In this document: positions 1-64,000 of the stretch, piece after piece
Layout: every line of letters starts with the position of its first letter
Position numbering within the stretch: the stretch's first letter is position 1
Assembly: GCA_001777915.1 (NCBI GenBank)
Contig: MFFN01000005.1
Location: 124,001 to 188,000 of the forward strand
DNA length: 64,000 nt
Source: Candidatus Edwardsbacteria bacterium RifOxyA12_full_54_48
Lineage (GTDB): Bacteria > Edwardsbacteria > AC1 > EtOH8
Direction of reading: 5' to 3'
Position numbers and translations under genes: made by a program
Notes under the pieces: generated by a model
What the model was told of the DNA's origin: nothing
Databases searched by the model: none
Seen by the model: only the letters and a program-made list of their open reading frames with translations

Positions 1-1098
1 AAAGTATCGGCCGCCCACGACAAGCTGGCCGGTATTGACGAGAGGATGCTGACCGCCGAGAGCGATATCGCCGGGATCAAGAAGCTGAAAGTCTCCGGGT
101 ACATCCAGACCCGCTTCGAGTACATCAACCATGACAAGATCGACACCGCCGCCGGCTCCACCGACAGCCGGACCGATTCCAGCTGGTTCTATGTCCGCCG
201 GGGCCGGGTGAAATTCGTTTATACTCCAGCCAAGACCTCCCAGTATTTTCTGTACTTTGATGGAGCCAAGGACAAGGTCTCTCTCAAGGAGGCCTGGATC
301 AAACTGAGCGAGCCTTGGACCGCCATGAAATTCAACCTGACCATGGGACAGATGAACTGGCCGTTTGGGGTGGAGATCGAACGTTCCTCAACGGTGCGTG
401 AAGTTCCGGAGCGGAGCATCATGTCCAATACCCTGTTCAAGGGTGAGCGGGATAGGGGCGTCAAGCTGAATTTCACCCCGGTCAAAAACCTTGACGTAGA
501 TCTGGGCGTTTACAACGGCTATGGAGTGGACAACTCCACCTTCACTTGGACCGATCCCACCAAGCCCAAGGATTTTGTGGGCCGGGTGCGCTACGACTTC
601 GGGCTGGTGGCCCTGAGCGGCTCCTGGTACGAGGGCCGGGAGAAGTTTTCCTCCAACAAGGATTCGGCCGACCATTACAAGGGCCGGATGGGCGGGACCC
701 TGGAGTTCTACCACCAGTTCCTGCCGGTGGGCGGCACCGGCCTGCTGGCCGAGGTGGTCAAGGGCGAGTCCCGGGAGAAGGAGGTCATGGGCTTCTATGT
801 GATGGGCATCCAGAACATCGGAGACAAGCTGGGGCTGGCCTTCCGGGTGGACAGCTATGACCCCAACATCTCATCCGACACCACCACCTTCAATACCACC
901 GCCGCGGCCTTGGAGTACGACCAGAAGTCCAACATCTCCCTGGCCGTCAACTACTGGTGGGATGCCGCCGTCCGGCTGACCCTGGCGGTGGACCGCACCC
1001 TGTACCATACCAACATGACCCTGGCCCAGGACCCCGATTCCCGGTATAAGAGCTACCAGGACGACAAGATCACCGCCCAGATGCAGATCAAATTCTAA
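1..1098 (+). CDS. Phosphate-selective porin (OprO/OprP-like), 5' truncated by window
   Basis: The reading frame is open to base 1, so the true start lies upstream; the first in-frame ATG at 46 is internal. The visible N-terminus is a short heptad-like stretch, followed by beta-strand sequence starting near VSGYIQTRFEY, with alternating aromatic/polar strands to the C-terminal residues KITAQMQIKF. A terminal aromatic is typical of outer-membrane beta-barrels. This matches the OprO/OprP (porin O and P) family, which lets phosphate or polyphosphate cross the outer membrane. It ends 28 nt before pstS and probably shares its transcript, which supports a phosphate role. Substrate specificity is inferred from context. 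An alternative is a general porin of the same fold. Confidence 0.8.
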   Translation, partial: KVSAAHDKLAGIDERMLTAESDIAGIKKLKVSGYIQTRFEYINHDKIDTAAGSTDSRTDSSWFYVRRGRVKFVYTPAKTSQYFLYFDGAKDKVSLKEAWIKLSEPWTAMKFNLTMGQMNWPFGVEIERSSTVREVPERSIMSNTLFKGERDRGVKLNFTPVKNLDVDLGVYNGYGVDNSTFTWTDPTKPKDFVGRVRYDFGLVALSGSWYEGREKFSSNKDSADHYKGRMGGTLEFYHQFLPVGGTGLLAEVVKGESREKEVMGFYVMGIQNIGDKLGLAFRVDSYDPNISSDTTTFNTTAAALEYDQKSNISLAVNYWWDAAVRLTLAVDRTLYHTNMTLAQDPDSRYKSYQDDKITAQMQIKF

Positions 1099-1126
1099 GC
1101 AATATTTAATTAAAGGAGATATTTAG

Positions 1127-1960
1127 ATGAAAATCAAGACCATAATATTCTGGGCGTCGCTGGCGCTGGTGGTCATCACGGCCAGCAGTTTTGTGATGGC
1201 CGGGAAAGCCATCACCCTTAAGGGTTCCGATACCCTGCTGATGCTGGGGCAGAGATGGGCCGAATTGTACATGCAGAAGAACCCCGGGGTGGTGATCCAG
1301 GTGACCGGGGGCGGCTCGGGAGTGGGGATCGCCGCGCTGATCAACGGCTCCACTGACATCTGCCAGGCCTCCCGCAGCATGAAGGATTCCGAAAAGAAGA
1401 AACTGCGCGAGCGCTATTTCAACATGGGTACCGAGATCCCGGTGGCCAAGGACGGAGTAACCATCTATATCAACGAGAAAAACCCGGTGGACGAACTGAC
1501 CCTGGACCAGATCCGGGACATCTACACCGGCAAGACCACCAATTGGTCCCAGCTGGGCGGGCCCGATGCCAAGATAATCGTCTACGGGCGCGAGAACAGC
1601 TCCGGCACCTACGTCTTCTTCCGGGAATCGGCCATGAAGAATGCCGACTATACTTCCAGCATGCAGTCCCTGCCGGGGACCGCGGCGGTGGTCAATGCGG
1701 TGGCCAAGGATAAGTTCGGCATCGGCTACGGCGGGGCTGCCTACGCCAAGGGGGTCAAGGAAGTGGCCATCAAGACCGCCCAGGGCAGTTTCCGGCCCAC
1801 CACCGAGACCGTCAAGAGCGGACAATATCCCCTGTCCCGCGATCTTTACTGGTACCTGAGGGGCAAGCCCAGCGGCGAGATCAAGAAGATGATCGATTGG
1901 GTGCTTTCCCCCGAGGGCCAGGAAGTGGTTAAAAAGGTGGGATACTTTACCGTAAAATAA
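1127..1960 (+). CDS. pstS: Phosphate ABC transporter substrate-binding protein PstS
   Basis: Periplasmic phosphate-binding protein of 277 aa, the short PstS/PBP-like type. It has an N-terminal signal peptide (hydrophobic residues about 5-25) and then the ITLKGSDTLL start of the mature protein. Ligand-loop signatures include GGGSGVGIAAL, STDICQASR and RENSSGTYVFF, which in this family hydrogen-bond the phosphate oxygens. A strong ribosome-binding site (AAAGGAGAT) precedes the ATG. It follows the porin by 28 nt and precedes pstC, pstA, pstB and phoU. It delivers phosphate to the PstCA permease. Expression under phosphate limitation is expected from the family, but no Pho box was recognised in this window. 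Confidence 0.95.
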   Translation: MKIKTIIFWASLALVVITASSFVMAGKAITLKGSDTLLMLGQRWAELYMQKNPGVVIQVTGGGSGVGIAALINGSTDICQASRSMKDSEKKKLRERYFNMGTEIPVAKDGVTIYINEKNPVDELTLDQIRDIYTGKTTNWSQLGGPDAKIIVYGRENSSGTYVFFRESAMKNADYTSSMQSLPGTAAVVNAVAKDKFGIGYGGAAYAKGVKEVAIKTAQGSFRPTTETVKSGQYPLSRDLYWYLRGKPSGEIKKMIDWVLSPEGQEVVKKVGYFTVK

Positions 1961-1985
1961 TATCACCGTCATTCAGGGGCTTGAT

Positions 1986-2018
1986 CCAGGGGGTTTCGTG
2001 ACCAAAGAGACCCCTTGG
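1986..2018 (+). promoter_or_regulatory. Intercistronic hairpin between pstS and pstC
   Basis: A 12-bp inverted repeat (1986-1997 with 2007-2018, two G-U pairs) with a 9-nt loop lies in the 86-nt gap after the pstS stop. No T-tract follows, so it is more likely an mRNA-stabilising or partial-termination element, which would leave pstS more abundant than pstCAB. The stem is seen directly; the function is inferred. Confidence 0.45.
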
Positions 2019-2046
2019 ATTTCCCGTTATCAAAGGAATCAAGAAC

Positions 2047-2973
2047 ATGAGCCTTAAGAAAAGGAGATTCAAATACCTCACTGAGTCTCTGATCGAGGGA
2101 AACATCAAGATCACCGCCACCTTCGCCATCGTGGTGGTGTTCCTGATATTCATATTCATCATGAGGGAGTCGCTGCCGATATTCTTCAACAGCGAGGTGC
2201 AGCAGGAGATAACCTTCGGCCAATTCTTCAACAGCATCGCCTGGCGGCCGGTGTCGGATAATCCCCGGTTCTCGCTGTGGCCCATCATTCTGGGCAGCTT
2301 AAAGGTGACCCTGATCGCATTGTTTTTCGCCGTTCCGGTGGCGATCGCCGCCGCTCTTTATAGCTCGGAGTTCGCCGGGCGCCGTTTGAAGGAATTCATC
2401 AAGCCTACAGTGGAACTGCTGGCCGGGATCCCTTCGGTAGTGCTGGGCTTCTTTGCCCTGATGGTGATGGCCTCCTTTTTGAAAAACATCTTCGGCTGGG
2501 AGATCCGGCTCAATGCGGTCAATGCCGGGATCGCCCTGGGCTTTGCCGTCATTCCGTCCATCTATTCACTGGCCGAGGATGCCATCAATGCGGTCCCCCG
2601 GTCGTTCCGGGAGGCGGCCCTGGGGCTGGGGGCCTCCCCTTGGCAGACGGCCCTAAAAGTGGTTCTGCCGGCGGCCCTGCCCGGGGTGTCGGCAGCGGTA
2701 TTGTTCGGCATGGGACGGGCGGTGGGCGAAACCATGGTGGTGCTGATGGCGGCCGGGAATGCCCCGCTGTTCTCATTCAATCCTCTTAATTCCACCCGCA
2801 CCATGACCGCCACCATCGCGGCCGAGCTGGGAGAGGTGGTCTTCGGCAGCGGACACTACCATGCCCTGTTCTTCATCGGGCTGGTCCTGTTCCTGGTCAC
2901 CTTCGTGATCAACATGACCTCCTGGGCGCTGTTCGACGGGCTGATGAGCAAGCTTTACGGGGCCAAGAAATAG
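2047..2973 (+). CDS. pstC: Phosphate ABC transporter permease PstC
   Basis: Inner-membrane permease subunit of 308 aa with about six hydrophobic helices. The first is at residues 25-45. The BPD_transp_1 coupling region contains the EAA-type loop EAALGLGASPWQT (residues about 193-205), which contacts the PstB ATPase. The sequence GRAVGETMVVLMAAG is characteristic of PstC. It forms the channel with PstA. The ATG follows a weak ribosome-binding site (AAGGAATC). Only 7 nt separate it from pstA, so the two are almost certainly co-transcribed. Confidence 0.95.
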   Translation: MSLKKRRFKYLTESLIEGNIKITATFAIVVVFLIFIFIMRESLPIFFNSEVQQEITFGQFFNSIAWRPVSDNPRFSLWPIILGSLKVTLIALFFAVPVAIAAALYSSEFAGRRLKEFIKPTVELLAGIPSVVLGFFALMVMASFLKNIFGWEIRLNAVNAGIALGFAVIPSIYSLAEDAINAVPRSFREAALGLGASPWQTALKVVLPAALPGVSAAVLFGMGRAVGETMVVLMAAGNAPLFSFNPLNSTRTMTATIAAELGEVVFGSGHYHALFFIGLVLFLVTFVINMTSWALFDGLMSKLYGAKK

Positions 2974-2980
2974 GTGATAT

Positions 2981-3895
2981 ATGGCAAATAAGATGAACCT
3001 GCGAAATATAAAAGATAGGCTCAAAATTGGCCTGACCGGATCGGCGGTGCTGCTGATCCTGGCAATTCTGGCGGTTATCCTGGGCACGGTTATCATTGGC
3101 GGCTATAAAAGCATCAGTTGGGAATTTCTGACCCAAGCGCCCACCGAAGGCATGACCAAGGGCGGGATATTTCCGGCCATATTCGGGATGGTGTTCTCGC
3201 TGCTGCTGATGCTGATCGCGGTGGTGCCGGTAGGCGTGGCCACCGCAGTCTATTTACATGAATACGCCCGGCCCGGTTTCATCCTGACCAAGCTGATCCG
3301 CGGGGCGGTCAACAATCTGGCCGGCGTCCCCTCCATCGTCTTCGGCCTGTTCGGGCTGGGTTTTTTCATTCAGTTCATCGGCAGGGGGCTCGACCACTCG
3401 CTGGCACAGAACGGTCTGTTCGGGCAGCCATGCATACTTTGGGCCTCGCTGACCCTGGCCTTGATGAACCTGCCGATGATCATAGTGGCCACCGAGGAGG
3501 CATTAAGGGCCATTCCCCAGGCGGAACGGGCCGGAGCTTTGGCCCTGGGCGCCACCAAGTGGCAATCGATAAGGCATGTGGTGCTTCCCCAGGCCATCCC
3601 CGGCATCCTGACCGGAGTGGTGCTGGTCATCAGCCGGGGGGCCGGTGAGGTGGCTCCAATCATGTTCACCGGGGCGGCCTATTACCTGCCGTACCTGCCC
3701 AAGCTGCCCACCGACCAGTTCATGACCCTGGGCTACCACATATTCGTAATGACCACCCAATCGCCGGACATAGACGCCACGATGCCGATAGCCATGGGAG
3801 CCACCCTGGTACTATTGGCCCTTACCTTCTCGCTAAACATCATCGCCATAATCATAAGATCCCGCACCAGAAGCCAGCTTAGAAAGGGAAGATAA
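2981..3895 (+). CDS. pstA: Phosphate ABC transporter permease PstA
   Basis: Second permease subunit, 304 aa, with six predicted membrane helices beginning at residues 18-40. It carries the [15 protein letters not shown] segment and the coupling loop [14 protein letters not shown] typical of PstA, and [19 protein letters not shown] near the C-terminal helices. It pairs with PstC to move phosphate using ATP hydrolysis by PstB. It starts 7 nt after pstC and ends one base before the pstB start codon, the spacing expected for translational coupling. Confidence 0.95.
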
Positions 3896-3896
3896 T

Positions 3897-4664
3897 ATGC
3901 CGACCGGAAACAATCGTTTGGAGATAAAGGAATTCAACCTATACTATCACCGCACCAAGGCCCTGGAGGATATTTCGATGATGGTCCCCGAAAAGAAGGT
4001 GACCGCCATCATCGGGCCGTCGGGCTGCGGGAAGTCTACCCTATTGCGGTCAATAAACCGGATGAACGAAATGATTGACGGCGTGACGGCAGAGGGGAAG
4101 ATCCTGCTGGATGGGGAGGACATCTATCAAAAGGATATAGATGTGGTGGAGCTGAGACGCAAGGTGGGCATGGTGTTTCAAAGGCCCAATCCCTTTCCGA
4201 AATCTATATTCGAGAACGTGGCCTTCGGGGTAAGGATGGGCGATAACGTTCCGGCCAAGGAAAAATTGGAAGAGGTGGTGGAACGGTCATTGAAGGAGGC
4301 CGCCATCTGGGACGAGGTAAAGGACCGGCGGCACCGTTCGGCCATGGAGCTGTCCGGCGGGCAACAGCAGCGGGTATGCATCGCCCGCGCTTTGGCGGTC
4401 GAGCCGGAGGTCATCCTGATGGACGAGCCGGCCTCGGCCCTGGATCCCATTGCCACCGCCAAGATCGAAGAGCTTATATTCCGCCTCAAGGAAAAATATA
4501 CCATCGTCATCGTCACCCATAACATGCAACAGGCCGCCCGGGTGTCAGATTTCACCGCTTTTCTGATGCTGGGCAAACTGGTGGAATTCGGCCCCACCGA
4601 GAAGATGATGACCAATCCAGGCAACAAGCTGACCGAGGAATATATCACCGGAAGGTTCGGATGA
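3897..4664 (+). CDS. pstB: Phosphate ABC transporter ATP-binding protein PstB
   Basis: ATPase subunit of 255 aa, the usual family length. It shows Walker [10 protein letters not shown] (residues about 41-49), a Q-loop in [16 protein letters not shown], the ABC signature LSGGQQQR, Walker [14 protein letters not shown] and the H-loop histidine in IVTHNMQQA. The RPNPFPKSI motif is specific to PstB. It powers phosphate import through PstCA. It follows pstA by one base and precedes the phoU fusion gene by 42 nt. Confidence 0.97.
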
Positions 4665-4706
4665 TTTGAATGATATTCAATAAATAAAAGCAAAAGGAGC
4701 GGCATT

Positions 4707-5825
4707 ATGGAACAAACAAGACACGTCGACCGTGAGCTGGAGCATATAAAGGAAAAACTGCTTTTGATGGCGTCCAAGGCCGAGCATATCATCAGCCAGG
4801 CGGTGGAATCGCTTTTGCATAGGGACCTGGTCAAGGCCGAGCAGGTCATGGCCTTGGACAGGGAGATCGACAGGCTGGAGATAGAGATAGAGAACGATGC
4901 CATCTCGTTGATAGCCTGCCACCAGCCGGCCGCCAAAGATCTGAGACTGCTGATCGGGATAATAAAGATAAACAACGATATCGAGCGCATCGGCGACCAC
5001 GGAGTGAATATCGCCCAATGTACGCTGAAACTGGGCCAGGAGCCGCCGTTGAAGCCCCTGGTAGATATACCCCGGATGGCCCATTTGGCTGCTTCGATGC
5101 TCAGGGATAGCCTTGATAGCTTTGTCCATGAGGATGCGGAAAAGGCCCGTCAGGTTTGCGCCACCGACAGCCAGGTGGACCAGCTGAAGGATCAAACACT
5201 GAGGGAACTGATGACCTATATGTTCGAGAAGCCGAAAGCCATCAGCCGGGCCCTGGGCCTGATACTGATCAGCCGCAATCTGGAGCGGATAGCCGATCTG
5301 TCGACCAATATCAGTGAAGAGGTGATCTACATTTGCCAGGCCAAAGTCATCAAACATAATCAGGAAAAGATAAAAGTTCTGTTCATCTGCCGCCATAATG
5401 CGGCCCGCAGCCAGATGGCCGAGGCCCTGCTCAATCACCTGGCCGGGGATCGTTTTAAGGCCGATAGCGCCGGCCTGGAGCCGGGGGAACTGAATCCCTA
5501 TGCTATACGGGCCATGGCCGAAATGGGAATAGATATATCAGCTAAAAACACACAAAGCGTTTTTGATCTATACCTAAAGGGGCAACTGTATAATTATGTA
5601 ATAACGGTGTGTGATATAAAAGAAGAAGATAAATGCCCGATCTTTCCCGGCATAGCCCAGAGCCTGCAATGGAGTTTTCCGGACCCCGCGTCATTTGCCG
5701 GCAGCGATCAGGAGAAGCTGAAAAGGACCGTTGAGGTCAGGGACAGCATAAAAAAAGCCATCGAAGATTTCATCAAACCGATCAATAAACCAAACCATCA
5801 TGATACGGGAGGAGTTTCCGAGTAG
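4707..5825 (+). CDS. PhoU fused to a low-MW phosphatase/arsenate reductase (ArsC-like) domain
   Basis: This 372-aa protein joins two families in one continuous frame. Residues about 1-217 are PhoU, with two three-helix repeats each carrying an ERIGDH/ERIADL-type metal-binding motif; PhoU restrains Pst uptake and Pho signalling. Residues about 222-355 match the LMW-phosphatase-type arsenate reductases. They have the P-loop C228-x5-R234 (CRHNAARS), a [10 protein letters not shown] pair giving C302 and C310, and the FPDP loop with likely general acid D326. All residues expected for redox arsenate reduction are present, though phosphotyrosine phosphatase activity is possible. The protein is much longer than a stand-alone PhoU (about 220 aa). 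It ends the pst operon, so it may detoxify arsenate that enters by the phosphate route. The domain calls are firm; the physiology is inferred. Confidence 0.9.
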
Positions 5826-5868
5826 GTTTAAACCCTCTAGTCTGGTCTACTATGTGTCTTCTAACGAG

Positions 5869-5906
5869 AAAGCCCATTGGCATATCGCCTATGGGCTTTA
5901 TGTTTT
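5869..5906 (+). terminator. Rho-independent terminator of the pst-phoU operon
   Basis: A perfect 9-bp stem (AAAGCCCAT, 5869-5877, with ATGGGCTTT, 5891-5899) and 13-nt loop are followed by ATGTTTT. It lies 44 nt after the phoU-arsC stop codon. Confidence 0.75.
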
Positions 5907-5937
5907 ACCGGTGAACCAAAAATAAAAATCGTGACGG

Positions 5938-5952
5938 GGGGGACAGGGATTC
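5938..5952. repeat. 15-nt copy of tRNA-Gln 3' end (candidate attachment-site repeat)
   Basis: Positions 5938-5952 (GGGGGACAGGGATTC) are identical, in the same orientation, to 12908-12922, which encode the acceptor and T-arm of the minus-strand tRNA-Gln. The pair bounds the two secreted-protein genes as tRNA-targeted integration would leave it. The match includes a G-run, so chance or an old tRNA duplication is not excluded. Confidence 0.5.
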
Positions 5953-6029
5953 ACCGCCTAGGCATGATATGGGATATAAAATGCGGCGGATCAGCCGCCG
6001 CTGGGCTTCTTGCCTAACATCAGGCTGAG

Positions 6030-6062
6030 AACCCCGCCATTTATCGGTAGCGGGGTTTTTTT
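6030..6062 (+). terminator. Rho-independent terminator
   Basis: An 8-bp GC-rich stem (AACCCCGC, 6030-6037, with GCGGGGTT, 6050-6057) runs into seven T residues. No gene ends just upstream; it may be a second terminator for the pst operon or a remnant of a lost gene. Confidence 0.7.
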
Positions 6063-6073
6063 ACGGGCAAAGC

Positions 6074-6105
6074 AAAAAGACTGCGGATTTAACCGCAGTC
6101 TTTTT
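6074..6105. terminator. Bidirectional terminator-like hairpin
   Basis: A perfect 13-bp stem (6074-6086 with 6093-6105) and 6-nt loop. The A-run on one side and T-run on the other give terminator form on both strands. Confidence 0.7.
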
Positions 6106-6237
6106 ATGGCTGACCGTAGTGGACCAGATACGAACCGCCATCTGTGAATATGATGGCCATATCTATATTCCAGACCTTCGGCAACGGAGCATTATTCAAT
6201 TAGCGGAAAAATAATTCTACCCCCCACCCCGGCTCAC

Positions 6238-6269
6238 AGCCCCTGAGCTATAAAGCTTGGGGGCTTTTT
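6238..6269 (+). terminator. Terminator-like hairpin upstream of the secreted-protein pair
   Basis: AGCCCC (6238-6243) pairs with GGGGCT (6260-6265), with extra inner pairing, and five T residues follow. It sits just before the promoter of the 573-aa gene and would insulate it from upstream transcription. Confidence 0.6.
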
Positions 6270-6279
6270 GTTAAATTAC

Positions 6280-6308
6280 TTGATATTTTTAGCTGAAATT
6301 GCTATTAT
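6280..6308 (+). promoter_or_regulatory. Sigma-70-type promoter for the secreted-protein pair
   Basis: TTGATA (6280-6285), a 17-nt spacer and TATTAT (6303-6308). Transcription would start near 6315, giving a leader of about 50 nt before the ATG at 6367. Confidence 0.6.
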
Positions 6309-6366
6309 AAAACATTAAATTGTATTAATCCCAAACAGTTTAAAGAGTAAACGAAAAGAGAAGAAT

Positions 6367-8088
6367 ATGAAAAAAATATTTACATTGCTAATCTTTGCGG
6401 CTAACCTTTGCTTAGCGCAAGATATTATGATCAGTAATCCCACTGAACCCTGCGGCCCGGTAAGGCAGGACTACTGGCTCAGCAAGAAAGCGGACATCGG
6501 GCAACGAACAAGGGCCGGAGCGGAAACCGAGAAAGCTGTACCGCGTTCGAAAGCTTTTACGGCTGCTGCCCTGGACAGCTACGATTTCGGCACCAACGTG
6601 CGGGTTAACGACAACCCAGCCGGCACCAGCTTTGAAAGCGTGTACAGCTCTGGCGGGCACAGCATGGCTGCAAGGGGCGATACAGTGTACCTGGCCTGGC
6701 GTTCTGACCGGAACCCGCGCAGCACAGTATACTTTGACAAAAGCACCGACGGCGGGCAAACCTGGGGAACTGACGTGCGTATAACCGACAGTGACAGCGG
6801 GGCGATAATGCCAGCTTTGGCAGTGGGTAAAGACGGCACCATATACGTGAGCTGGACTGACTACCGTGATCCCAGCGGGTATAGGCATATATACTTTGCC
6901 AAGAGTACTAACGGAGGAACCAGCTTTTTGCCCAGCGTGAGGGTAAGCGCCGAGAGCGGGGAGATGCCGCAACAAAAGAGCAGTATTGCGGTAAATGACA
7001 GCGGGTATGTATTTATAGCTTACGAGGACTGGCGGAATTATACTGCAACAGCGATGGATATATATTGCTCGCGTAGTACAAATGGCGGCAGTAGCTTTGA
7101 ACCTGCGGTGCGGGTTGATGATTGTACAGATAGCGTAGATCAATGGTTGCCAAGCATAGCGGTAAAAGATAGTATTGTTTTTATATCGTGGACTGATTTT
7201 AGGAATACTTCTGATTTATATAGTGACATATATTTTGCAAGGAGTATTGATAATGGAGAATCTTACGAAACCAACATCTTGGTTAATGATACAATCGGTC
7301 AAGTGAATAGGTCACAGTGGAGTTCGAGTATAGCAGTTGATGAATATATATATATAGGTTTTGCAGATAACCGTGACGGTAATTATGATGTTTACTATGC
7401 CAAGAGCAATGACGGCGGGTTAACGTTTACCACGCCCAACCTGAACCTGATCGATGCTGCTGGCCAACCATACGCTCAAGGGTATCCCAGTCTTGCATGC
7501 GACGACAGCGGCGGGGTGTATTGCGCCTGGGAGGATATACGCAATGACTATAACAATGCCCGACAAATTTACTTTGGGTTCAGCAAAAATTATGGTGATA
7601 GCTTTAGTTTTAATATCCATGTAGATGACAGGCCATTGGACGACAGCGCCTGGTTGTTTACACCCACTATTTGCGTTAACAAGGCAGGCAAAGTATTTTC
7701 AGCCTGGGACGACGGAAGGAATAATATTGGCGGGACAAAATATGATATCTATACGACGGCCGGAACGTTTGTCAATGGTGTAGCGGGACAACCGATAGAA
7801 AACAACCCGAATCCAGTATTTCGTATTCAGTGTTACCCTAACCCTTTCAACAATAGAACTACCGTTGATTATCAAATACCAAAAACGGGTATGGTGACCC
7901 TTAAAGTTTATAACATATCCGGGCAGGTCGTCAGCGTGCTGGTAAATAACATACAGCAAGGTGGGCCGCACAGCGTCAAATGGGACGGCAAAGATGATCA
8001 GGGCCGGGAAATATCAAGCGGCATTTACTTCGCGCGCCTAATGACTGATAACAGTACCCGAACAAATAAAATAACCCTAATAAGATAA
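6367..8088 (+). CDS. Secreted sialidase-like/BNR-repeat protein with FlgD-like (T9SS-type) C-terminal domain
   Basis: Exported protein of 573 aa. The signal peptide covers residues 1-18 (MKKIF...CLAQ). Residues about 60-465 form a repeated beta-propeller-like pattern with Asp-box motifs of the S-x-D-x-G-x-T-W type (STDGGQTW, STNGGTSF, STNGGSSF, SNDGGLTF) and recurring VSWTDYRD/AYEDWRN segments. These folds occur in sialidases and in exo-alpha-sialidase-like adhesins. No sialidase catalytic Arg triad could be assigned, so enzymatic activity is not claimed. The last 100 residues contain YPNPF and end in GIYFARL...KITLIR, the FlgD Ig-like/type IX sorting domain. It starts the island and is followed 12 nt later by a second large protein with the same tail. 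Part of the gene (about 7150-7400) is visibly more AT-rich than the rest. Confidence 0.8.
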   Translation: MKKIFTLLIFAANLCLAQDIMISNPTEPCGPVRQDYWLSKKADIGQRTRAGAETEKAVPRSKAFTAAALDSYDFGTNVRVNDNPAGTSFESVYSSGGHSMAARGDTVYLAWRSDRNPRSTVYFDKSTDGGQTWGTDVRITDSDSGAIMPALAVGKDGTIYVSWTDYRDPSGYRHIYFAKSTNGGTSFLPSVRVSAESGEMPQQKSSIAVNDSGYVFIAYEDWRNYTATAMDIYCSRSTNGGSSFEPAVRVDDCTDSVDQWLPSIAVKDSIVFISWTDFRNTSDLYSDIYFARSIDNGESYETNILVNDTIGQVNRSQWSSSIAVDEYIYIGFADNRDGNYDVYYAKSNDGGLTFTTPNLNLIDAAGQPYAQGYPSLACDDSGGVYCAWEDIRNDYNNARQIYFGFSKNYGDSFSFNIHVDDRPLDDSAWLFTPTICVNKAGKVFSAWDDGRNNIGGTKYDIYTTAGTFVNGVAGQPIENNPNPVFRIQCYPNPFNNRTTVDYQIPKTGMVTLKVYNISGQVVSVLVNNIQQGGPHSVKWDGKDDQGREISSGIYFARLMTDNSTRTNKITLIR

Positions 8089-8100
8089 GGGAACACCGCA

Positions 8101-11100
8101 ATGAAAATCAGAAGTTTGCTGATTTTAGCAATCGCAGTCCTGTGGCCGTTAACGGCAACTGCGCAGATAAACTTTCCCATCGGGGTCTGGAGCGGCTGGG
8201 TGGACAACGATAAGGCGGAAACCGTTTACCGGGGCGCGGATACCTGCGGCATAAATATAATAAATTTATGCGCCGCGCCGGAGGAACTGCAGAACAGATT
8301 AAGTCTATTGAAAAGCATCGGCCAGAAAGCAATGATCACGGCGGCCTGGGCCGGCGCCGGGGACAGCTCTGTAACCCGGCACAACCTGATGAGGTTGTCC
8401 GGCGGAGTGTACCGTCGGCAGGAAGACAACAACACTTATTACGGCCGGGCAGACCGTACCGGGTATTATAAAAGATTCTGGCTGCCTGAACCCGATTCCC
8501 AGCTTTTGACCCGGGTGGGCCACTACGACGGTAATGCCTGGGCTTGCACCACAGCCGATACCGGCTACGCCCTGTTTTGGGACGCCGAATCGTCGGCCTG
8601 GCACCCCAACAGTAGCGATTATGTAAAGTACCGCAATCACAATTGTCGCGAGCCTTGGCAGAACATGCCGTGGTATTATGAATCCGAAAGAAGCTACACG
8701 GTCAGGTTCGGTTTGAAGTACGTTGGGACCAACGACGGTCAGCCGGTCTGCCGCATTGGCGTCGTGTCCATAAACGAGTATTTGCCCATCCGGCGAAGTG
8801 ACAGCGTGATGGTAACCCTGACCACAGACAGCTTTCCCGGCTCGAACATTTATAAGGCTTTCAATGTCAAATTCACCCGGTCCAGGACCGATTCCACCCA
8901 ATGGCGGGACTTTGTTGTGTACACTTATGGCAGCAAGGATCTATATGTGGATTACGTGCAGGTGCAGGATGCAGTGTATGATTCGTTGGCAAGTCAAGAA
9001 TACGACATACCGATTGCTAACATTGCTAATACATATTCCGGCCTCACGGCACCTAACCGGGAAGCCGTATTCCGTTATTACCTTAGCGATGAGCCGTTCA
9101 GAAGCCAATTTGAGTCAACCAGATTAATGCTGCGCCGTCTTGAACAATCAGCACAAGACAACGGCACCGCCACCGGCATGGCGCAAGTGGCTCCTTGCGA
9201 GCCCGGTTCCTATGGCGAGGATACGGCCATTTACTACGACTACATCAATGCCACCAGCCCCACCGAGCTTTCCATAAACCTGCTGCCCGTATTCGGCAAC
9301 GGGGTCAGCCTGCCCCAAACCCGCACTCCGGTGGATTCCGGGTTTGGCCTGCAGAAACAATTCGACACCATGACAGTGGCCCTGGCGGCAGCCAAGCACG
9401 CGGCAGCCAATGCTGGTATACCTTTATGGGTGCAAACCCAAAGCTTTGGGGACTACAAAGTAAACCCGGACAGTTCACTGGATACTACAATTCTGGGCGA
9501 AGGGGTCTGGCGCATACCCACGCCCCGGGAATTATCTTGTCTGGTAAACCTGTCATTATGTTACGGGGCCACTGGTATCTATTATTACGTCTACGTGGAC
9601 GGACAAGTAGAATATGCCGCCGGAGGCCAGCAGTGGTACCAAATGGGCCTGGCCGACCACACGGGCGCGCACCGGGAGCCGCAATGGTCGGCGGTTAAAA
9701 ATCTAAATACCCAAATAAAAACCCTTGCCCCTGGCTTGTTGAATCTCGCTTGGGAAAACGCCTACAGAAGCGTTGCGCCGACCGGCAGTTTTATAACGGC
9801 CATTTCGGACTCATTTGTCCAAGTTGGCTTATTCCATGCGAAGGAAAATGCCAGCGACAAGTATTTTTACCTGGTCAACCGGCACTGCCTGCCTACCGAC
9901 ACTTTAACCGTAACTGTCAACGTCAGCAATGCCGAACCGTTCTTCATCTGCGATGTGCTTACCGGCCAGGCAGTGTCTCTGCAGCTTGCCGCCGGAACCT
10001 ATGTGCCATTTAGCTATAAACTGCAACCGGGCGAGGGCAGACTGTTCCGCATAGTACCTTTCACGGCGCAGATAAAGATAAACCAAAATGCAACTTACAC
10101 TAATTTCAGGTTTATACAAGTGGACGACCCGGCCAGTTCCAGCCTGCATTCGGTGGATTCGGTTCAAATAACGCAGAAATATTACACCAAAACCGTGGAA
10201 GATACTTCGGCCCGACCGGATTTCGGCACATATTTCTGGGAGACGAATACCTCGGCTTGGTTGCCTTACTCCACATCGTTCATTCAATATCTTGCTAATT
10301 CTCTAAACAATAACTCCAACATCTTCGATCTACAATTCAAGATTGGCGGCGGCAAGATACTGACCCCAAAATATTCCTCGCAGATATTCTTCAACGATGT
10401 TTCCCCTGTGAATGGCGCTATCACGATCAACAACAATGCTAACTATGCGAACACTCAAACTTTAAACGTGAAACTGTCTGGAACTGATCTGTTCCCAGGT
10501 TTGTCCCAAATGCGCTTTGCCGAAGCGCCGTTCGGTAACAATTCCGGCTATGTTAACCTAGTTAAAAACGGTTGCTTTGAAGATACCACCGACTGGATAA
10601 AACAAGCGGCAAATTTGGATAGCGGTTATGCCGTTATCAGCCGAAGCTCGGTATTGGGCGTGCCGAACTATGAGGATTACGGAAATTATATAGCCCAGGA
10701 AGTCCCCATGCCTGAAGCCGGACAGCTTGTCAGATTAAAGGCCGACCTTTATGGCAAGATAGATGAAATCCCGGCGATTCAGGTATATGGCATCTACAAC
10801 GATACTTTAGAACCAAGGATAAAATATTACCTGAATAAAAACATTTATGATGCCGAGTTCTTGTTTGCCGGGAATACGGTTCTAAACGACACATTCACAT
10901 TTATTCCGCCCACAGACGGCGCTATTGCCAAAATGATGGTTCTAATAGGCTATCCCGGTATTATGGCAGTCCAAGTACCAGCCCTTGCCACCAGCATTCC
11001 GCCGCAGCCTGTTATTTTGCATTCAAATATTTATGTCGATAACATCTGCCTTGAGCCGGTGGAATTGAAGACCGGAGCTCAGCCTGATGCGATTCCTCCG

Positions 11101-12741
11101 ATAGGTTCTTATATTTACGACGGATGGGATTACGCAGATACCAATTATTCGCTAAACTGCCAATTGTCGGACAGCGATGGCACCAAAAGAGTTTATATGC
11201 AGCTTAGTGATCTGGCCGGCAATATAAGTCTCTGCCCCGGCTGGTCCGATGATATTGTCCTGGATATGACTAAACCGCTTGTAGGGGTAACCAGCCCGGT
11301 AAACATGAGCTACGTAAATGGGACAATAAGTATAAGGGGGCATGCCTGGGACCTTCACTTTGCCAATTGGGTTTTGGAGTTCAAAAAAAATAACACGGAA
11401 ACATGGGGACAACTGAGCAGCGGGATAACCCCGATACATTATAAATTTCCCCAAACATTGTGCCTTTGGAATACTGAAACGATAAGCGATGGTCTTTATC
11501 TTTTAAGGCAGACTGGATATGACCTTGCCGGTAATTGTAAGGCGGAAACGGTCTATGTCTATGTTGCCAATAATACATTACCCCGTGAAGCAATTACCGC
11601 TGACTTTGCCTTATTCAACAGTCTGCCAGTGGACGGCACGGTTGATGCTTTCGGCAATATCTATGCTACCGATACCCAGGACGATAAAATATGGAAATTC
11701 TCGCCGGATGGTGATTCCCTGTTATGCTTCGGGTATAAATATACCTGCACCGATACCTTGGGCCTTAACCATCCAAAGGGTATTGCGGTTGACGATTCGG
11801 GCTATATCTGGATCACCGATTGCTACCAGTCAAAGGTTAAAAAATATGACGGGCAGGGAAATTATATCAACACCATCGGCCAGCATGGAAACAAGGCCGG
11901 CGAGTTCAACCAACCCACCGGGATTGCCGTTAAAGATAGTTATATCTATGTTTCAGACCATTTGAATAACCGGGTGCAGGTATTCAATAAAGCCGGTGGT
12001 TTTGTAAGACAGTTTGGTGATAACATACTCAAACAACCGGCGGGAATAGCTATACGGGAAGATGGCGATGGTTATTTGATCTACGTCTCAGATTCCAAAA
12101 ATTACAGGGTTGCGATATTTGACACTTTGGGCAATATGGTAGACAGCTTGGGTGCTGGTTTGGATTTAAGAGAACCTTGGGATATCTGCTTTGACTACAA
12201 TAATAATCTTTATATTGCCGACGTATACAACAACCGGGTTGTCCAATTGGATGCCTGGGGCAATAAACTGCTTACTTTCGGCATACAGGGTCAGGAAGCC
12301 GGTGAATTCAAACTGCCCCAGGGCTTGGCCATAAGCCCTGATGGCAAATATGTGTATGTCATAGACACCCACAACGATCGGATACAGAGGTTCAAGATGT
12401 TCATCGATATCGGCACAGGTGGGCCGCAACTGGTAGGCCAGAGAAAGAAGGCACTAATGCCGCTAACTTATATTCTCGGCCAAAGCTATCCGAATCCTTG
12501 GAAACAAACGACAAGCATTAATTACCAGATTGCCAATGCTGGAAATGTAAGCCTAAAGGTCTACAATACTTTGGGCCAGGTGGTAAAAACTATGGTCAAC
12601 CAAAATCATTTACCAGGCTATTACAGCGTCAAATGGGACGGCAAGGATGACAACGATAGGAAGGTATCTTCGGGTATCTATTTCTACCGTATAGTATCAG
12701 GCGAGTTTAGCGATACTAAAAAAATGATTGTCCTGAAGTAA
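8101..12741 (+). CDS. Large secreted protein: GH-like N-terminal region, NHL repeats, FlgD-like (T9SS-type) C-terminal domain
   Basis: 1546 aa. A signal peptide (residues 1-21, ending TATAQ) is followed by a region to about residue 650 that reads like a TIM-barrel glycoside hydrolase or DUF4091-like fold: FPIGVWSGW, the YLSDEP segment with E331 as a candidate acid, and a YYYVYVDG strand. Residues about 780-1160 look like bacterial Ig-like/carbohydrate-binding modules. Residues about 1174-1436 hold NHL repeats (GIAVDDSGYIWITD, GIAVKDSYIYVSDHLNNRVQ and others), forming a six-blade-type propeller. Residues about 1457-1546 are a FlgD Ig-like sorting domain (SYPNPW, GIYFYRIVSG, terminal VLK). It probably forms an operon with the upstream gene. 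The substrate is unknown; the catalytic assignment is tentative, while the NHL and sorting domains are clear. Confidence 0.78.
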   Translation: MKIRSLLILAIAVLWPLTATAQINFPIGVWSGWVDNDKAETVYRGADTCGINIINLCAAPEELQNRLSLLKSIGQKAMITAAWAGAGDSSVTRHNLMRLSGGVYRRQEDNNTYYGRADRTGYYKRFWLPEPDSQLLTRVGHYDGNAWACTTADTGYALFWDAESSAWHPNSSDYVKYRNHNCREPWQNMPWYYESERSYTVRFGLKYVGTNDGQPVCRIGVVSINEYLPIRRSDSVMVTLTTDSFPGSNIYKAFNVKFTRSRTDSTQWRDFVVYTYGSKDLYVDYVQVQDAVYDSLASQEYDIPIANIANTYSGLTAPNREAVFRYYLSDEPFRSQFESTRLMLRRLEQSAQDNGTATGMAQVAPCEPGSYGEDTAIYYDYINATSPTELSINLLPVFGNGVSLPQTRTPVDSGFGLQKQFDTMTVALAAAKHAAANAGIPLWVQTQSFGDYKVNPDSSLDTTILGEGVWRIPTPRELSCLVNLSLCYGATGIYYYVYVDGQVEYAAGGQQWYQMGLADHTGAHREPQWSAVKNLNTQIKTLAPGLLNLAWENAYRSVAPTGSFITAISDSFVQVGLFHAKENASDKYFYLVNRHCLPTDTLTVTVNVSNAEPFFICDVLTGQAVSLQLAAGTYVPFSYKLQPGEGRLFRIVPFTAQIKINQNATYTNFRFIQVDDPASSSLHSVDSVQITQKYYTKTVEDTSARPDFGTYFWETNTSAWLPYSTSFIQYLANSLNNNSNIFDLQFKIGGGKILTPKYSSQIFFNDVSPVNGAITINNNANYANTQTLNVKLSGTDLFPGLSQMRFAEAPFGNNSGYVNLVKNGCFEDTTDWIKQAANLDSGYAVISRSSVLGVPNYEDYGNYIAQEVPMPEAGQLVRLKADLYGKIDEIPAIQVYGIYNDTLEPRIKYYLNKNIYDAEFLFAGNTVLNDTFTFIPPTDGAIAKMMVLIGYPGIMAVQVPALATSIPPQPVILHSNIYVDNICLEPVELKTGAQPDAIPPIGSYIYDGWDYADTNYSLNCQLSDSDGTKRVYMQLSDLAGNISLCPGWSDDIVLDMTKPLVGVTSPVNMSYVNGTISIRGHAWDLHFANWVLEFKKNNTETWGQLSSGITPIHYKFPQTLCLWNTETISDGLYLLRQTGYDLAGNCKAETVYVYVANNTLPREAITADFALFNSLPVDGTVDAFGNIYATDTQDDKIWKFSPDGDSLLCFGYKYTCTDTLGLNHPKGIAVDDSGYIWITDCYQSKVKKYDGQGNYINTIGQHGNKAGEFNQPTGIAVKDSYIYVSDHLNNRVQVFNKAGGFVRQFGDNILKQPAGIAIREDGDGYLIYVSDSKNYRVAIFDTLGNMVDSLGAGLDLREPWDICFDYNNNLYIADVYNNRVVQLDAWGNKLLTFGIQGQEAGEFKLPQGLAISPDGKYVYVIDTHNDRIQRFKMFIDIGTGGPQLVGQRKKALMPLTYILGQSYPNPWKQTTSINYQIANAGNVSLKVYNTLGQVVKTMVNQNHLPGYYSVKWDGKDDNDRKVSSGIYFYRIVSGEFSDTKKMIVLK

Positions 12742-12784
12742 AAACATCTGTTCTTACTAAAATTTACTAATAACGCTGAATCAA

Positions 12785-12815
12785 GAAAAGCCGAGCATTT
12801 CTGCCCGGCTTTTCT
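12785..12815 (+). terminator. Terminator after the 1546-aa gene
   Basis: A 9-bp perfect stem, GAAAAGCCG (12785-12793) with CGGCTTTTC (12806-12814), 12-nt loop, then TGTTTAC. It lies 44 nt past the stop codon. Confidence 0.7.
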
Positions 12816-12860
12816 GTTTACTTTTTGTTGGCTGATCAACAGTATGCAATATTATAAGGA

Positions 12861-12893
12861 AAAGCAAGGCAACCCATTGGATTACCTTGCTTT
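12861..12893 (-). terminator. Terminator of tRNA-Gln transcript
   Basis: Perfect 9-bp inverted repeat AAAGCAAGG (12861-12869) with CCTTGCTTT (12885-12893). Read on the minus strand it comes 10 nt after the tRNA CCA end and is followed by a T-rich tract. Confidence 0.65.
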
Positions 12894-12900
12894 ATAAAGT

Positions 12901-12976
<76 letters not shown>

Positions 12977-13000
12977 GTATGTGCATGATCAAGAAAAGTA

Positions 13001-13029
13001 ATTATATATCAAATCATGACACTTGTCAA
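13001..13029 (-). promoter_or_regulatory. Consensus sigma-70 promoter of tRNA-Gln
   Basis: On the minus strand TTGACA (13029-13024), exactly 17 nt, TATAAT (13006-13001): a perfect match at both hexamers, about 25 nt upstream of the tRNA 5' end. Confidence 0.85.
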
Positions 13030-13075
13030 TTGAGAAAATCATACTGGGACTATTTAGGATGTCGAATCTGGTGGG

Positions 13076-13104
13076 TTGACACTAGCCGATAATTCTGTTA
13101 AAAT
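13076..13104 (+). promoter_or_regulatory. Sigma-70 promoter for the aminotransferase gene
   Basis: TTGACA (13076-13081), 17-nt spacer, TAAAAT (13099-13104). The implied leader before the ATG at 13155 is about 43 nt and contains GAAGGGATC as a possible ribosome-binding site. Confidence 0.75.
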
Positions 13105-13154
13105 ATAATGCTTTAGCAAGTAAATTTACAATATCATATAGAAGGGATCCTGCC

Positions 13155-14495
13155 ATGAAAGTATTGAAAAAACCGATATTAAAGGGTGCTTTGCCCGGGC
13201 CCAAGGCCAGGGCCATCGTGGAGCGCGACCATAAGTCATTGTCCCCTTCCTACACCCGTTCCTATCCGGCGGTCATCGAAAAGGCCCAGGGCGTCTGGAT
13301 GACCGATGTGGACGGTAATGTGCTGCTGGATTTCTGCGCTGGCATCGCCGTGAATTCCACCGGGCACTGCCATCCCCAGGTGGTGAAGGCCATCACCGAG
13401 CAGGCCAACAAATTCCTACATTACTCTGGAACCGATTTCTATTACTCTCCGGAAGTGGAATTGGCCGAGCGGTTGAACTCCATATCTCCCACTGGTCGGG
13501 ACAACCGGGTGTTCTTCTGCAACTCCGGGGCCGAGGCGGTCGAAGGGGCCCTGAAGCTGGCCCGCTATTACACCAAGCGTCCCCAGTTCATCGCTTTTAT
13601 CGGAGCATTTCACGGCCGGACTTTGGGGGCGGTCTCCTGCACCGGCTCCAAGACCACCCAGAAGAAGGGCTTCTTTCCCACCATGCCGGGAGTGACCCAC
13701 GTGCCCTACCCCAACTGCTATCATTGTGTCTTCAACAAGACCTATCCCGGCTGCAAACTGGAGTGCATCAAATACATCGAAGATGTGGTGCTCAAGACCA
13801 TCCTTCCTCCCGAGGAAGTGGCGGCCATAGTGTTCGAGCCCATTCAGGGTGAGGGTGGATATGTGGTGCCCCCCAAGGAGGCGGTGGTGGCTCTGCGCAA
13901 GCTGGCCGACAAACACGGCATGCTGCTGATCTCCGACGAGATCCAGTCGGGAATGGGGCGGACCGGCAAGTGGTTCGCCATGGAGCATTTCGGGGTAAAG
14001 CCCGACATCATCACCATGGCCAAGGGCATAGCCTCAGGGATGCCGATGGGAGCCATCATAGCATCGTCCAAGGTCATGAGCTGGAAACCGGGCGCCCACG
14101 GCAACACCTTCAGCGGCAACCCGGTGTGCTGCGCGGCTGGCATCGCCACCTACGAGATCATCAAGAAGGACCTGATGAAGAACTCGGCCGCGGTGGGCAG
14201 CTACATGATGGCCGAGCTGAAGAAGATGCAGAAGAAGCACCCGGCCATCGGCGACATCCGCGGCAAGGGGCTGATGATCGGAGTGGAGCTGGTCAAGGAC
14301 CGCAAGACCCGGGAGAAGGACCACGACCTGATGGAGGCGGTGGTCCAGGAGGCCTTCAAACGCGGCCTGCTGATGCTGGGCTGCGGCACCAACACCCTCA
14401 GGATCTGTCCGCCGCTGATCATCACCAAGGAAGAGGCCAAGGTGGGCCTGGAAATCCTGGACCAGGTGCTGAAAAAGGTCGCCAGGAAGAGATAA
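13155..14495 (+). CDS. Class III aminotransferase (4-aminobutyrate/acetylornithine aminotransferase family)
   Basis: PLP-dependent transaminase of 446 aa. It has the class III layout: DFCAGIAVNSTGHCHPQ near residue 60, the PLP phosphate loop NSGAEAVEGALK, HGRTLGAV, the aspartate of ISDEIQSGMGRTG, and the Schiff-base lysine K290 in TMAKGIASG. The N-terminal segment and length resemble archaeal/bacterial GabT-like enzymes that use 4-aminobutyrate or other omega-amino acids with 2-oxoglutarate. Substrate cannot be fixed from sequence; acetylornithine or a branched omega-amino acid are alternatives. It is followed by RocD and the IorAB complex, suggesting amino-acid fermentation. An internal Cys-containing stretch (PNCYHCVFNKTYPGCKLEC) is found in several anaerobe homologues. 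Confidence 0.85.
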   Translation: MKVLKKPILKGALPGPKARAIVERDHKSLSPSYTRSYPAVIEKAQGVWMTDVDGNVLLDFCAGIAVNSTGHCHPQVVKAITEQANKFLHYSGTDFYYSPEVELAERLNSISPTGRDNRVFFCNSGAEAVEGALKLARYYTKRPQFIAFIGAFHGRTLGAVSCTGSKTTQKKGFFPTMPGVTHVPYPNCYHCVFNKTYPGCKLECIKYIEDVVLKTILPPEEVAAIVFEPIQGEGGYVVPPKEAVVALRKLADKHGMLLISDEIQSGMGRTGKWFAMEHFGVKPDIITMAKGIASGMPMGAIIASSKVMSWKPGAHGNTFSGNPVCCAAGIATYEIIKKDLMKNSAAVGSYMMAELKKMQKKHPAIGDIRGKGLMIGVELVKDRKTREKDHDLMEAVVQEAFKRGLLMLGCGTNTLRICPPLIITKEEAKVGLEILDQVLKKVARKR

Positions 14496-14525
14496 CGGCC
14501 GATACAACAGATCATTCAATCCCGG

Positions 14526-14562
14526 GGGCAGAGTGCCGTTATAATGCAAATGGACTCTGCCC
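14526..14562 (+). terminator. Hairpin between aminotransferase and rocD
   Basis: Perfect 9-bp stem GGGCAGAGT (14526-14534) with ACTCTGCCC (14554-14562) and 19-nt loop. It is followed only by TTCGTTCT, so it would be a weak terminator or a processing site. Confidence 0.45.
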
Positions 14563-14650
14563 TTCGTTCTAATCTGGGCGCCAAAGAAGCCTCCACCCAA
14601 TTCTAAAATCAAGCAATAATAAATAAAAATATCTATTACAGGAGAAAAAT

Positions 14651-15853
14651 ATGACCAGCAGCAAAGAGCTGATCAGGATCACCGAGAAATACGGGGCCCA
14701 CAACTACCATCCCCTGCCGGTGGTGATATCCAAAGCCAAGGGCATCTGGGTGTGGGATGTGGAGGGCAAGAAATACCTGGACATGCTTTCCGCCTATTCG
14801 GCGGTCAATCAGGGGCATCGCCATCCGGCAGTGCTTAAAGCTTTAAAGGACCAGTTGGAGAGGGTGACCCTCACCAGCCGGGCCTTTCATAACGACAGGC
14901 TGGGACCCTTCCTGCAGAAGCTCTGCAAAGTATCGCAGATGGAAGTGGCCCTGCCGATGAACACCGGTGCCGAAGCGGTGGAGACTGCCATCAAGCTGGC
15001 CCGCAAATGGGGCTACGAGGTCAAGCGGGTGCCCAAGAACCAGGCCGAGATCATCGTCTGCGCCGAGAATTTTCACGGCCGGACCACCACCATCGTCGGT
15101 TTTTCCACCGACCCCGATGCCTATACCGGATTCGGGCCGGCCACCCCGGGGTTCAAGGTCATACCTTATAACGACATCAAGGCCCTGGAGAAGGCCATTA
15201 CCAAGAATACCGTTGGGTTTTTGGTGGAGCCCATCCAGGGAGAGGCCGGGGTCAAGGTTCCGGCCAAGGGATATCTTACCAAGGTCAAGCAGATCTGTAA
15301 AAAGCACAATGTCCTGTTCATCGCCGACGAGGTTCAGACCGGCTTCTGCCGCACCGGAAGGTGGTTCTGTTGGCAGCATGAGAACGCCAAGCCTGATATC
15401 ATGATCGTGGGCAAGGCCCTGGGCGGGGGAGTGTATCCGGTCTCCGCCATTATCAGCTCCTGGAATATCATGAAGGTCATCAAGCCCGGCCAGCACGGCA
15501 GCACCTTCGGAGGCAACCCCCTGGCCTGTGCGGTCGGCACCGCGGCCCTGGAGGTCCTGGCCAAAGAGAGGCTGGATGTAAGATCACAGCAATTGGGCGA
15601 TTACTTCCGCTCCCAGCTGGCCAAGATCAAGACCAAAAAGATCAAGGATATCAGGGGCAAGGGATTGCTGACCGGGATGGAACTGCATGCCTCGGCCGGA
15701 AAGGCCAGGCCCTACTGTCTGAAAATGAAGGAGATGGGGATGCTGGCCAAGGATACCCACGAGCAGACCATCCGTTTTGCCCCGCCGCTGGTGATAACCA
15801 AAAAGGAAGTGGACTGGGCGATCAAGGTAATAGCCAAAGCCCTGGAAGGATGA
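14651..15853 (+). CDS. rocD: Ornithine--oxo-acid transaminase
   Basis: PLP enzyme of 400 aa converting ornithine and 2-oxoglutarate to glutamate-5-semialdehyde and glutamate. RocD-type signatures are YGAHNYHPLPVV at the N-terminus, the DMLSAYSAVNQGH segment, NTGAEAVETAIKLARKW, VEPIQGEAGV, IADEVQTGFCRTG and K255 in GKALGGGVYPVSA. The ribosome-binding site AGGAG lies 7 nt before the ATG. It sits between a GabT-like enzyme and IorA, in a group that could feed ornithine or arginine carbon into fermentation. Confidence 0.93.
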   Translation: MTSSKELIRITEKYGAHNYHPLPVVISKAKGIWVWDVEGKKYLDMLSAYSAVNQGHRHPAVLKALKDQLERVTLTSRAFHNDRLGPFLQKLCKVSQMEVALPMNTGAEAVETAIKLARKWGYEVKRVPKNQAEIIVCAENFHGRTTTIVGFSTDPDAYTGFGPATPGFKVIPYNDIKALEKAITKNTVGFLVEPIQGEAGVKVPAKGYLTKVKQICKKHNVLFIADEVQTGFCRTGRWFCWQHENAKPDIMIVGKALGGGVYPVSAIISSWNIMKVIKPGQHGSTFGGNPLACAVGTAALEVLAKERLDVRSQQLGDYFRSQLAKIKTKKIKDIRGKGLLTGMELHASAGKARPYCLKMKEMGMLAKDTHEQTIRFAPPLVITKKEVDWAIKVIAKALEG

Positions 15854-15859
15854 TACCCC

Positions 15860-15889
15860 ACGCAGCCCAGGCTCAGGCCTGGGCTGCGT
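15860..15889 (+). terminator. Strong hairpin after rocD
   Basis: Perfect 13-bp stem (15860-15872 with 15877-15889) closed by a TCAG tetraloop, 6 nt past the rocD stop. There is no T-run, so the role (termination, mRNA 3'-end protection or REP-like element) is undecided. Confidence 0.5.
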
Positions 15890-15929
15890 AGTTAATCAAA
15901 TGCAACTTATTTATCATTGCGGAGACTCT

Positions 15930-17687
15930 ATGAAAATGTTTCTATCGGGAAACGAGGCGGTGGCCCGTGGGGCCTGGGAGGCCGGGGTCAATGTGGTATC
16001 GGCCTATCCCGGCACGCCATCCACCGAGATCCTGGAAAATCTGGGGAAATATAAGGAGATCTACGCCGAGCTGGCCACCAATGAAAAGGTGGGGCTGGAG
16101 GTGGCGGCCGGGGCCTCCTTTGCCGGGGCCCGGGCCCTGACCTGCATGAAGCATGTGGGATTGAACGTGGCGGCCGATCCGCTGTTCTCCATGGCCTATA
16201 TCGGGGCCAGGGGAGGTTTGGTGGTGGTCAGCGCCGATGATCCCGGAATGCATTCCTCCCAGAACGAGCAGGACAACCGATATTACGCCAAGATGGCCAA
16301 GATCCCCTGTCTGGAGCCGTCGGACAGCCAGGAATGCCTGGAGATGGCCAAGCTGGCCTTCGACCTCTCCGAAAAATTCGACACCCCGGTGTTGTTGCGC
16401 TTGACCACCCGCATCTCCCATTCCAAGGGGGTGGTGGAGACCGGGGAAAGGACTGAACACCAGCCCACCGGCTACGTCAAGGATGTGGCCAAGAACATCA
16501 CCATCCCGGCCCATGCCAGGAAGATGCATGTAAAGGTGGAGGAACGGCTTAAAAAGCTGGCTGAATATGGTGAGCAGTTTTCATATAATAAAGTGGAAAA
16601 AGGCGAAAAGAAACTGGGGATAATCACCAGCGGTATTTCCTATCAATATGCCAAGGATGTCTTTCCCAAGGCATCCTTCTTAAAATTATCATTGACATTT
16701 CCGCTGCCGATCAGAATGATCTCCGAATTTATCAACTCGGTCGAAGAGATATATGTGATAGAGGAGAACGACACTTTTCTCGAGGAACAGATAAAAGCCG
16801 CCGGTTACAAGATCTCCGGCAGCTGCGCCTATGATAAGGAGATCACCGGCAAGGCTAAAATTCCCATCGCAGGGGAGTTGGATCCCACCGTGCTGGCTCG
16901 GGCCTTCGGCCTGCAGAAAGAATCTCCCTACAAGCCGTTGGAACTGCCGGCCCGGCCCCCGGTGTTGTGTCCGGGATGTCCCCACCGCGGGGTCTTTTAT
17001 GCCCTCAATAAGCTCAAGTTGACGGTTACCGGAGACATCGGCTGCTATACCCTGGGCATGATGGAGCCGCTTAATGCCATGGACACCGTGATCTGCATGG
17101 GAGGAAGCGTTACTGCGGCCATGGGGTTGGAGAAGGCCCTGGGCCCGGAGATGGCTCAAAAGACCGTGGCGGTGATCGGCGACTCCACCTTCTTTCATTC
17201 CGGCATCACCGGGCTGGTGGACATGGTCTACAATAACTCCCAAGGAACGGTCATCATTCTCGACAACCGGATCACCGCCATGACCGGGCACCAGGAGAAT
17301 CCGGGCACCGGCAAGACCCTGCAGGGACAGGAGGCGCCGATAGTCGAATTGGAGCCGCTGGTCAGGTCTTGCGGAGTAAAGCATGTCCAAATTGTCGATC
17401 CGCTGAACTTAAAGCAGACCGAAGCGGCCATCAAAGAAGCCATCAGCAATCCCGGGGTCTCGGTGATCATCGCCAAGTCGCCCTGCATCCTGATAGAGAA
17501 GAAATACAAGCCAGCTCTGAAGGTGGATCAGGATAAATGCGTGGGCTGTAAGATCTGCCTGAAACTGGGCTGTCCGGCCATTTCATTTGACAAAGACAAA
17601 AAGAAATCGAAGATCGACCCCATGCTCTGCATCGGCTGCGAGGTCTGCGCTTCGCTGTGCCCCAAACAGGCCATGGGTCATAAATAG
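15930..17687 (+). CDS. iorA: Indolepyruvate:ferredoxin oxidoreductase, alpha subunit
   Basis: The start at 15930 is chosen because GGAG lies 5 nt upstream and the protein then begins MKMFLSGNEAVARGAW, the normal IorA N-terminus; an in-frame ATG at 15900 lacks this. The 585-aa protein has a pyrimidine-binding TPP domain (AYPGTPSTEILE, LATNEKVGLEVAAGAS), a C-terminal TPP-binding domain with CPGCPHRG and TGDIGCYTLG, and two [4Fe-4S] clusters: C537/C540/C543 plus C548, and C567/C570/C573/C577. With IorB it decarboxylates aryl pyruvates made by transamination of aromatic amino acids to aryl-acetyl-CoA, reducing ferredoxin. It is an oxygen-sensitive enzyme of anaerobes. Confidence 0.95.
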   Translation: MKMFLSGNEAVARGAWEAGVNVVSAYPGTPSTEILENLGKYKEIYAELATNEKVGLEVAAGASFAGARALTCMKHVGLNVAADPLFSMAYIGARGGLVVVSADDPGMHSSQNEQDNRYYAKMAKIPCLEPSDSQECLEMAKLAFDLSEKFDTPVLLRLTTRISHSKGVVETGERTEHQPTGYVKDVAKNITIPAHARKMHVKVEERLKKLAEYGEQFSYNKVEKGEKKLGIITSGISYQYAKDVFPKASFLKLSLTFPLPIRMISEFINSVEEIYVIEENDTFLEEQIKAAGYKISGSCAYDKEITGKAKIPIAGELDPTVLARAFGLQKESPYKPLELPARPPVLCPGCPHRGVFYALNKLKLTVTGDIGCYTLGMMEPLNAMDTVICMGGSVTAAMGLEKALGPEMAQKTVAVIGDSTFFHSGITGLVDMVYNNSQGTVIILDNRITAMTGHQENPGTGKTLQGQEAPIVELEPLVRSCGVKHVQIVDPLNLKQTEAAIKEAISNPGVSVIIAKSPCILIEKKYKPALKVDQDKCVGCKICLKLGCPAISFDKDKKKSKIDPMLCIGCEVCASLCPKQAMGHK

Positions 17688-17698
17688 CAAAAGGAGTA

Positions 17699-18277
17699 AT
17701 GATGAAAACGGTGAATATACTCATCTGCGGCGTGGGCGGCCAGGGGGTGCTGCTGGCCGGGGACATCATAGCCGAGACCGCCATCGCCAGCGGGTTCGAT
17801 GCCAAAAAGAGCGAGGTCCATGGCATGGCCCAGAGGGGCGGCAGCGTGGTCAGCCATGTGCGTTACGGTGACAAGATCAACTCCCCATTGATCCGTGAGG
17901 GGGAGGCCGATGTCATCCTGTCGTTCGAGGAAATGGAGACCGCCCGATACCTGCAATTCCTAAAATCCGAAGGTTGCCTTATAATCAACCAACAGCAGGT
18001 GATCCCCATGTCGGTGGCCACCGGGAAGGCGGAATATCCGGTCGACATTGTCGAAAAGATCAAACAGCATATTAAGGACACAGTGCTGTGTCCAGGGATG
18101 GCGCTGGCCGAAAGGGCCGGCAGTCCCAAGGCCGTCAATACTGTCCTATTAGGGGCACTGGCCAGGAAATTGGAGCTGGCTCCCGAAAAATGGCAGAGTG
18201 TCATCTCCCGGAGGGTTCCGGCCAAGACCGTGGAACTGAATAAAAAAGCCTTTGAAACGGGGTACGGTCAGAAATAA
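17699..18277 (+). CDS. iorB: Indolepyruvate:ferredoxin oxidoreductase, beta subunit
   Basis: 192-aa gamma-type subunit of the 2-oxoacid:ferredoxin oxidoreductases. It opens with NILICGVGGQGVLLAGDIIAE and has the SEVHGMAQRGGSVVSHVR motif that contacts CoA. Two consecutive ATGs (17699 and 17702) are possible; the second has better spacing (5 nt) to the GGAG. It follows iorA by 11 nt, as is usual for the heterodimeric enzyme. Confidence 0.95.
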   Translation: MMKTVNILICGVGGQGVLLAGDIIAETAIASGFDAKKSEVHGMAQRGGSVVSHVRYGDKINSPLIREGEADVILSFEEMETARYLQFLKSEGCLIINQQQVIPMSVATGKAEYPVDIVEKIKQHIKDTVLCPGMALAERAGSPKAVNTVLLGALARKLELAPEKWQSVISRRVPAKTVELNKKAFETGYGQK

Positions 18278-18291
18278 CAGGCAGGATAAGA

Positions 18292-19038
18292 GTGAGACCG
18301 TTTGGCGATATATCGCCCTACTACGACCTGCTGATGCAGGATGTGGATTATCGAGAATGGACAGATTATATCATGCATTTGGCCCAGCGGGCGGGTATAT
18401 CCAAAGGCAGTGCCCTGCTGGACCTGGCCTGCGGCACCGGGACATCGGCCCTGCTATTTGCCAAGGCGGGATATAATGTAAAAGGGATGGATCTGTCCCC
18501 AGGAATGCTGTATGCTGCCCGGGCCAAAGCAAGAAAATCCGAAGTCAAAATAAAATTCTTTCCGGGTGATATCCGGGATTTTCCTGCCAAAGAGGAGTAT
18601 TCAATAATTACCTGCCTTTTCGACAGCATGAATTACCTGCTTAAAGAAGAAGATTTCCTTAGCGCCTGCAGCTGTGCCCAGTGCGCCTTGTCCGGGCAGG
18701 GGGTGTTCATATTTGATGTTAATACCATCTTTGCCCTCACCAAATATTGGGATCAGCGGCTGGAGGTCAAAGAAGCCGAAGGGATGGTCTCCATTTGGCG
18801 GAACAGCTACGACTTCGTCCGCCATTATGCCAATTTGTCCCTGACGCTGTTCATCCCGCGGGAAAGGGGATATAAGAGAATAGATGAATTCCACCAAGAG
18901 AAAGCTTTCCCCTTGGACGATGTGAAGTCAATGCTTAAAAAAGCAGGTTTTGGGAAAATAGAGATATTCAAGCATTTGACCCTGAAGCCACCCCAACCCA
19001 ATACTATCCGGGCCACCATAATCGCCTATAAGAAGTAA
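18292..19038 (+). CDS. Class I SAM-dependent methyltransferase
   Basis: 248 aa, GTG start at 18292 preceded by AGGATAAGA. The Rossmann motif I LLDLACGTGTSALLFAKAG (residues about 43-61), motif II GMDLSPGML, and the acidic GDIRDF and CLFDSMNYL segments define a SAM-binding methyltransferase. The C-terminal half resembles the methyltransferase type 11/25 group often called SAM-dependent methyltransferase in anaerobes. The substrate is not identifiable. It ends one base before the endonuclease Q gene, so it is probably in the same transcript. Confidence 0.8.
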   Translation: MRPFGDISPYYDLLMQDVDYREWTDYIMHLAQRAGISKGSALLDLACGTGTSALLFAKAGYNVKGMDLSPGMLYAARAKARKSEVKIKFFPGDIRDFPAKEEYSIITCLFDSMNYLLKEEDFLSACSCAQCALSGQGVFIFDVNTIFALTKYWDQRLEVKEAEGMVSIWRNSYDFVRHYANLSLTLFIPRERGYKRIDEFHQEKAFPLDDVKSMLKKAGFGKIEIFKHLTLKPPQPNTIRATIIAYKK

Positions 19039-19039
19039 T

Positions 19040-20290
19040 ATGCGTTTCATCGCCGACCTCCATATACACTCCAAGTACAGCCGGGCCACCAGCCAGGACA
19101 TGGACCTGGAGCACATAACCGAATGGGCCCAATATAAGGGCCTGGGCCTCTTGGGCAGCGGGGATTTCACCCATCCCGATTGGTTGAAGGAGTTGAGGTT
19201 CAAACTGGAATCCAAGGACAACGGAATCTACCATTATCGGGGGGTAGATTTTATGCTGACGGCCGAAGTCTGCAACCTATTCACCAAAGACGGAAAGAGC
19301 CGCAAAATACACAACATGATCTTCGCCCCGTCATTCGAGGTGGTGGAACAGATCAACCGGCAGCTTAAACGCCATGCCGATCTTTCCATGGACGGACGGC
19401 CCATAGTCAACTTATATGCCTCCCGCTTGGTGGAATTGGTGATGGGCATCTCCCCGGATTGCTTGGTGATCCCGGCCCATATCTGGACCCCGCATTTTTC
19501 GCTGTTCGGGGCAAACTTCGGTTTTAACAGCCTGGAGGAATGCTACGAGGATCAAGCCGAGAACATTCATGTGCTGGAGACCGGGCTTTCCTCCGATCCG
19601 GCCATGAACTGGCGGCTGAGCGAACTTGACAGGCATTCCCTGATATCAAATTCCGATGCCCACAGCCCTTCAAAACTGGGACGCGAGGCCAATGTTTTCG
19701 ACTGCGACATGGATTATAAGACCATCTGTCAGGCTTTAAAAAGACAGGATATCTCCCGGTTATTGTATACCATCGAATATTTACCCGAGGAGGGAAAGTA
19801 CTTCCATGACGGACACCGTAAGTGTCTTTCCCGCCTGACCCCAAAAGAAGCCAGGGACGGCGGTAATGATTGTCCGGTTTGCGGCAAAAAACTGACCATC
19901 GGGGTTATGCACCGGATAGAAGAGTTATCTGATAGGCCGCCGGGGATAAAGCCGGCCAACGCCATTCCCTTCAGGCATCTGGTGCCGCTGGAGGAGATAA
20001 TAGCCATGGCCTTTGGGCTGGGAACCGGAACTCAAACCGTGCTTCATGAGTATCACCAGCTGGTAAAAGCTTTTGGCAATGAGTTCACCGTTTTGCTGGA
20101 GGCCACCAAGGCTGAGCTGAACGAAGTGACCAACAACAAAGTAGCCGACGGGATAGTAAGAGTGCGGCAGGGAAAGGTCACCATCACCCCCGGCTATGAC
20201 GGGGAGTACGGGAAGCTGAACATATTTGACGGGGACCGCCGCCAGAGCCATAAAACAAATGAACCGGAAGAACAGCTGGAGATATTTTGA
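19040..20290 (+). CDS. Endonuclease Q-family PHP-domain nuclease
   Basis: 416 aa. It begins MRFIADLHIHSKYSRATS, the metal-binding HxH start of PHP phosphoesterases, followed by the EndoQ-type HITEWAQYKGL and GSGDFTHPDWL, IPAHIWTPHFSLFG, and SNSDAHSPSKLGREAN histidine/aspartate motifs. Near residue 256-280 it has a Cys4-type zinc motif (HRKC...DCPVCGKKL). EndoQ proteins cut DNA 5' of deaminated bases (hypoxanthine, uracil, xanthine) and were described in Thermococcales and some bacteria. The repair role is from family knowledge. It overlaps the HAD gene by one base. Confidence 0.85.
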   Translation: MRFIADLHIHSKYSRATSQDMDLEHITEWAQYKGLGLLGSGDFTHPDWLKELRFKLESKDNGIYHYRGVDFMLTAEVCNLFTKDGKSRKIHNMIFAPSFEVVEQINRQLKRHADLSMDGRPIVNLYASRLVELVMGISPDCLVIPAHIWTPHFSLFGANFGFNSLEECYEDQAENIHVLETGLSSDPAMNWRLSELDRHSLISNSDAHSPSKLGREANVFDCDMDYKTICQALKRQDISRLLYTIEYLPEEGKYFHDGHRKCLSRLTPKEARDGGNDCPVCGKKLTIGVMHRIEELSDRPPGIKPANAIPFRHLVPLEEIIAMAFGLGTGTQTVLHEYHQLVKAFGNEFTVLLEATKAELNEVTNNKVADGIVRVRQGKVTITPGYDGEYGKLNIFDGDRRQSHKTNEPEEQLEIF

Positions 20291-21084
20291 TGGATACCTG
20301 GGGAAACAGCAAAGGTGAAAAATGGGTGTTCCTTGATGTGGGGAATGTGATATTTTACGACCTGCCCCTGTTGGCCAGGATCTGGAGATATTTTTATCTG
20401 ACATTGAAAGAGGGCGGGCTCAGCCTTTCCTTCGAGGAGGTGCTCCGGGAAAGGGAGAAGCTGCTACAGAACAACCCTCCGGAGATGAACCCCAGGAAGA
20501 TGATCGCCGATAAATATGCCGGGCATATCGACCGGGAAATTGTGGACCGGGCGGTAAATCAATGGCGGTCGGTCTATCCGGGTTCGAATCATCCGGTATC
20601 CGGCATATTTGACCTGTTAAAAAGCCTTCAGGAAAATTACAACTTAGGAATAATTGCCAATCAGCCGCCCCTGGCCATGGATGAACTTAAAAAATACCAG
20701 CTGGAAGGGTATTTCAAGCACATCATAATCAGCGATATGGTGGGTCTTCACAAGCCGGATCCCGAAATATTCCGGCATGCCGTTGAACTGGCCGGGGCCA
20801 GGCCGGAACAATGCCTGATGGTGGGAGACCGGATAGACAATGACGTCCGCCCGGCCAAAATGGTGGGAATGAGGGCCGTCTGGCTGAATATGGACTTCCA
20901 CCTGATGAATTACCAACCGGCGGACGACTATGAAAGGCTTTATATCGAAAGCTATCTGCGGATAACGGGGATAGACCAGTCTTATAAGGGCTCGGGCTAT
21001 GAACCCGATGGCGTCATCGCAAGCCTGGGTGAGCTTCCGCGGACAATTGGATCAATAATGACCGAGCAGGAGGTGGCTGGATGA
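20290..21084 (+). CDS. HAD-superfamily phosphatase (subfamily IA)
   Basis: 264 aa from the ATG at 20290, which overlaps the preceding TGA by one base; a TTG three bases earlier is less likely. It has the nucleophile motif FLDVGNVIFYD in a DxGN form, as in YihX-like sugar phosphatases, the helical cap, the lysine motif GLHKPDPEIF and the acidic motif MVGDRIDNDVRPAKMVGM. It probably removes phosphate from a small sugar phosphate or nucleotide; the substrate is unknown. It is co-transcribed with endonuclease Q and the HIT gene, with 1-nt and 4-nt overlaps. Confidence 0.82.
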   Translation: MDTWGNSKGEKWVFLDVGNVIFYDLPLLARIWRYFYLTLKEGGLSLSFEEVLREREKLLQNNPPEMNPRKMIADKYAGHIDREIVDRAVNQWRSVYPGSNHPVSGIFDLLKSLQENYNLGIIANQPPLAMDELKKYQLEGYFKHIIISDMVGLHKPDPEIFRHAVELAGARPEQCLMVGDRIDNDVRPAKMVGMRAVWLNMDFHLMNYQPADDYERLYIESYLRITGIDQSYKGSGYEPDGVIASLGELPRTIGSIMTEQEVAG

Positions 21085-21566
21085 AAAAGCTGTGGGCCCC
21101 CTGGCGCATGAAATATATCACCGGTGCCGCTGACAAAAACCAGGCAGGCTGCATTTTCTGCAAAAAATCCAAAAGCAAAGCCGATCATGATAATTACATC
21201 CTGCACCGCGGCAATAGGGGGTTCATTATGATGAACATCTTTCCCTACAACAACGGGCATCTGATGATCGCTCCCTACCGTCATGTGGGAGATTTTTCCG
21301 CCCTGAACGATGCGGAGCTTCTTGAGATCATGCAGCTGGCGCAGGCTTGCCAGAAGGCCATGACCAAGGTTATGAAACCGCAGGGGTTCAACCTGGGATT
21401 CAACCTGGGCCGGGTGGCGGGAGCCGGGATAGAGGATCATGTCCATCTCCATCTGGTTCCGCGCTGGAACGGTGACACCAATTTCATGCCGGTGCTGGCT
21501 GATACCAAGGTGGTGTCGGAGGCCCTGGGGGATACTTTTAAAAAACTGAAGAAAGCCCTTAAGTGA
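21081..21566 (+). CDS. HIT-family nucleotide hydrolase/phosphorylase
   Basis: 161-aa HIT protein. The catalytic triad H120-V-H122-L-H124-L-V-P is intact. The N-terminal MKKLWAPWRMKYI and CIFCKKSK resemble the Ap4A phosphorylase-like HIT group of anaerobes and actinobacteria, which process dinucleoside polyphosphates. The two Cys in CIFC could bind zinc together with a His. It starts within the HAD stop codon (4-nt ATGA overlap). Cleaning up of nucleotide by-products near a DNA-repair nuclease is a possible theme. Confidence 0.9.
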   Translation: MKKLWAPWRMKYITGAADKNQAGCIFCKKSKSKADHDNYILHRGNRGFIMMNIFPYNNGHLMIAPYRHVGDFSALNDAELLEIMQLAQACQKAMTKVMKPQGFNLGFNLGRVAGAGIEDHVHLHLVPRWNGDTNFMPVLADTKVVSEALGDTFKKLKKALK

Positions 21567-21631
21567 TGTTAGCAAATGGAGATGAATACGATAAAGACGG
21601 ACGAAAACATCGGACCTGACGTATTTGTCCG

Positions 21632-22699
21632 ATGTTAAATAATACAAAACAGGCACAAGTGGCGGTGGCTATGTCCGGTGGGGTGGACAGCACCGTGGCC
21701 GCAGCCCTGCTGGTGAAAAAAGGCCTCCGGGCCATCGGGCTGACCATGAAGCTTTTTTCTGCATCCGAGGCGCATTCGTCAACCAATTGCTGCGCCAATG
21801 AAGCAATAGAGGCGGCCGAAAGGGCGGCATCAAAGCTGGGTATTGAGCATCGGATAATCGATTGCCGCAAAGAATTCAATGAAATGGTGATAGGCAATTT
21901 TCTCAGTGAATACGCCAAGGCCCGGACGCCCAATCCCTGCGTAGTATGCAATAAAAGCATCAAATTCGGGCTGCTGATGGAGACAGCCCTGGCTATGGGC
22001 TGCACCCATCTGGCTACGGGTCATTATGCCAGGATCTGCAAAAGACAGGATAGGTATATTCTGGCTAAAGCCAAGGATAAGCAGAAGGATCAGTCATATT
22101 TTTTATGGATGCTAAGCCAGCGGCAGTTGCAATCAACCATGTTCCCTTTAGGCAATTATGAGAAACAGCAGATCAGGAGAATGGCCGCGGCCCTTGGCCT
22201 TGAGGCGGCAGATAAACCGGAGAGCCAAGAAATATGCTTTATTCCCCAGGGGCATTACAGTCAGTATCTGAAAAATAAAATGGATGTCCCCGGTGGGGAC
22301 ATAGTTGACAGTAGTGGGAAAATCATTGGCCGTCACCAAGGAATAGCCAACTATACCATAGGGCAACGGGAGGGGCTGGGGATAGCATTGGGAAAACCGC
22401 AATATGTAATAGGCCTTGATCCATTAAAGAATCGGGTGATTATAGGGGACGACCAATACCTTTATAAGGATATCATGGATGTTGAGACTGTGAATTGGTC
22501 TATCAAAATTCCCAGCCGTCAGATAAAGGCTGAGGTAAAAATCAGGAACCAACATAAAGGCTCACCTGCCTTTATCAAGCCTGCCGGCGGGCGATCGGTT
22601 CAAATAAGATTTATAAAAAGCCAAAGGGCCATCAGCCCGGGCCAGTCCGCGGTATTCTACCGGGGAGATCTGCTTCTGGGGGGCGGGTTGATAAAATAA
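21632..22699 (+). CDS. mnmA: tRNA 2-thiouridine(34) synthase MnmA
   Basis: 355 aa, the standard length. The PP-loop SGGVDSTVAA near residues 13-22 adenylates U34. Catalytic cysteines are C103 (in NPCVVCN) and C202 (in QEICFIP), matching the pair that forms the persulfide-disulfide in the family. GHYARI and DQSYFLWML are further signatures. It installs 2-thiouridine in tRNA-Lys, -Glu and -Gln; tRNA-Gln is encoded at 12903-12976. It is 65 nt after the HIT gene and ends at a strong terminator. Confidence 0.96.
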   Translation: MLNNTKQAQVAVAMSGGVDSTVAAALLVKKGLRAIGLTMKLFSASEAHSSTNCCANEAIEAAERAASKLGIEHRIIDCRKEFNEMVIGNFLSEYAKARTPNPCVVCNKSIKFGLLMETALAMGCTHLATGHYARICKRQDRYILAKAKDKQKDQSYFLWMLSQRQLQSTMFPLGNYEKQQIRRMAAALGLEAADKPESQEICFIPQGHYSQYLKNKMDVPGGDIVDSSGKIIGRHQGIANYTIGQREGLGIALGKPQYVIGLDPLKNRVIIGDDQYLYKDIMDVETVNWSIKIPSRQIKAEVKIRNQHKGSPAFIKPAGGRSVQIRFIKSQRAISPGQSAVFYRGDLLLGGGLIK

Positions 22700-22729
22700 A
22701 AGGTTCGGTCAACTTGACCGAACCTTTTT
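22699..22729. terminator. Bidirectional terminator between mnmA and the LolA-like gene
   Basis: AAAGGTTCGGTCAA pairs with TTGACCGAACCTTT across a minimal loop, with A-run before and T-run after. It serves the convergent genes mnmA (plus) and the 266-aa gene (minus). Confidence 0.8.
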
Positions 22730-22741
22730 GAATACTCCCGG

Positions 22742-23542
22742 TTACTCTCCCCCGGGAACCATCCCCTTGAACATATCCTTGAATCCGGCCTTCTTTTCGC
22801 TCTTGCCGATCACAAACAAAGCGTCGTCCACCCCTTTGTTGATATCGACCGACTTCACTATGATGGTTGAAATGGGCTGTTTGTCCTTCTCGTAGAACAG
22901 CTCGGTTTTGAACGGCATCACCCAATTGCCGATCACCTTGCGAAAATCGGAATAAAGGGCGAAGGCTTTTTTCTTCTTTTCAACCGTCATTTCAGCCTTG
23001 ACCTGCACCAGATTATCGGCATCTATCCAAATTCTGTCAAAGGGGACCTGATCTTCCTTTTGGCCTGAAACATACTCTATGATATAACAATTTCGATCGC
23101 CGATCTTTTCTGTTCCGGTGATCTTGCCGTTCTTGACCAGGTCCGCCCACCATTTCCAGGATCTGTCCTTTTGGTATTTTGCCTGATCCTTTTCGGAGAG
23201 CTTCTTTTTGCCCATGAAGGGGGCTATCATCCACATATCGGTGCCGTCGAAAAGTATTGTGGTCTCCATTTTCATGCCCTTCTCCTGGCTGGCATTAACC
23301 TTAGTGTCCAGCCTGAATTTATCCCCCTTGTAGCAATAGGTGGCATCGCTTATAATGTTGCCATCTTTGCTGACCAGGGTTATTTCCTGAACCATGGTCA
23401 TATCCTTGATCTGCCTCTCCAGCTTGCCGTAGCGGTCCTGGAACTTTTGGGCCAGTTGGGAAATATCTTGCGCCAAAACATGCGTTGCGGTGAGGGCTGC
23501 CAGTGTGGTCGTTAGGACGGGTAACAGTAAATTGTATCGCAT
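22742..23542 (-). CDS. LolA-like outer-membrane lipoprotein-sorting/carrier protein
   Basis: 266-aa periplasmic protein with a cleavable signal peptide (residues 1-24, ending THVLAQ). The remainder is the half-barrel LolA/LolB-like pattern: repeated beta-strands such as YCYKGDKFRLDTK, TILFDGTDMWMIAPF, NCYIIEYVS and RIWIDADNLVQVKAEM. Such proteins carry lipoproteins or lipids between membranes. The family is broad, so true LolA activity is only possible. It is encoded alone, upstream of a convergent terminator. Confidence 0.7.
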   Translation of the reverse strand: MRYNLLLPVLTTTLAALTATHVLAQDISQLAQKFQDRYGKLERQIKDMTMVQEITLVSKDGNIISDATYCYKGDKFRLDTKVNASQEKGMKMETTILFDGTDMWMIAPFMGKKKLSEKDQAKYQKDRSWKWWADLVKNGKITGTEKIGDRNCYIIEYVSGQKEDQVPFDRIWIDADNLVQVKAEMTVEKKKKAFALYSDFRKVIGNWVMPFKTELFYEKDKQPISTIIVKSVDINKGVDDALFVIGKSEKKAGFKDMFKGMVPGGE

Positions 23543-23647
23543 GGCTTACTCCATTTGTTATTTGTTTGCAATCTTATTGATCATGTCGTTGTGATAATAT
23601 ATATTATTTTTGATCAAAACGCAACAGCTTATTTCAACATACTCCTG

Positions 23648-25183
23648 TTAGAAATTAACCCGGCAAATATATATTTGGGGTGAATCGGATATAACAATCT
23701 GTCCGGGTATTTCCCGGATGTCTTCAAGGCTGGGCAGGAAGGGCTTGTAGACCTTTTGTTTGAAAAATATCAAAAAACTACCGTTCCTGCTGCCCGGCGC
23801 ATTCCCCGGGACGGCTGATTTTACCAGACTGGAAAGCTGGTTATTGTTTAAAAGGGAGGGCTCCTTGCCGGTCAGGGCATATAAAAGCTCTGGATCGTTT
23901 GTCAAAAAAGCGCCATCTTTCGGCAATTCATCCAGAATTTGTATGGAATCCATTTTGTGCCAATTGAATCGTTGGTAGGCATCCCATTTAACGGAATTGG
24001 TCCGATCTACTCCCCACCAGATCCCAAAGGCGGTGGAGGAGGTTATCCAAAATACAACGATCGTTGCTAAAAATAGATTCATTTGAATTGGTTTTGAAAA
24101 CAAGGGAAACATAAGCAGCAGCAGGACGTAGGCCGGAGACAGTATCCGGTAATCGAGCATGATGGCGGGATCTAAAAAAAGGATAGAGGCAAACAGGGAG
24201 ATGATGTATGAAGCCAAGCATAAAAGAATAAAAAGGTGTGATTTCGAAAATTTTGACAATAACCGTTTCTGGGACATGGCAGTTATTTGAGGGGCCCAAT
24301 ATTTAAACAAAAGGAACAAGATCAAGAAAAAAGAAATAAATCTTACATAACCCAAATAATTCATATCTACTTCAAACATCAGCCACCACAAGATCGTCTG
24401 AAGGCCCTTAAGTAGGGATAATTTGACCAGCGGATAAACATCGAATGACCGGTCGGCAGCGGAAGAGGTGTAATGGATATTTCTTGCAACCCAGAGCATC
24501 AAACCGGAAAAGGAGACAAGAATAAAAGAAATAACCCGAAGCAAAGTTGTTTTATTTGCTCCGGCCCTGAATGAAACAAGAAATATAAGTACGGATATTA
24601 TGAAGGCAACGCCGATATATCGGGAGAGGGCGGCCAGGCCCAAGAAAAATCCCGAGAGTAAAAGTACTGGAAATGTCCCCCTCTCTGCGTAACGCATAAC
24701 GCACCAAATCGCAAGCAGTATAAGCGAAATAAAAAGAGGTTCGGAAACGGCCATCATGTGAAGCAAAAGCAAATGGGTGGAAAAAAGGAAAAGCAAAGAG
24801 GTGATAACTGCAGCGCATCTCCACTTGGTCAGCATTGAGGAAAGAAGGCCGGTTAAAAAAATATTGGATCCAAAAAGGAGAGCATTCAGCCATCTTGATG
24901 CAACCAGTATGTCAAAACCAAGTTTGTCGGCAAAAGCCAGCATCAGGGGATATAGCGGGGGAAAGTGGGTCATGGGTTTCAGCTGCCCGTTGGCGGACCA
25001 TTCGCTCAGCCCTGCGCCGCGGGAATAATTCAGGGCCGAAGACAGGTATACCGTGGAGTCGTTATTTATGGCGACACCCCACCGGGTAAGCCAGAGAATG
25101 ATAAATAACCCGGCAAAGGAAGCCAGTGGCAGGAAATAGAACGGGAAAATAGCCGGGCAATATTTGTCGGTTCTATAAAGCAT
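23648..25183 (-). CDS. GT39-like membrane glycosyltransferase (ArnT/PMT superfamily)
   Basis: About 511 aa with eleven or more hydrophobic helices. The first extracytoplasmic loop contains NNDSTVYLSSALNY and later THFPPLYPLMLA, the pattern of the GT-C fold (acidic residue after helix 1 and the PLYP motif) seen in phospholipid-carrier-dependent sugar transferases. A soluble C-terminal part (about residues 410-511) follows. The start is taken as the ATG at 25183; a TTG at 25189 is also in frame and no clear ribosome-binding site separates them. It would transfer a sugar from a polyprenyl-phosphate donor to a lipid or protein at the outer face of the inner membrane. Acceptor unknown. Confidence 0.75.
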   Translation of the reverse strand: MLYRTDKYCPAIFPFYFLPLASFAGLFIILWLTRWGVAINNDSTVYLSSALNYSRGAGLSEWSANGQLKPMTHFPPLYPLMLAFADKLGFDILVASRWLNALLFGSNIFLTGLLSSMLTKWRCAAVITSLLFLFSTHLLLLHMMAVSEPLFISLILLAIWCVMRYAERGTFPVLLLSGFFLGLAALSRYIGVAFIISVLIFLVSFRAGANKTTLLRVISFILVSFSGLMLWVARNIHYTSSAADRSFDVYPLVKLSLLKGLQTILWWLMFEVDMNYLGYVRFISFFLILFLLFKYWAPQITAMSQKRLLSKFSKSHLFILLCLASYIISLFASILFLDPAIMLDYRILSPAYVLLLLMFPLFSKPIQMNLFLATIVVFWITSSTAFGIWWGVDRTNSVKWDAYQRFNWHKMDSIQILDELPKDGAFLTNDPELLYALTGKEPSLLNNNQLSSLVKSAVPGNAPGSRNGSFLIFFKQKVYKPFLPSLEDIREIPGQIVISDSPQIYICRVNF

Positions 25184-25267
25184 GACCAATGATAATATAT
25201 TTCAGCTCGGGAATACAAGCCCAAAATCCATGGATCATTTGCACAAGCAAATAAATATATTTATGAC

Positions 25268-25296
25268 TTGAAATTATGATATATAAATTGTATAGT
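25268..25296 (+). promoter_or_regulatory. Promoter of the histidine-kinase operon
   Basis: TTGAAA (25268-25273), 17-nt spacer, TATAGT (25291-25296). The start point near 25303 excludes the TTG at 25299 as start codon and supports the ATG at 25326. Confidence 0.6.
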
Positions 25297-25325
25297 TATT
25301 GCAACGAAGATGGTATAAGCGTATT

Positions 25326-27470
25326 ATGGTTACGCGTTTGAAGAACATATGGGACGATTTTGTCAGTAGCGGGCTGGGCGAAGAGATTGACCGCACCTAT
25401 TTAAGGAGGGTCAAGTTTGCCAATGCCCTTTCTTTTTTGGGGGTCCTGACCCTGCTGGGATTTGGTGCCGCCAGGATGATTTCGGGAGATTACCCGATAG
25501 GTTTGGCTGACCTGGCAGTAGGGATCTTCATGGTGTTGAACCTGATCTTTCTCAGGTTAAGTAAAAAGGTAATGTTGGCAAGCTCACTGGGCATCGGCTG
25601 TCTGCTGGTCCTGATCTTGTTCCTTTATGTCTCCGGGGGTGTGAACCGGACCGGGATCTACTGGATATATTTTTTCCCGGTTGTTTCGTTTTTTTTATAC
25701 GGGATGAGGGGGGGTCTCATCTGGATGGCAATTTTATATATCTCTATTTTGGGTCTGCAGGTAGCGGCACGTGCTGGGGGTATTCCCATGGCCTACGATG
25801 CTGGCACGAGCACACATATGCTGGCCAGCCTTTTGATGGAATCCGCACTGGTTTGTTACTATGCCAAGGTGATGGAGAACGAAGAAAAAGTTGTGGTGGC
25901 ACATAATGCGAAGCTGCGGGAGACCAGCCAAATAATACAGAACGAAATGTCCCAAAGGAAGAAAGCGGAGGATGAACTGCTCAGGATCAGTCAGGCGGTA
26001 AGAAGTTCCAGTGACGCCATTGCCATTGAAGATGTCGATGGTACGCATTTATATCACAATAAGGCCTTTTACAACCTTTTTAATTATTCAATTTCAGGTC
26101 TCAATGCATATGGGGGGTTTGCCAATTTGTTCAACGACCCGTCCCTGGGAAGGTCCATCCTGGAAGTGGTGAAAACAGGAGGTTCTTGGACCGGGGAGGT
26201 GGAGGTCAAGAAGAAGGATGCTGGCACTGTCCAAACCTACCTGAGAATAAATGCCATCAATGACCACGGCGGCAAAACCATCGGCAGCGTATTCATATAT
26301 ACCGATGTAAGCGAAAGGAAGAAATGGGAAAATGCCCTGGTCGCAAGCGAAGAGAGATTTCGAAAGGTGATCGCTTCGATAAGTGATCATATATACATGA
26401 CGAATTATTCAGCGGATGGCAAGCCGATTAACGGCTATATTTCTCCGAACGTGGAAAAGCTGACGGGATATCCTTATTCCCGGTTCCTTGAGGATTGGGG
26501 ATTTTGGGCAAATGACCTCATACATCCAGAGGATCGGGCTGCCGCCAGTGTCCAGGTGGAGAATTTTAAGAAGGGGTGGGACAGCCAGGTGGAGTACCGC
26601 ATTATCCGGAGTGACGGGAATACCATCTGGATAAGGGACAGCGGGCGGGTGGAGAAGCAAAACGGCAATATTACGGTTTATGGGGTGGTCAGCGATATCT
26701 CCGCCAATAAATATCAGGAGGAGATTAAGGAGACCCTGCTTGAAGAACTGCAGAAAGCCAACCGGGAGTTGGCGGAATTTGCCTATATAGTCTCCCATGA
26801 CTTAAAAGCTCCGCTGCGGGCCATATCCTCGCTGGCTCAATGGCTGAGCGAAGATTACCGGGATATTCTGGATGAAGCGGGGAAGGAAAAAGTGGGACTT
26901 CTCCTGGGACGCACCAAAAGAATGCATAACCTGATCGAAGGAGTACTGGCCTATTCCCGTTTGGGGCGCATGAAACCGACCATGTGCCGGATAGACAGCC
27001 ACGAAGAGACCAGGCAGATAATCGATCTTCTGTCACCGCCCGGACATATAAAAATAACCATCGTTGGAAAGCTCCCGACAATAGTATGCGACAGGATCCA
27101 CTTTAACCAGGTTATGCAGAATCTGCTAAGCAACGCCATAAAATATAGCGATAAGGAATGTGGTTTGATAACCATCTCCTGCCGGCAGTACCAAGGGTAT
27201 TGGGAGTACCTGGTCTCGGATAACGGTCTGGGGATCGAGGAACAGCATTTTGACAGGATCTTCAAAATATTCCAAAGTCTTAAATCAAGGGATGAATTTG
27301 AATCTACCGGCATTGGGTTGACCATCGTCAAGAAGATAGTCGAATATTATGGCGGAACCATTAAATTGACCTCGCAGCTCGGCAAGGGAAGCGAATTCCG
27401 GTTCACTATCCCCGGTAACCTGCAGCCGGAGCCCGGGGATAGCGCTAAACAATTATTGGGAGGACAATAA
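25326..27470 (+). CDS. Membrane-bound hybrid-sensor-type histidine kinase with two PAS domains
   Basis: 714 aa from ATG 25326. About six N-terminal helices (residues 25-175) form an MASE-like membrane sensor. Then come a coiled coil, PAS-1 (about residues 215-335), PAS-2/PAC (about 340-465), a HisKA domain with H-box AYIVSHDLKAPLRA (phospho-acceptor H491) and a HATPase domain with N-box NLLSNAIKYS, G1 DNGLGI and the G2-type FESTGIGLTIVKKI. The HDLKAPLRA form is typical of phytochrome-type and Rcp1-coupled kinases. It is followed one base later by a single-receiver regulator, which is the expected partner. The input signal is unknown. Confidence 0.88.
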   Translation: MVTRLKNIWDDFVSSGLGEEIDRTYLRRVKFANALSFLGVLTLLGFGAARMISGDYPIGLADLAVGIFMVLNLIFLRLSKKVMLASSLGIGCLLVLILFLYVSGGVNRTGIYWIYFFPVVSFFLYGMRGGLIWMAILYISILGLQVAARAGGIPMAYDAGTSTHMLASLLMESALVCYYAKVMENEEKVVVAHNAKLRETSQIIQNEMSQRKKAEDELLRISQAVRSSSDAIAIEDVDGTHLYHNKAFYNLFNYSISGLNAYGGFANLFNDPSLGRSILEVVKTGGSWTGEVEVKKKDAGTVQTYLRINAINDHGGKTIGSVFIYTDVSERKKWENALVASEERFRKVIASISDHIYMTNYSADGKPINGYISPNVEKLTGYPYSRFLEDWGFWANDLIHPEDRAAASVQVENFKKGWDSQVEYRIIRSDGNTIWIRDSGRVEKQNGNITVYGVVSDISANKYQEEIKETLLEELQKANRELAEFAYIVSHDLKAPLRAISSLAQWLSEDYRDILDEAGKEKVGLLLGRTKRMHNLIEGVLAYSRLGRMKPTMCRIDSHEETRQIIDLLSPPGHIKITIVGKLPTIVCDRIHFNQVMQNLLSNAIKYSDKECGLITISCRQYQGYWEYLVSDNGLGIEEQHFDRIFKIFQSLKSRDEFESTGIGLTIVKKIVEYYGGTIKLTSQLGKGSEFRFTIPGNLQPEPGDSAKQLLGGQ

Positions 27471-27471
27471 A

Positions 27472-27903
27472 ATGAGGGATAACATTCCGGTCCTTTTGGT
27501 TGATGACGACCAGGTCGATATCATGACCGTCCAAAGGGCATTCAAGGTCAACAATATAGTCAACCCCCTTAAAATAACGGGAAACGGCCGGGAGGCGCTG
27601 GACTACTTGAAGCGGGAGGGAAAATATAAAAATCCCCAAGCCTCTCCCCGTCCCGGCATAATCCTGCTGGACTTAAACATGCCCATTATGAACGGGATTG
27701 AATTCCTGAAAATCGCCAAAGCCGACAGCGAATTGAGAAAAATCCCGGTAATAGTACTAACGACCTCTAAAGAAGAAAACGACAGGGTGGAAAGTTTCAA
27801 TTTGAGCGTGGCGGGATACATCATCAAGCCTGTCGAGTTTGAAAAGTTTGTCGAGGCGGTAAGGGTGCTTAACCTGTACTGGACCCTGAGCGAATTACCG
27901 TAA
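27472..27903 (+). CDS. Single-domain response regulator (Rcp1-like)
   Basis: 143 aa, one receiver domain and no output domain. Acidic residues VDDDQVD, phospho-acceptor D67 in LLDLNMPIMNG, the switch Thr in VLTTSKEE and the lysine in YIIKPVEF are all present. The longer loop before the phospho-acceptor (KREGKYKNPQASPRPG) is characteristic of Rcp1/phytochrome-response regulators. It starts one base after the kinase stop codon. It may shuttle phosphate to the downstream HD-GYP protein or work by protein-protein contact. Confidence 0.92.
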   Translation: MRDNIPVLLVDDDQVDIMTVQRAFKVNNIVNPLKITGNGREALDYLKREGKYKNPQASPRPGIILLDLNMPIMNGIEFLKIAKADSELRKIPVIVLTTSKEENDRVESFNLSVAGYIIKPVEFEKFVEAVRVLNLYWTLSELP

Positions 27904-27917
27904 CAGGAAGGTGTTTT

Positions 27918-29282
27918 ATGGAATTAGATAAACTGAGGATACTTCTCCTGGACGATGATGAGGTCGACAGGATGGCCATAAGCCGTTATATTCAAAAGGA
28001 GGACCTGCCGTATGAAGTAGAGATGGTCACTTCGATATCGGAGGCCCGCCAAAAATTAAGGGACAATGAATATGACCTGGCCTTGCTGGATTATCTGTTG
28101 CCTGACGGGAAAGGCCTGGATCTCTTAAAAACGGCGAAGGGGGTCCCCGTGATATTTGTGACCGGAAGCGGCGACGAGAACATAGCAGTGCAGGCTTTGC
28201 GAGGCGGAGCATATGATTACCTGATAAAAGACCCGGAAAGGAACTATCTGATAGTGCTGCCGGCGACTATAAACAATGTCATGGAAAGAAAAAAGGCCGA
28301 GAGTGCTCTTAAGGAAAGCGAGATCAAACACCGGGTTCTTTTGAATTGCATCAAAACGCCGATACTGGCCCTAAAGGAGGATATCACCATATTCTACTGC
28401 AACGATACTTACGCAGAATTCGTAAAACTGTCCATTGAACAGCTGGAGGGCAGGAAATTAATTGAAGTTTTTCCCAGAATTAACGGTTCAGAAACCTATA
28501 AAGCCTACCTTGATGTCTTGCAGACCGGCAAGACCATGGTGGTTGAGGGCAAATATGAAAATCGTTATTTGAGCTCCAGCATCTATCGTACTCCCTGGGG
28601 GATCCTGGCAGTGGCCGAGGACATAACCGAACGCAAAGCTGCCCAGGAGGCGCTGGTTAAGGCAAATGAGGGACTGGAAAGGCGGGTGGCGGAGAGGACG
28701 GTTGAATTGGCCAGGGCCAACGATGAATTGCAAAGAAGCTACAATGATACAATTATTGCCATCACCGCCGCCATGGACGCCAAGGATTCGTATACCAGGG
28801 GCCATTCGGAAAGGGTCAGAGATATAGCCATGTGCATTGGCGATAAACTCGGCCTCCCGGCAGAATCTCTTAAAAAACTTTCCTATGCGGCCCTGTTGCA
28901 CGATATCGGCAAGATAGGGGTCAGCGATCTGCTTCTTACCAAAAAGGGCGGATTGACAAAGGAGGAATATGAGGAGGTCAAGATGCATCCGGTGATTGGC
29001 GGAAGGCTGGTCGGTGAGATCGAACTTTTAAAGGACGTTGCCCCGATAATTTCCGCCCACCATGAACATTTTGATGGCAGTGGATATCCGAAGGGGCTGA
29101 GAGGCCAGGAGATCCCCATTGAAGCCAGGATAATCGGAGTGGCCGATGCTTATGAATCCATGATATCGGATCGGCCGTATAGGAAGGCATACGAAATGAA
29201 GGAGGTGATAAAAAGACTCGACCAAGCCTCCGGGACCCAACTCGATCCGTTGATGGTTGAAAAATTAAAAGAGACCATCTGA
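27918..29282 (+). CDS. Response regulator with PAS and HD-GYP (c-di-GMP phosphodiesterase) output
   Basis: 454 aa. A receiver domain (residues 1-120; D58 in LLDYLLPDG) is followed by a PAS domain (about 130-245), a coiled coil (about 245-275) and an HD-GYP domain (about 275-454). The HD-GYP residues are intact: H328-D329 in LLHDIGKIG, then HHEHFDGSGYPKGL, and ADAYESMISDRPYRKA. Such proteins degrade cyclic di-GMP. It lies 14 nt after the single-domain regulator, in the same operon as the kinase, and ends just before a strong terminator shared with the convergent batE gene. Confidence 0.93.
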   Translation: MELDKLRILLLDDDEVDRMAISRYIQKEDLPYEVEMVTSISEARQKLRDNEYDLALLDYLLPDGKGLDLLKTAKGVPVIFVTGSGDENIAVQALRGGAYDYLIKDPERNYLIVLPATINNVMERKKAESALKESEIKHRVLLNCIKTPILALKEDITIFYCNDTYAEFVKLSIEQLEGRKLIEVFPRINGSETYKAYLDVLQTGKTMVVEGKYENRYLSSSIYRTPWGILAVAEDITERKAAQEALVKANEGLERRVAERTVELARANDELQRSYNDTIIAITAAMDAKDSYTRGHSERVRDIAMCIGDKLGLPAESLKKLSYAALLHDIGKIGVSDLLLTKKGGLTKEEYEEVKMHPVIGGRLVGEIELLKDVAPIISAHHEHFDGSGYPKGLRGQEIPIEARIIGVADAYESMISDRPYRKAYEMKEVIKRLDQASGTQLDPLMVEKLKETI

Positions 29283-29292
29283 GGCGGAAAAC

Positions 29293-29324
29293 AAAAGCGC
29301 CCCGTTTTTTACGGGGCGCTTTTC
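29293..29324. terminator. Bidirectional terminator between HD-GYP and batE genes
   Basis: AAAAGCGCCCCGT (29293-29305) pairs with ACGGGGCGCTTTT (29311-29323), with a loop of T residues. It has terminator form on both strands and overlaps the end of batE by two bases. Confidence 0.85.
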
Positions 29325-30036
29325 AATAGATTTTTTCCAAGGCTTCTTTATTTAACCAGCCTCCGGCTCCTCCCGGTAGTTGTACCAAGACAAAATCATT
29401 TCGTTTATCCTTTATCAGAACTTCGGTGCCGTCGTGCAACAGGAGGATCTGCTTGAATTCATCGCCGGGGCCGCTTAGCGCACTTACCTCGGGAACTACG
29501 ACTACTGCCGGCAGGGTGTTTTTTTCATTTTGCCAGAGCGAGAAAGAAAGTAAGAGATAAAAGAAAACAAAGCCGGATATAAAGACAAAGATCAGAATCT
29601 TGCCCTTGCGGGACAATATATAAAAAGAAATAAAAAGTGATAGCAAACCAAAAGAAACGATGGAAAACCAGAATGATTCACTGTTTGAAAACCAGTGGAA
29701 TAAAATATACAGATACCGCTCGATGGGGCCCCGGCCAGTGAGAATCTTATCCACCCTGTAGTTTCTGGCATACACCAGGTTATTGTTTATATCGGCATCT
29801 CTGGGCTCAAGAAAATATGCCCGGCGATAATTTACGATCGCCTTTCCAATCTGCCCACTCTTGAAATAAGCATTACCAAGATTATAAAACAGATATGGAG
29901 AGTTAACCTTATCCAAGGCATTGCTGTACGCCTCGATGGCTGCAGGATAATTGCCAACCCGATAAAGCTCGTTTCCCCGATTGTATGAATCAACCGGTGC
30001 AAATCCTAATACAGCCATAATGATCAATTCCATCAT
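29323..30036 (-). CDS. batE: BatE-like TPR and SH3-domain membrane protein
   Basis: 237 aa. N-terminal signal/helix, then TPR repeats (residues about 15-95: NRGNELYRVGNYPAAIEAYSN-type and NLGNAYFKSGQIGKAIVNYR-type helices), two membrane helices (about 118-170) and a C-terminal SH3-like fold ending in LVQLPGGAGGWLNKEALEKIY. This order is the BatE arrangement of aerotolerance operons. The start codon overlaps the batD stop by 4 nt (ATGA). It is last in the minus-strand Bat operon. It is presumed to be part of a periplasmic assembly with BatA, B and D. Confidence 0.85.
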   Translation of the reverse strand: MMELIIMAVLGFAPVDSYNRGNELYRVGNYPAAIEAYSNALDKVNSPYLFYNLGNAYFKSGQIGKAIVNYRRAYFLEPRDADINNNLVYARNYRVDKILTGRGPIERYLYILFHWFSNSESFWFSIVSFGLLSLFISFYILSRKGKILIFVFISGFVFFYLLLSFSLWQNEKNTLPAVVVVPEVSALSGPGDEFKQILLLHDGTEVLIKDKRNDFVLVQLPGGAGGWLNKEALEKIY

Positions 30037-31814
30037 AATCTGCTAAACACCTCCTTGGCTTTTTCCAGCATGCCTGGCGGATCCATTTCCGAGGCGGAAG
30101 AGGGCGAGAATCGAACCCGGTCGCAAGCGTCCATCAATGCCAAGATATCGGATAAAATATCATCAGGAACGCCATTTCTTGATAATTCTTGGTGTATCTG
30201 TTCCTTGGTTCTGGCTCCCATATCCATATTGTAACGATCGCCGATAAAGCCAAAAACGGCTTGCGAAAGGGAGGAGTAGAAATTACTCAAATCGTTAACC
30301 TTAAGGCATTTTTCGGAAATTTGCAGCCGTTTTTTAACCAATCCGTTTGATCTGTGTTTGCGAGCATAGCCCCTGTCGGTTGACAGCCGGTCAATATGAC
30401 CCCGATACCAGAATGCTGATAAGATTGTTGCCGGGAACAGTAAATATAAAAGCCAGGCTAATTTTGGAATTTCGAGAGATGCATTTTTTAAGACGGATGC
30501 GTCGGGCTTGATATAGTTGATATCCGTTCCCAATACCTTCAGGCCGGTAGCTTCCACCAGCGGGGTGTTTTGATTACAGCCCGAAACAGAGCATTCAAGC
30601 GGCTGGGTCTGGATGGTATGGTAGCTTTTGTCGGCTGGGTCAAAATAAGCCAGCTTTACCGCTGGTATGACATACTTGCCGTCGGATTGGGGAATTATTG
30701 GAAAGGTGAAGGTCTTGCTGCCCTTGATGACATCCCCGGAAACATGGATGTTTTCTTTCACTTCGGGGTCCATTATCTTGAGGCCTGATATGGCGGTTAT
30801 GGCCGGTTTTCCCACCAAGCGTATGTTCCCGGTGCCGGTTATCTTGACGCTAAGGTTTATTGGTTCATTTCCGGTAGCAGTATTTCTATCCAAAGAAGCC
30901 TGAATGGAGAATTTGCCGACCCCGCCGGTGAATTCAGCCGGTTTATCACCTGGCAGGGGTAGGGCCGTGATGGTGATGGATTTGGACTCAATTTTAACGG
31001 CTTTGCTGTTTCCAAAGAAATCAAAAAAATCACGGGAAGCTAGGACTATGGCAATGTCAAGCGTCATAGGACTTACGGCCAGCTCTCCGCTGGACATGGG
31101 AAACAAGGCCGCTTTTTTTAGTATCATATATTGATACTGTTTGCCGTCAAGAGTCTTTTGCTGCCAACTGAGCTTTTCAGCATCGAACACTTTTTCCGGC
31201 CAGAAGCCATTGAAAGTCGGCATTTCTGCGATGCGGGCATCCGATATCTGAAAACGATTGTAAAGAGTAAAATCCACCATCACCTGTTCGCCGACATATA
31301 CCGTCTTTCTGCTGGCAGCGGCAGAAAGGAAAAGGTTCCCCTCGATGGGTATATTTGGTTGCGCGGCCGATGCACGTCCCGATGGTGCCGGCTGGGCTCT
31401 GGCAGTGGAGGATTTTACCACCTCGATCTCAATGGGCTGGGAGCGGTATTCCTGATCCTTGTATTTTATCAGACAGGGGCCGATGCTCAGTTTGCCTAAT
31501 TTTTTGGCGCTCAGGTAATAGATGTAATTGACGGAAGCCTGCTTGGACATTTTGCCGTTGATAAACTGGATATTGGTGGACTGGGATGATGAACTGCCCA
31601 GCAGGTTGAAGTCAGGCATATCCGGCAGTTCCGGCTTGGGAACGCTGGTCATGTCCTGCCCCTGAACGGTTACGGTGAGAGTGAACTGATCGCCCAGCCC
31701 CACGGTGGACTGGTCCACCGTGGCGTTGAATTCAATTTCGGCGGCATCAACCAGAGAAATGCTCAGGACGCTCAGAAGGGATATCAGAATATATTTCAGT
31801 TTTAAGTCGGCCAT
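30033..31814 (-). CDS. batD: BatD (oxygen-tolerance) protein
   Basis: 593 aa with a signal peptide (residues 1-24), repeated Ig-like beta domains (EIEFNATVDQSTVGLGDQFTL, AASRKTVYVGEQVMVDFTLYNR) and a single membrane helix near residues 445-465 followed by a cytoplasmic tail. This is the BatD/DUF11-like family found with BatA/BatB. It lies 72 nt downstream of the batB-batC fusion and overlaps batE. BatD is thought to be anchored in the inner membrane with its bulk in the periplasm; its precise role is not settled. Confidence 0.9.
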   Translation of the reverse strand: MADLKLKYILISLLSVLSISLVDAAEIEFNATVDQSTVGLGDQFTLTVTVQGQDMTSVPKPELPDMPDFNLLGSSSSQSTNIQFINGKMSKQASVNYIYYLSAKKLGKLSIGPCLIKYKDQEYRSQPIEIEVVKSSTARAQPAPSGRASAAQPNIPIEGNLFLSAAASRKTVYVGEQVMVDFTLYNRFQISDARIAEMPTFNGFWPEKVFDAEKLSWQQKTLDGKQYQYMILKKAALFPMSSGELAVSPMTLDIAIVLASRDFFDFFGNSKAVKIESKSITITALPLPGDKPAEFTGGVGKFSIQASLDRNTATGNEPINLSVKITGTGNIRLVGKPAITAISGLKIMDPEVKENIHVSGDVIKGSKTFTFPIIPQSDGKYVIPAVKLAYFDPADKSYHTIQTQPLECSVSGCNQNTPLVEATGLKVLGTDINYIKPDASVLKNASLEIPKLAWLLYLLFPATILSAFWYRGHIDRLSTDRGYARKHRSNGLVKKRLQISEKCLKVNDLSNFYSSLSQAVFGFIGDRYNMDMGARTKEQIHQELSRNGVPDDILSDILALMDACDRVRFSPSSASEMDPPGMLEKAKEVFSRL

Positions 31815-31886
31815 TATTAAAAAATCAATTATTATTTAAGCCCGGATACCCATCTGCATGGGAATGGCATTGTGATTATAGCCATT

Positions 31887-33584
31887 TTACCAGTCTTTGT
31901 CCACCTTTTCCGGCTGGGCAGGCTGCTCCTTCTGCTTTTTCATGTTCTCCTTCTCCTTGTTTTGGAGCGCCTGCATGATGCGGTCAGCTTCATCTTTATT
32001 CATCTGCCCTTTTTGGGGCTGTGGTTTAGGTTGTTGAGCCTGCTGTTGTTTTTGGTCTTGGTTTTGTTGCTGTTTTTGCTGTTGATCCTGCTTCGGATGA
32101 TTTTGGTCTTGCTTGGTGGAATCGCTTTGAGATTGTTGTTGTTCTTTTTGCTTCAAGCAAAATTCCAAATTCTGTTTGGCTTTTATGTCATTGGGGTTCA
32201 GAAGGAGAGATGATACATAGCTGTTGATGGCTTCATCGAGTTTATTTTCTTTAAACTGGCAGTTCCCGATATTATAAAAGGATTTGGCCTGAAAGATTTT
32301 GTCCTTGGTCAGCAAGCCCAGTTGAAATTCGGATATGGCTTCGGGATATTTCTGCAGTTTGTACAAGGCCCGGCCGATATTATAATGTATCTTCTCGTTA
32401 TCCGGCTCCCGAACCAAGGCTTCCTGGTATTTCTCCAGGGCCTGATCGATATTCCCCTTATTTAGGGCTTTATTGCCGGCCCTCATGTTCGAACCGACTT
32501 CGGCGTTTGCGGAGGAAGAATGTAAAATACAGAAGGTAAAAAATATAAGGAATAACTTGAAGCGGGACATTCCCACAGTCGGAAACCATTCGCCACGGCG
32601 GTCGCTTATAAAAAGGCCCAGAAAAATGAATATGAACGAGATCACCAGGAAATACTGATACCGTTCCACATAATCCACATACTCCCCGCCATCCAATTCC
32701 CTCTTTTTCAGGCCCTCCAGCTCGAAGACCAGATTATTCACATTGAACCCCTCGGCCCGGTAATAACGTCCGTCGGTGGCCTTGGCCATTACCAGCAGCA
32801 GGCGTTCGGCCAGCCGGGAGACTACGATCTTGTCTTCGCTGTCCTTCTTATAGGAAACCAAATTGCCTCTGGAATCGGTCTCGGGGATGGTGGAGCCCTG
32901 CAAGGTTCCGATGCCAATTATGTAAAGCCGGATGCCAAGCTCAGCGGCCTGCTTTACGGCGGCCATGGGGTCGCCCTCGAGATTATCGCCATCAGTGACC
33001 AGTATCAGCGCCTTTGAGGTTCCCTGCTTGGGGTTGAACAGCGCACCCGATACTTCCACCGCTCTTTGAATATTAGTGCCCGGCTTGGGAATGTTGTTGG
33101 GCTCGATGATATCCAGGAACAGCTTGGCCGCCTCGACATCGGATGTCAGGGGACACATAACATAACAATCTCCGGCAAAGGCGGTGATGGCCACCTGGTT
33201 GGTGCTCAGATTGTCCAACAACGAGGAGGCCTGCATCTTGGCCCACCCCAGGCGCGAAGGTTTTATATCCTGGGAATTCATGCTCTTGGATGCATCCAGG
33301 CAAAGCACTATGTCGATGCCGCGCCCCTTGTATATCTGAAGCTTTTCACCCCATTTGGGGCGGGCCAGGCCGAGGATCAGGAACATCAGTCCCATGGTCA
33401 ACAGGGCCGACTTAATCCACCAAAGTTTGGCATTGAGCGTATCCGCCAATTGCGGAACCAGATGGGCATCGGCCAAGGCCCTGAAAGATCGTTTTTTCAT
33501 GGCATAAGCCACAAATATCCCCAGGATCAGCAGGGGGAGGGAGAACAATAAATACAGGTATTGTGAAGCGGCCCACTTGATCAT
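31887..33584 (-). CDS. BatB-BatC fusion: VWA domain followed by TPR domain
   Basis: 565 aa. Two N-terminal helices, a VWA domain (about residues 85-290) with MIDAS motif D-A-S-K-S in VLCLDASKSMN, a helix near 305-320 (BatB part), then a second hydrophobic segment at about 338-353 (MSRFKLFLIFFTFC) and TPR repeats (about 365-470) with a low-complexity Gln/Lys/Pro tail (about 472-565). In many bacteria BatB and BatC are separate; here the BatC signal-like segment is internal and in frame. It overlaps batA by 4 nt (ATGA). It would form a periplasmic or membrane VWA-TPR complex. Confidence 0.88.
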   Translation of the reverse strand: MIKWAASQYLYLLFSLPLLILGIFVAYAMKKRSFRALADAHLVPQLADTLNAKLWWIKSALLTMGLMFLILGLARPKWGEKLQIYKGRGIDIVLCLDASKSMNSQDIKPSRLGWAKMQASSLLDNLSTNQVAITAFAGDCYVMCPLTSDVEAAKLFLDIIEPNNIPKPGTNIQRAVEVSGALFNPKQGTSKALILVTDGDNLEGDPMAAVKQAAELGIRLYIIGIGTLQGSTIPETDSRGNLVSYKKDSEDKIVVSRLAERLLLVMAKATDGRYYRAEGFNVNNLVFELEGLKKRELDGGEYVDYVERYQYFLVISFIFIFLGLFISDRRGEWFPTVGMSRFKLFLIFFTFCILHSSSANAEVGSNMRAGNKALNKGNIDQALEKYQEALVREPDNEKIHYNIGRALYKLQKYPEAISEFQLGLLTKDKIFQAKSFYNIGNCQFKENKLDEAINSYVSSLLLNPNDIKAKQNLEFCLKQKEQQQSQSDSTKQDQNHPKQDQQQKQQQNQDQKQQQAQQPKPQPQKGQMNKDEADRIMQALQNKEKENMKKQKEQPAQPEKVDKDW

Positions 33585-34558
33585 GGCAGCCTCCGGAGCA
33601 GGGTGAATGATAAAATCAGGTTCAGCAGAAAAAACACCAAAGCAGCCAGCATGAATATTCCGGCCTTTTCGGAATATACGGTATGGCGGGTTACTTTGTA
33701 AGTAGTGGGTTCCATGCGGTCGATCTCGTCGTAAATCAGCTTTAATGCTTCGGCATCGCTGGCCAGGAACGACTGTCCACCGGTCAGCCGGGATATCTCC
33801 TCCAGGGCGGCCATGTCCAGATCGAGCTGGACATGGGCATAGCGGCGGCCGAAGACAGGGTCGTCGACCGGGAACGGCACCGGGCCCTTGGAGCCAACGC
33901 CAACGCTGTAGATCTTAATCCCATAGATCTGGGCCAATTTTGCCGCCGTCAGGGGATCAACCTCTCCGACGTTGTTCAAGCCGTCGGTCAACAGCACTAT
34001 GATCCGACTCTTTGATTTGGAATCCTTCAGACGGCCCACCGCCGAGGCCAGGCCCATTCCGATGGCCGTCCCATCGGCCACCAAGCCGAAGTCGATGCGG
34101 TCGATCAGATCGGCTAGAATCTTTTTATCCGAGGTCAGCGGGCATTGGGTGAGGGACTGCCCGGCGAAGACCACCAGACCGATCCGATCTCCCTTTCTCT
34201 TACCAATGAACTCCTTGGCCCGTTGCTTGGCCACGAACAACCGGTTCTTGGGGCTGAAATCCTCGGCCTGCATGGTTCCGGAGACGTCCAGGCACAGCAT
34301 GATATCGATGCCTTTGTCTTCGATCTCCTCATACACCCGGCCTTTTTGAGGGCGAGCCAGGGCGATGATCATGAAGAACAAAGCAGCAATGCTCAAAACA
34401 AAGGAGGCGTGCCTGATATATCTGCCTGAACCGGGATTCTTTTTAAAGAAATCAGTGTTGGAAAATCTCACTGCGGCGGTCCGTTTCTTTAATTCCAGCC
34501 AGATCAGGCCAACCAGAGGGATCAGCAGCAGCAGATATAAAGGGGAAGCAAAACGCAT
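33581..34558 (-). CDS. batA: BatA (VWA-domain membrane protein)
   Basis: 325 aa. N-terminal helices (residues 5-20 and about 55-75), a VWA domain with MIDAS motif DVSGTMQ (LCLDVSGTMQ), the later T/D of VLLTDGLNNVGEVDP, and a C-terminal helix. This matches BatA. It overlaps batB-batC by 4 nt and follows the 302-aa gene by two bases. The N-terminal membrane helices and central VWA place its metal-dependent binding face outside the inner membrane. Confidence 0.92.
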   Translation of the reverse strand: MRFASPLYLLLLIPLVGLIWLELKKRTAAVRFSNTDFFKKNPGSGRYIRHASFVLSIAALFFMIIALARPQKGRVYEEIEDKGIDIMLCLDVSGTMQAEDFSPKNRLFVAKQRAKEFIGKRKGDRIGLVVFAGQSLTQCPLTSDKKILADLIDRIDFGLVADGTAIGMGLASAVGRLKDSKSKSRIIVLLTDGLNNVGEVDPLTAAKLAQIYGIKIYSVGVGSKGPVPFPVDDPVFGRRYAHVQLDLDMAALEEISRLTGGQSFLASDAEALKLIYDEIDRMEPTTYKVTRHTVYSEKAGIFMLAALVFFLLNLILSFTLLRRLP

Positions 34559-34560
34559 GT

Positions 34561-35469
34561 CTAATTCCTACCCTTCTTGTTATCATCGATCCCTTTGGGC
34601 TTTTCTTCGGGAGTGGTCTTTTGCACCAGTTCTTTGGCCTGCTGCAGGGCTTGGTCGATCTCCTGATAGGTGGGGATCAGCTTGGCGTATTTTACCCGGT
34701 CGGCTTTGTTCAAAAAAACGCCGAATTCTTCCCGATATGGGATCTTGTTTGCTTTGAGATCATTAATTATCTCGGTGGTGGTCTGTTCTACCGCATTGAA
34801 TTCGAACCGCCGTTCGAGGTATCTCTTTACTATCTCGGAAAGGGCGTAATAGTATCTCTGGACCTGCCCTTTATTGATCCATTCCTTAAAAGGCAGGCTG
34901 TTCAGGGAATTCATGGCCTCGACCCAGGGGGACAGGGGAGCCTGGGCCAGTTCTTTCAGTTTCTTCAGCTGCAGGTATAATCGATACCCCAAATATCCGA
35001 GTATTGACAACAGTATAATTATTCCCGGGATCAGCCACAGCCAGTGATTGGGAAATTTAACCTCGGGCTTGATATCGTTGATGTCGGACATTTTTTCCGG
35101 CATGACGCTGGATATATTGACTTTTAGGGTATCGCTATAAAGGGTGTCGACGCTGTCTTTGGCGCTGATCAGAAACTTGAAGCGGGGAAGGGACAATTCG
35201 CCGGTCCTGAAGCCGGCCATTTTCAACCGGTAGGAATTTGTATTGAATCCCTTGTGGCTTTTGGTCTTCACCTTCTGATCGATGACCAGAAATGAACCGG
35301 TGGAATCGGCAATTGGTCCCAATGGTTTGGCGGTGTTGGAGTAATTGACGTCTATCACCAATTCAAAAGGGGTGCCCACTGAAAGTTTACGGGCAATGAC
35401 CTTGGTGCTCAAAGATGGCTGTCCCTGCAGTTGGGAGGCTATAAGGATAGTTAATAATATTTGATGCAT
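34561..35469 (-). CDS. DUF4381-like Bat-operon membrane protein
   Basis: 302 aa. The signal peptide is residues 1-17, followed by an Ig-like beta domain (about 20-125), one membrane helix (about 145-168) and a helical cytoplasmic tail with YYALSEIVKRYLERRF, which resembles the helical tail of BatD and of DUF4381 proteins. Such genes lie between DUF58 and batA in many Bat operons. It is the only one of the seven operon genes without a firmly named family here. Spacing is 14 nt from the DUF58 gene and 2 nt to batA. Confidence 0.75.
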   Translation of the reverse strand: MHQILLTILIASQLQGQPSLSTKVIARKLSVGTPFELVIDVNYSNTAKPLGPIADSTGSFLVIDQKVKTKSHKGFNTNSYRLKMAGFRTGELSLPRFKFLISAKDSVDTLYSDTLKVNISSVMPEKMSDINDIKPEVKFPNHWLWLIPGIIILLSILGYLGYRLYLQLKKLKELAQAPLSPWVEAMNSLNSLPFKEWINKGQVQRYYYALSEIVKRYLERRFEFNAVEQTTTEIINDLKANKIPYREEFGVFLNKADRVKYAKLIPTYQEIDQALQQAKELVQKTTPEEKPKGIDDNKKGRN

Positions 35470-35483
35470 AAAAGTACTGTTAT

Positions 35484-36377
35484 TTAATGGAACCTTCTGG
35501 ACCGAAGCTGGAAAAATTTATGCAACTTGGGGACAAAATCCTCGTTGGTGGAAAGGCTGATGTTGTCTATGCTCAGGGACTTGAAAAGTCGCTCCCGTTT
35601 TTGTCTTTCGAGCAGATTATACTGCAGGTATCCCTTCTGCAGAGAGGGATCGGAGGTATTGATGGTCATCAACTGGCCGGTCTCCAGATCCTCGAAGTCG
35701 ACCAACCCAGCCATGGGCAGGCGGCTTTCGGCCGGGTCGGAGATCTCGATGGTCACCAGGTCGTGTTTGCGGGCGGCTATGCCCAGAGGGGTCTTGAAAT
35801 TTTCCAGTGAAAACCCATTGCCGGAAAAATCGCTGATGAAAAAGATGATGGCCCGGTGCTTCAGGATGTGCATCAGCGACTCCAGGGCGGCTGACGGCTC
35901 GGTGCCTTTGTTCTGCGGCGTAAAGTACAGGATGTCCCTGATCAGGCGCATCACATGAAGCCGGCCTTTCTTGGGAGGTATGTATTTCTCCACCCGGTCG
36001 GCGAAGAACATCAGGCCGACTTTGTCGCTGTTCTTGACCGCCGAAAAGGCCAGGGTGGCCGCTACCTGGGCCGCCTGCTCCAGCTTGAACCGGGTTTTGG
36101 TGCCGAAATATCCCGAGCCGGAGGCGTCCAGGCACAGGATCACCGTCAGCTCGCGCTCCTCCACGAACTTTTTGACGAAAGGACGGCCCATCCGGGCGGT
36201 GACCTTCCAGTCGATGGAGCGTACATCGTCTCCGGGCAGGTATTCCCGCACATCTACGAATTCCATGCCGGTGCCCTTAAAGGTGGATTTGTATTCCCCG
36301 GCAAAGGTGGTGTTGACGATCTTTTTGGTATGAAGCTCGATCTGGCGGATCTTTTTTATGAATTCGGGTGACAGCAT
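35484..36377 (-). CDS. DUF58-domain (VWA-like) protein of the Bat operon
   Basis: 297 aa, soluble. It contains the DUF58 core EYLPGDDVRSIDWKVTARMG (residues about 45-64) and a VWA-like fold with D-A-S-G-S (LCLDASGSGYF). It is the regular partner of MoxR ATPases; the MoxR ring is thought to act on VWA-bearing partners. It starts 141 nt downstream of the moxR stop, with a hairpin (36459-36478) in the gap. Confidence 0.93.
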   Translation of the reverse strand: MLSPEFIKKIRQIELHTKKIVNTTFAGEYKSTFKGTGMEFVDVREYLPGDDVRSIDWKVTARMGRPFVKKFVEERELTVILCLDASGSGYFGTKTRFKLEQAAQVAATLAFSAVKNSDKVGLMFFADRVEKYIPPKKGRLHVMRLIRDILYFTPQNKGTEPSAALESLMHILKHRAIIFFISDFSGNGFSLENFKTPLGIAARKHDLVTIEISDPAESRLPMAGLVDFEDLETGQLMTINTSDPSLQKGYLQYNLLERQKRERLFKSLSIDNISLSTNEDFVPKLHKFFQLRSRRFH

Positions 36378-36458
36378 AATTTTTTCTTTTTCCCGCTAAA
36401 AACGCGAAATTACATTAAATACTTTTATGCGTATTCGTCAGTAAATATATTTCCCTAG

Positions 36459-36478
36459 ATTCCCGATGACTCGGGAAT
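36459..36478. repeat. Small palindrome between moxR and the DUF58 gene
   Basis: ATTCCCGA-TGAC-TCGGGAAT: an 8-bp stem with a TGAC tetraloop. Similar 'TCCCGA...TCGGGA' palindromes act as repetitive extragenic elements in many genomes. It could partially terminate or protect the mRNA; no second copy was seen in the window. Confidence 0.4.
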
Positions 36479-36518
36479 GACAATTTCCGAATAACGAATA
36501 ACTATTAACGAAATAGCA

Positions 36519-37517
36519 TCACGGCACCTCAACGCCGGCCAGGATCTTCTGTATGATATCGTCGGTGGTAATATCCTCGGCCTCGGCCTCGTAGGACAGG
36601 ATTATCCGGTGCCGCAGGATGTCGGCGGCCAGCTCCTTGATGTCCTCCGGGATCACGAATCCCCGGCGTTTCAAAAAGGCCAAGGCCCGGGCGGTGGTGG
36701 TCAGGTTGATCGAGGCCCTGGGAGAGGCCCCGAACCGGATCATTCCCTTGAGCTCGGGCAAGCCGTATTTCTCAGGCTCCCGAGTGGCGAATATCAGGTC
36801 GATGATGTAATCCTTGATCTTCTGGTCTATATAGATCTCCTGGCACAGCTCTCGGGCCTTGATTATCTCGGCCGGGGTGATGACCGGCTTGATGGATGGC
36901 TCGCCCTGCACGGCGATGCGCTCCACGATCTCTTTTTCCTCTTCTTTAGAGGGATAATCGATCTTGATCTTTAGCAAAAAACGGTCCAGCTGGGCTTCCG
37001 GCAGGGGATAGGTACCCTCCTGCTCGATGGGGTTCTGGGTGGCTAGCACCAGGAACGGATCATCCAGCTTGAATGTCTGCTCGCCGATGGTTATCTGACG
37101 TTCCTGCATGGCCTCCAGCAGGGCGCTCTGAACCTTGGGCGGGGTGCGGTTAATCTCGTCGGCCAGGATCAGGTTGGCAAAGATGGGGCCCTTGCTGGTG
37201 ATGAACTCGCCGGTCTTCTGATTATATATCATGGTGCCGATGATGTCGGCCGGCAGCAGATCCGGGGTGAACTGAATTCTCTGAAACTTGGCTTTGATGG
37301 CGGAAGAGACAGTCCGGACGGCATAGGTCTTGGCCAAACCGGGCACACCTTCGATTAGGATGTGGCCGTTGGCCAAAAGCCCCACCAACAATCGGCTGAC
37401 CAGATAATTCTGGCCGACAATGGCTTTGCCTATCTCCGCAGTGATGGTCTGGATGATGATGCTTTTTTTTTCGATCTCTTCGTTTATGCGCTTGATCTGG
37501 TCGCTGTGGTTTTCCAT
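36519..37517 (-). CDS. MoxR-family AAA+ ATPase
   Basis: 332 aa, the typical MoxR length. Walker A GVPGLAKT (residues about 57-64), Walker B LILADEINRTPPKVQSALLEAM, sensor 1 ATQNPIEQEG, an arginine finger region in PEAQLDRFL, and a C-terminal lid domain. The MoxR proper subfamily pairs with DUF58 and Bat VWA proteins as a chaperone-like ATPase. It is the first gene of the minus-strand operon, about 55 nt after the probable start point of the promoter at 37581-37609. Confidence 0.95.
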   Translation of the reverse strand: MENHSDQIKRINEEIEKKSIIIQTITAEIGKAIVGQNYLVSRLLVGLLANGHILIEGVPGLAKTYAVRTVSSAIKAKFQRIQFTPDLLPADIIGTMIYNQKTGEFITSKGPIFANLILADEINRTPPKVQSALLEAMQERQITIGEQTFKLDDPFLVLATQNPIEQEGTYPLPEAQLDRFLLKIKIDYPSKEEEKEIVERIAVQGEPSIKPVITPAEIIKARELCQEIYIDQKIKDYIIDLIFATREPEKYGLPELKGMIRFGASPRASINLTTTARALAFLKRRGFVIPEDIKELAADILRHRIILSYEAEAEDITTDDIIQKILAGVEVP

Positions 37518-37580
37518 GAAAGTCCCCTCCGGAAATGTATTGAACTGTTAATTATTAAACAAAATTTGACACAACAATAT

Positions 37581-37609
37581 ATTATAAAAAATTGATCCCC
37601 AAGTGTCAA
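37581..37609 (-). promoter_or_regulatory. Near-perfect sigma-70 promoter of the moxR-bat operon
   Basis: Read on the minus strand: TTGACA (37609-37604), 17-nt spacer, TATAAT (37586-37581), both hexamers exact. The expected start point is near 37574, giving a leader of about 55 nt before the moxR ATG at 37517. Confidence 0.8.
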
Positions 37610-37836
37610 GTAGCGCCACATTATTTGTTCAGGGATCGGCGGATTCCTTGGAATACCAGGGGAACAGGGGGGCATTATAATTTAGCTGCCGAGAGAGCAA
37701 GAACAGTAAAAGGCAGGTATACTTTTAATCAACCTTAAATGCTGAACGGAGTTAGGGATGTTTTTATGAGCACAGCCATTTTGACCCTTTACCCTATTAA
37801 AAGGTTTAAAATAAATCAACAAAATTCACAATTCAA
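37610..37836. other. Intergenic stretch with no recognised gene
   Basis: Between the Bat promoter and the saccharopine-dehydrogenase terminator. I see only small imperfect hairpins (near 37639-37672) and no convincing coding sequence; an open frame starting at 37739 runs antisense into the neighbouring gene and is rejected. Confidence 0.5.
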
Positions 37837-37843
37837 TAAAAAG

Positions 37844-37864
37844 GGGGCAGTATTCACCTGCCCC
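37844..37864 (-). terminator. Terminator of the saccharopine-dehydrogenase-like gene
   Basis: GGGGCAG (37844-37850) with CTGCCCC (37858-37864), 7-nt loop; on the minus strand it is followed by TTTTT. It lies 17 nt after the stop codon. Confidence 0.75.
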
Positions 37865-37881
37865 GTAGGTCTGGGATACAA

Positions 37882-39051
37882 TTATCCGATTCGGATCCGT
37901 TCCTTTAACACAAAGCCCCGTTTTTTGAAATCGACCACAAAGGAATCAGAATCGATGGCCAGCTCCAGGGGTATGGCTCCCTTGGGGGCCTTGCCCTGCA
38001 CCAGATGGTGGGCTACGATAGCGGCTGGAAAGCCAGTGGTACGCTCCATGGCGGTGAAGCCGGTTCTGGCATCCTGGTAATCTATCAGATCATACACTAT
38101 TTCCGTCTCCTGGCCGTTCTTTTTGCCCAAGGCCGTCACCCTTAGCACTATCAGGTCCTTGTCCCTGGGAAAATCTATCTTTTTGGTCAGAAGAACATGG
38201 CTCAATTGGCGCGGGATTACTTTGCAGCCATTGACATCCACCGGCTCCTGTTCGAAGAATCCCAGTTCCAGCAGGGTCTTGATCTTTTCATAATGGCCGG
38301 CATAACGGACAGTTTTATAATCATATTCCTTGACTATTCCCTCCAGGGTCCAGGGGCAGGTTGAGCTGCCGCCGCTGGTGACGAAGGCCTCGCATCTGCC
38401 CACGGGTTTGGGAAAATCGATCTGCTCCAATTCCGAAAAGGTGGGGATCTCGGCGGCCTTTCCTTTCCTGATTATATGAGCGGTGCCGAAATATTCATTG
38501 ATCAGCCCTTCCACGGAAAAGACCAGTTTATAATTCAAGGGCGGTTTTGGATTTTGGGGCAGGCCGCCGCAGCGGATATGGATCTCCCGGGGCTGGTCCA
38601 GTTTTTTGATGGCGTGCACCGCCAGGGTGTTGCCCATGCCGGGCATCAGGCCGGTATCCGGCACCAGGGTGACCCCGGCTTTCTTGGCCTGCTGGTACAA
38701 GGAAAGCTCCTTTAATACCACGCCGGTATTGCCGCCCAGATCGCAGAAATTACAGCCGGAGTCTATGGCGGCCTTGGCCACGCCGTAGTTGAAATGATAG
38801 GGGACGGCGCTGACCACGCAGTCCATTCCTTTGAATAGTTTCTTCAATGATACCGGGTTTCCGGCATCGGCTTTCTGGGCTTTGACGATCTTTTTTGTCA
38901 ACAGGGCATTGACCTTTTTGGCCCCGGCGGAGGAAACCTTGCCGTCAAAGTCGGCCACGGTGACACTTTTAGCCTGGCAGAATTTTGCCAGGTCATAGGC
39001 GATGGCCAAGCCCTGCCTCCCAGCCCCCAGGACCACATATTTGTAATTCAT
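37882..39051 (-). CDS. Saccharopine dehydrogenase-family oxidoreductase
   Basis: 389 aa. N-terminal Rossmann fold VVLGAGRQGLAIAYDLAKF (residues about 5-23), CVVSAVPYHFNYGVAKAAIDSGCNFCDLGGN and VPDTGLMPGMGN are signatures of the saccharopine/lysine dehydrogenase group; the C-terminal catalytic domain covers about residues 130-375. The length fits single-domain bacterial lysine 6-dehydrogenase or saccharopine reductase-like enzymes that act on amino acids with NAD(P). Exact substrate is unresolved; carboxynorspermidine synthase is another, less likely, relative. Monocistronic, with its own promoter (39099-39127) and terminator. Confidence 0.85.
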   Translation of the reverse strand: MNYKYVVLGAGRQGLAIAYDLAKFCQAKSVTVADFDGKVSSAGAKKVNALLTKKIVKAQKADAGNPVSLKKLFKGMDCVVSAVPYHFNYGVAKAAIDSGCNFCDLGGNTGVVLKELSLYQQAKKAGVTLVPDTGLMPGMGNTLAVHAIKKLDQPREIHIRCGGLPQNPKPPLNYKLVFSVEGLINEYFGTAHIIRKGKAAEIPTFSELEQIDFPKPVGRCEAFVTSGGSSTCPWTLEGIVKEYDYKTVRYAGHYEKIKTLLELGFFEQEPVDVNGCKVIPRQLSHVLLTKKIDFPRDKDLIVLRVTALGKKNGQETEIVYDLIDYQDARTGFTAMERTTGFPAAIVAHHLVQGKAPKGAIPLELAIDSDSFVVDFKKRGFVLKERIRIG

Positions 39052-39098
39052 GGTTTTGCCTTTCGCATAAATTGGACTTAAAAATAATCTGAGCCCTG

Positions 39099-39127
39099 AT
39101 TATATGGCATTGTAGGTTTGTTTGCAA
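39099..39127 (-). promoter_or_regulatory. Promoter of the saccharopine-dehydrogenase-like gene
   Basis: Minus-strand TTGCAA (39127-39122), 17-nt spacer, TATAAT (39104-39099), about 48 nt upstream of the ATG at 39051. Confidence 0.6.
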
Positions 39128-39176
39128 GGCAATTGTGCTTATGCTCCGGGACGATCCGGTTTTCCTGATATTTATG

Positions 39177-39206
39177 TTGACAGAAAACCAGGTTGAATGC
39201 TATATT
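39177..39206 (+). promoter_or_regulatory. Promoter of the macroglobulin-PBP1c operon
   Basis: TTGACA (39177-39182), 18-nt spacer, TATATT (39201-39206). The predicted leader is about 40 nt before the ATG at 39253, with AGAGGGG as ribosome-binding site. Confidence 0.7.
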
Positions 39207-39252
39207 TATTGCCAAGTGTTAAAAAACATTTAAAACCAAAGACAGAGGGGCT

Positions 39253-42200
39253 ATGTTCAGCATCAAATTGAACAAGTGGGTCTATCTGAGGATCGCAGGG
39301 CTGCTATTGACAGTAATAATGGCAGCCGTTTTCTTTTTCTTTCGTAGCAAGGAAGTGAGCGGGCGACGGGAACGGGGGCTTGAGGTGACCGCCCAACCCG
39401 GGGGTGAATTACGTGACATTCCGGGGGAAATGTCGTTTTATTTCTCAAGGTCATTCGTGGGAGCCGAAGGCATAGGGATTCCGGCTGACAGCATGGGCAA
39501 TTATATTGAGATTGACCCGCCGTTGCCGGCATCTGGCATCTGGGCCTCGGAAAGGCGGTTCGAGATGAGGTTCCTTAAAAACCCCCTTCCTGAGGTCAGG
39601 TATGATATCAAAATGAAAAGGCTGCCCCTGATGATAGAGGCGCCCAAAATGCCAACCTATAAATTCTGGTTCGCCACCCCAAAATTCGGACTGAACAGCA
39701 TTGTGTTGAAATCGGTGGTGAACGAAATGGCCCAGATCACCATCTGTTTCAATTATCCTCCGGAAACCGACAACATCGAAAGATTCATTGAAATCAGGGA
39801 TTCAAAAAAGCAGAATGTCAAAATATCAAATGTCAGGATAGTAAACGAACATCAGCTGATAATCACGGTTCCGGTGGCCAGTGCCCCGCAGCAGTATGCC
39901 GTAACGGTTAAGAAGGGACTTAAAAGCAAACTGGGGGTGTCGTTGCGGGATGAAACCGAAAAGCTGATACCGGTGGGGTTCAAGACAGGCCCAATGACCG
40001 TTGAGAATGCCCGGGCCGAAGAAATTGACGAAGGATTCATGCTGTCATTCCGCATGTCCGCCATGGCAACTCATGATGGAGAACTGGAGATATACGAGGA
40101 CAACCTGGTCGATCTGGTGGTGATCGATCCTGAGATCGATTACCAGGTCACTGCCTCCAACGCCGGCGTTTTCGTGACGGCCGATTTCATGCCGGACAAG
40201 AGCTACAAGGTCACCCTTAAGGCCGGCGTCTCTTCACTGACCGGGGATATCCTGCAGCAGGATTATACCCAGGAATTTACCATGCCCAAGAGAAAAGAGA
40301 AACTCCAGTTCGTATATCGCGGTCGTTATTTCGGCAAGAACGGGGCATGGAATCTGCCGCTGAAGGTCTCCCAATTCCCGGAGGTTACCATAGACGTCAT
40401 TTATATGCCCCCGGAGAATGTTCTGTTCTGGCATCTCAAGGAATACGGCAACACCAGAAATATATCCAACCTGGGGGAAGCAGTTGTCACCGGTTACAAG
40501 GTAACCTTGGAAAACGGCGCCAAGGAACAGGTGGCCGACATTGACCTGAGGGAACTGATAAAGGACCTGCATAAAGGACTGTATCTTATAGAAGCTTCCG
40601 GTCGGAACAAGAGCAAATACGGTTCCGACCGGGTGGCGGTGGTGATATCGGACATTTCGCTGATAGCCAAATGGAATGATCGGACCATCTTCATCTGGGC
40701 AATGAATTCGGCCACGCTGAAGCCGGAAAGCGGAGTGGATATTGAAGTGCGCAGTTCCAAGAACTTTCTGGCCGGAAAGGGCAGCACCGACAACGGAGGT
40801 TTTTGCGCCATTCCGGTGCTCAAAGAAGGCCGCGATCCTTACGTGATCTTTGCCCAAAAAGGGAACGAGTGGACCTACGCTCACGTCAGTTCGCTAAGGC
40901 TGCCCATGGAGGCTTACGATGTATCAGGCGAGTCCCCGGATGCCCCGTACAACGCCTACCTGTATCCGGAGCGCGACCTGTACCGACCGGGAGAGGAGGT
41001 AAAATTCGGGGTCCTGGTCAGGGAAAAGGGCACTTATCGCGGCCTTGCCATTCCGGTCAGGGTCAATGTCAGAGACCCGCAGGGAAGGGATTACCTGTCG
41101 CTTTCCGGGACCACCGACAACTGCGGGCTTAGGGAGTTTCGCTTTCCCACCGCTCCATCTTCACCTACCGGAAAATACATGTTGCAGCTGGTGATAGGAG
41201 ATAGGACCATATATTCGAGCCATGTGATGGTGGAGACCTTCGTGCCGGAAAGAATGAGGGCGGAACAGAAATTCTCGGAGAAGCCGGATATATACAAAAA
41301 GATAAACATGAAAATAAACGCAGAATTCCTGTTCGGGGCGCCAGCATCGGATGAAGAATATACCATCAAGCTTAGGGCAGAGGAAACGCCGATGGCCGTT
41401 TCCGGGTATTACGGTTATTTCTTCGGACGAGTGCCGTTCGGAAAAGACAAAGCACCGTCATGGGAATCGGAAACAGAATCCGGCAGCCTAGACAGCAAAG
41501 GCAAGGCAGAGGTCGATTTTCTGGTGGGAAGTTCTATCAAATTCGACCAGCCAGTCAGGCTCAGGAGCCTGCTGACCGTGACCGAAGGAGGCAGTGGCCG
41601 GGTCACTTCCAGGATGACTGAGAAAATGGCCTACACCAGGCCGTTCTACATCGGGATCAAGCCGACCGGCAGCAGGATAGCGGCCGGAGTGCCGATGGAG
41701 GTCAAGGGCATCCTGCTGGGCCAGGACCATTCGCTTTATACCGGGAAGGCCAAGCTGTATTATCGGGTATATCGGCTTTCATATTATTACAACTACGGCT
41801 ATGATGACGACTATTATTATGACGATTATTACTGGAGTGCCCGGGTAAACAAACTTCCGGTGACCTCCAAGAAACAGGTGACCGTGGCGGACGGGAAGTT
41901 CAGCTTCAACTTCACTCCCAACACCAACTACAACGATTATCTGGTGGAAGTGGTGGACGAGGGCAACGGGACGGTGTCCCAGGCTAAGATCTCCGGCTGG
42001 GGCTGGTGGTACGGCGGCGAGGAGAAGGTGCAGTCCCCCGAGGTGATTCCGATCCGTTTGGATAAGAAGGAATACGATGCCGGCGATGAGGTGAAGGTCG
42101 AAGCCCTGGTTCCCTTCGATGGGAACGTTCTGTGGACGGTCGAGTTGGACACGGTGTACATCACCGAGTGGAGCCAGGCCAAAGGAGAGGTGGCTTCGTG

Positions 42201-44601
42201 GAGCTTCAAGGTCCCCAAGGGAGTTTCCACCGTCTATGTCAGCGCGTTGCTGGTCAGATCGGGCGGGAACTACATGGTCCAGCGCGGTTTCGGGGTGCAG
42301 AGGGTCAGGATCCGTCCTGCCAGCCTGAAGCTGGACATGACCTTGGAGACACCGGATAAGATAAAACCCGGAGAGGAACTGACCGTCAAGGTCAGGACCG
42401 GCGGCCAATTCAAGGGAACCATCGCGGTGGTGGACGAGGGCATCCTCCAGATAACCGATTTCCAGACGCCTGACCCGTTCAGCGGCATCCTGAGGGACCT
42501 GCGGCTGTATATCAACTCGGCCGAATCCTTCGGTTGGATCATGAAAAAATTCATGGACAGGACCGGTGGGGACTTCGCCGCCAGAGAGAAAGAATTCCCC
42601 GAAGCCAGGTTCGCCAGGATAGTGTCATCGTGGAGCGGTATTCTGGAAAGCGGCCGGGACGGGGTCATTATCTATAAGGTGAAGATACCTGAATATAACG
42701 GAAAACTTAGGGTGATGGCGGTGGGGGCCAGCGACAGCAGGTTCGGCTCCTGCCAGGCCGATGTCATTGTAAAGAGCGACGTGATAGTAACGCCCACCAT
42801 CCCGCGTTTCATGTACACCGGCGATGAGTTCAGCTTCCCGGTGACCCTGATTAACACCACCAGCACTTCTCGAAGTGTCTCGCTTTCAGTCACCCCCAAA
42901 GGTTTCAGTGTGAAAGGCGACAGAAAGGCGTCTGTAGCGCTGAAGGCTCAGGAGAAAGTCACCCAATGGGTGGAGTGTATTGCAGGCGAGGATCCCGGTT
43001 CACTGGAGATGACGATCGACGCCTCAACGCAGGGCATGAGCTATAAAGACCAGTTTACCATTCCGCTGTACCCGAGCGTGCCGTTCATCACCGAGACGGA
43101 ATACCACGATATCAAATCCGGGGGAAAGCTTGACTTAAAAGAATATTTCAACGACTGGTACCCCCGGGCCCATCAGGCCAGGGTGATGGTGTCGGTGCTG
43201 CCGGGCCTGTCCAGACTGAACCATTTCCAGTATGTGATCCATTATCCCTACGGCTGCATAGAACAGACATCGACATCGACCCTTGTGCTATTGCGGCTGT
43301 CCTCTCTTCTTCCGGCAATAGCCCCGGAGATCGAAAAGGAGAAATATACCTCCATGGTAAATCACGGCATCAATCGCCTAGTATCCATGCAGACCATCTC
43401 TGGAGGATTTGCTTACTGGCCGGGCAATAGCGAGCCGTGCAACTGGGGCAGCGGTTATGCCGCTCTGGTACTGTTGGAGGCCAGGAAGGCAGGTTTTGTG
43501 GTGCCGGAGGGAGCCCTAAATGCGGCCCTGAACTACCTTGACGCCATGCCGGAAAAATCCGGCCTGATTTATTATGTGCTGGCACGCGGCGGAGTCCTTC
43601 AGAAAAAGCCAGAAGCCGTTGACCGGGTAATAACCCTGGCTCAGAAGGGCGGTTACAACGCCTTGGGAATGCTATGGGCCGCAGGGACGGCCTTTGAGTC
43701 GGGAAGGACCGAACAGGCCAAGTCCATCCTCCGGGCCGCGCTTAGCAGGACCCCGGAGAATACCCGCCGATATAGCGACGATTTCTACAGCCGGATGCAG
43801 TATGACGGAATCAAACTGTACATGATAGAGAACATAGAGCCCGGGACCGAGGCCGAGAAGCAAGCAGTGCTTCAGGTCTCCCAAGACCTTTCGGGCAAGT
43901 GGAGCTGGTATTATTCCACCCAGGACCTGGCTTGGAACCTGCTGAGCCTGGGGCTGTATGCCGATAAACATCCGGCCGGTGGCCAGCTGGGCGAACTTAG
44001 GATGAACGGCAAGGTCCAGAAGCCCAGAGACCAGAAGGCGGTCACTTCGTGGACGCTATCCAATCCGGGAAACAGCGGAGAGATCGAGATCAAGTCGCTG
44101 TCCGGATCCGACCTGTTCGTCAGCATTGAGAACAAGGGATTTTCCAAGACCAGGAGGGCTTTTGAGGCTTCTTCCACTGGCCTTGTCATTGAAAAAACCC
44201 TGCTCTCTTATTCGGGTTCGGCGGTGACCTCGGCCAGGCAGGGCGATATCCTGCTGATGAAGATAGCGGTGAAGACCGTCAGCGGATATTATGATAACGT
44301 GGCTGTGGAAGCCTCACTGCCGGGGGGCCTGGAGATAGAGAATCCCCGGCTGGGCAGAGGCGACCTGCCGCAATGGACCAGCGACAGCCGCAATATGTGG
44401 ATGCCTGATTATGTCGACGTCAGGGATGACAGGGTGATTATCTTCGGGCGTCTCTCCTACGGCCTCCAGTATTATTATGTTCTGCTCAGGGCGGTCACCC
44501 CGGGCAAATATTTCCTGCCGCCGGCCAGTGCGGTTATCATGTACGATCCCGAAAAAAATGCCCGTACAGGTGCGGGTAGTTTTGATATCTATAAACGGTA
44601 A
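39253..44601 (+). CDS. Bacterial alpha-2-macroglobulin (YfhM-like), membrane-anchored
   Basis: 1782 aa. One N-terminal hydrophobic helix (residues 9-31) anchors it; no lipobox Cys is visible, unlike the lipoprotein YfhM/ECAM. Successive macroglobulin (MG) beta domains follow (MG2-type YLYPERDLYRPGEEVKFGVL near residue 575), then the A2M region and the thioester domain with C1335-I-E-Q1338 in PYGCIEQT. The thioester traps attacking proteases after bait-region cleavage. A Tyr/Asp-rich patch (residues about 842-862, SYYYNYGYDDDYYYDDYYW) is inserted in an MG loop. It is followed 1 nt later by PBP1c, the standard partner, suggesting periplasmic defence linked to peptidoglycan repair. Confidence 0.93.
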   Translation: MFSIKLNKWVYLRIAGLLLTVIMAAVFFFFRSKEVSGRRERGLEVTAQPGGELRDIPGEMSFYFSRSFVGAEGIGIPADSMGNYIEIDPPLPASGIWASERRFEMRFLKNPLPEVRYDIKMKRLPLMIEAPKMPTYKFWFATPKFGLNSIVLKSVVNEMAQITICFNYPPETDNIERFIEIRDSKKQNVKISNVRIVNEHQLIITVPVASAPQQYAVTVKKGLKSKLGVSLRDETEKLIPVGFKTGPMTVENARAEEIDEGFMLSFRMSAMATHDGELEIYEDNLVDLVVIDPEIDYQVTASNAGVFVTADFMPDKSYKVTLKAGVSSLTGDILQQDYTQEFTMPKRKEKLQFVYRGRYFGKNGAWNLPLKVSQFPEVTIDVIYMPPENVLFWHLKEYGNTRNISNLGEAVVTGYKVTLENGAKEQVADIDLRELIKDLHKGLYLIEASGRNKSKYGSDRVAVVISDISLIAKWNDRTIFIWAMNSATLKPESGVDIEVRSSKNFLAGKGSTDNGGFCAIPVLKEGRDPYVIFAQKGNEWTYAHVSSLRLPMEAYDVSGESPDAPYNAYLYPERDLYRPGEEVKFGVLVREKGTYRGLAIPVRVNVRDPQGRDYLSLSGTTDNCGLREFRFPTAPSSPTGKYMLQLVIGDRTIYSSHVMVETFVPERMRAEQKFSEKPDIYKKINMKINAEFLFGAPASDEEYTIKLRAEETPMAVSGYYGYFFGRVPFGKDKAPSWESETESGSLDSKGKAEVDFLVGSSIKFDQPVRLRSLLTVTEGGSGRVTSRMTEKMAYTRPFYIGIKPTGSRIAAGVPMEVKGILLGQDHSLYTGKAKLYYRVYRLSYYYNYGYDDDYYYDDYYWSARVNKLPVTSKKQVTVADGKFSFNFTPNTNYNDYLVEVVDEGNGTVSQAKISGWGWWYGGEEKVQSPEVIPIRLDKKEYDAGDEVKVEALVPFDGNVLWTVELDTVYITEWSQAKGEVASWSFKVPKGVSTVYVSALLVRSGGNYMVQRGFGVQRVRIRPASLKLDMTLETPDKIKPGEELTVKVRTGGQFKGTIAVVDEGILQITDFQTPDPFSGILRDLRLYINSAESFGWIMKKFMDRTGGDFAAREKEFPEARFARIVSSWSGILESGRDGVIIYKVKIPEYNGKLRVMAVGASDSRFGSCQADVIVKSDVIVTPTIPRFMYTGDEFSFPVTLINTTSTSRSVSLSVTPKGFSVKGDRKASVALKAQEKVTQWVECIAGEDPGSLEMTIDASTQGMSYKDQFTIPLYPSVPFITETEYHDIKSGGKLDLKEYFNDWYPRAHQARVMVSVLPGLSRLNHFQYVIHYPYGCIEQTSTSTLVLLRLSSLLPAIAPEIEKEKYTSMVNHGINRLVSMQTISGGFAYWPGNSEPCNWGSGYAALVLLEARKAGFVVPEGALNAALNYLDAMPEKSGLIYYVLARGGVLQKKPEAVDRVITLAQKGGYNALGMLWAAGTAFESGRTEQAKSILRAALSRTPENTRRYSDDFYSRMQYDGIKLYMIENIEPGTEAEKQAVLQVSQDLSGKWSWYYSTQDLAWNLLSLGLYADKHPAGGQLGELRMNGKVQKPRDQKAVTSWTLSNPGNSGEIEIKSLSGSDLFVSIENKGFSKTRRAFEASSTGLVIEKTLLSYSGSAVTSARQGDILLMKIAVKTVSGYYDNVAVEASLPGGLEIENPRLGRGDLPQWTSDSRNMWMPDYVDVRDDRVIIFGRLSYGLQYYYVLLRAVTPGKYFLPPASAVIMYDPEKNARTGAGSFDIYKR

Positions 44602-44602
44602 C

Positions 44603-46897
44603 ATGCCCAAACTGACGGCATATTGCCTATCGGCACTGGCGGTTTCCTGTTCGCTTGGTCTTATGCTTTGGCCGTTGCCAAAATCAATCGACCCATCCTA
44701 TTCCAGGGTGGTCCGGTTTTCCGACGGCAGCGTGATGAGGACCTATATCTCTGCTGACCAAAAGTGGAGGATATTTCTGCCACTGGAGAAAATCGACCCG
44801 CTGTATATCAGGACCGCGTTGACCTATGAGGATCGGTGGTTCTACTGGCACCAGGGAGTCAATCCGTTGTCATTGGCCAGGGCCCTCTACCTTAATTTAA
44901 TGGCCGGGCGTGTGGTCTCCGGCGGGTCTACCATCTCCATGCAGCTGGCCAGACTTTCGGAGCCTAAACCCCGCACGGTCGTTTCAAAATTATGGGAGAT
45001 CTTCAGGGCTTTCCAGTTCGAGCTACGCCTGGGCAAGAGGAGGATACTTGAGCTCTATTTGAACCTGGCCCCGTACGGCGGGAACGTTGAGGGGATCGGG
45101 GCAGCCTGCTTGGGCTATTATGGACGGCTGCCGGACAGGATGACCCCTGAGGAATCGGCTTTCCTGGTATGGCTGCCGCGCTCGCCCTCGCTGAAAAGGC
45201 GCAGGGATAAGACCTCGCCTATCGACGGACGCGATAAGGTGCTGGACGTTATGCGCCGGCGCGGCCTGATCGATGACGGGCAATACCGGCGAAGCCTGAA
45301 AGCCGCCATACCGTCGAAATTCAGGCAGTTCCCCTGCATGGCCCCGCACATGGCCGATTATATAGTACAGTCATATTCGGAAAAGAACGATATTACCAGT
45401 ACCATTGACCGAAATGTACAGCTCAAGTCCGAGAGCATACTCAGATCCTATGACAAGAAAATGGCGCTGGCCGGAGCCTCGAATGCCAGCCTGGTGGTCA
45501 TTGACAACCGGACCCGCCGGGTCAGGGCGGCGGTGGGATCGCTGGATTATTTCGACAGCCAAAGGCAGGGACAGGTGCGCGGCTTCGCCTCGTTCCGTTC
45601 GCCGGGATCGACACTAAAACCTTTCCTTTACATACTTTCGCTTGAAAGGGGGCTGTTAAATCCGGAAATGCTGCTGGAGGACGCTCCCTACCAATTCGGA
45701 GGGTTTTCCCCTGTCAACTTTTCTGAGGACTGGAGCGGATTGGTCCGGGCCGAGGACGCCCTGTCCCGTTCGCTGAACCTTCCCTTCGTGATGATGCTCC
45801 GAAGGTACGGATATTCCCGGTTCGAAAAAAAGATACGGGAACTGGGGCTGATCGGGCCGCTGGCATACGGCAGTTACGGGCTCCCGATCATAACCGGTGG
45901 CATGGATGTCCGGCTGCTCGACCTGACCAACGCCTATGCCAGCCTGGCAAAGGGGGGAGGGCACGGAAAACTGCTGCTGCTGGAAACCGATACTGACGGG
46001 ATCGAAAAACAGGTATTCAAGTCTGGTGCGGTTTGGCTGGCCCTGCAGGCGCTGGGAAAGAAGGATAGACCGGATGCGCCCAATGTCTCCCGTTACACCA
46101 TGCCCAAAGCCAGGATATTCTGGAAGACCGGCACATCCTTCGGCCGGCGGGATGCCTGGAGCCTGGGTTTTCTCAATGACTACACCGTGGGGGTCTGGGC
46201 GGGCAACTTCTCCGGAGAGGGTTCGGACAGTATTGTGGGAGCGCTGGCTGCGGCGCCGGTGATGTTCGATGTCCTCAGGGCGCTGGAGGATAATTTCCCT
46301 CGAGAACTGCCCTGGGAAAGAGAAGCCAAATCCGAGATAGACATCATTCCGGTCTGCGCCTATTCGGGATATAAGGCGGGACCGTACTGCCCGAAGACCA
46401 AGCTGGTAAAATCCCTTAAGAATGCCGAACCTTTCCAGACCTGTCCCTTTCACCAGAATTTCATCGTAGAAAAAAGAACCGGCTACCGGGCCAGTCCCTG
46501 GAAGAGCTACCAAAAAGGGGAACTGACCGAAAAGGTATTTTTGGTCTATCCCTCGCAGGTTCAGTTGGTGATGGCAGGGCAGGGGCGGGAGCCCCAGTTT
46601 GGACCACAGCAAAGAATACCTCAGAATAAAAAGAGCCTGGAACTGATCAGCCCGATCGATGGATCCCTCTACCTGGTACCGTTTGGGGTCAGAAACACCG
46701 GTAGCATTCCCCTGCAAGCTTTCACCTCGGCCGGTGGAGGGAAGATACACTGGTTCGTCAACGATGTCTACGTAGGTGACACGGAATCCTGGGAGATACT
46801 GGAGTTGGAACCCAAAGGATTGATAGTCAGAATAACGGCCCAGGACGATATAGGCACCAGCCGGTCGGCCAGCGTGGAAATACGAGCGGAGAGATAA
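44603..46897 (+). CDS. pbpC: Penicillin-binding protein 1C (bifunctional peptidoglycan synthase)
   Basis: Start set at the ATG 44603, one base after the macroglobulin stop; the reading frame extends further upstream but only inside the neighbour. 764 aa. A signal-anchor helix (residues 7-22) is followed by the GT51 transglycosylase with E76 (TYEDRWFYWH) and GGSTISMQLARL, then the transpeptidase with S336-T-L-K339, S390-L-N392 and K508-T-G. A C-terminal BiPBP_C domain (about 660-764) is present. All catalytic motifs are intact. Companion of the macroglobulin, as in other bacteria. Confidence 0.96.
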   Translation: MPKLTAYCLSALAVSCSLGLMLWPLPKSIDPSYSRVVRFSDGSVMRTYISADQKWRIFLPLEKIDPLYIRTALTYEDRWFYWHQGVNPLSLARALYLNLMAGRVVSGGSTISMQLARLSEPKPRTVVSKLWEIFRAFQFELRLGKRRILELYLNLAPYGGNVEGIGAACLGYYGRLPDRMTPEESAFLVWLPRSPSLKRRRDKTSPIDGRDKVLDVMRRRGLIDDGQYRRSLKAAIPSKFRQFPCMAPHMADYIVQSYSEKNDITSTIDRNVQLKSESILRSYDKKMALAGASNASLVVIDNRTRRVRAAVGSLDYFDSQRQGQVRGFASFRSPGSTLKPFLYILSLERGLLNPEMLLEDAPYQFGGFSPVNFSEDWSGLVRAEDALSRSLNLPFVMMLRRYGYSRFEKKIRELGLIGPLAYGSYGLPIITGGMDVRLLDLTNAYASLAKGGGHGKLLLLETDTDGIEKQVFKSGAVWLALQALGKKDRPDAPNVSRYTMPKARIFWKTGTSFGRRDAWSLGFLNDYTVGVWAGNFSGEGSDSIVGALAAAPVMFDVLRALEDNFPRELPWEREAKSEIDIIPVCAYSGYKAGPYCPKTKLVKSLKNAEPFQTCPFHQNFIVEKRTGYRASPWKSYQKGELTEKVFLVYPSQVQLVMAGQGREPQFGPQQRIPQNKKSLELISPIDGSLYLVPFGVRNTGSIPLQAFTSAGGGKIHWFVNDVYVGDTESWEILELEPKGLIVRITAQDDIGTSRSASVEIRAER

Positions 46898-46921
46898 TGC
46901 ATTTTCCGGCTTGATTAGGAC

Positions 46922-46950
46922 TTGCTTTTTTTGCCTTTTAAGTGTATAGT
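46922..46950 (+). promoter_or_regulatory. Possible promoter of the nitronate-monooxygenase-like gene
   Basis: TTGCTT (46922-46927), 17-nt spacer, TATAGT (46945-46950). Leader would be about 155 nt, long for this window; a small open frame inside it (46922-47116) starts within the promoter and is not called. Confidence 0.45.
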
Positions 46951-47112
46951 TACCATACAACAGTCGCACTTCTATTGGATGGGCCGGCGGATAATTCGAT
47001 GGGTGATTTCCGGCAATACCAGGCAGTGGGGCAATATCACCCATAGCCTGTCGGATATCATCATAATAACCGCCGGCCTGCTATACATAAGCCTTCAAAG
47101 GAAAATTTGCAT

Positions 47113-48195
47113 ATGAATGAAATGAAAGAATTAAAGATAGGCGGTCTGGTCATAAAACTCCCCATAATTCAGGGCGGCATGGGGGTGGGCGTTTCTCTGG
47201 CCGGCCTGGCTTCAGCGGTGGCCGATCAGGGCGGAGTGGGCACCATTGCTACCGCCGGCATCGGGATGTTCGAATCGGACTTCAACAACAATTACCTGGA
47301 AGCCAACATCCGGGCCTTAAAGAAGGAAATTAAAAAAGCCAGAAGACTTACCAAAGGCGTTCTGGGGGTGAACATAATGGTGGCGCTTTCCAACTATGCC
47401 GATCTGGTCAAGGCCGCCATCGAGGAGGAGATAGATATCATCTTCTCCGGAGCCGGCCTGCCATTCAATCTGCCGGAGTTTTTAAAGAAGGATTCCAAAA
47501 CCAAACTGGTGCCGATCGTCTCCTCCGGCCGGGCGGCGGCCATCATCGCCAAAAAATGGTCCGACAAATACAACTACCCTCCCGATGCCATAGTGGTGGA
47601 GGGTCCCAAAGCGGGCGGGCATTTGGGGTTCAAGGAAGAGCACCTGGACGATCCCCGTTACACCCTGGAGAAACTGATCCCCGAAGTGATCGAGGCTATT
47701 AAACCTTATGCCGAAAAATACGGCAGGCCCATTCCAGTGATCGCCGCCGGCGGGATATATACCGGCCAGGATATCTGTAAATTCCTGTTGATGGGAGCCG
47801 CCGGAGTCCAGTTGGGCACTCGTTTCGTCACCACCACTGAGTGCGACGCATCCATAAAATTCAAGCAGGCCTATATCGATTCGAGCCAGAACGATGTGAC
47901 CATAATCAAAAGTCCGGTGGGAATGCCGGGCCGTGCCATTCGCAACAAGTTTATCGAGGATGTCAGCCGAGGGGAGAGGAAGCCGTTCACCTGTCCGCAT
48001 CATTGCATAATAACCTGCGACTTCAAGAACACCCCGTATTGCATCGCCCTGGCCCTGATAAACGCCCAGAAGGGCCTGCTGGACGAAGGATTCGCCTTTG
48101 CCGGCGCCAACGCCTACCGGGCCACGGAGATCATATCGGTCAAGGATTTGATGGATACTCTAGTGGAGGAATACCGTCAGGCTTGCCAAAACTGA
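47113..48195 (+). CDS. NAD(P)H-dependent flavin oxidoreductase (nitronate monooxygenase/FabK-like)
   Basis: 360 aa. ATG at 47113 is preceded by AAAGGAAA at 47098-47105; an earlier in-frame TTG at 47107 is less likely. A TIM-barrel FMN enzyme: IIQGGMGVGVSLAGLASAVA at the N-terminus, VVEGPKAGGHLGF with the conserved His, IPVIAAGGIYTG and MGAAGVQLGTRF for the phosphate-binding loop. A Cys-rich C-terminal segment (TCPHHCIITCDFKNTPYC) is found in a subgroup of anaerobe homologues and may bind a metal. Function could be nitronate detoxification or enoyl-ACP reduction; FabK cannot be distinguished by eye. Confidence 0.83.
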   Translation: MNEMKELKIGGLVIKLPIIQGGMGVGVSLAGLASAVADQGGVGTIATAGIGMFESDFNNNYLEANIRALKKEIKKARRLTKGVLGVNIMVALSNYADLVKAAIEEEIDIIFSGAGLPFNLPEFLKKDSKTKLVPIVSSGRAAAIIAKKWSDKYNYPPDAIVVEGPKAGGHLGFKEEHLDDPRYTLEKLIPEVIEAIKPYAEKYGRPIPVIAAGGIYTGQDICKFLLMGAAGVQLGTRFVTTTECDASIKFKQAYIDSSQNDVTIIKSPVGMPGRAIRNKFIEDVSRGERKPFTCPHHCIITCDFKNTPYCIALALINAQKGLLDEGFAFAGANAYRATEIISVKDLMDTLVEEYRQACQN

Positions 48196-48250
48196 TCAGG
48201 CCCTGGTTCATATGCCGGCAAAAGACCGATTTGTATCTACGCCGAAAGTT

Positions 48251-48278
48251 CTGCGTTTTAACTACGCAGGGCTTTTTT
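48251..48278 (+). terminator. Terminator after the flavin oxidoreductase gene
   Basis: CTGCGT (48251-48256) with ACGCAG (48264-48269) and GGCTTTTTT behind it. Lies 55 nt past the stop codon. Confidence 0.6.
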
Positions 48279-48412
48279 GTTGGGCTTTTCTGGCCAGACC
48301 AGGAAACCTGGAGGATAAAAAGTAACCTGATCCACGCAGATTTTACTGATCTTTGAATTATAAACAATTTGCGCCTGCTACGTAGCTACCATTGATAGTG
48401 TCTAATATTCGC

Positions 48413-48442
48413 TTGATTTTATCGTCACTTTAAGTGTATATT
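48413..48442 (+). promoter_or_regulatory. Promoter of thymidine kinase
   Basis: TTGATT (48413-48418), 18-nt spacer, TATATT (48437-48442). The start point near 48449 lies after the in-frame GTG at 48434, so translation must begin at the ATG 48470. Confidence 0.55.
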
Positions 48443-48469
48443 TATGCCAACTTAATCGTTAGGATTGAA

Positions 48470-49078
48470 ATGCAACGGGGACAAATCGAGGTTATCTGTG
48501 GATGCATGTTCAGCGGCAAGACCGAGGAGCTGATCCGCCGGCTTAAGCGGGCCACCTATGCCAGGCAGAAAGTACAGATATTCAAGCATTCGTTCGATAC
48601 CCGGTACGATGAGTTGTGCATTACCACCCATTACGGCCTGAAACTTCCCACCGTCACCTGCCTGACCGCCGGCGATATCATAGGCGCAGTGGATAATAAA
48701 ATTCAGGTGGTGGGCATAGACGAGGTGCAATTTTACGGGGACGATATAATTCCGGCCATCGAGGAGATAGCCCACCAGGATATCCGGGTGATAATCTCCG
48801 GGCTGGATATGGATTTCCGGGGAGAGCCCTTCGGGCCGATGCCGCAGCTGTTGACTCTGGCCGAAAAGGTGGACAAGCTCTCAGCCATCTGTTCAATATG
48901 CGGCGAGCCGGCCACCCGCACCCAGCGTTTGCTGGACGGCCATCCGGCGCCGTATGACAGCGAGGTGGTCTCGGTGGGCTCCGCCGAGAAATACGAGGCT
49001 CGCTGCCGCAAGTGTCATATTGTGCCCAATAAACCCGGCAAACAGCGGTTCAGCATGTCACCCCAGGTAGAGATCTAA
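48470..49078 (+). CDS. tdk: Thymidine kinase (type II)
   Basis: 202 aa from ATG 48470 with AGGA 5 nt upstream. P-loop GCMFSGKTEEL (residues about 11-21), DEVQFY with the catalytic Glu, DMDFRGEPFG lasso region and the zinc-binding Cys set CSICGEPATRTQR...CRKCH are all present. Phosphorylates thymidine for salvage. Single gene with its own promoter. No unusual features in the protein itself. Confidence 0.96.
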   Translation: MQRGQIEVICGCMFSGKTEELIRRLKRATYARQKVQIFKHSFDTRYDELCITTHYGLKLPTVTCLTAGDIIGAVDNKIQVVGIDEVQFYGDDIIPAIEEIAHQDIRVIISGLDMDFRGEPFGPMPQLLTLAEKVDKLSAICSICGEPATRTQRLLDGHPAPYDSEVVSVGSAEKYEARCRKCHIVPNKPGKQRFSMSPQVEI

Positions 49079-49159
49079 TATTCCGTTGGGATTCCATACT
49101 ACAAGTGCCTTCCCTAAAGCTACGGCACTCGTGGAAGTTAATTATTAAGCGAAAGCGAA

Positions 49160-49291
49160 AGCGGAAGACGCCAAGGAAGCGAAATGCTGTATTTTCTTTA
49201 AACAAAAGCCAATCATATCCTCTGGTGGAAAAAATGTAATACGAAATATAATTTTATTAATTTCTTAGCGAGCTTTGCGCCTTGGCGGTTT
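49160..49291. repeat. Degenerate inverted repeat pair flanking an AT-rich spacer
   Basis: The left arm near 49167-49187 (ACGCCAAGGAAGCGAAATG) and the right arm near 49264-49291 (its partial complement, containing TTTGCGCCTTGGCG) share an inverted CGCCAAGG...AAG core about 80 nt apart. Similar 'CCGCCAAGGCGCAAAG' elements are scattered through many bacterial genomes. No coding sequence lies between. Confidence 0.45.
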
Positions 49292-49321
49292 AGTAAAACA
49301 ACAAATGATAGTGAGGATGAT

Positions 49322-50047
49322 ATGAAAAAACCAGCGGTCAGGAATGCGATCTATCTGTCCATCGGAATAATCGCCATAGGCTGGATCCAGAAGATTTTTA
49401 ATTTTCTTTCCACCAAACCTTCGCTGGCCGAGCAATTAGGGCTTAAGGTCAAACTTAGCGAAAACCTATCACAAGCCTCGCTGTATATCGTTACGGTGGG
49501 TATGCTTACCTTCCTGCTGGTCTACTACCTGCTCAAGCTGACCAATGAAAATTTCGGCTCACTGGGGTTCAATAAAAACAAATTAGGCAGACAGATAGCC
49601 ATCGGGGCCTTGTTCGGGATCGGCATCTTTGCACTGGATACTTTTTTGATAAGCCCGATTTTAGAGGCTCTGCTGCCCAATGCCGCGGCCGAAGGCGAGA
49701 ATATAAAATATTTGTTCAGCAATTTGTATTACATCCCCATCTTATTGTTTATGGCCATTTTCAAGGGAGGATTTCTGGAGGAGATCTGGCGGATATTCGT
49801 TCTGACCAGATTCGAGAAGGCATTCAAGACCGCCGGCCTGATCTTTGCCCTGATATTTTTCTCGGCAATGTTCGGTTTGGGGCACGCTTATCAGGGGACC
49901 TCCGGAATAATTTCCACCGCTATTTTGGGTTTGCTTAATGGTCTGGTCTACCTGAGAAAGAGGAATGCCATGGAGGCGGTAACGGCCCATGCGGTATTCG
50001 ATGTGGTCGCGTTGACCTTGGGATTCATCCTCTACCATGGGAAGTGA
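49322..50047 (+). CDS. CPBP-family intramembrane metalloprotease (Abi/CAAX-like)
   Basis: 241 aa with about seven membrane helices. CPBP motifs are all seen: EEIWR (the EExxR pair, residues about 155-159), FGLGHAYQG with the conserved His, and THAVFDVVAL (HxxxD) near the C-terminus. The family ranges from prenyl-protein proteases to bacteriocin self-immunity. No bacteriocin gene is adjacent. Followed by a gap of 222 nt and then the small secreted protein. Confidence 0.9.
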   Translation: MKKPAVRNAIYLSIGIIAIGWIQKIFNFLSTKPSLAEQLGLKVKLSENLSQASLYIVTVGMLTFLLVYYLLKLTNENFGSLGFNKNKLGRQIAIGALFGIGIFALDTFLISPILEALLPNAAAEGENIKYLFSNLYYIPILLFMAIFKGGFLEEIWRIFVLTRFEKAFKTAGLIFALIFFSAMFGLGHAYQGTSGIISTAILGLLNGLVYLRKRNAMEAVTAHAVFDVVALTLGFILYHGK

Positions 50048-50269
50048 TGTTTTTTCTCAATAACCAAAGCCCGTATGAACCCTCATTCGGGCTGCTCCAA
50101 CTATCCTGCGGTAATTAAACAAACAGGTATCATGGCAGGCAAATTGTGTAAACCGCAAAAGCGACTATTGGGCAATGATATTTTTAAGCAATGCCGAAAG
50201 GGAACCCGAAGATAACATATTGACTCTAATATAGATAAATGCATAAACCCTATAATCCAAAGGAGAGAA

Positions 50270-50782
50270 ATGAAAAAATTAACCATTGCGTTATTGCCGA
50301 TCCTTATCTTTTCTTTTTCGGCCACAGTCTTCGCTGCCGGGCAAAAGCCCAAAACCGATGGTGACAGCTTGAAGGTTAAGAACCAGATCAAGATCCAAAA
50401 CAAGGGCGAAGAGACCCAAATCCGAACTCGCACCGAAGAAGGCGACAAGGGGTCGGGTGAAATGATTCAAACCCGGACCAGAGAAGAGAAAAAATTGGTT
50501 GAAGGCGATTCCGCTCAGGTCAAAGAAAAGAACCAGGTCCGCACCAAGAATCAGGGGGAAGACGACAAGCTTCGGGTTCGCACCGAGGAGGGTGACAAAG
50601 GCAAAGGAACCATGGAGCAGAAACGTTACCGTGACGAGGACGGTGACGGCATTGCCGATTCCACCCAGACTAAAGAAAAATCCCAAAATAAAACCCGCAC
50701 TCAGCAAAAGGACAGCAAAGACGATGAAATGACACCTAAAGATGGTGTCGGCGGAAAGAAGGACGGCGGAAAAGGCAGATAA
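50270..50782 (+). CDS. Small secreted charged repeat protein, family not recognised
   Basis: 170 aa. Signal peptide (residues 1-23, ending TVFAAG). The rest is very rich in Lys, Thr, Glu, Gln and Asp with no hydrophobic core. There are two related repeats of about 40 residues: VKNQIKIQNKGEETQIRTR and TEEGDKGSGE around residues 36-64, then KNQVRTKNQGEDDKLRVR and TEEGDKGKGT around 85-114. A DEDGDGIAD motif (residues about 121-129) looks like the calcium-binding thrombospondin type 3/dockerin loop. A good ribosome-binding site (AAAGGAGAG) and a terminator at 50794 support it as a real gene. Function is unknown; an exported metal-binding or intrinsically disordered protein is possible. Confidence 0.75.
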   Translation: MKKLTIALLPILIFSFSATVFAAGQKPKTDGDSLKVKNQIKIQNKGEETQIRTRTEEGDKGSGEMIQTRTREEKKLVEGDSAQVKEKNQVRTKNQGEDDKLRVRTEEGDKGKGTMEQKRYRDEDGDGIADSTQTKEKSQNKTRTQQKDSKDDEMTPKDGVGGKKDGGKGR

Positions 50783-50793
50783 ACTCAAATTAA

Positions 50794-50824
50794 AAAAGCG
50801 CAGCAGTTAAATGCATGCGCTTTT
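50794..50824 (+). terminator. Terminator of the small secreted protein gene
   Basis: AAAAGCGCA (50794-50802) with TGCGCTTTT (50816-50824), 13-nt loop, followed by CCC. It lies 12 nt after the stop codon. Confidence 0.7.
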
Positions 50825-50836
50825 CCCAATTAAACG

Positions 50837-50864
50837 AAACCCGGACGAATTATCGCCCGGGTTT
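50837..50864 (-). terminator. Terminator of the tRNA cluster
   Basis: AAACCCGG (50837-50844) with CCGGGTTT (50857-50864), 12 nt from the CCA end of tRNA-His; on the minus strand it is followed by CGTTTAATT. Confidence 0.6.
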
Positions 50865-50876
50865 CTGTATATTTGG

Positions 50877-50954
50877 TGGGGTGGATGAGGGGATTCGAAC
50901 CCCCGACCTTCGGATCCACAATCCGACGTTCTAACCAGCTGAACTACATCCACC
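50877..50954 (-). tRNA. tRNA-His (GTG), CCA encoded
   Basis: The anticodon loop TTGTGGA in stem TCGGA/TCCGA gives GTG. The extra G-1 opposite C73 typical of tRNA-His is encoded (5' G then GTGGATG; 3' CATCCAC then C and CCA). T-arm GGGGGTTCGAATCCCC. Confidence 0.95.
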
Positions 50955-51126
50955 ATGCTTGGGAACGGTAAATAGATTATTGGGATCTGGGTGGTATATT
51001 TACATTTTGTTTCTAAGGCTTTTGCGCAACCCACAGAGCATTTTATTGATGTCAATACAGATTCCGATTCTGGTTTCCTAAATTGCAGGGTCAAGATACC
51101 ACAAATCAATTCCCAATTCCCTAAAA

Positions 51127-51203
51127 TGGTACGCCTGACAGGATTCGAACCTGTGACCCTCTGCTTAGAAGGCAGATGCTCTATCCAGCTGAGCTACAGG
51201 CGC
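51127..51203 (-). tRNA. tRNA-Arg (TCT), CCA encoded
   Basis: Acceptor GCGCCTG with CAGGCGT, discriminator A and CCA. Stem TCTGC/GCAGA with loop CTTCTAA gives anticodon TCT. T-arm ACAGGTTCGAATCCTGT. Confidence 0.95.
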
Positions 51204-51321
51204 ATTTCTGATAACAGACCAGGGAAATTGGATAATTGAGAAAACAACATCGACCAGAGGATTATTTTCCGGTATCCCCAATCTAATATCTAAAACCTAT
51301 CCTTTACTTCTGGCGTAAAAT

Positions 51322-51398
51322 GGTCGGGGAGAGAGGATTCGAACCTCCGACCCCCTGGTCCCGAACCAGGTGCGCTACCGGGCTGCGCTACTCCCCGA
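51322..51398 (-). tRNA. tRNA-Pro (CGG), CCA encoded
   Basis: Acceptor CGGGGAG with CTCCCCG, discriminator A and CCA. Stem CCTGG/CCAGG with loop TTCGGGA gives anticodon CGG. Confidence 0.95.
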
Positions 51399-51490
51399 CA
51401 TTTATTAAAAACTGAACACTGTAGATTCATTTTGCCCGGTCTCTTCCAGAGCTATCTCAAAATCAGAAATCTATTTCCTGCAATCTAAGC

Positions 51491-51566
51491 TGGTCGGGGT
51501 GCCCAGACTCGAACTGGGGGCTTCTTGCTCCCAAAGCAAGCGCGCTACCAACTGCGCCACACCCCG
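51491..51566 (-). tRNA. tRNA-Pro (TGG), CCA encoded
   Basis: Acceptor CGGGGTG with CACCCCG, discriminator A and CCA. Stem CTTGC/GCAAG with loop TTTGGGA gives anticodon TGG. First tRNA of the cluster in the direction of transcription. Confidence 0.95.
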
Positions 51567-51587
51567 TAGCACCTTCAGCAAACAGTA

Positions 51588-51617
51588 ATTATATTATACC
51601 AAAGGTTGATATGTCAA
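51588..51617 (-). promoter_or_regulatory. Promoter of the tRNA cluster
   Basis: Minus-strand TTGACA (51617-51612), 18-nt spacer, TATAAT (51593-51588); a second, overlapping TATAAT (51598-51593) has a spacer of only 13. Confidence 0.65.
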
Positions 51618-51630
51618 GCTAAGTTTTAGG

Positions 51631-52230
51631 TCAGCCCAGGGAGCTCAAGCCGTTGATCAGAGCCCGCATCTTTTTCAGGGCCTGGGAGCGGTGGCTGATC
51701 CGGTTCTTTTCCGGGGGATCCAGCTGGGCAAAGGTCTTATCAAACCCGGCCGGAAGGAAAATGGGGTCGTAGCCAAAACCGTTGCTGCCGAGGGGTTTTG
51801 TGGTTATCGTTCCTTCGATCTCGCCCCGGGTAAAAAAAGCCCGGTTATTGTTTCCCACCAAGCACAGGACACAGACGAAGCGGGCGGTCCTTTTTTCGGA
51901 CGGGACCTGTTTCATCAGCTCCAGCACCTTCATCCAGTTACCCCGGGAACCGGCCTCCGGCCCGGCAAAGCGGGCGGAAAGGATTCCGGGCTGGCCATTC
52001 AGAGCATCTATCATCAGGCCGGAATCGTCAGCCAAAGCCCAAAGGCCGCTGTAATAGGCCGCCTGGCTGGCTTTGATCATGGCATTGTCATCGAAGGTCC
52101 GGCCGGTCTCCTCGGCCTCCGGACAGTCGGGAAAATCATCCAATCCGACGAAGCGGGTGTCGGGCAGGTCCAATATCTCCGAGATCTCTCGGACCTTGTC
52201 ATTGTTTCTGGTGGCGATTAAAATATCCAT
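51631..52230 (-). CDS. rdgB: RdgB/HAM1-family non-canonical purine NTP pyrophosphatase
   Basis: 199 aa from the ATG at 52230, where the protein begins MDILIATRNNDKVREISE, the conserved nucleotide-binding start. Upstream in-frame codons overlap a plus-strand promoter and are rejected. Other signatures are ETGRTFDDNAMIKASQAA, ADDSGLMIDALNGQPGILSARFAG and GSNGFGYDPIFLP. It hydrolyses dITP, XTP and dHAPTP to prevent misincorporation. It sits upstream of the tRNA cluster on the same strand, but the tRNAs have their own promoter. Confidence 0.95.
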   Translation of the reverse strand: MDILIATRNNDKVREISEILDLPDTRFVGLDDFPDCPEAEETGRTFDDNAMIKASQAAYYSGLWALADDSGLMIDALNGQPGILSARFAGPEAGSRGNWMKVLELMKQVPSEKRTARFVCVLCLVGNNNRAFFTRGEIEGTITTKPLGSNGFGYDPIFLPAGFDKTFAQLDPPEKNRISHRSQALKKMRALINGLSSLG

Positions 52231-52278
52231 ACAGGAGAATGATACCAAATTAAGGGGGGAAAATGCAAACCTTTTTGC

Positions 52279-52308
52279 TTGACTTTTAACCGATATATAC
52301 ACTATCAT
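52279..52308 (+). promoter_or_regulatory. Promoter of the TPR/zinc-ribbon gene pair
   Basis: TTGACT (52279-52284), 18-nt spacer, TATCAT (52303-52308). Start point near 52315 gives a leader of about 55 nt if translation begins at 52370. Confidence 0.5.
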
Positions 52309-52369
52309 TAAAAAAGCCTGCTACATGACATTTTTGGCAACGATCGTACTTAAATTACAACAATCGAGA

Positions 52370-54289
52370 ATGCGAAGACAACTATTAATATTTACCGCAC
52401 TTTTGCTAATGTCCGGTCTATGCTATAGCCAGAAAGATAGCCTGGAGATAGCCCCAGCTTCCGGTGGGCCGACCGTGGCTGCCGACACTGCCGCCTGGGC
52501 CGATCTAATGCAATGGCAGGAGTGGCGGCAAAGAAGCCTGGACTACCAGCATCAAGGGATGCCGGAGGAGGCCTTGGCCGCCGCCGAGTCCTCATTGATC
52601 CGTAGCCGGGCGCTAGGATTGGACCTTCCCGTGGTCGGGGCCTATTGGGGAGATATAACCCGCCAAGCCCTGAAGGATAAAGACTGGGAAGGGGCGCAAA
52701 AATATTCCCGGCTGGCCCTGTTGGCCGATCAGTACTCCTTTAAAAACAATATCTACCATTTCCAGGCCAACTGCCACATTAGCGGAGTTGCATCGGCCCT
52801 GGGGCAGTTCATCCAGACCATCAACGGCTACCGGCAGGATTTCCGCTATAGATACCGGGCATTATGGCTGGGGATATTTGGACTCTCGCTGGCCCTGATG
52901 GCGGGAGGCCTGTTCTTCCTGCTGTTGCTGGCGGCAAAATACCTTCCCTACCTGTTTCACCTGCTCTCCGACCTGCTCCCTAAAAGTTGGCCTTATTTCG
53001 GGCGGATATTCCTGGCAGTATCGGTGGGCATCGGCTTATTAGTGATCATAGCCGGATTCAGTCTGGCCTTGGCCGTAATCCTCCCGGCTGGAGCGGTCAT
53101 CGCCATGGGAAGGACCCGGGAGAAAGTAATGTTCTGGATCACCATGGCCCTGATCGGCTGTTCGGCAGCCGGCTTCAACCTGATTCACCAGTTCTTCAAC
53201 GTCAGCGATCGGGGGCGGGTTGAAGCCCTGGCGGTGGCCAATACCTCGGAGTGGAACAACGGGCTGGTTCAGGACCTGGCCGGTCAGCAACAGTTGGATC
53301 CTTCGGATCTGAAGCCGATATACGCTCTATCCCTGATGGAGAAGAACCGGGGGAAACTTGACCGGGCCCAGACTTATCTGAAGGCCATTATCGAAGCATC
53401 GGGGAACAACCCCGCCGCCCTGAATAATCTGGGTAATATTTATTTTTTCAAAGGGCAGTTCGACAGCGCGGCCTCGTTCTACCGCCTAGCCATCGAAGCC
53501 GACCAGGATCTAGCGGAGGCCCATTACAATCTGGGGCAGGTGCATTTCAAGGCCATCGATTTCAACCAGGCCCGGGAGGAACTGGAGAGGGCCGCCTCAC
53601 TGGCCCCGGCCAGAATGGAAAGCCGGAGCCGGGAGTCGGGCGGCAATATGGTGATGGATTCCCAGCTTGGCTTGGAACTGCTGTGGCCGGAAGTGTGGCG
53701 GGGATGGAACCCATTTGCTTCATTTGATGCGGCGGAGTTCGCCAGCCTCACCCAGCTGAATCTCTGGCTGTCTTTGTGGGCTTGGCTGGGGCTGGTGGCT
53801 CTGATCACCACATGGCAGATCCTGGTAAAGGATAGCCTAACGGTCCGCAACTGCTGGCTATGCGGACGGTATATCTGCGACCGATGCCAATCCCCGGCCC
53901 AGGACGGAAACCTGTATTGTCAGGAATGCCACAACCAGGTGTTTTCCATTCAGTCGCAGGAGCTGCAGCAAAAGGCGGCGGAGGTGCTCTCCCGCCAGGC
54001 CGTAAAGAGGGAGCGGACGATCTCCGGACTGGCAAACTTTTTCCTGCCGGGCTTCTCATATGTGATGGGGGGAAGAGTCATAAAGGGATTGCTTCTTTCC
54101 CTATCCCTGGGAATGCTGTACGCCGGCCTGATGTTGTTCATCTCTCCCTGGATAGCGGCCCGGCTGGATTTTCCGGCGACGGATGGTTTTTATTGGGCCG
54201 CCGGAGTCATCCTGGCGGTATTATATCTCATCTCCTGGGCGGGCTATATTCATCTGTTCAGAAACCAAGGAGCGCCAGATGCCGCTTGA
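52370..54289 (+). CDS. TPR protein with membrane helices and a cytoplasmic zinc ribbon, family not named
   Basis: 639 aa if the ATG at 52370 is used (an ATG at 52325 adds 15 residues but leaves almost no leader). Signal peptide-like start, TPR-like helices (about residues 45-135), three or four membrane helices (about 160-275), a second TPR block (about 310-415: ALNNLGNIYFFKGQFDSAASFYRLAI, AHYNLGQVHFKA), a helix near 470-490, then a Cys-rich ribbon CWLCGRYICDRCQ...YCQEC at about 500-525 (CxxC pairs), and a last helix pair at 560-630. The arrangement suggests a membrane scaffold that joins TPRs to a metal site. It overlaps the DUF4388 gene by 11 nt. No function is claimed. Confidence 0.75.
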   Translation: MRRQLLIFTALLLMSGLCYSQKDSLEIAPASGGPTVAADTAAWADLMQWQEWRQRSLDYQHQGMPEEALAAAESSLIRSRALGLDLPVVGAYWGDITRQALKDKDWEGAQKYSRLALLADQYSFKNNIYHFQANCHISGVASALGQFIQTINGYRQDFRYRYRALWLGIFGLSLALMAGGLFFLLLLAAKYLPYLFHLLSDLLPKSWPYFGRIFLAVSVGIGLLVIIAGFSLALAVILPAGAVIAMGRTREKVMFWITMALIGCSAAGFNLIHQFFNVSDRGRVEALAVANTSEWNNGLVQDLAGQQQLDPSDLKPIYALSLMEKNRGKLDRAQTYLKAIIEASGNNPAALNNLGNIYFFKGQFDSAASFYRLAIEADQDLAEAHYNLGQVHFKAIDFNQAREELERAASLAPARMESRSRESGGNMVMDSQLGLELLWPEVWRGWNPFASFDAAEFASLTQLNLWLSLWAWLGLVALITTWQILVKDSLTVRNCWLCGRYICDRCQSPAQDGNLYCQECHNQVFSIQSQELQQKAAEVLSRQAVKRERTISGLANFFLPGFSYVMGGRVIKGLLLSLSLGMLYAGLMLFISPWIAARLDFPATDGFYWAAGVILAVLYLISWAGYIHLFRNQGAPDAA

Positions 54290-55337
54290 AGGTAATGTAA
54301 AAGAGTTCGGTCTGGCGGATGTTCTGCAGTTCATTGCCGGCAACCAGAAGGCCGGGGTGCTACAGCTGACATCAAAAAACGACAAAGCCTCCATCGCCTT
54401 CGATCACGGCAAGATCACCGGGGCGGTATACGGACGCCAGGGCCGCCAAGACCAGCTACAGAACTATCTGCTGAGGTCCAAAAAGGCGCAACAGGGAAAA
54501 ATGGAATCCATCCTGAAGATACAGGTTGACACCGGGATCCCACTGGGGGAACTGCTTCTGAAGGAGGGGCTGATGACCCAGGAGGAGATAGACGATCTGG
54601 TGATCTTCAAGATCCAGGAGGTGCTGGACGAGGTCTTCACCTGGAGCGATGCCCGTTACAAGTTCAATCCCGAGGAGAGACTGTATCAGAACAGCCGATC
54701 CCAGGTGGCCGTCCCGGCCGAATCGTTGCTGCTGGAAACTTTAAGGCGCAAGGATGAATGGCCGGCCATTGCCAAGACCCTGCCCTCCGACGGCGTCATC
54801 CTGAAAAAGAGCCAGGATACGGTCACCGGTCTGGAGATTTCAACCGATATTCAGCAGATATTCGAAATGATAGACGGCTCCAGGACCATCAGCCAGATGA
54901 TAGGGGAGACCTATCTGGGCCGTTTCCGGACCTTCAATGCGGTCTATAATCTGCTGCTGTCGGGAACGGTGGAGATAATCCATACCCCGGAGCCAGAGGC
55001 AAAGGTGGCCGAAAGGCAGGCTAAAAAAACGGCCAGTGCAACCGGCAAGATCATAACAGCGGCCGCTGTGCTGCTGGGATTGGCAGTTTTGGGCGGGGCG
55101 GGCTTCGGAGCCCACCGGATCAATCTGCTGACAGCAAAAAAAAATAACCTGATACAGCGGGAGGCTGTCAGGGCCAGGATGGGTTGGCTGAAAAACAGGA
55201 TCGATGTTTATTATATGCTCAATGGCAGTTATCCGGCCAGTCTTAATGATATAACCGGCGACCGGAAAATGATTGCTTCATTCAACTACCATAGAAACGA
55301 AGAGGAGGCCGGTTATCGGCTGGAGGCCAGGCAATAG
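54279..55337 (+). CDS. DUF4388-domain protein with transmembrane segment
   Basis: 352 aa from ATG 54279 with AAGGAG 6 nt upstream; the family start MPLEGNVKEFGLADVLQFI confirms it. A DUF4388 (PATAN-like) domain covers residues 1-90, including AGNQKAGVLQL and IAFDHGKITGAVYG; a GspE-N-like segment (GIPLGELLLKEGLMTQEEIDDL) follows at about 87-130, then a wHTH-like part, a membrane helix (about 257-278) and a C-terminal part with NRIDVYYMLNGSYPASLNDI resembling pilin/pseudopilin heads. DUF4388 proteins are linked to gliding motility and polar signalling in myxobacteria. Its start overlaps the TPR gene, so the two are translationally coupled. Confidence 0.8.
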   Translation: MPLEGNVKEFGLADVLQFIAGNQKAGVLQLTSKNDKASIAFDHGKITGAVYGRQGRQDQLQNYLLRSKKAQQGKMESILKIQVDTGIPLGELLLKEGLMTQEEIDDLVIFKIQEVLDEVFTWSDARYKFNPEERLYQNSRSQVAVPAESLLLETLRRKDEWPAIAKTLPSDGVILKKSQDTVTGLEISTDIQQIFEMIDGSRTISQMIGETYLGRFRTFNAVYNLLLSGTVEIIHTPEPEAKVAERQAKKTASATGKIITAAAVLLGLAVLGGAGFGAHRINLLTAKKNNLIQREAVRARMGWLKNRIDVYYMLNGSYPASLNDITGDRKMIASFNYHRNEEEAGYRLEARQ

Positions 55338-55347
55338 TTTGAATATA

Positions 55348-55380
55348 AAAAAGCCCTTCCGAATGCTTCGGGAGGGCTTT
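55348..55380 (+). terminator. Terminator after the DUF4388 gene
   Basis: AAAAGCCCTTCCGAA pairs with TTCGGGAGGGCTTTT (one G-U) across a 3-nt loop, 10 nt past the stop codon; it may serve the convergent uridine-kinase-like gene too. Confidence 0.75.
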
Positions 55381-55397
55381 TGCGTTGCCGAATTTGA

Positions 55398-57056
55398 TCA
55401 ATATTCAAAAGTGCTGCCGCCAATGAATTCGCGCAATATAGAGGTGTGGGGCACCTCGTCGGCGAACACCGGCACGAACATCCTTACAAAATGCAGCAAG
55501 CGGTAGGCCTCGCCGAAGCTCTCATCGTCGGTGGGCACCTCCAGCAAAAAACGCTCGGCATACATTCTCAGCACCGACGGCTCGTATACCAAGGTGGAAT
55601 TGAACATTACATCGGCCTCCTCCTGGAAGGGGAAAATATTGTGCTCCTCGCCCCGCTGCACCGAGGGCCACACCTTAAGGGTGTGGGCGGCGCTGTAGCC
55701 CCGGAACTTGCGGTCGCGGACTATCCTCCGCAACAGCCGGACATCCGAGGTCATGATCCGGTTATGGTCATCCAGACACAGCTGGGTCAGGGCGCTGATA
55801 TAGACCTTTAGCTTGTTCTCCCGGGGCACCGACTGGGTGAGCTTCTGGTTCAAACCGTGAATGCCCTCCACCAGCAGGATGTCGTTGGCCTCCAGCTTCA
55901 GGCTGACGGTCCTTTCGTCCCGGGTCCCGGTGTGAAAATTGTAGATCGGGGTGGCCACCTCCCGGCCATTCAGCAGTTCGTTCATCTGCTGGTTGAACAG
56001 TTCCAGATCCACCGCCCGCAGGGACTCGAAATCGGGCTTGCCGTCGTCGCCCAGCGGGGTCTGGGCCCGCCCCAGGAAGTAATTGTCGGTGGACAGGGCG
56101 ATGGGCCTCAGGCCGTTGACCTTGAGCTGGATCATCAGTCTTTTGCTGAAGGTGGTTTTGCCGGAGGAGGATGGCCCGGCGATCAGCACCAGCTTCACTT
56201 TGTCACGCTGGGAGGTGATGATGTCGGCGATCTGGGCGATGCGCTTTTCGTGAAAGCCCTCGGATATCCGGATCAGGTTGCCGATCTCCTTGGTCAGGCA
56301 GATCTCATTAAGCTCGCCCACGTTGGTGACCCCCAGGATCTTGTTCCATTCCTTGGTCTCTTTGTGGATATTGAACAGCTTGGTCTGGGGAGAGAGGTCG
56401 GGGATCCTCTCCGGGTTCTTGGATTGGGGAAAGCGCAGCAGAAAACCGGGGGCGTAAAGGGCCAGTTCAAAGCGGTCGATAAACCCGGTGGTGGGCGTGA
56501 CCGGTCCGTGCTGGATGTCCTTGAACACCCCGCAGCCGATAAGCTTGGCCTCTGTCAGGCGGGTGGTGGTCAGAAGTTTTATCTTGTCGTGATAGCCCTC
56601 GGCGTCGAAATATTCCTTGGCCTCTTCGATGGATATGGATTCCCTTACAAAGGGCCGGCCCTCGGACACAATCTGTCTCATCCGGGTCTCGATGTTGTTC
56701 AATATCTCCTGGTCGATGGGCTTATCGGATACAAAATCAAAATAATAGCCGTTGGCCAGCGACTGGCCCACGATAATCCGGGCCTCGGGATAAAGCTCCT
56801 CCACCGCCTCATACAATATCAAACAGGCCGTCCGCCGATAGACCGCCAGGCCCTCGCGGTCGGTGTAAAACACCGGGGTCAGACGACAATTGGCGTGCAA
56901 CACGGCGTCCAGGCTGACCAGGTTCTGGTTGATCTTAGCGGCCAGCAATTTTCCGGCGTTCGGAGGATAGCGCTTGAACAAGCTATGGACCTGCTCCCCA
57001 GCCTTGGCCGGCAAACGCTGTCCGTCCATCAAAACTTCGATAGGTTTGTGCCCCAT
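55398..57056 (-). CDS. TGS-domain nucleoside (uridine) kinase fusion
   Basis: 552 aa. Residues 1-65 resemble a TGS domain (IEVLMDGQRLPAKAG), residues about 75-200 a threonyl/alanyl-tRNA synthetase second additional domain (YPEARIIVGQSLANGYYFDF), and residues about 285-500 a uridine kinase/phosphoribulokinase P-loop domain with GPSSSGKTT at residues 294-302, STDNYFL, LLVEGIHGLN and a C-terminal helical part. This ThrRS-N-like plus Udk architecture is known from thermophiles and anaerobes; its natural substrate is not certain. It has its own promoter (57121-57149). Divergent from asnS. Confidence 0.88.
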   Translation of the reverse strand: MGHKPIEVLMDGQRLPAKAGEQVHSLFKRYPPNAGKLLAAKINQNLVSLDAVLHANCRLTPVFYTDREGLAVYRRTACLILYEAVEELYPEARIIVGQSLANGYYFDFVSDKPIDQEILNNIETRMRQIVSEGRPFVRESISIEEAKEYFDAEGYHDKIKLLTTTRLTEAKLIGCGVFKDIQHGPVTPTTGFIDRFELALYAPGFLLRFPQSKNPERIPDLSPQTKLFNIHKETKEWNKILGVTNVGELNEICLTKEIGNLIRISEGFHEKRIAQIADIITSQRDKVKLVLIAGPSSSGKTTFSKRLMIQLKVNGLRPIALSTDNYFLGRAQTPLGDDGKPDFESLRAVDLELFNQQMNELLNGREVATPIYNFHTGTRDERTVSLKLEANDILLVEGIHGLNQKLTQSVPRENKLKVYISALTQLCLDDHNRIMTSDVRLLRRIVRDRKFRGYSAAHTLKVWPSVQRGEEHNIFPFQEEADVMFNSTLVYEPSVLRMYAERFLLEVPTDDESFGEAYRLLHFVRMFVPVFADEVPHTSILREFIGGSTFEY

Positions 57057-57120
57057 GATTTATGTCCTTTCTGGCAATTAAAGGCGAAGCCTAAAAAGCT
57101 ACGCCATCAGTGTACGCAAT

Positions 57121-57149
57121 AATGTAGCTTAAAAGTCAGAATATGTCAA
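57121..57149 (-). promoter_or_regulatory. Promoter of the TGS-uridine kinase gene
   Basis: Minus-strand TTGACA (57149-57144), 17-nt spacer, TACATT (57126-57121), about 65 nt upstream of the start codon. Confidence 0.6.
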
Positions 57150-57193
57150 GAGAAAATGAATTATAACACTGCCGCTCAGGCCAGCCTTTTATC

Positions 57194-57222
57194 TTGACTT
57201 GCAGGCTCAAAGTTTGGTAAAT
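57194..57222 (+). promoter_or_regulatory. Weak promoter of asnS
   Basis: TTGACT (57194-57199), 17-nt spacer, GTAAAT (57217-57222); -10 is poor. Start point near 57229 excludes an upstream TTG as start and supports ATG 57259. Confidence 0.45.
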
Positions 57223-57258
57223 TTAACACCTAATCGAAAATATCAATGCAAGGATCAT

Positions 57259-58557
<1,299 letters not shown>

Positions 58558-58613
58558 ACCTAACCCCCACCCCTTCTCAATGTGGGAAGGGGATAGGAGG
58601 CATTAAACAAATA

Positions 58614-58639
58614 TAGGGACATAGCACGCTATGTCCCTA
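58614..58639. repeat. Perfect palindrome after asnS
   Basis: TAGGGACATAGC-AC-GCTATGTCCCTA: 12-bp arms (58614-58625 and 58628-58639) around two bases, in the convergent gap between asnS and the thioredoxin reductase. A second hairpin (CCCCTT/AAGGGG, about 58571-58592) precedes it. It could act as a terminator on either strand or be a member of a dispersed element; the T-run is weak. Confidence 0.5.
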
Positions 58640-58674
58640 CTGGTTTATATTCCGTCCCTTAATTGAAAAATATT

Positions 58675-59661
58675 TTAATTCCTGGCCAGCCATTCATAGG
58701 CACTCAACGCCGCCTTGGCCCCCTCCCCGGCGGCCACCACTATCTGCTTCTCCGGCACGGTGGTGACATCCCCGGCGGCGAACACCCCGCCCCGCGAGGT
58801 CCGGCAGGCGCAGTCCACCATTATCTCGCCACGCTGGTTCATATCCACCAGCCCTTTGAACAGATCGGAATTAGGGATCAATCCTATCTCCACAAAGACG
58901 CCTGACAGCTCTATCTCCCGTTGCTTTACATCATCGGTCGATGATACTCTTATTCCAATCACCGAATCCTTTCCTAATATCTCGGTCACCTTGTGTTCCA
59001 TGATAAACTCAATCTTACCGGATGCTTTTAGCGGCTCCAATAAGACAGGATCGCCCTGCATCTCCGAAGAGATGTTTATCAGGAATATTTTCTGGGCGTA
59101 GCTCATAAGGTCCTGGGCCGCGGTCAGGGCGGAATTCCCACCACCCACCACCGCCACCGTTTTGCCACCGAACAGGGGGGCGTCGCAGGTGGCGCAGAAG
59201 GCCACCCCCTTGCCGATCAGTTCCTTTTCTCCGGGGACGTTCAAATTTCGGTATTTCTTGCCGGTGGCGATTATCAACGACCGGGCGGTGAAATGCGAGC
59301 CGTCCTCCAAGGAGAGCTTATATCCCTGGGCAAGCGGCTCGACCGAAATGATCTTAAACCCCAGGGAAACATCGATGGGGAACTGGGCCACCTGAGATTT
59401 GAACTTCTCGATCAGCTCCTGGCCCTTAATATACTGGAAGCCGGGATAATTCTCCACACCCGAGGTCCACAGTACCTGCCCGCCCAGATCGTGGCTAAGT
59501 AGCACGGTATCGGTCCTCTTGCGGGCGGAGTAGACCGCCGCGGTCAGGCCGGCCGGACCACCGCCCATGATGGCCAGCTGATAGTCCTTGCCAGCCCTGG
59601 CTAGGGGAAAAGCGACCTGGGGAGCCTGGTTCAAAGAGAACGACAGGGATGATAGTTCCAT
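58675..59661 (-). CDS. Thioredoxin reductase-like flavoprotein
   Basis: 328 aa from ATG 59661 (AGGTG at 9 nt); an in-frame ATG at 59682 lacks a ribosome-binding site. FAD motif IMGGGPAGLTAAVYSAR (about 31-47), the redox pair C156-A-T-C159, NAD(P) motif VAVVGGGNSALTAAQDL (about 168-184) and GVFAAGDVTTVPEKQIVVAAGEG are complete. The N-terminal extension of about 25 residues before the FAD domain is longer than usual. It reduces thioredoxin or a glutaredoxin-like partner; no thioredoxin gene lies beside it. Confidence 0.92.
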   Translation of the reverse strand: MELSSLSFSLNQAPQVAFPLARAGKDYQLAIMGGGPAGLTAAVYSARKRTDTVLLSHDLGGQVLWTSGVENYPGFQYIKGQELIEKFKSQVAQFPIDVSLGFKIISVEPLAQGYKLSLEDGSHFTARSLIIATGKKYRNLNVPGEKELIGKGVAFCATCDAPLFGGKTVAVVGGGNSALTAAQDLMSYAQKIFLINISSEMQGDPVLLEPLKASGKIEFIMEHKVTEILGKDSVIGIRVSSTDDVKQREIELSGVFVEIGLIPNSDLFKGLVDMNQRGEIMVDCACRTSRGGVFAAGDVTTVPEKQIVVAAGEGAKAALSAYEWLARN

Positions 59662-59696
59662 AACAGCACCTATATCAAGCATTTATATGCATCACA

Positions 59697-59725
59697 ATGA
59701 TATTATATGCCAGCCCCGATGTCAA
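59697..59725 (-). promoter_or_regulatory. Promoter of the thioredoxin reductase-like gene
   Basis: Minus-strand TTGACA (59725-59720), 17-nt spacer, TATCAT (59702-59697), about 36 nt upstream of the ATG at 59661. An overlapping TATAAT has a spacer of only 12. Confidence 0.55.
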
Positions 59726-59747
59726 TTATAAAATTTAATAAAAATAC

Positions 59748-59776
59748 TTGAATATTGTATCTAAATTTGTTATAAT
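59748..59776 (+). promoter_or_regulatory. Promoter of the secG-rplU-rpmA operon
   Basis: TTGAAT (59748-59753), 17-nt spacer, TATAAT (59771-59776). It overlaps an in-frame TTG at 59748, showing that this TTG cannot be the start codon of secG. Confidence 0.75.
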
Positions 59777-59849
59777 ACAAAACTTAGCGCAAAATCTTAA
59801 TTTAAGATCCGGCGGATATATCTCCGGACTACAGGGAGGTTTACATAAG

Positions 59850-60197
59850 GTGCATACCCTTTTATTGGTGATCCATTTGATAGCCTGCCTGCTGCTGGTC
59901 GGCGTGGTGCTGATGCAGAGCGGCAAAGGCGGGCTGGGCACCGCGCTGGGCGGCGGCGGCGAGACCTTCTTCGGCGGGCGGGGCGCGGCCCCGTTCCTGA
60001 CCCGGGCCACCACCGTCCTGGCCGTGGTATTCATGATAACTTCGCTGTCACTGGCACTGATCTCCGGCAAAGACCGGCGGGCCGCCTCGGCCATAGAGAA
60101 GGCCATGCAGCAGGAACAGAAATCAAACCAACAGCCTGTAAGCAGGCCGGGCGAACTGCCGGCGAATCAAATGCCGGAAGCTCCCTCCGGCAAATAG
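59850..60197 (+). CDS. secG: Preprotein translocase subunit SecG
   Basis: 116 aa from the GTG at 59850, preceded by GGGAGG (59834-59839). Two membrane helices (residues about 3-22 and 50-68) flank VVLMQSGKGGLGTALGGGGETFFGGRGA, the family signature. A charged, Gln/Pro-rich cytoplasmic tail follows. It supports SecYE translocation. It is followed 38 nt later by rplU. Confidence 0.93.
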   Translation: MHTLLLVIHLIACLLLVGVVLMQSGKGGLGTALGGGGETFFGGRGAAPFLTRATTVLAVVFMITSLSLALISGKDRRAASAIEKAMQQEQKSNQQPVSRPGELPANQMPEAPSGK

Positions 60198-60234
60198 CTG
60201 TTTCAATATATCGTATCTTAAGGAGTAACATCAG

Positions 60235-60669
60235 ATGTACGCAGTGATCGAATGCGGAGGAACCCAGGTGAGGGTCTCCGAGAATCAGAAGGTAAGGATC
60301 CCCAGGATAGATGCCCAAGAGGGCCAGAGGTACAAGATGGAGAAGGTGCTGCTGCTTTCCAACGGACAGGACGTCATCATCGGCCAGCCGACAATCAAGG
60401 ACGCTATTGTCGAAGTGACGGTGGTGGGCCACTCCCGCTCGGCCAAAATATCGGCCATGATCTACAAGCCCAAAAAAGACTACCGCCGGCGCTGGGGAGC
60501 CCGGACCCATTATACCGACCTGCTGGTCAACACCGTCAGCCATCCCAAGATCAAGGCCATAGCCAAACCTGCGACTCCGGCTGTCGAGAAGAAAAAAGCA
60601 CCCAAGAAAGCCCAGGCGGCCAAACCCGCCGCGGCCAAGAAGAATCCAGGCAAAGGAGATAAGGAATAA
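60235..60669 (+). CDS. rplU: 50S ribosomal protein L21
   Basis: 144 aa. [25 protein letters not shown] at the start, then a typical L21 beta-barrel, with [17 protein letters not shown] near residues 82-98. The C-terminal 40 residues are an extra Lys/Ala/Pro-rich tail ([18 protein letters not shown]) beyond the usual length of about 103. AAGGAG precedes the ATG. One base overlaps the rpmA start. Confidence 0.96.
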
Positions 60670-60947
60670 TGGCACATAAAAAAGGCGTTGGATCATCCCG
60701 AAACGGCCGCGAGAGCAATGCTCAGCGGCTGGGCATCAAGGCTTTCGGCAACCAGAAGGTAACCGCCGGAGCGGTGCTGGTCCGGCAGCGGGGGACCAAA
60801 TTCCATCCCGGGCTCAACGTGATGCGGGGAAAGGATGACACCCTGTTTGCGATATCGGACGGTTTTGTCTGGTTTGAATCCCGGGGTCGGGACGGCAAAA
60901 AGATAAGCGTATATCCCGAACCCAAAGTCAACGCGGCGAGCAAATAG
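60669..60947 (+). CDS. rpmA: 50S ribosomal protein L27
   Basis: 92 aa. [29 protein letters not shown] is the conserved L27 N-terminus and lacks the cleaved extension of Firmicutes. The tail reaches the peptidyl transferase centre. It directly follows rplU (1-nt overlap); the stop codon lies inside a terminator stem. Confidence 0.97.
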
Positions 60948-60960
60948 CTCGCCTTTTTTT
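60935..60960 (+). terminator. Terminator overlapping the end of rpmA
   Basis: GGCGAGC (60935-60941), loop AAATA, GCTCGCC (60947-60953), then seven T residues. The stop codon TAG (60945-60947) lies in the loop and at the first stem base, so termination and translation end coincide. Confidence 0.9.
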
Positions 60961-60997
60961 CCATCGATTTCCCTTCAATATAACACCCTGGCGTAAA

Positions 60998-61657
60998 ATG
61001 AAGATAAAATATTTTGCACACTCGTCATTTCAGCTAAGCTCGGCCAAGGGAACCAGGCTGCTGACTGATCCCTACGAGTCGGGGTCTTACGGCGGGGCGG
61101 TGGGCTACAAGAAGATCGATGAACCCACCGACGTCATCACCATCAGCCATAACCATGCCGACCACAATTACATCAGCCGGGAGCACGACAAGGCCAGGAT
61201 CTTCCGGGAGGCCGGGGCCTTTGTGTTCAAGGGGATATCGGTCAGGGGCGTCAGCCTGTACCACGATGCCAGCCGCGGTTCGGAGCGGGGCGCCTGCATA
61301 GCGTTCATCTATACCATCGACGGAATGACCCTTTGCCATCTGGGCGACCTGGGTCATCTCTTGAGTAAAAGCGAGGCTTCCCAGGTCGGCCCGGTGGACG
61401 TACTTATGATTCCGGTGGGAGGCACCTTTACGGTGGATGCCGGCGAGGCCGGAAAGGTAATGGAATCACTCTCGCCCAAAATCTGTCTTCCCATGCATTA
61501 CAAGACCAAAAGCGTAGGCTTCAACCTGGGGCCGCTGGAGGATTTCACCGCGGGCCGGGCCAATGTCAAAATACTCAACAGCTCCGAGGCCGAGATAACC
61601 AAGGCCTTGTTGCCCAAGAGCACTGAGATCTGGGTGCTTAAGCCGTCAAAACTATAA
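60998..61657 (+). CDS. MBL-fold metal-dependent hydrolase (UlaG/UPF0173-like)
   Basis: 219 aa. The metallo-beta-lactamase motif HNHADHNYI (residues about 47-55) and a later GDLGHLL and MHYKTK metal ligands define the fold, of the UPF0173/UlaG-like group. No nuclease domain is seen. Substrate unknown. The start at 60998 follows the rpmA terminator by only 38 nt; its own promoter was not recognised. Confidence 0.85.
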   Translation: MKIKYFAHSSFQLSSAKGTRLLTDPYESGSYGGAVGYKKIDEPTDVITISHNHADHNYISREHDKARIFREAGAFVFKGISVRGVSLYHDASRGSERGACIAFIYTIDGMTLCHLGDLGHLLSKSEASQVGPVDVLMIPVGGTFTVDAGEAGKVMESLSPKICLPMHYKTKSVGFNLGPLEDFTAGRANVKILNSSEAEITKALLPKSTEIWVLKPSKL

Positions 61658-61675
61658 TTTGCGCCGGACCGTGAT

Positions 61676-61830
61676 TTAACCTGCCGACCAGATTACAGCC
61701 GCCGTTAGGGAGATGTGCCTTAAGGCGGCCTTCAAACTTGCGGCAGGTTAACCCCGACCCATAGGCGATGCCCAAGAGGGCAGAAAAAGGTCGGGAGGGC
61801 TCCGAAAGATCTCCCGAGGAAAGGCTCGGG
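61676..61830 (+). ncRNA. Candidate structured RNA or leader upstream of pckA
   Basis: A 155-nt stretch holds a perfect 11-bp outer stem, TTAACCTGCCG (61676-61686) with CGGCAGGTTAA (61741-61751), enclosing a second hairpin GCCGCC (61698-61703) with GGCGGC (61724-61729). Next come CCCGACC (61753-61759) with GGTCGGG (61789-61795), which encloses TGCCC-AAGA-GGGCA (61769-61782), and then CCCGAG (61813-61818) with CTCGGG (61825-61830). It matches no riboswitch, tmRNA, SRP or RNase P RNA that I could recognise. It may be a cis-regulatory leader of pckA or a stand-alone RNA; the strand is assumed from the downstream gene. Confidence 0.4.
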
Positions 61831-61962
61831 CGGGCGGGCAAAAGGAATTTACCAAAAAAGATCCTTAGCTTTTTTTAAAGGGCAGGGTCTAAAGAATCAT
61901 CATACCCTTCAAACCATAAATCGCAACATAAAATTTCTATCAAATAAGGAGTTTTATCCAGT

Positions 61963-63543
61963 ATGGACATCAGAAAAGCGCTTGAGGAATTGGGCCTTAA
62001 AACCTCCAAAGCCGTTTACCGAAACCTGCCGGCAGCGGTACTAATCGAAAGATCGCTGGCATCCGGCGACGGGATCCTGGCCTCCAACGGCGCTCTGGTG
62101 GTGAAGACCGGGGAAAGGACAGGGCGGTCGCCCAATGACAAGTTCATAACCGAGGAGCAGTCCACAAAAGACCTGATAGCCTGGGGCAAGGTCAATCTGA
62201 AATGTTCCCCGGAGCAATTCGATAAATTGCTGCACAAAGCATACCATCATCTCGGCGATAAAGATATATACGTATTCGACGGATTTGCCGGGGCCGATCC
62301 CAAGCACCGGCTGGCGGTCAGGGTGATAACCGACACTATCTGGCATGCTTTGTTCGCTCAGACCCTTTTCATCCGGCCCACCAGGCAGGAGCTGGAAAAT
62401 TTTATTCCCGGCTTTTCGTTGATGGGCTGCGGCAGCCTGAAAGCCGACCCCAAGACCGACGGCACGAAATCCAACGCTTTCGTCGGGGTCAGCTTTGAAA
62501 AAAAGATCAACCTGGTCATAGGCAGTATGTACGGCGGGGAGATCAAGAAGAGCATATTTTCAATCATGAATTTCCTGATGCCCCAGCAGAACGTATTTCC
62601 CATGCACTGCTCGGCCAACTTGGGCAAGGATGGAGCTCCTGCGCTGTTCTTCGGCCTCTCCGGCACCGGCAAGACCACCCTGTCGGCCGACCCCAACCGC
62701 CGGCTGGTCGGAGACGACGAGCATGGCTGGTCCGATTCAGGAATCTTCAATTTCGAGGGCGGCTGCTACGCCAAGGTCATCAAATTATCGGCCGAGGCCG
62801 AGCCCCAGATATTCAACGCCATCAGGTTCGGCTCTCTGCTGGAGAACGTGGTGGTCGATCCGGACACCCGGCTGATTGATTACAATTCCGACGACCTCAC
62901 CGAGAACACCCGGGCCACCTACCCGGTGGAACATATTCCCAACTGCGTGATCCCCGGGGTGAGCGGGCATCCCAAGAACGTTTTCTTTTTAACCTGCGAC
63001 GCTTTCGGGGTGCTGCCGCCCATCGCCAAGCTGACGCCGGAGATGGCCAGTTATCATTTCCTGTCGGGCTTTACCTCCAAGCTGGCCGGGACCGAGACCG
63101 GGATCGATGAACCGCAGCCCACCTTCTCCACCTGTTTCGGCGCCCCGTTCATGCCCCTGCCTCCCACCAGATACGCCGCCATGCTGGCGGACAAACTGTC
63201 AAAACATCAAACCAACTGCTGGCTGGTCAACACCGGCTGGTCGGGCGGACCGGCCGGGGTGGGCAGCCGGATGAAGATCTCCATCACCCGGGCATTGCTG
63301 ACCGCAGCACTGGGTGGCCAGCTGGAAAAATCAAAATTTACTCCGGATCCGGTGTTCAAGATCTTGGTGCCCGAAGCCTGTGAGGGGGTGCCCGTCGAAG
63401 TGATGACCCCCAGGAACACCTGGGCGGACCAGGCGGCCTACGATAAAAAAGCCCGGGAGTTGGCGGCGATGTTCGCCAGAAACTTTGAACAGTATAAGGA
63501 TTATGCTTCCAAAGAAGTAGCGGACTCGGGGCCAAAAGCATAA
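61963..63543 (+). CDS. pckA: Phosphoenolpyruvate carboxykinase (ATP)
   Basis: 526 aa, the family length. The substrate loop SMYGGEIKKSIFSIMNFLMP, the kinase 1a P-loop GLSGTGKTTLS (K237), kinase 2 GDDEHGWSDSGIFNFEGGCYAKV and the adenine-binding region near the C-terminus NTGWSGG are complete. It converts oxaloacetate to PEP with ATP, or runs in reverse in fermentation to fix CO2. AAGGAG before the ATG. It is followed 4 nt later by kdsB. Leader of unusual structure upstream. Confidence 0.96.
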   Translation: MDIRKALEELGLKTSKAVYRNLPAAVLIERSLASGDGILASNGALVVKTGERTGRSPNDKFITEEQSTKDLIAWGKVNLKCSPEQFDKLLHKAYHHLGDKDIYVFDGFAGADPKHRLAVRVITDTIWHALFAQTLFIRPTRQELENFIPGFSLMGCGSLKADPKTDGTKSNAFVGVSFEKKINLVIGSMYGGEIKKSIFSIMNFLMPQQNVFPMHCSANLGKDGAPALFFGLSGTGKTTLSADPNRRLVGDDEHGWSDSGIFNFEGGCYAKVIKLSAEAEPQIFNAIRFGSLLENVVVDPDTRLIDYNSDDLTENTRATYPVEHIPNCVIPGVSGHPKNVFFLTCDAFGVLPPIAKLTPEMASYHFLSGFTSKLAGTETGIDEPQPTFSTCFGAPFMPLPPTRYAAMLADKLSKHQTNCWLVNTGWSGGPAGVGSRMKISITRALLTAALGGQLEKSKFTPDPVFKILVPEACEGVPVEVMTPRNTWADQAAYDKKARELAAMFARNFEQYKDYASKEVADSGPKA

Positions 63544-63547
63544 AAAG

Positions 63548-64000
63548 ATGAAGATATTAGGCGTTATTCCGGCCCGTTACGGCTCCACCCGTTTCCCGGG
63601 CAAGCCCCTGGCCATGATATGCGGGAAGCCGATGATCCAACATGTCTACCAAAGGTGCCTGAGAGCCAAAAGACTGGATGAAGTGGTGGTGGCCACCGAT
63701 GATATCCGGATCTACAACTGCGTCAGGGGTTTTAACGGGCAGGTAGTGGTGACATCAAAAAAACATCGGTCGGGCAGCGACCGGATCGCCGAGGTCATCA
63801 GAAAACCCCGGTACCGAGGCTTCAACATTATCCTGAACATTCAAGGGGATGAGCCGCTGATAGATCCTAGGGCCATCAACCTGCTGGCCAAAATAATGTT
63901 CGATAATCCCAAAGAACAGATGGCCACCCTGGCTACCAATTTTAAGAATGCCCGCGAGGTTGCCAATCCCACTACCGCCAAGGTGGTGACCGACATCCAG
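63548..64000 (+). CDS. kdsB: 3-deoxy-manno-octulosonate cytidylyltransferase (CMP-Kdo synthetase), 3' truncated by window
   Basis: 151 residues visible, open to the window end. MKILGVIPARYGSTRFPGKPLAMICGKPMIQHVY is the nucleotide-binding start; VVATDD, KKHRSGSDRIAEV and ILNIQGDEPLIDP carry the CTP/Kdo-binding and metal-binding (GDEP) motifs. It activates Kdo for LPS inner core synthesis, evidence for a Gram-negative outer membrane. It follows pckA by 4 nt; the association is unusual and may simply reflect chromosome packing. Confidence 0.95.
   Translation, partial: MKILGVIPARYGSTRFPGKPLAMICGKPMIQHVYQRCLRAKRLDEVVVATDDIRIYNCVRGFNGQVVVTSKKHRSGSDRIAEVIRKPRYRGFNIILNIQGDEPLIDPRAINLLAKIMFDNPKEQMATLATNFKNAREVANPTTAKVVTDIQ

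Follow-up and report, generated by a model that had tools for sequence, protein, structure and literature searches.

A single reading frame joins PhoU to an arsenate reductase-like domain at the end of a pst operon in an Edwardsbacteria genome

The last gene of a pst operon in Candidatus Edwardsbacteria bacterium RifOxyA12_full_54_48 encodes, in one open frame, a full PhoU protein followed by an ArsC-like domain with its predicted catalytic residues in place. The gene lies in a 64,000-nucleotide stretch of contig MFFN01000005.1 (the window; positions given without a locus name refer to it). PhoU acts with the phosphate importer Pst, which cannot fully exclude arsenate, so that phosphate-starved cells risk poisoning. 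Thioredoxin-type ArsC enzymes reduce arsenate by means of three cysteines, and Acr3 is an arsenite exporter. On balance, we consider it probable, though well short of assured, that the gene product has two functions: a Pst-associated PhoU would carry, on a flexible linker of about 10 residues, a predicted thioredoxin-type arsenate reductase that clears arsenate entering via Pst. We favour this reading because of the domain scores, the predicted structure, the invariant cysteines, the low dN/dS, the fact that this is the only thioredoxin-type ArsC of the genome, and the proximity of relatives to acr3, arsR and pst genes.

Results

A PhoU-ArsC frame closes the pst operon

The operon and the parts of the fusion gene are as follows.

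46..1098, + strand, phosphate-selective porin (OprO/OprP-like); PF07396, 27.5 bits (cut-off 20.9)
1127..1960, + strand, pstS, phosphate-binding protein; PF12849, 136.8 bits
2047..2973, + strand, pstC permease; PF00528, syntenic with congeners
2981..3895, + strand, pstA permease; PF00528, syntenic with congeners
3897..4664, + strand, pstB ATPase; PF00005, 116.5 bits
4707..5825, + strand, phoU-arsC fusion gene; single open frame of 372 residues
4707..5357, + strand, PhoU part, residues 1-217
5340..5369, + strand, linker, about residues 212-221, predicted flexible (mean pLDDT 56 for residues 211-220)
5358..5822, + strand, ArsC/LMWPc domain, residues 218-372 (core 223-355)
5363..5368, + strand, deletion scar, the remaining GGAAAA copy; 13 bp of the congeners are missing just before 5363
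5388..5408, + strand, predicted catalytic loop C228-RHNAA-R234 (Cys-x5-Arg), read from the sequence
5610..5636, + strand, putative redox cysteine pair C302 and C310, from the sequence and an alignment of relatives
5682..5684, + strand, putative general-acid aspartate D326 of the DP motif, from the sequence and alignments
5813..5814, + strand, junction of a second deletion (160 bp), from alignment with congeners

The pst setting proposed in an earlier note on this DNA is borne out by the porin, pstS, pstC, pstA and pstB genes directly upstream, and the fusion is the last gene of that operon and its only PhoU product. The porin gene begins upstream of the window and encodes 440 residues in the genome (full gene, L023 7777-9099). 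A promoter and terminator scan of the junction region gave nothing better than shuffled sequences. Just 3' of the operon, positions 6367-8088 encode a large secreted-type protein whose C-terminus has FlgD-like and Por secretion-tail matches, and a second large secreted-type protein (8101-12741) has a similar C-terminal end, as judged by eye.

The same note had read the frame as PhoU over roughly the first 217 residues and an ArsC-like domain after it, a division that matches to TIGR02135, TIGR02691 and PF01451 within the 372-residue frame confirm. Residues 6-213 score 212.8 bits against TIGR02135, above the curated cut-off of 130.25, and the half contains two PF01895 repeats (155.2 bits). It forms two three-helix bundles with metal motifs (E-x3-D) that read ERIGD and ERIAD in the sequence. 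The score, the two repeats with their motifs and the pstSCAB genes directly upstream all place this half in TIGR02135. The model of the PhoU half superposes on Aquifex aeolicus PhoU (1t72) with a TM score of 0.96 at 41% identity; both are full two-repeat proteins, and here PhoU comes last after pstSCAB as in the TIGR02135 family. The protein differs from that family by its complete C-terminal enzyme domain.

That domain matches the thioredoxin-type arsenate reductase model TIGR02691 over residues 224-355 (106.8 bits, E 9e-31). Since the score is below the curated cut-off of 174.3, we do not assign it to this equivalog; the separate ArsC proteins of the congeners, at 107.6-116.4 bits, are also under the cut-off. 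PF01451 (LMWPc), a family that also takes in arsenate reductases, is matched with 55.5 bits (cut-off 23.2). C228-x5-R234, C302, C310 and D326 are all present exactly as first described, and in an alignment of 17 relatives C228, N231, R234, S235, C302 and C310 are invariant. We describe the domain as a branch of ArsC that is related to the TIGR02691 equivalog, lies outside it and probably works in the same way.

The best structural match is the arsenate-bound ArsC2 of Deinococcus indicus (8p5n; TM 0.91, 40% identity to the modelled half), which has the catalytic loop, the cysteine pair and the DP motif in common with the fusion, although its cysteine pair is one residue closer together. In its published account, D. 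indicus ArsC2 (8p5n/8p6m, PMC10483234) appears as a stand-alone enzyme of an arsRBC operon. The pI258 and Bacillus subtilis enzymes (1jl3, 1ljl; about 36% identity) share the Cys-x5-Arg loop, the second and third cysteines and the DP aspartate. C82 and C89 of pI258 align with C302 and C310, which are one residue further apart, while the second P-loop cysteine of these enzymes, C15, is an alanine in the fusion. The AlphaFold2 model of the whole protein has a mean pLDDT of 84 and a pTM of 0.59 and does not fix the placement of the two halves relative to each other.

Both halves are under purifying selection. For PhoU, dN/dS is about 0.07 in pairs that include the fusion genome, similar to the value among congeners. 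The ArsC core gives 0.11-0.18 in such pairs versus 0.06-0.09 between congeners, and because of this somewhat higher ratio a slight relaxation of the ArsC core after fusion is possible.

Two deletions reshaped the end of the operon

The genus sample comprises four species, the fusion genome (G000) and G001, G002 and G003, all of which were searched. Only in G000 is the 4707-5825 frame covered by one continuous match among these genomes. The other three have the same operon with phoU and arsC as separate genes: PhoU has 221 residues and ends in TAA or TGA, and the ATG of ArsC follows one base later. In pairwise alignments with the congeners, G000 lacks exactly 13 bp at this junction. In G001, the segment absent from G000 is GGAAAAATAAAAT, followed by another GGAAAA. 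With it go the phoU stop and the arsC ATG, and ArsC comes to lie in the PhoU frame. Since GGAAAA repeats bound the missing segment, the loss fits slippage between these 6-bp direct repeats. Around this junction, no ATG, GTG or TTG start for a free ArsC is left in the G000 sequence.

A second deletion, of 160 bp, lies just before the arsC stop and took out a small third gene, of which the last codons of the fusion (VSE and the stop) are a remnant. In G001 and G002 this ORF of 54-57 residues, which has no Pfam match, overlaps the arsC stop; in G003 it contains an in-frame TAG (L026, about 9240-9400), and in G000 it is deleted. Judging from these four sequences, the small ORF seems to be decaying within the genus. 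In the six other genomes of the family, which make up the rest of the phylum sample (10 genomes, one family), PhoU is unfused wherever it was found. By these comparisons, the fusion is a very young, one-species event that joined an already abutting gene pair.

Intact fusions are rare and degenerate ones occur in another phylum

How widespread the fusion might be had been left open; among about 395 genomes, we saw the intact form once, in G000. Among the matches listed, neither a protein search of 290 genomes nor a profile of the fused proteins run against 386 genomes gave a PhoU-ArsC frame beyond G000 and three further genomes, G181, G294 and G349. A search of 72,556 plasmids found no fusion, and no plasmid record covered 80% of the query. 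The three further cases are PhoU-ArsC-like proteins from three families of another phylum.

L174 2319-3404; L035 5357-6697; L175 1618-2709: PhoU with an ArsC-like half, in pst operons of another phylum, catalytic cysteine lost

These proteins share the domain order of the G000 fusion, and all are encoded beside pstS. As to whether such fusions always sit in pst operons, which the earlier note had proposed to check, G000 and two of the three are in full operons; the third is only beside pstS. Their C-terminal halves align with ArsC but, unlike G000, have lost both the catalytic cysteine and the redox pair; that of G294 scores 23.1 bits against LMWPc (cut-off 23.2). The three are remote homologues, about 25-32% identical across the matched region, and they probably go back to a separate event, older than the G000 fusion. 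The cysteine-less halves may be pseudoenzyme sensors. In G349, homology to ArsC ends after about residue 285, and histidine-kinase-like sequence follows the break in another frame (L175, about 2500-3193), which suggests a local deletion or a misassembly.

Long frames in G203, G234, G246, G271, G283, G158, G037 and G104 were rejected as fusions, since each is either PhoU or ArsC, alone or joined to some other domain, or a frame over-extended in GC-rich sequence. The 437-residue frame of G271 (L036 1551-2864) combines an intact ArsC domain with a C-terminal part that looks, by eye, like a universal stress protein.

arsC recurs in and beside pst operons

We counted gene neighbourhoods for the best 80 named relatives of the fused ArsC, a set that is not a census. 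acr3 lies within 6 kb in 26 of the 80, and arsR is nearby in 26. Nine have a PhoU match in their flanks, which in one case is weak (22% identity). In five, arsC is inside a same-strand pst operon, where it precedes or follows phoU or stands between pstS and pstC. The gene order is pstS-arsC-pstC-pstA-pstB-phoU in G134 and phoU-arsC-phoB-phoR in G015; pstS and arsC are adjacent in G055, and G007, from the same family as G000, has arsC between pstC and pstA. The phoU stop overlaps the arsC start in three other lineages (L103, L152 and G015). Because the positions within pst operons differ, we infer that arsC was recruited to them repeatedly and that this is not one inherited arrangement.

Other arsenic and phosphate genes of the fusion genome

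An arsR-acr3-rhodanese-arsM-like cluster lacking arsC is present on contig C4 (about 401.4-404.3 kb); the arsM label rests on a generic methyltransferase match and a Cys-rich N-terminus. The genome has no thioredoxin-type ArsC besides the fused domain, as the sole other LMWPc protein is YrdC/Sua5-like with a C-terminal LMWPc domain. The latter protein has 366 residues, is encoded on contig C5 roughly 27 kb 5' of the fusion (L001 829-1929) and keeps the motif CTGNTCRS. At C4:603210 the genome also encodes a 116-residue PF03960 protein, a remote relative of the ArsC/Spx type.

Besides the fusion, the genome has an unfused second PhoU (C4:639297). The second pst operon, also on C4 (L171), has two adjacent PstB genes (608-1372 and 1495-2250). 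By eye, the first has FALPVP in place of FQRPNP in the Q-loop, and the second LPLDQ in place of the ABC signature LSGGQ; with such complementary alterations, the pair may form a heterodimeric ATPase.

Discussion

Under the two-function reading, phosphate starvation would induce Pst and, alongside it, the fusion, and arsenate would be imported too. C228 would attack the arsenate, C302 and C310 would relay the disulfide to thioredoxin, and the arsenite would then leave through Acr3 or be methylated by the ArsM-like enzyme of the C4 cluster. Being fused would set a 1:1 ratio of ArsC to PhoU and keep the enzyme near the importer. The existence of one PhoU-ArsC protein suggests, short of proof, that phosphate import is coupled to arsenate detoxification. 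That arsenate reduction is tied to the Pst importer, as raised in the earlier note, stands as far as gene linkage goes, given the recurrent arsC genes in or beside pst operons and the presence of acr3 and an arsM-like gene with no other thioredoxin-type arsC in the genome. It is weakened as a claim about the fusion as an evolved device, because the fusion goes back to a 13-bp deletion in one species, in a gene pair that was coupled beforehand. Further points against the two-function reading are the missed TIGR02691 cut-off, the raised dN/dS of the ArsC core, the single genome with an intact fusion and the case of Halomonas GFAJ-1, where a gene annotated arsC is reported to have had no role in arsenate resistance (PMC5930303), so that the annotation by itself does not prove function.

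The joined genes may equally work just as the split ones do, the fusion having no function of its own and being liable to be lost again. We give this an even chance; it overlaps with the two-function reading and the two estimates are not exclusive, as the enzyme can be real and its joining without consequence. Such a neutral accident would fit a fusion found in one of four congeners, a joining for which slippage between 6-bp repeats can account, the additional loss of 160 bp at this end of the operon and the failure of the intact fusion to recur in the genomes and plasmids searched. The continued conservation of both halves and the separate origin of PhoU-ArsC-like fusions in another phylum speak against it. 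That the two genes are in truth separate, as in all three congeners, and were joined by an assembly or sequencing error is hardly credible: a base-call error would not typically remove 13 bp cleanly between direct repeats outside any homopolymer, the syntenic genes nearby are intact, and the assembly (9 contigs) is 100% complete with 0.12% contamination.

As for what the C-terminal domain does, the earlier note had also considered that it might dephosphorylate a Pho component at the transporter, for example PhoR or PhoB, as a phosphotyrosine or other phosphatase. The fold is indeed common to low-molecular-weight phosphatases, with PF01451 above its cut-off and the Wzb and AmsI structures matching the model at TM 0.66-0.74. 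The arsenate reductases match far better, the redox pair is retained, relatives adjoin acr3 and arsR, and the NCBIfam phosphatase models, including the Wzb-type protein-tyrosine-phosphatase, give no match to the domain at E up to 1; this activity now seems very improbable. We regard as distinctly unlikely, if less so, that the pocket serves as an oxyanion sensor, binding phosphate or arsenate and altering the action of PhoU on Pst and PhoR, with catalysis secondary. The three PhoU proteins of the other phylum would argue for this, as they keep an ArsC-like fold without the catalytic cysteine and the chemistry would thus be dispensable; they are, however, distant, the catalytic residues are intact in G000, and the model leaves the domain orientation unfixed. 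A bolder proposal, which we rate as rather unlikely, is an importer with a built-in arsenate gate, whose ArsC half would meet arsenate leaving Pst and either destroy it or signal PhoU to throttle uptake; the cysteine-free versions, descending from the same solution, would act purely as sensors.

Arsenic islands that carry pst and ars genes (PMC3834237) likewise co-locate phosphate uptake and arsenic genes; in the passages that treat them, they are gene clusters, with no fused PhoU-ArsC protein described. Nor did searches of open-licence papers on PhoU, arsC and pst linkage and fusions, assessed mostly from titles and abstracts, turn up a report of such a fusion. An intact PhoU with an intact ArsC is a new combination of two known domain families and not a new kind of system. 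The repeated presence of arsC in pst operons, and its fusion with PhoU on two or more occasions (one intact, one degenerate), point to the Pho regulator being functionally linked with arsenate handling, which is open to direct test. The genus, moreover, has clean before and after states in which the effect, if any, of joining two coupled genes can be examined.
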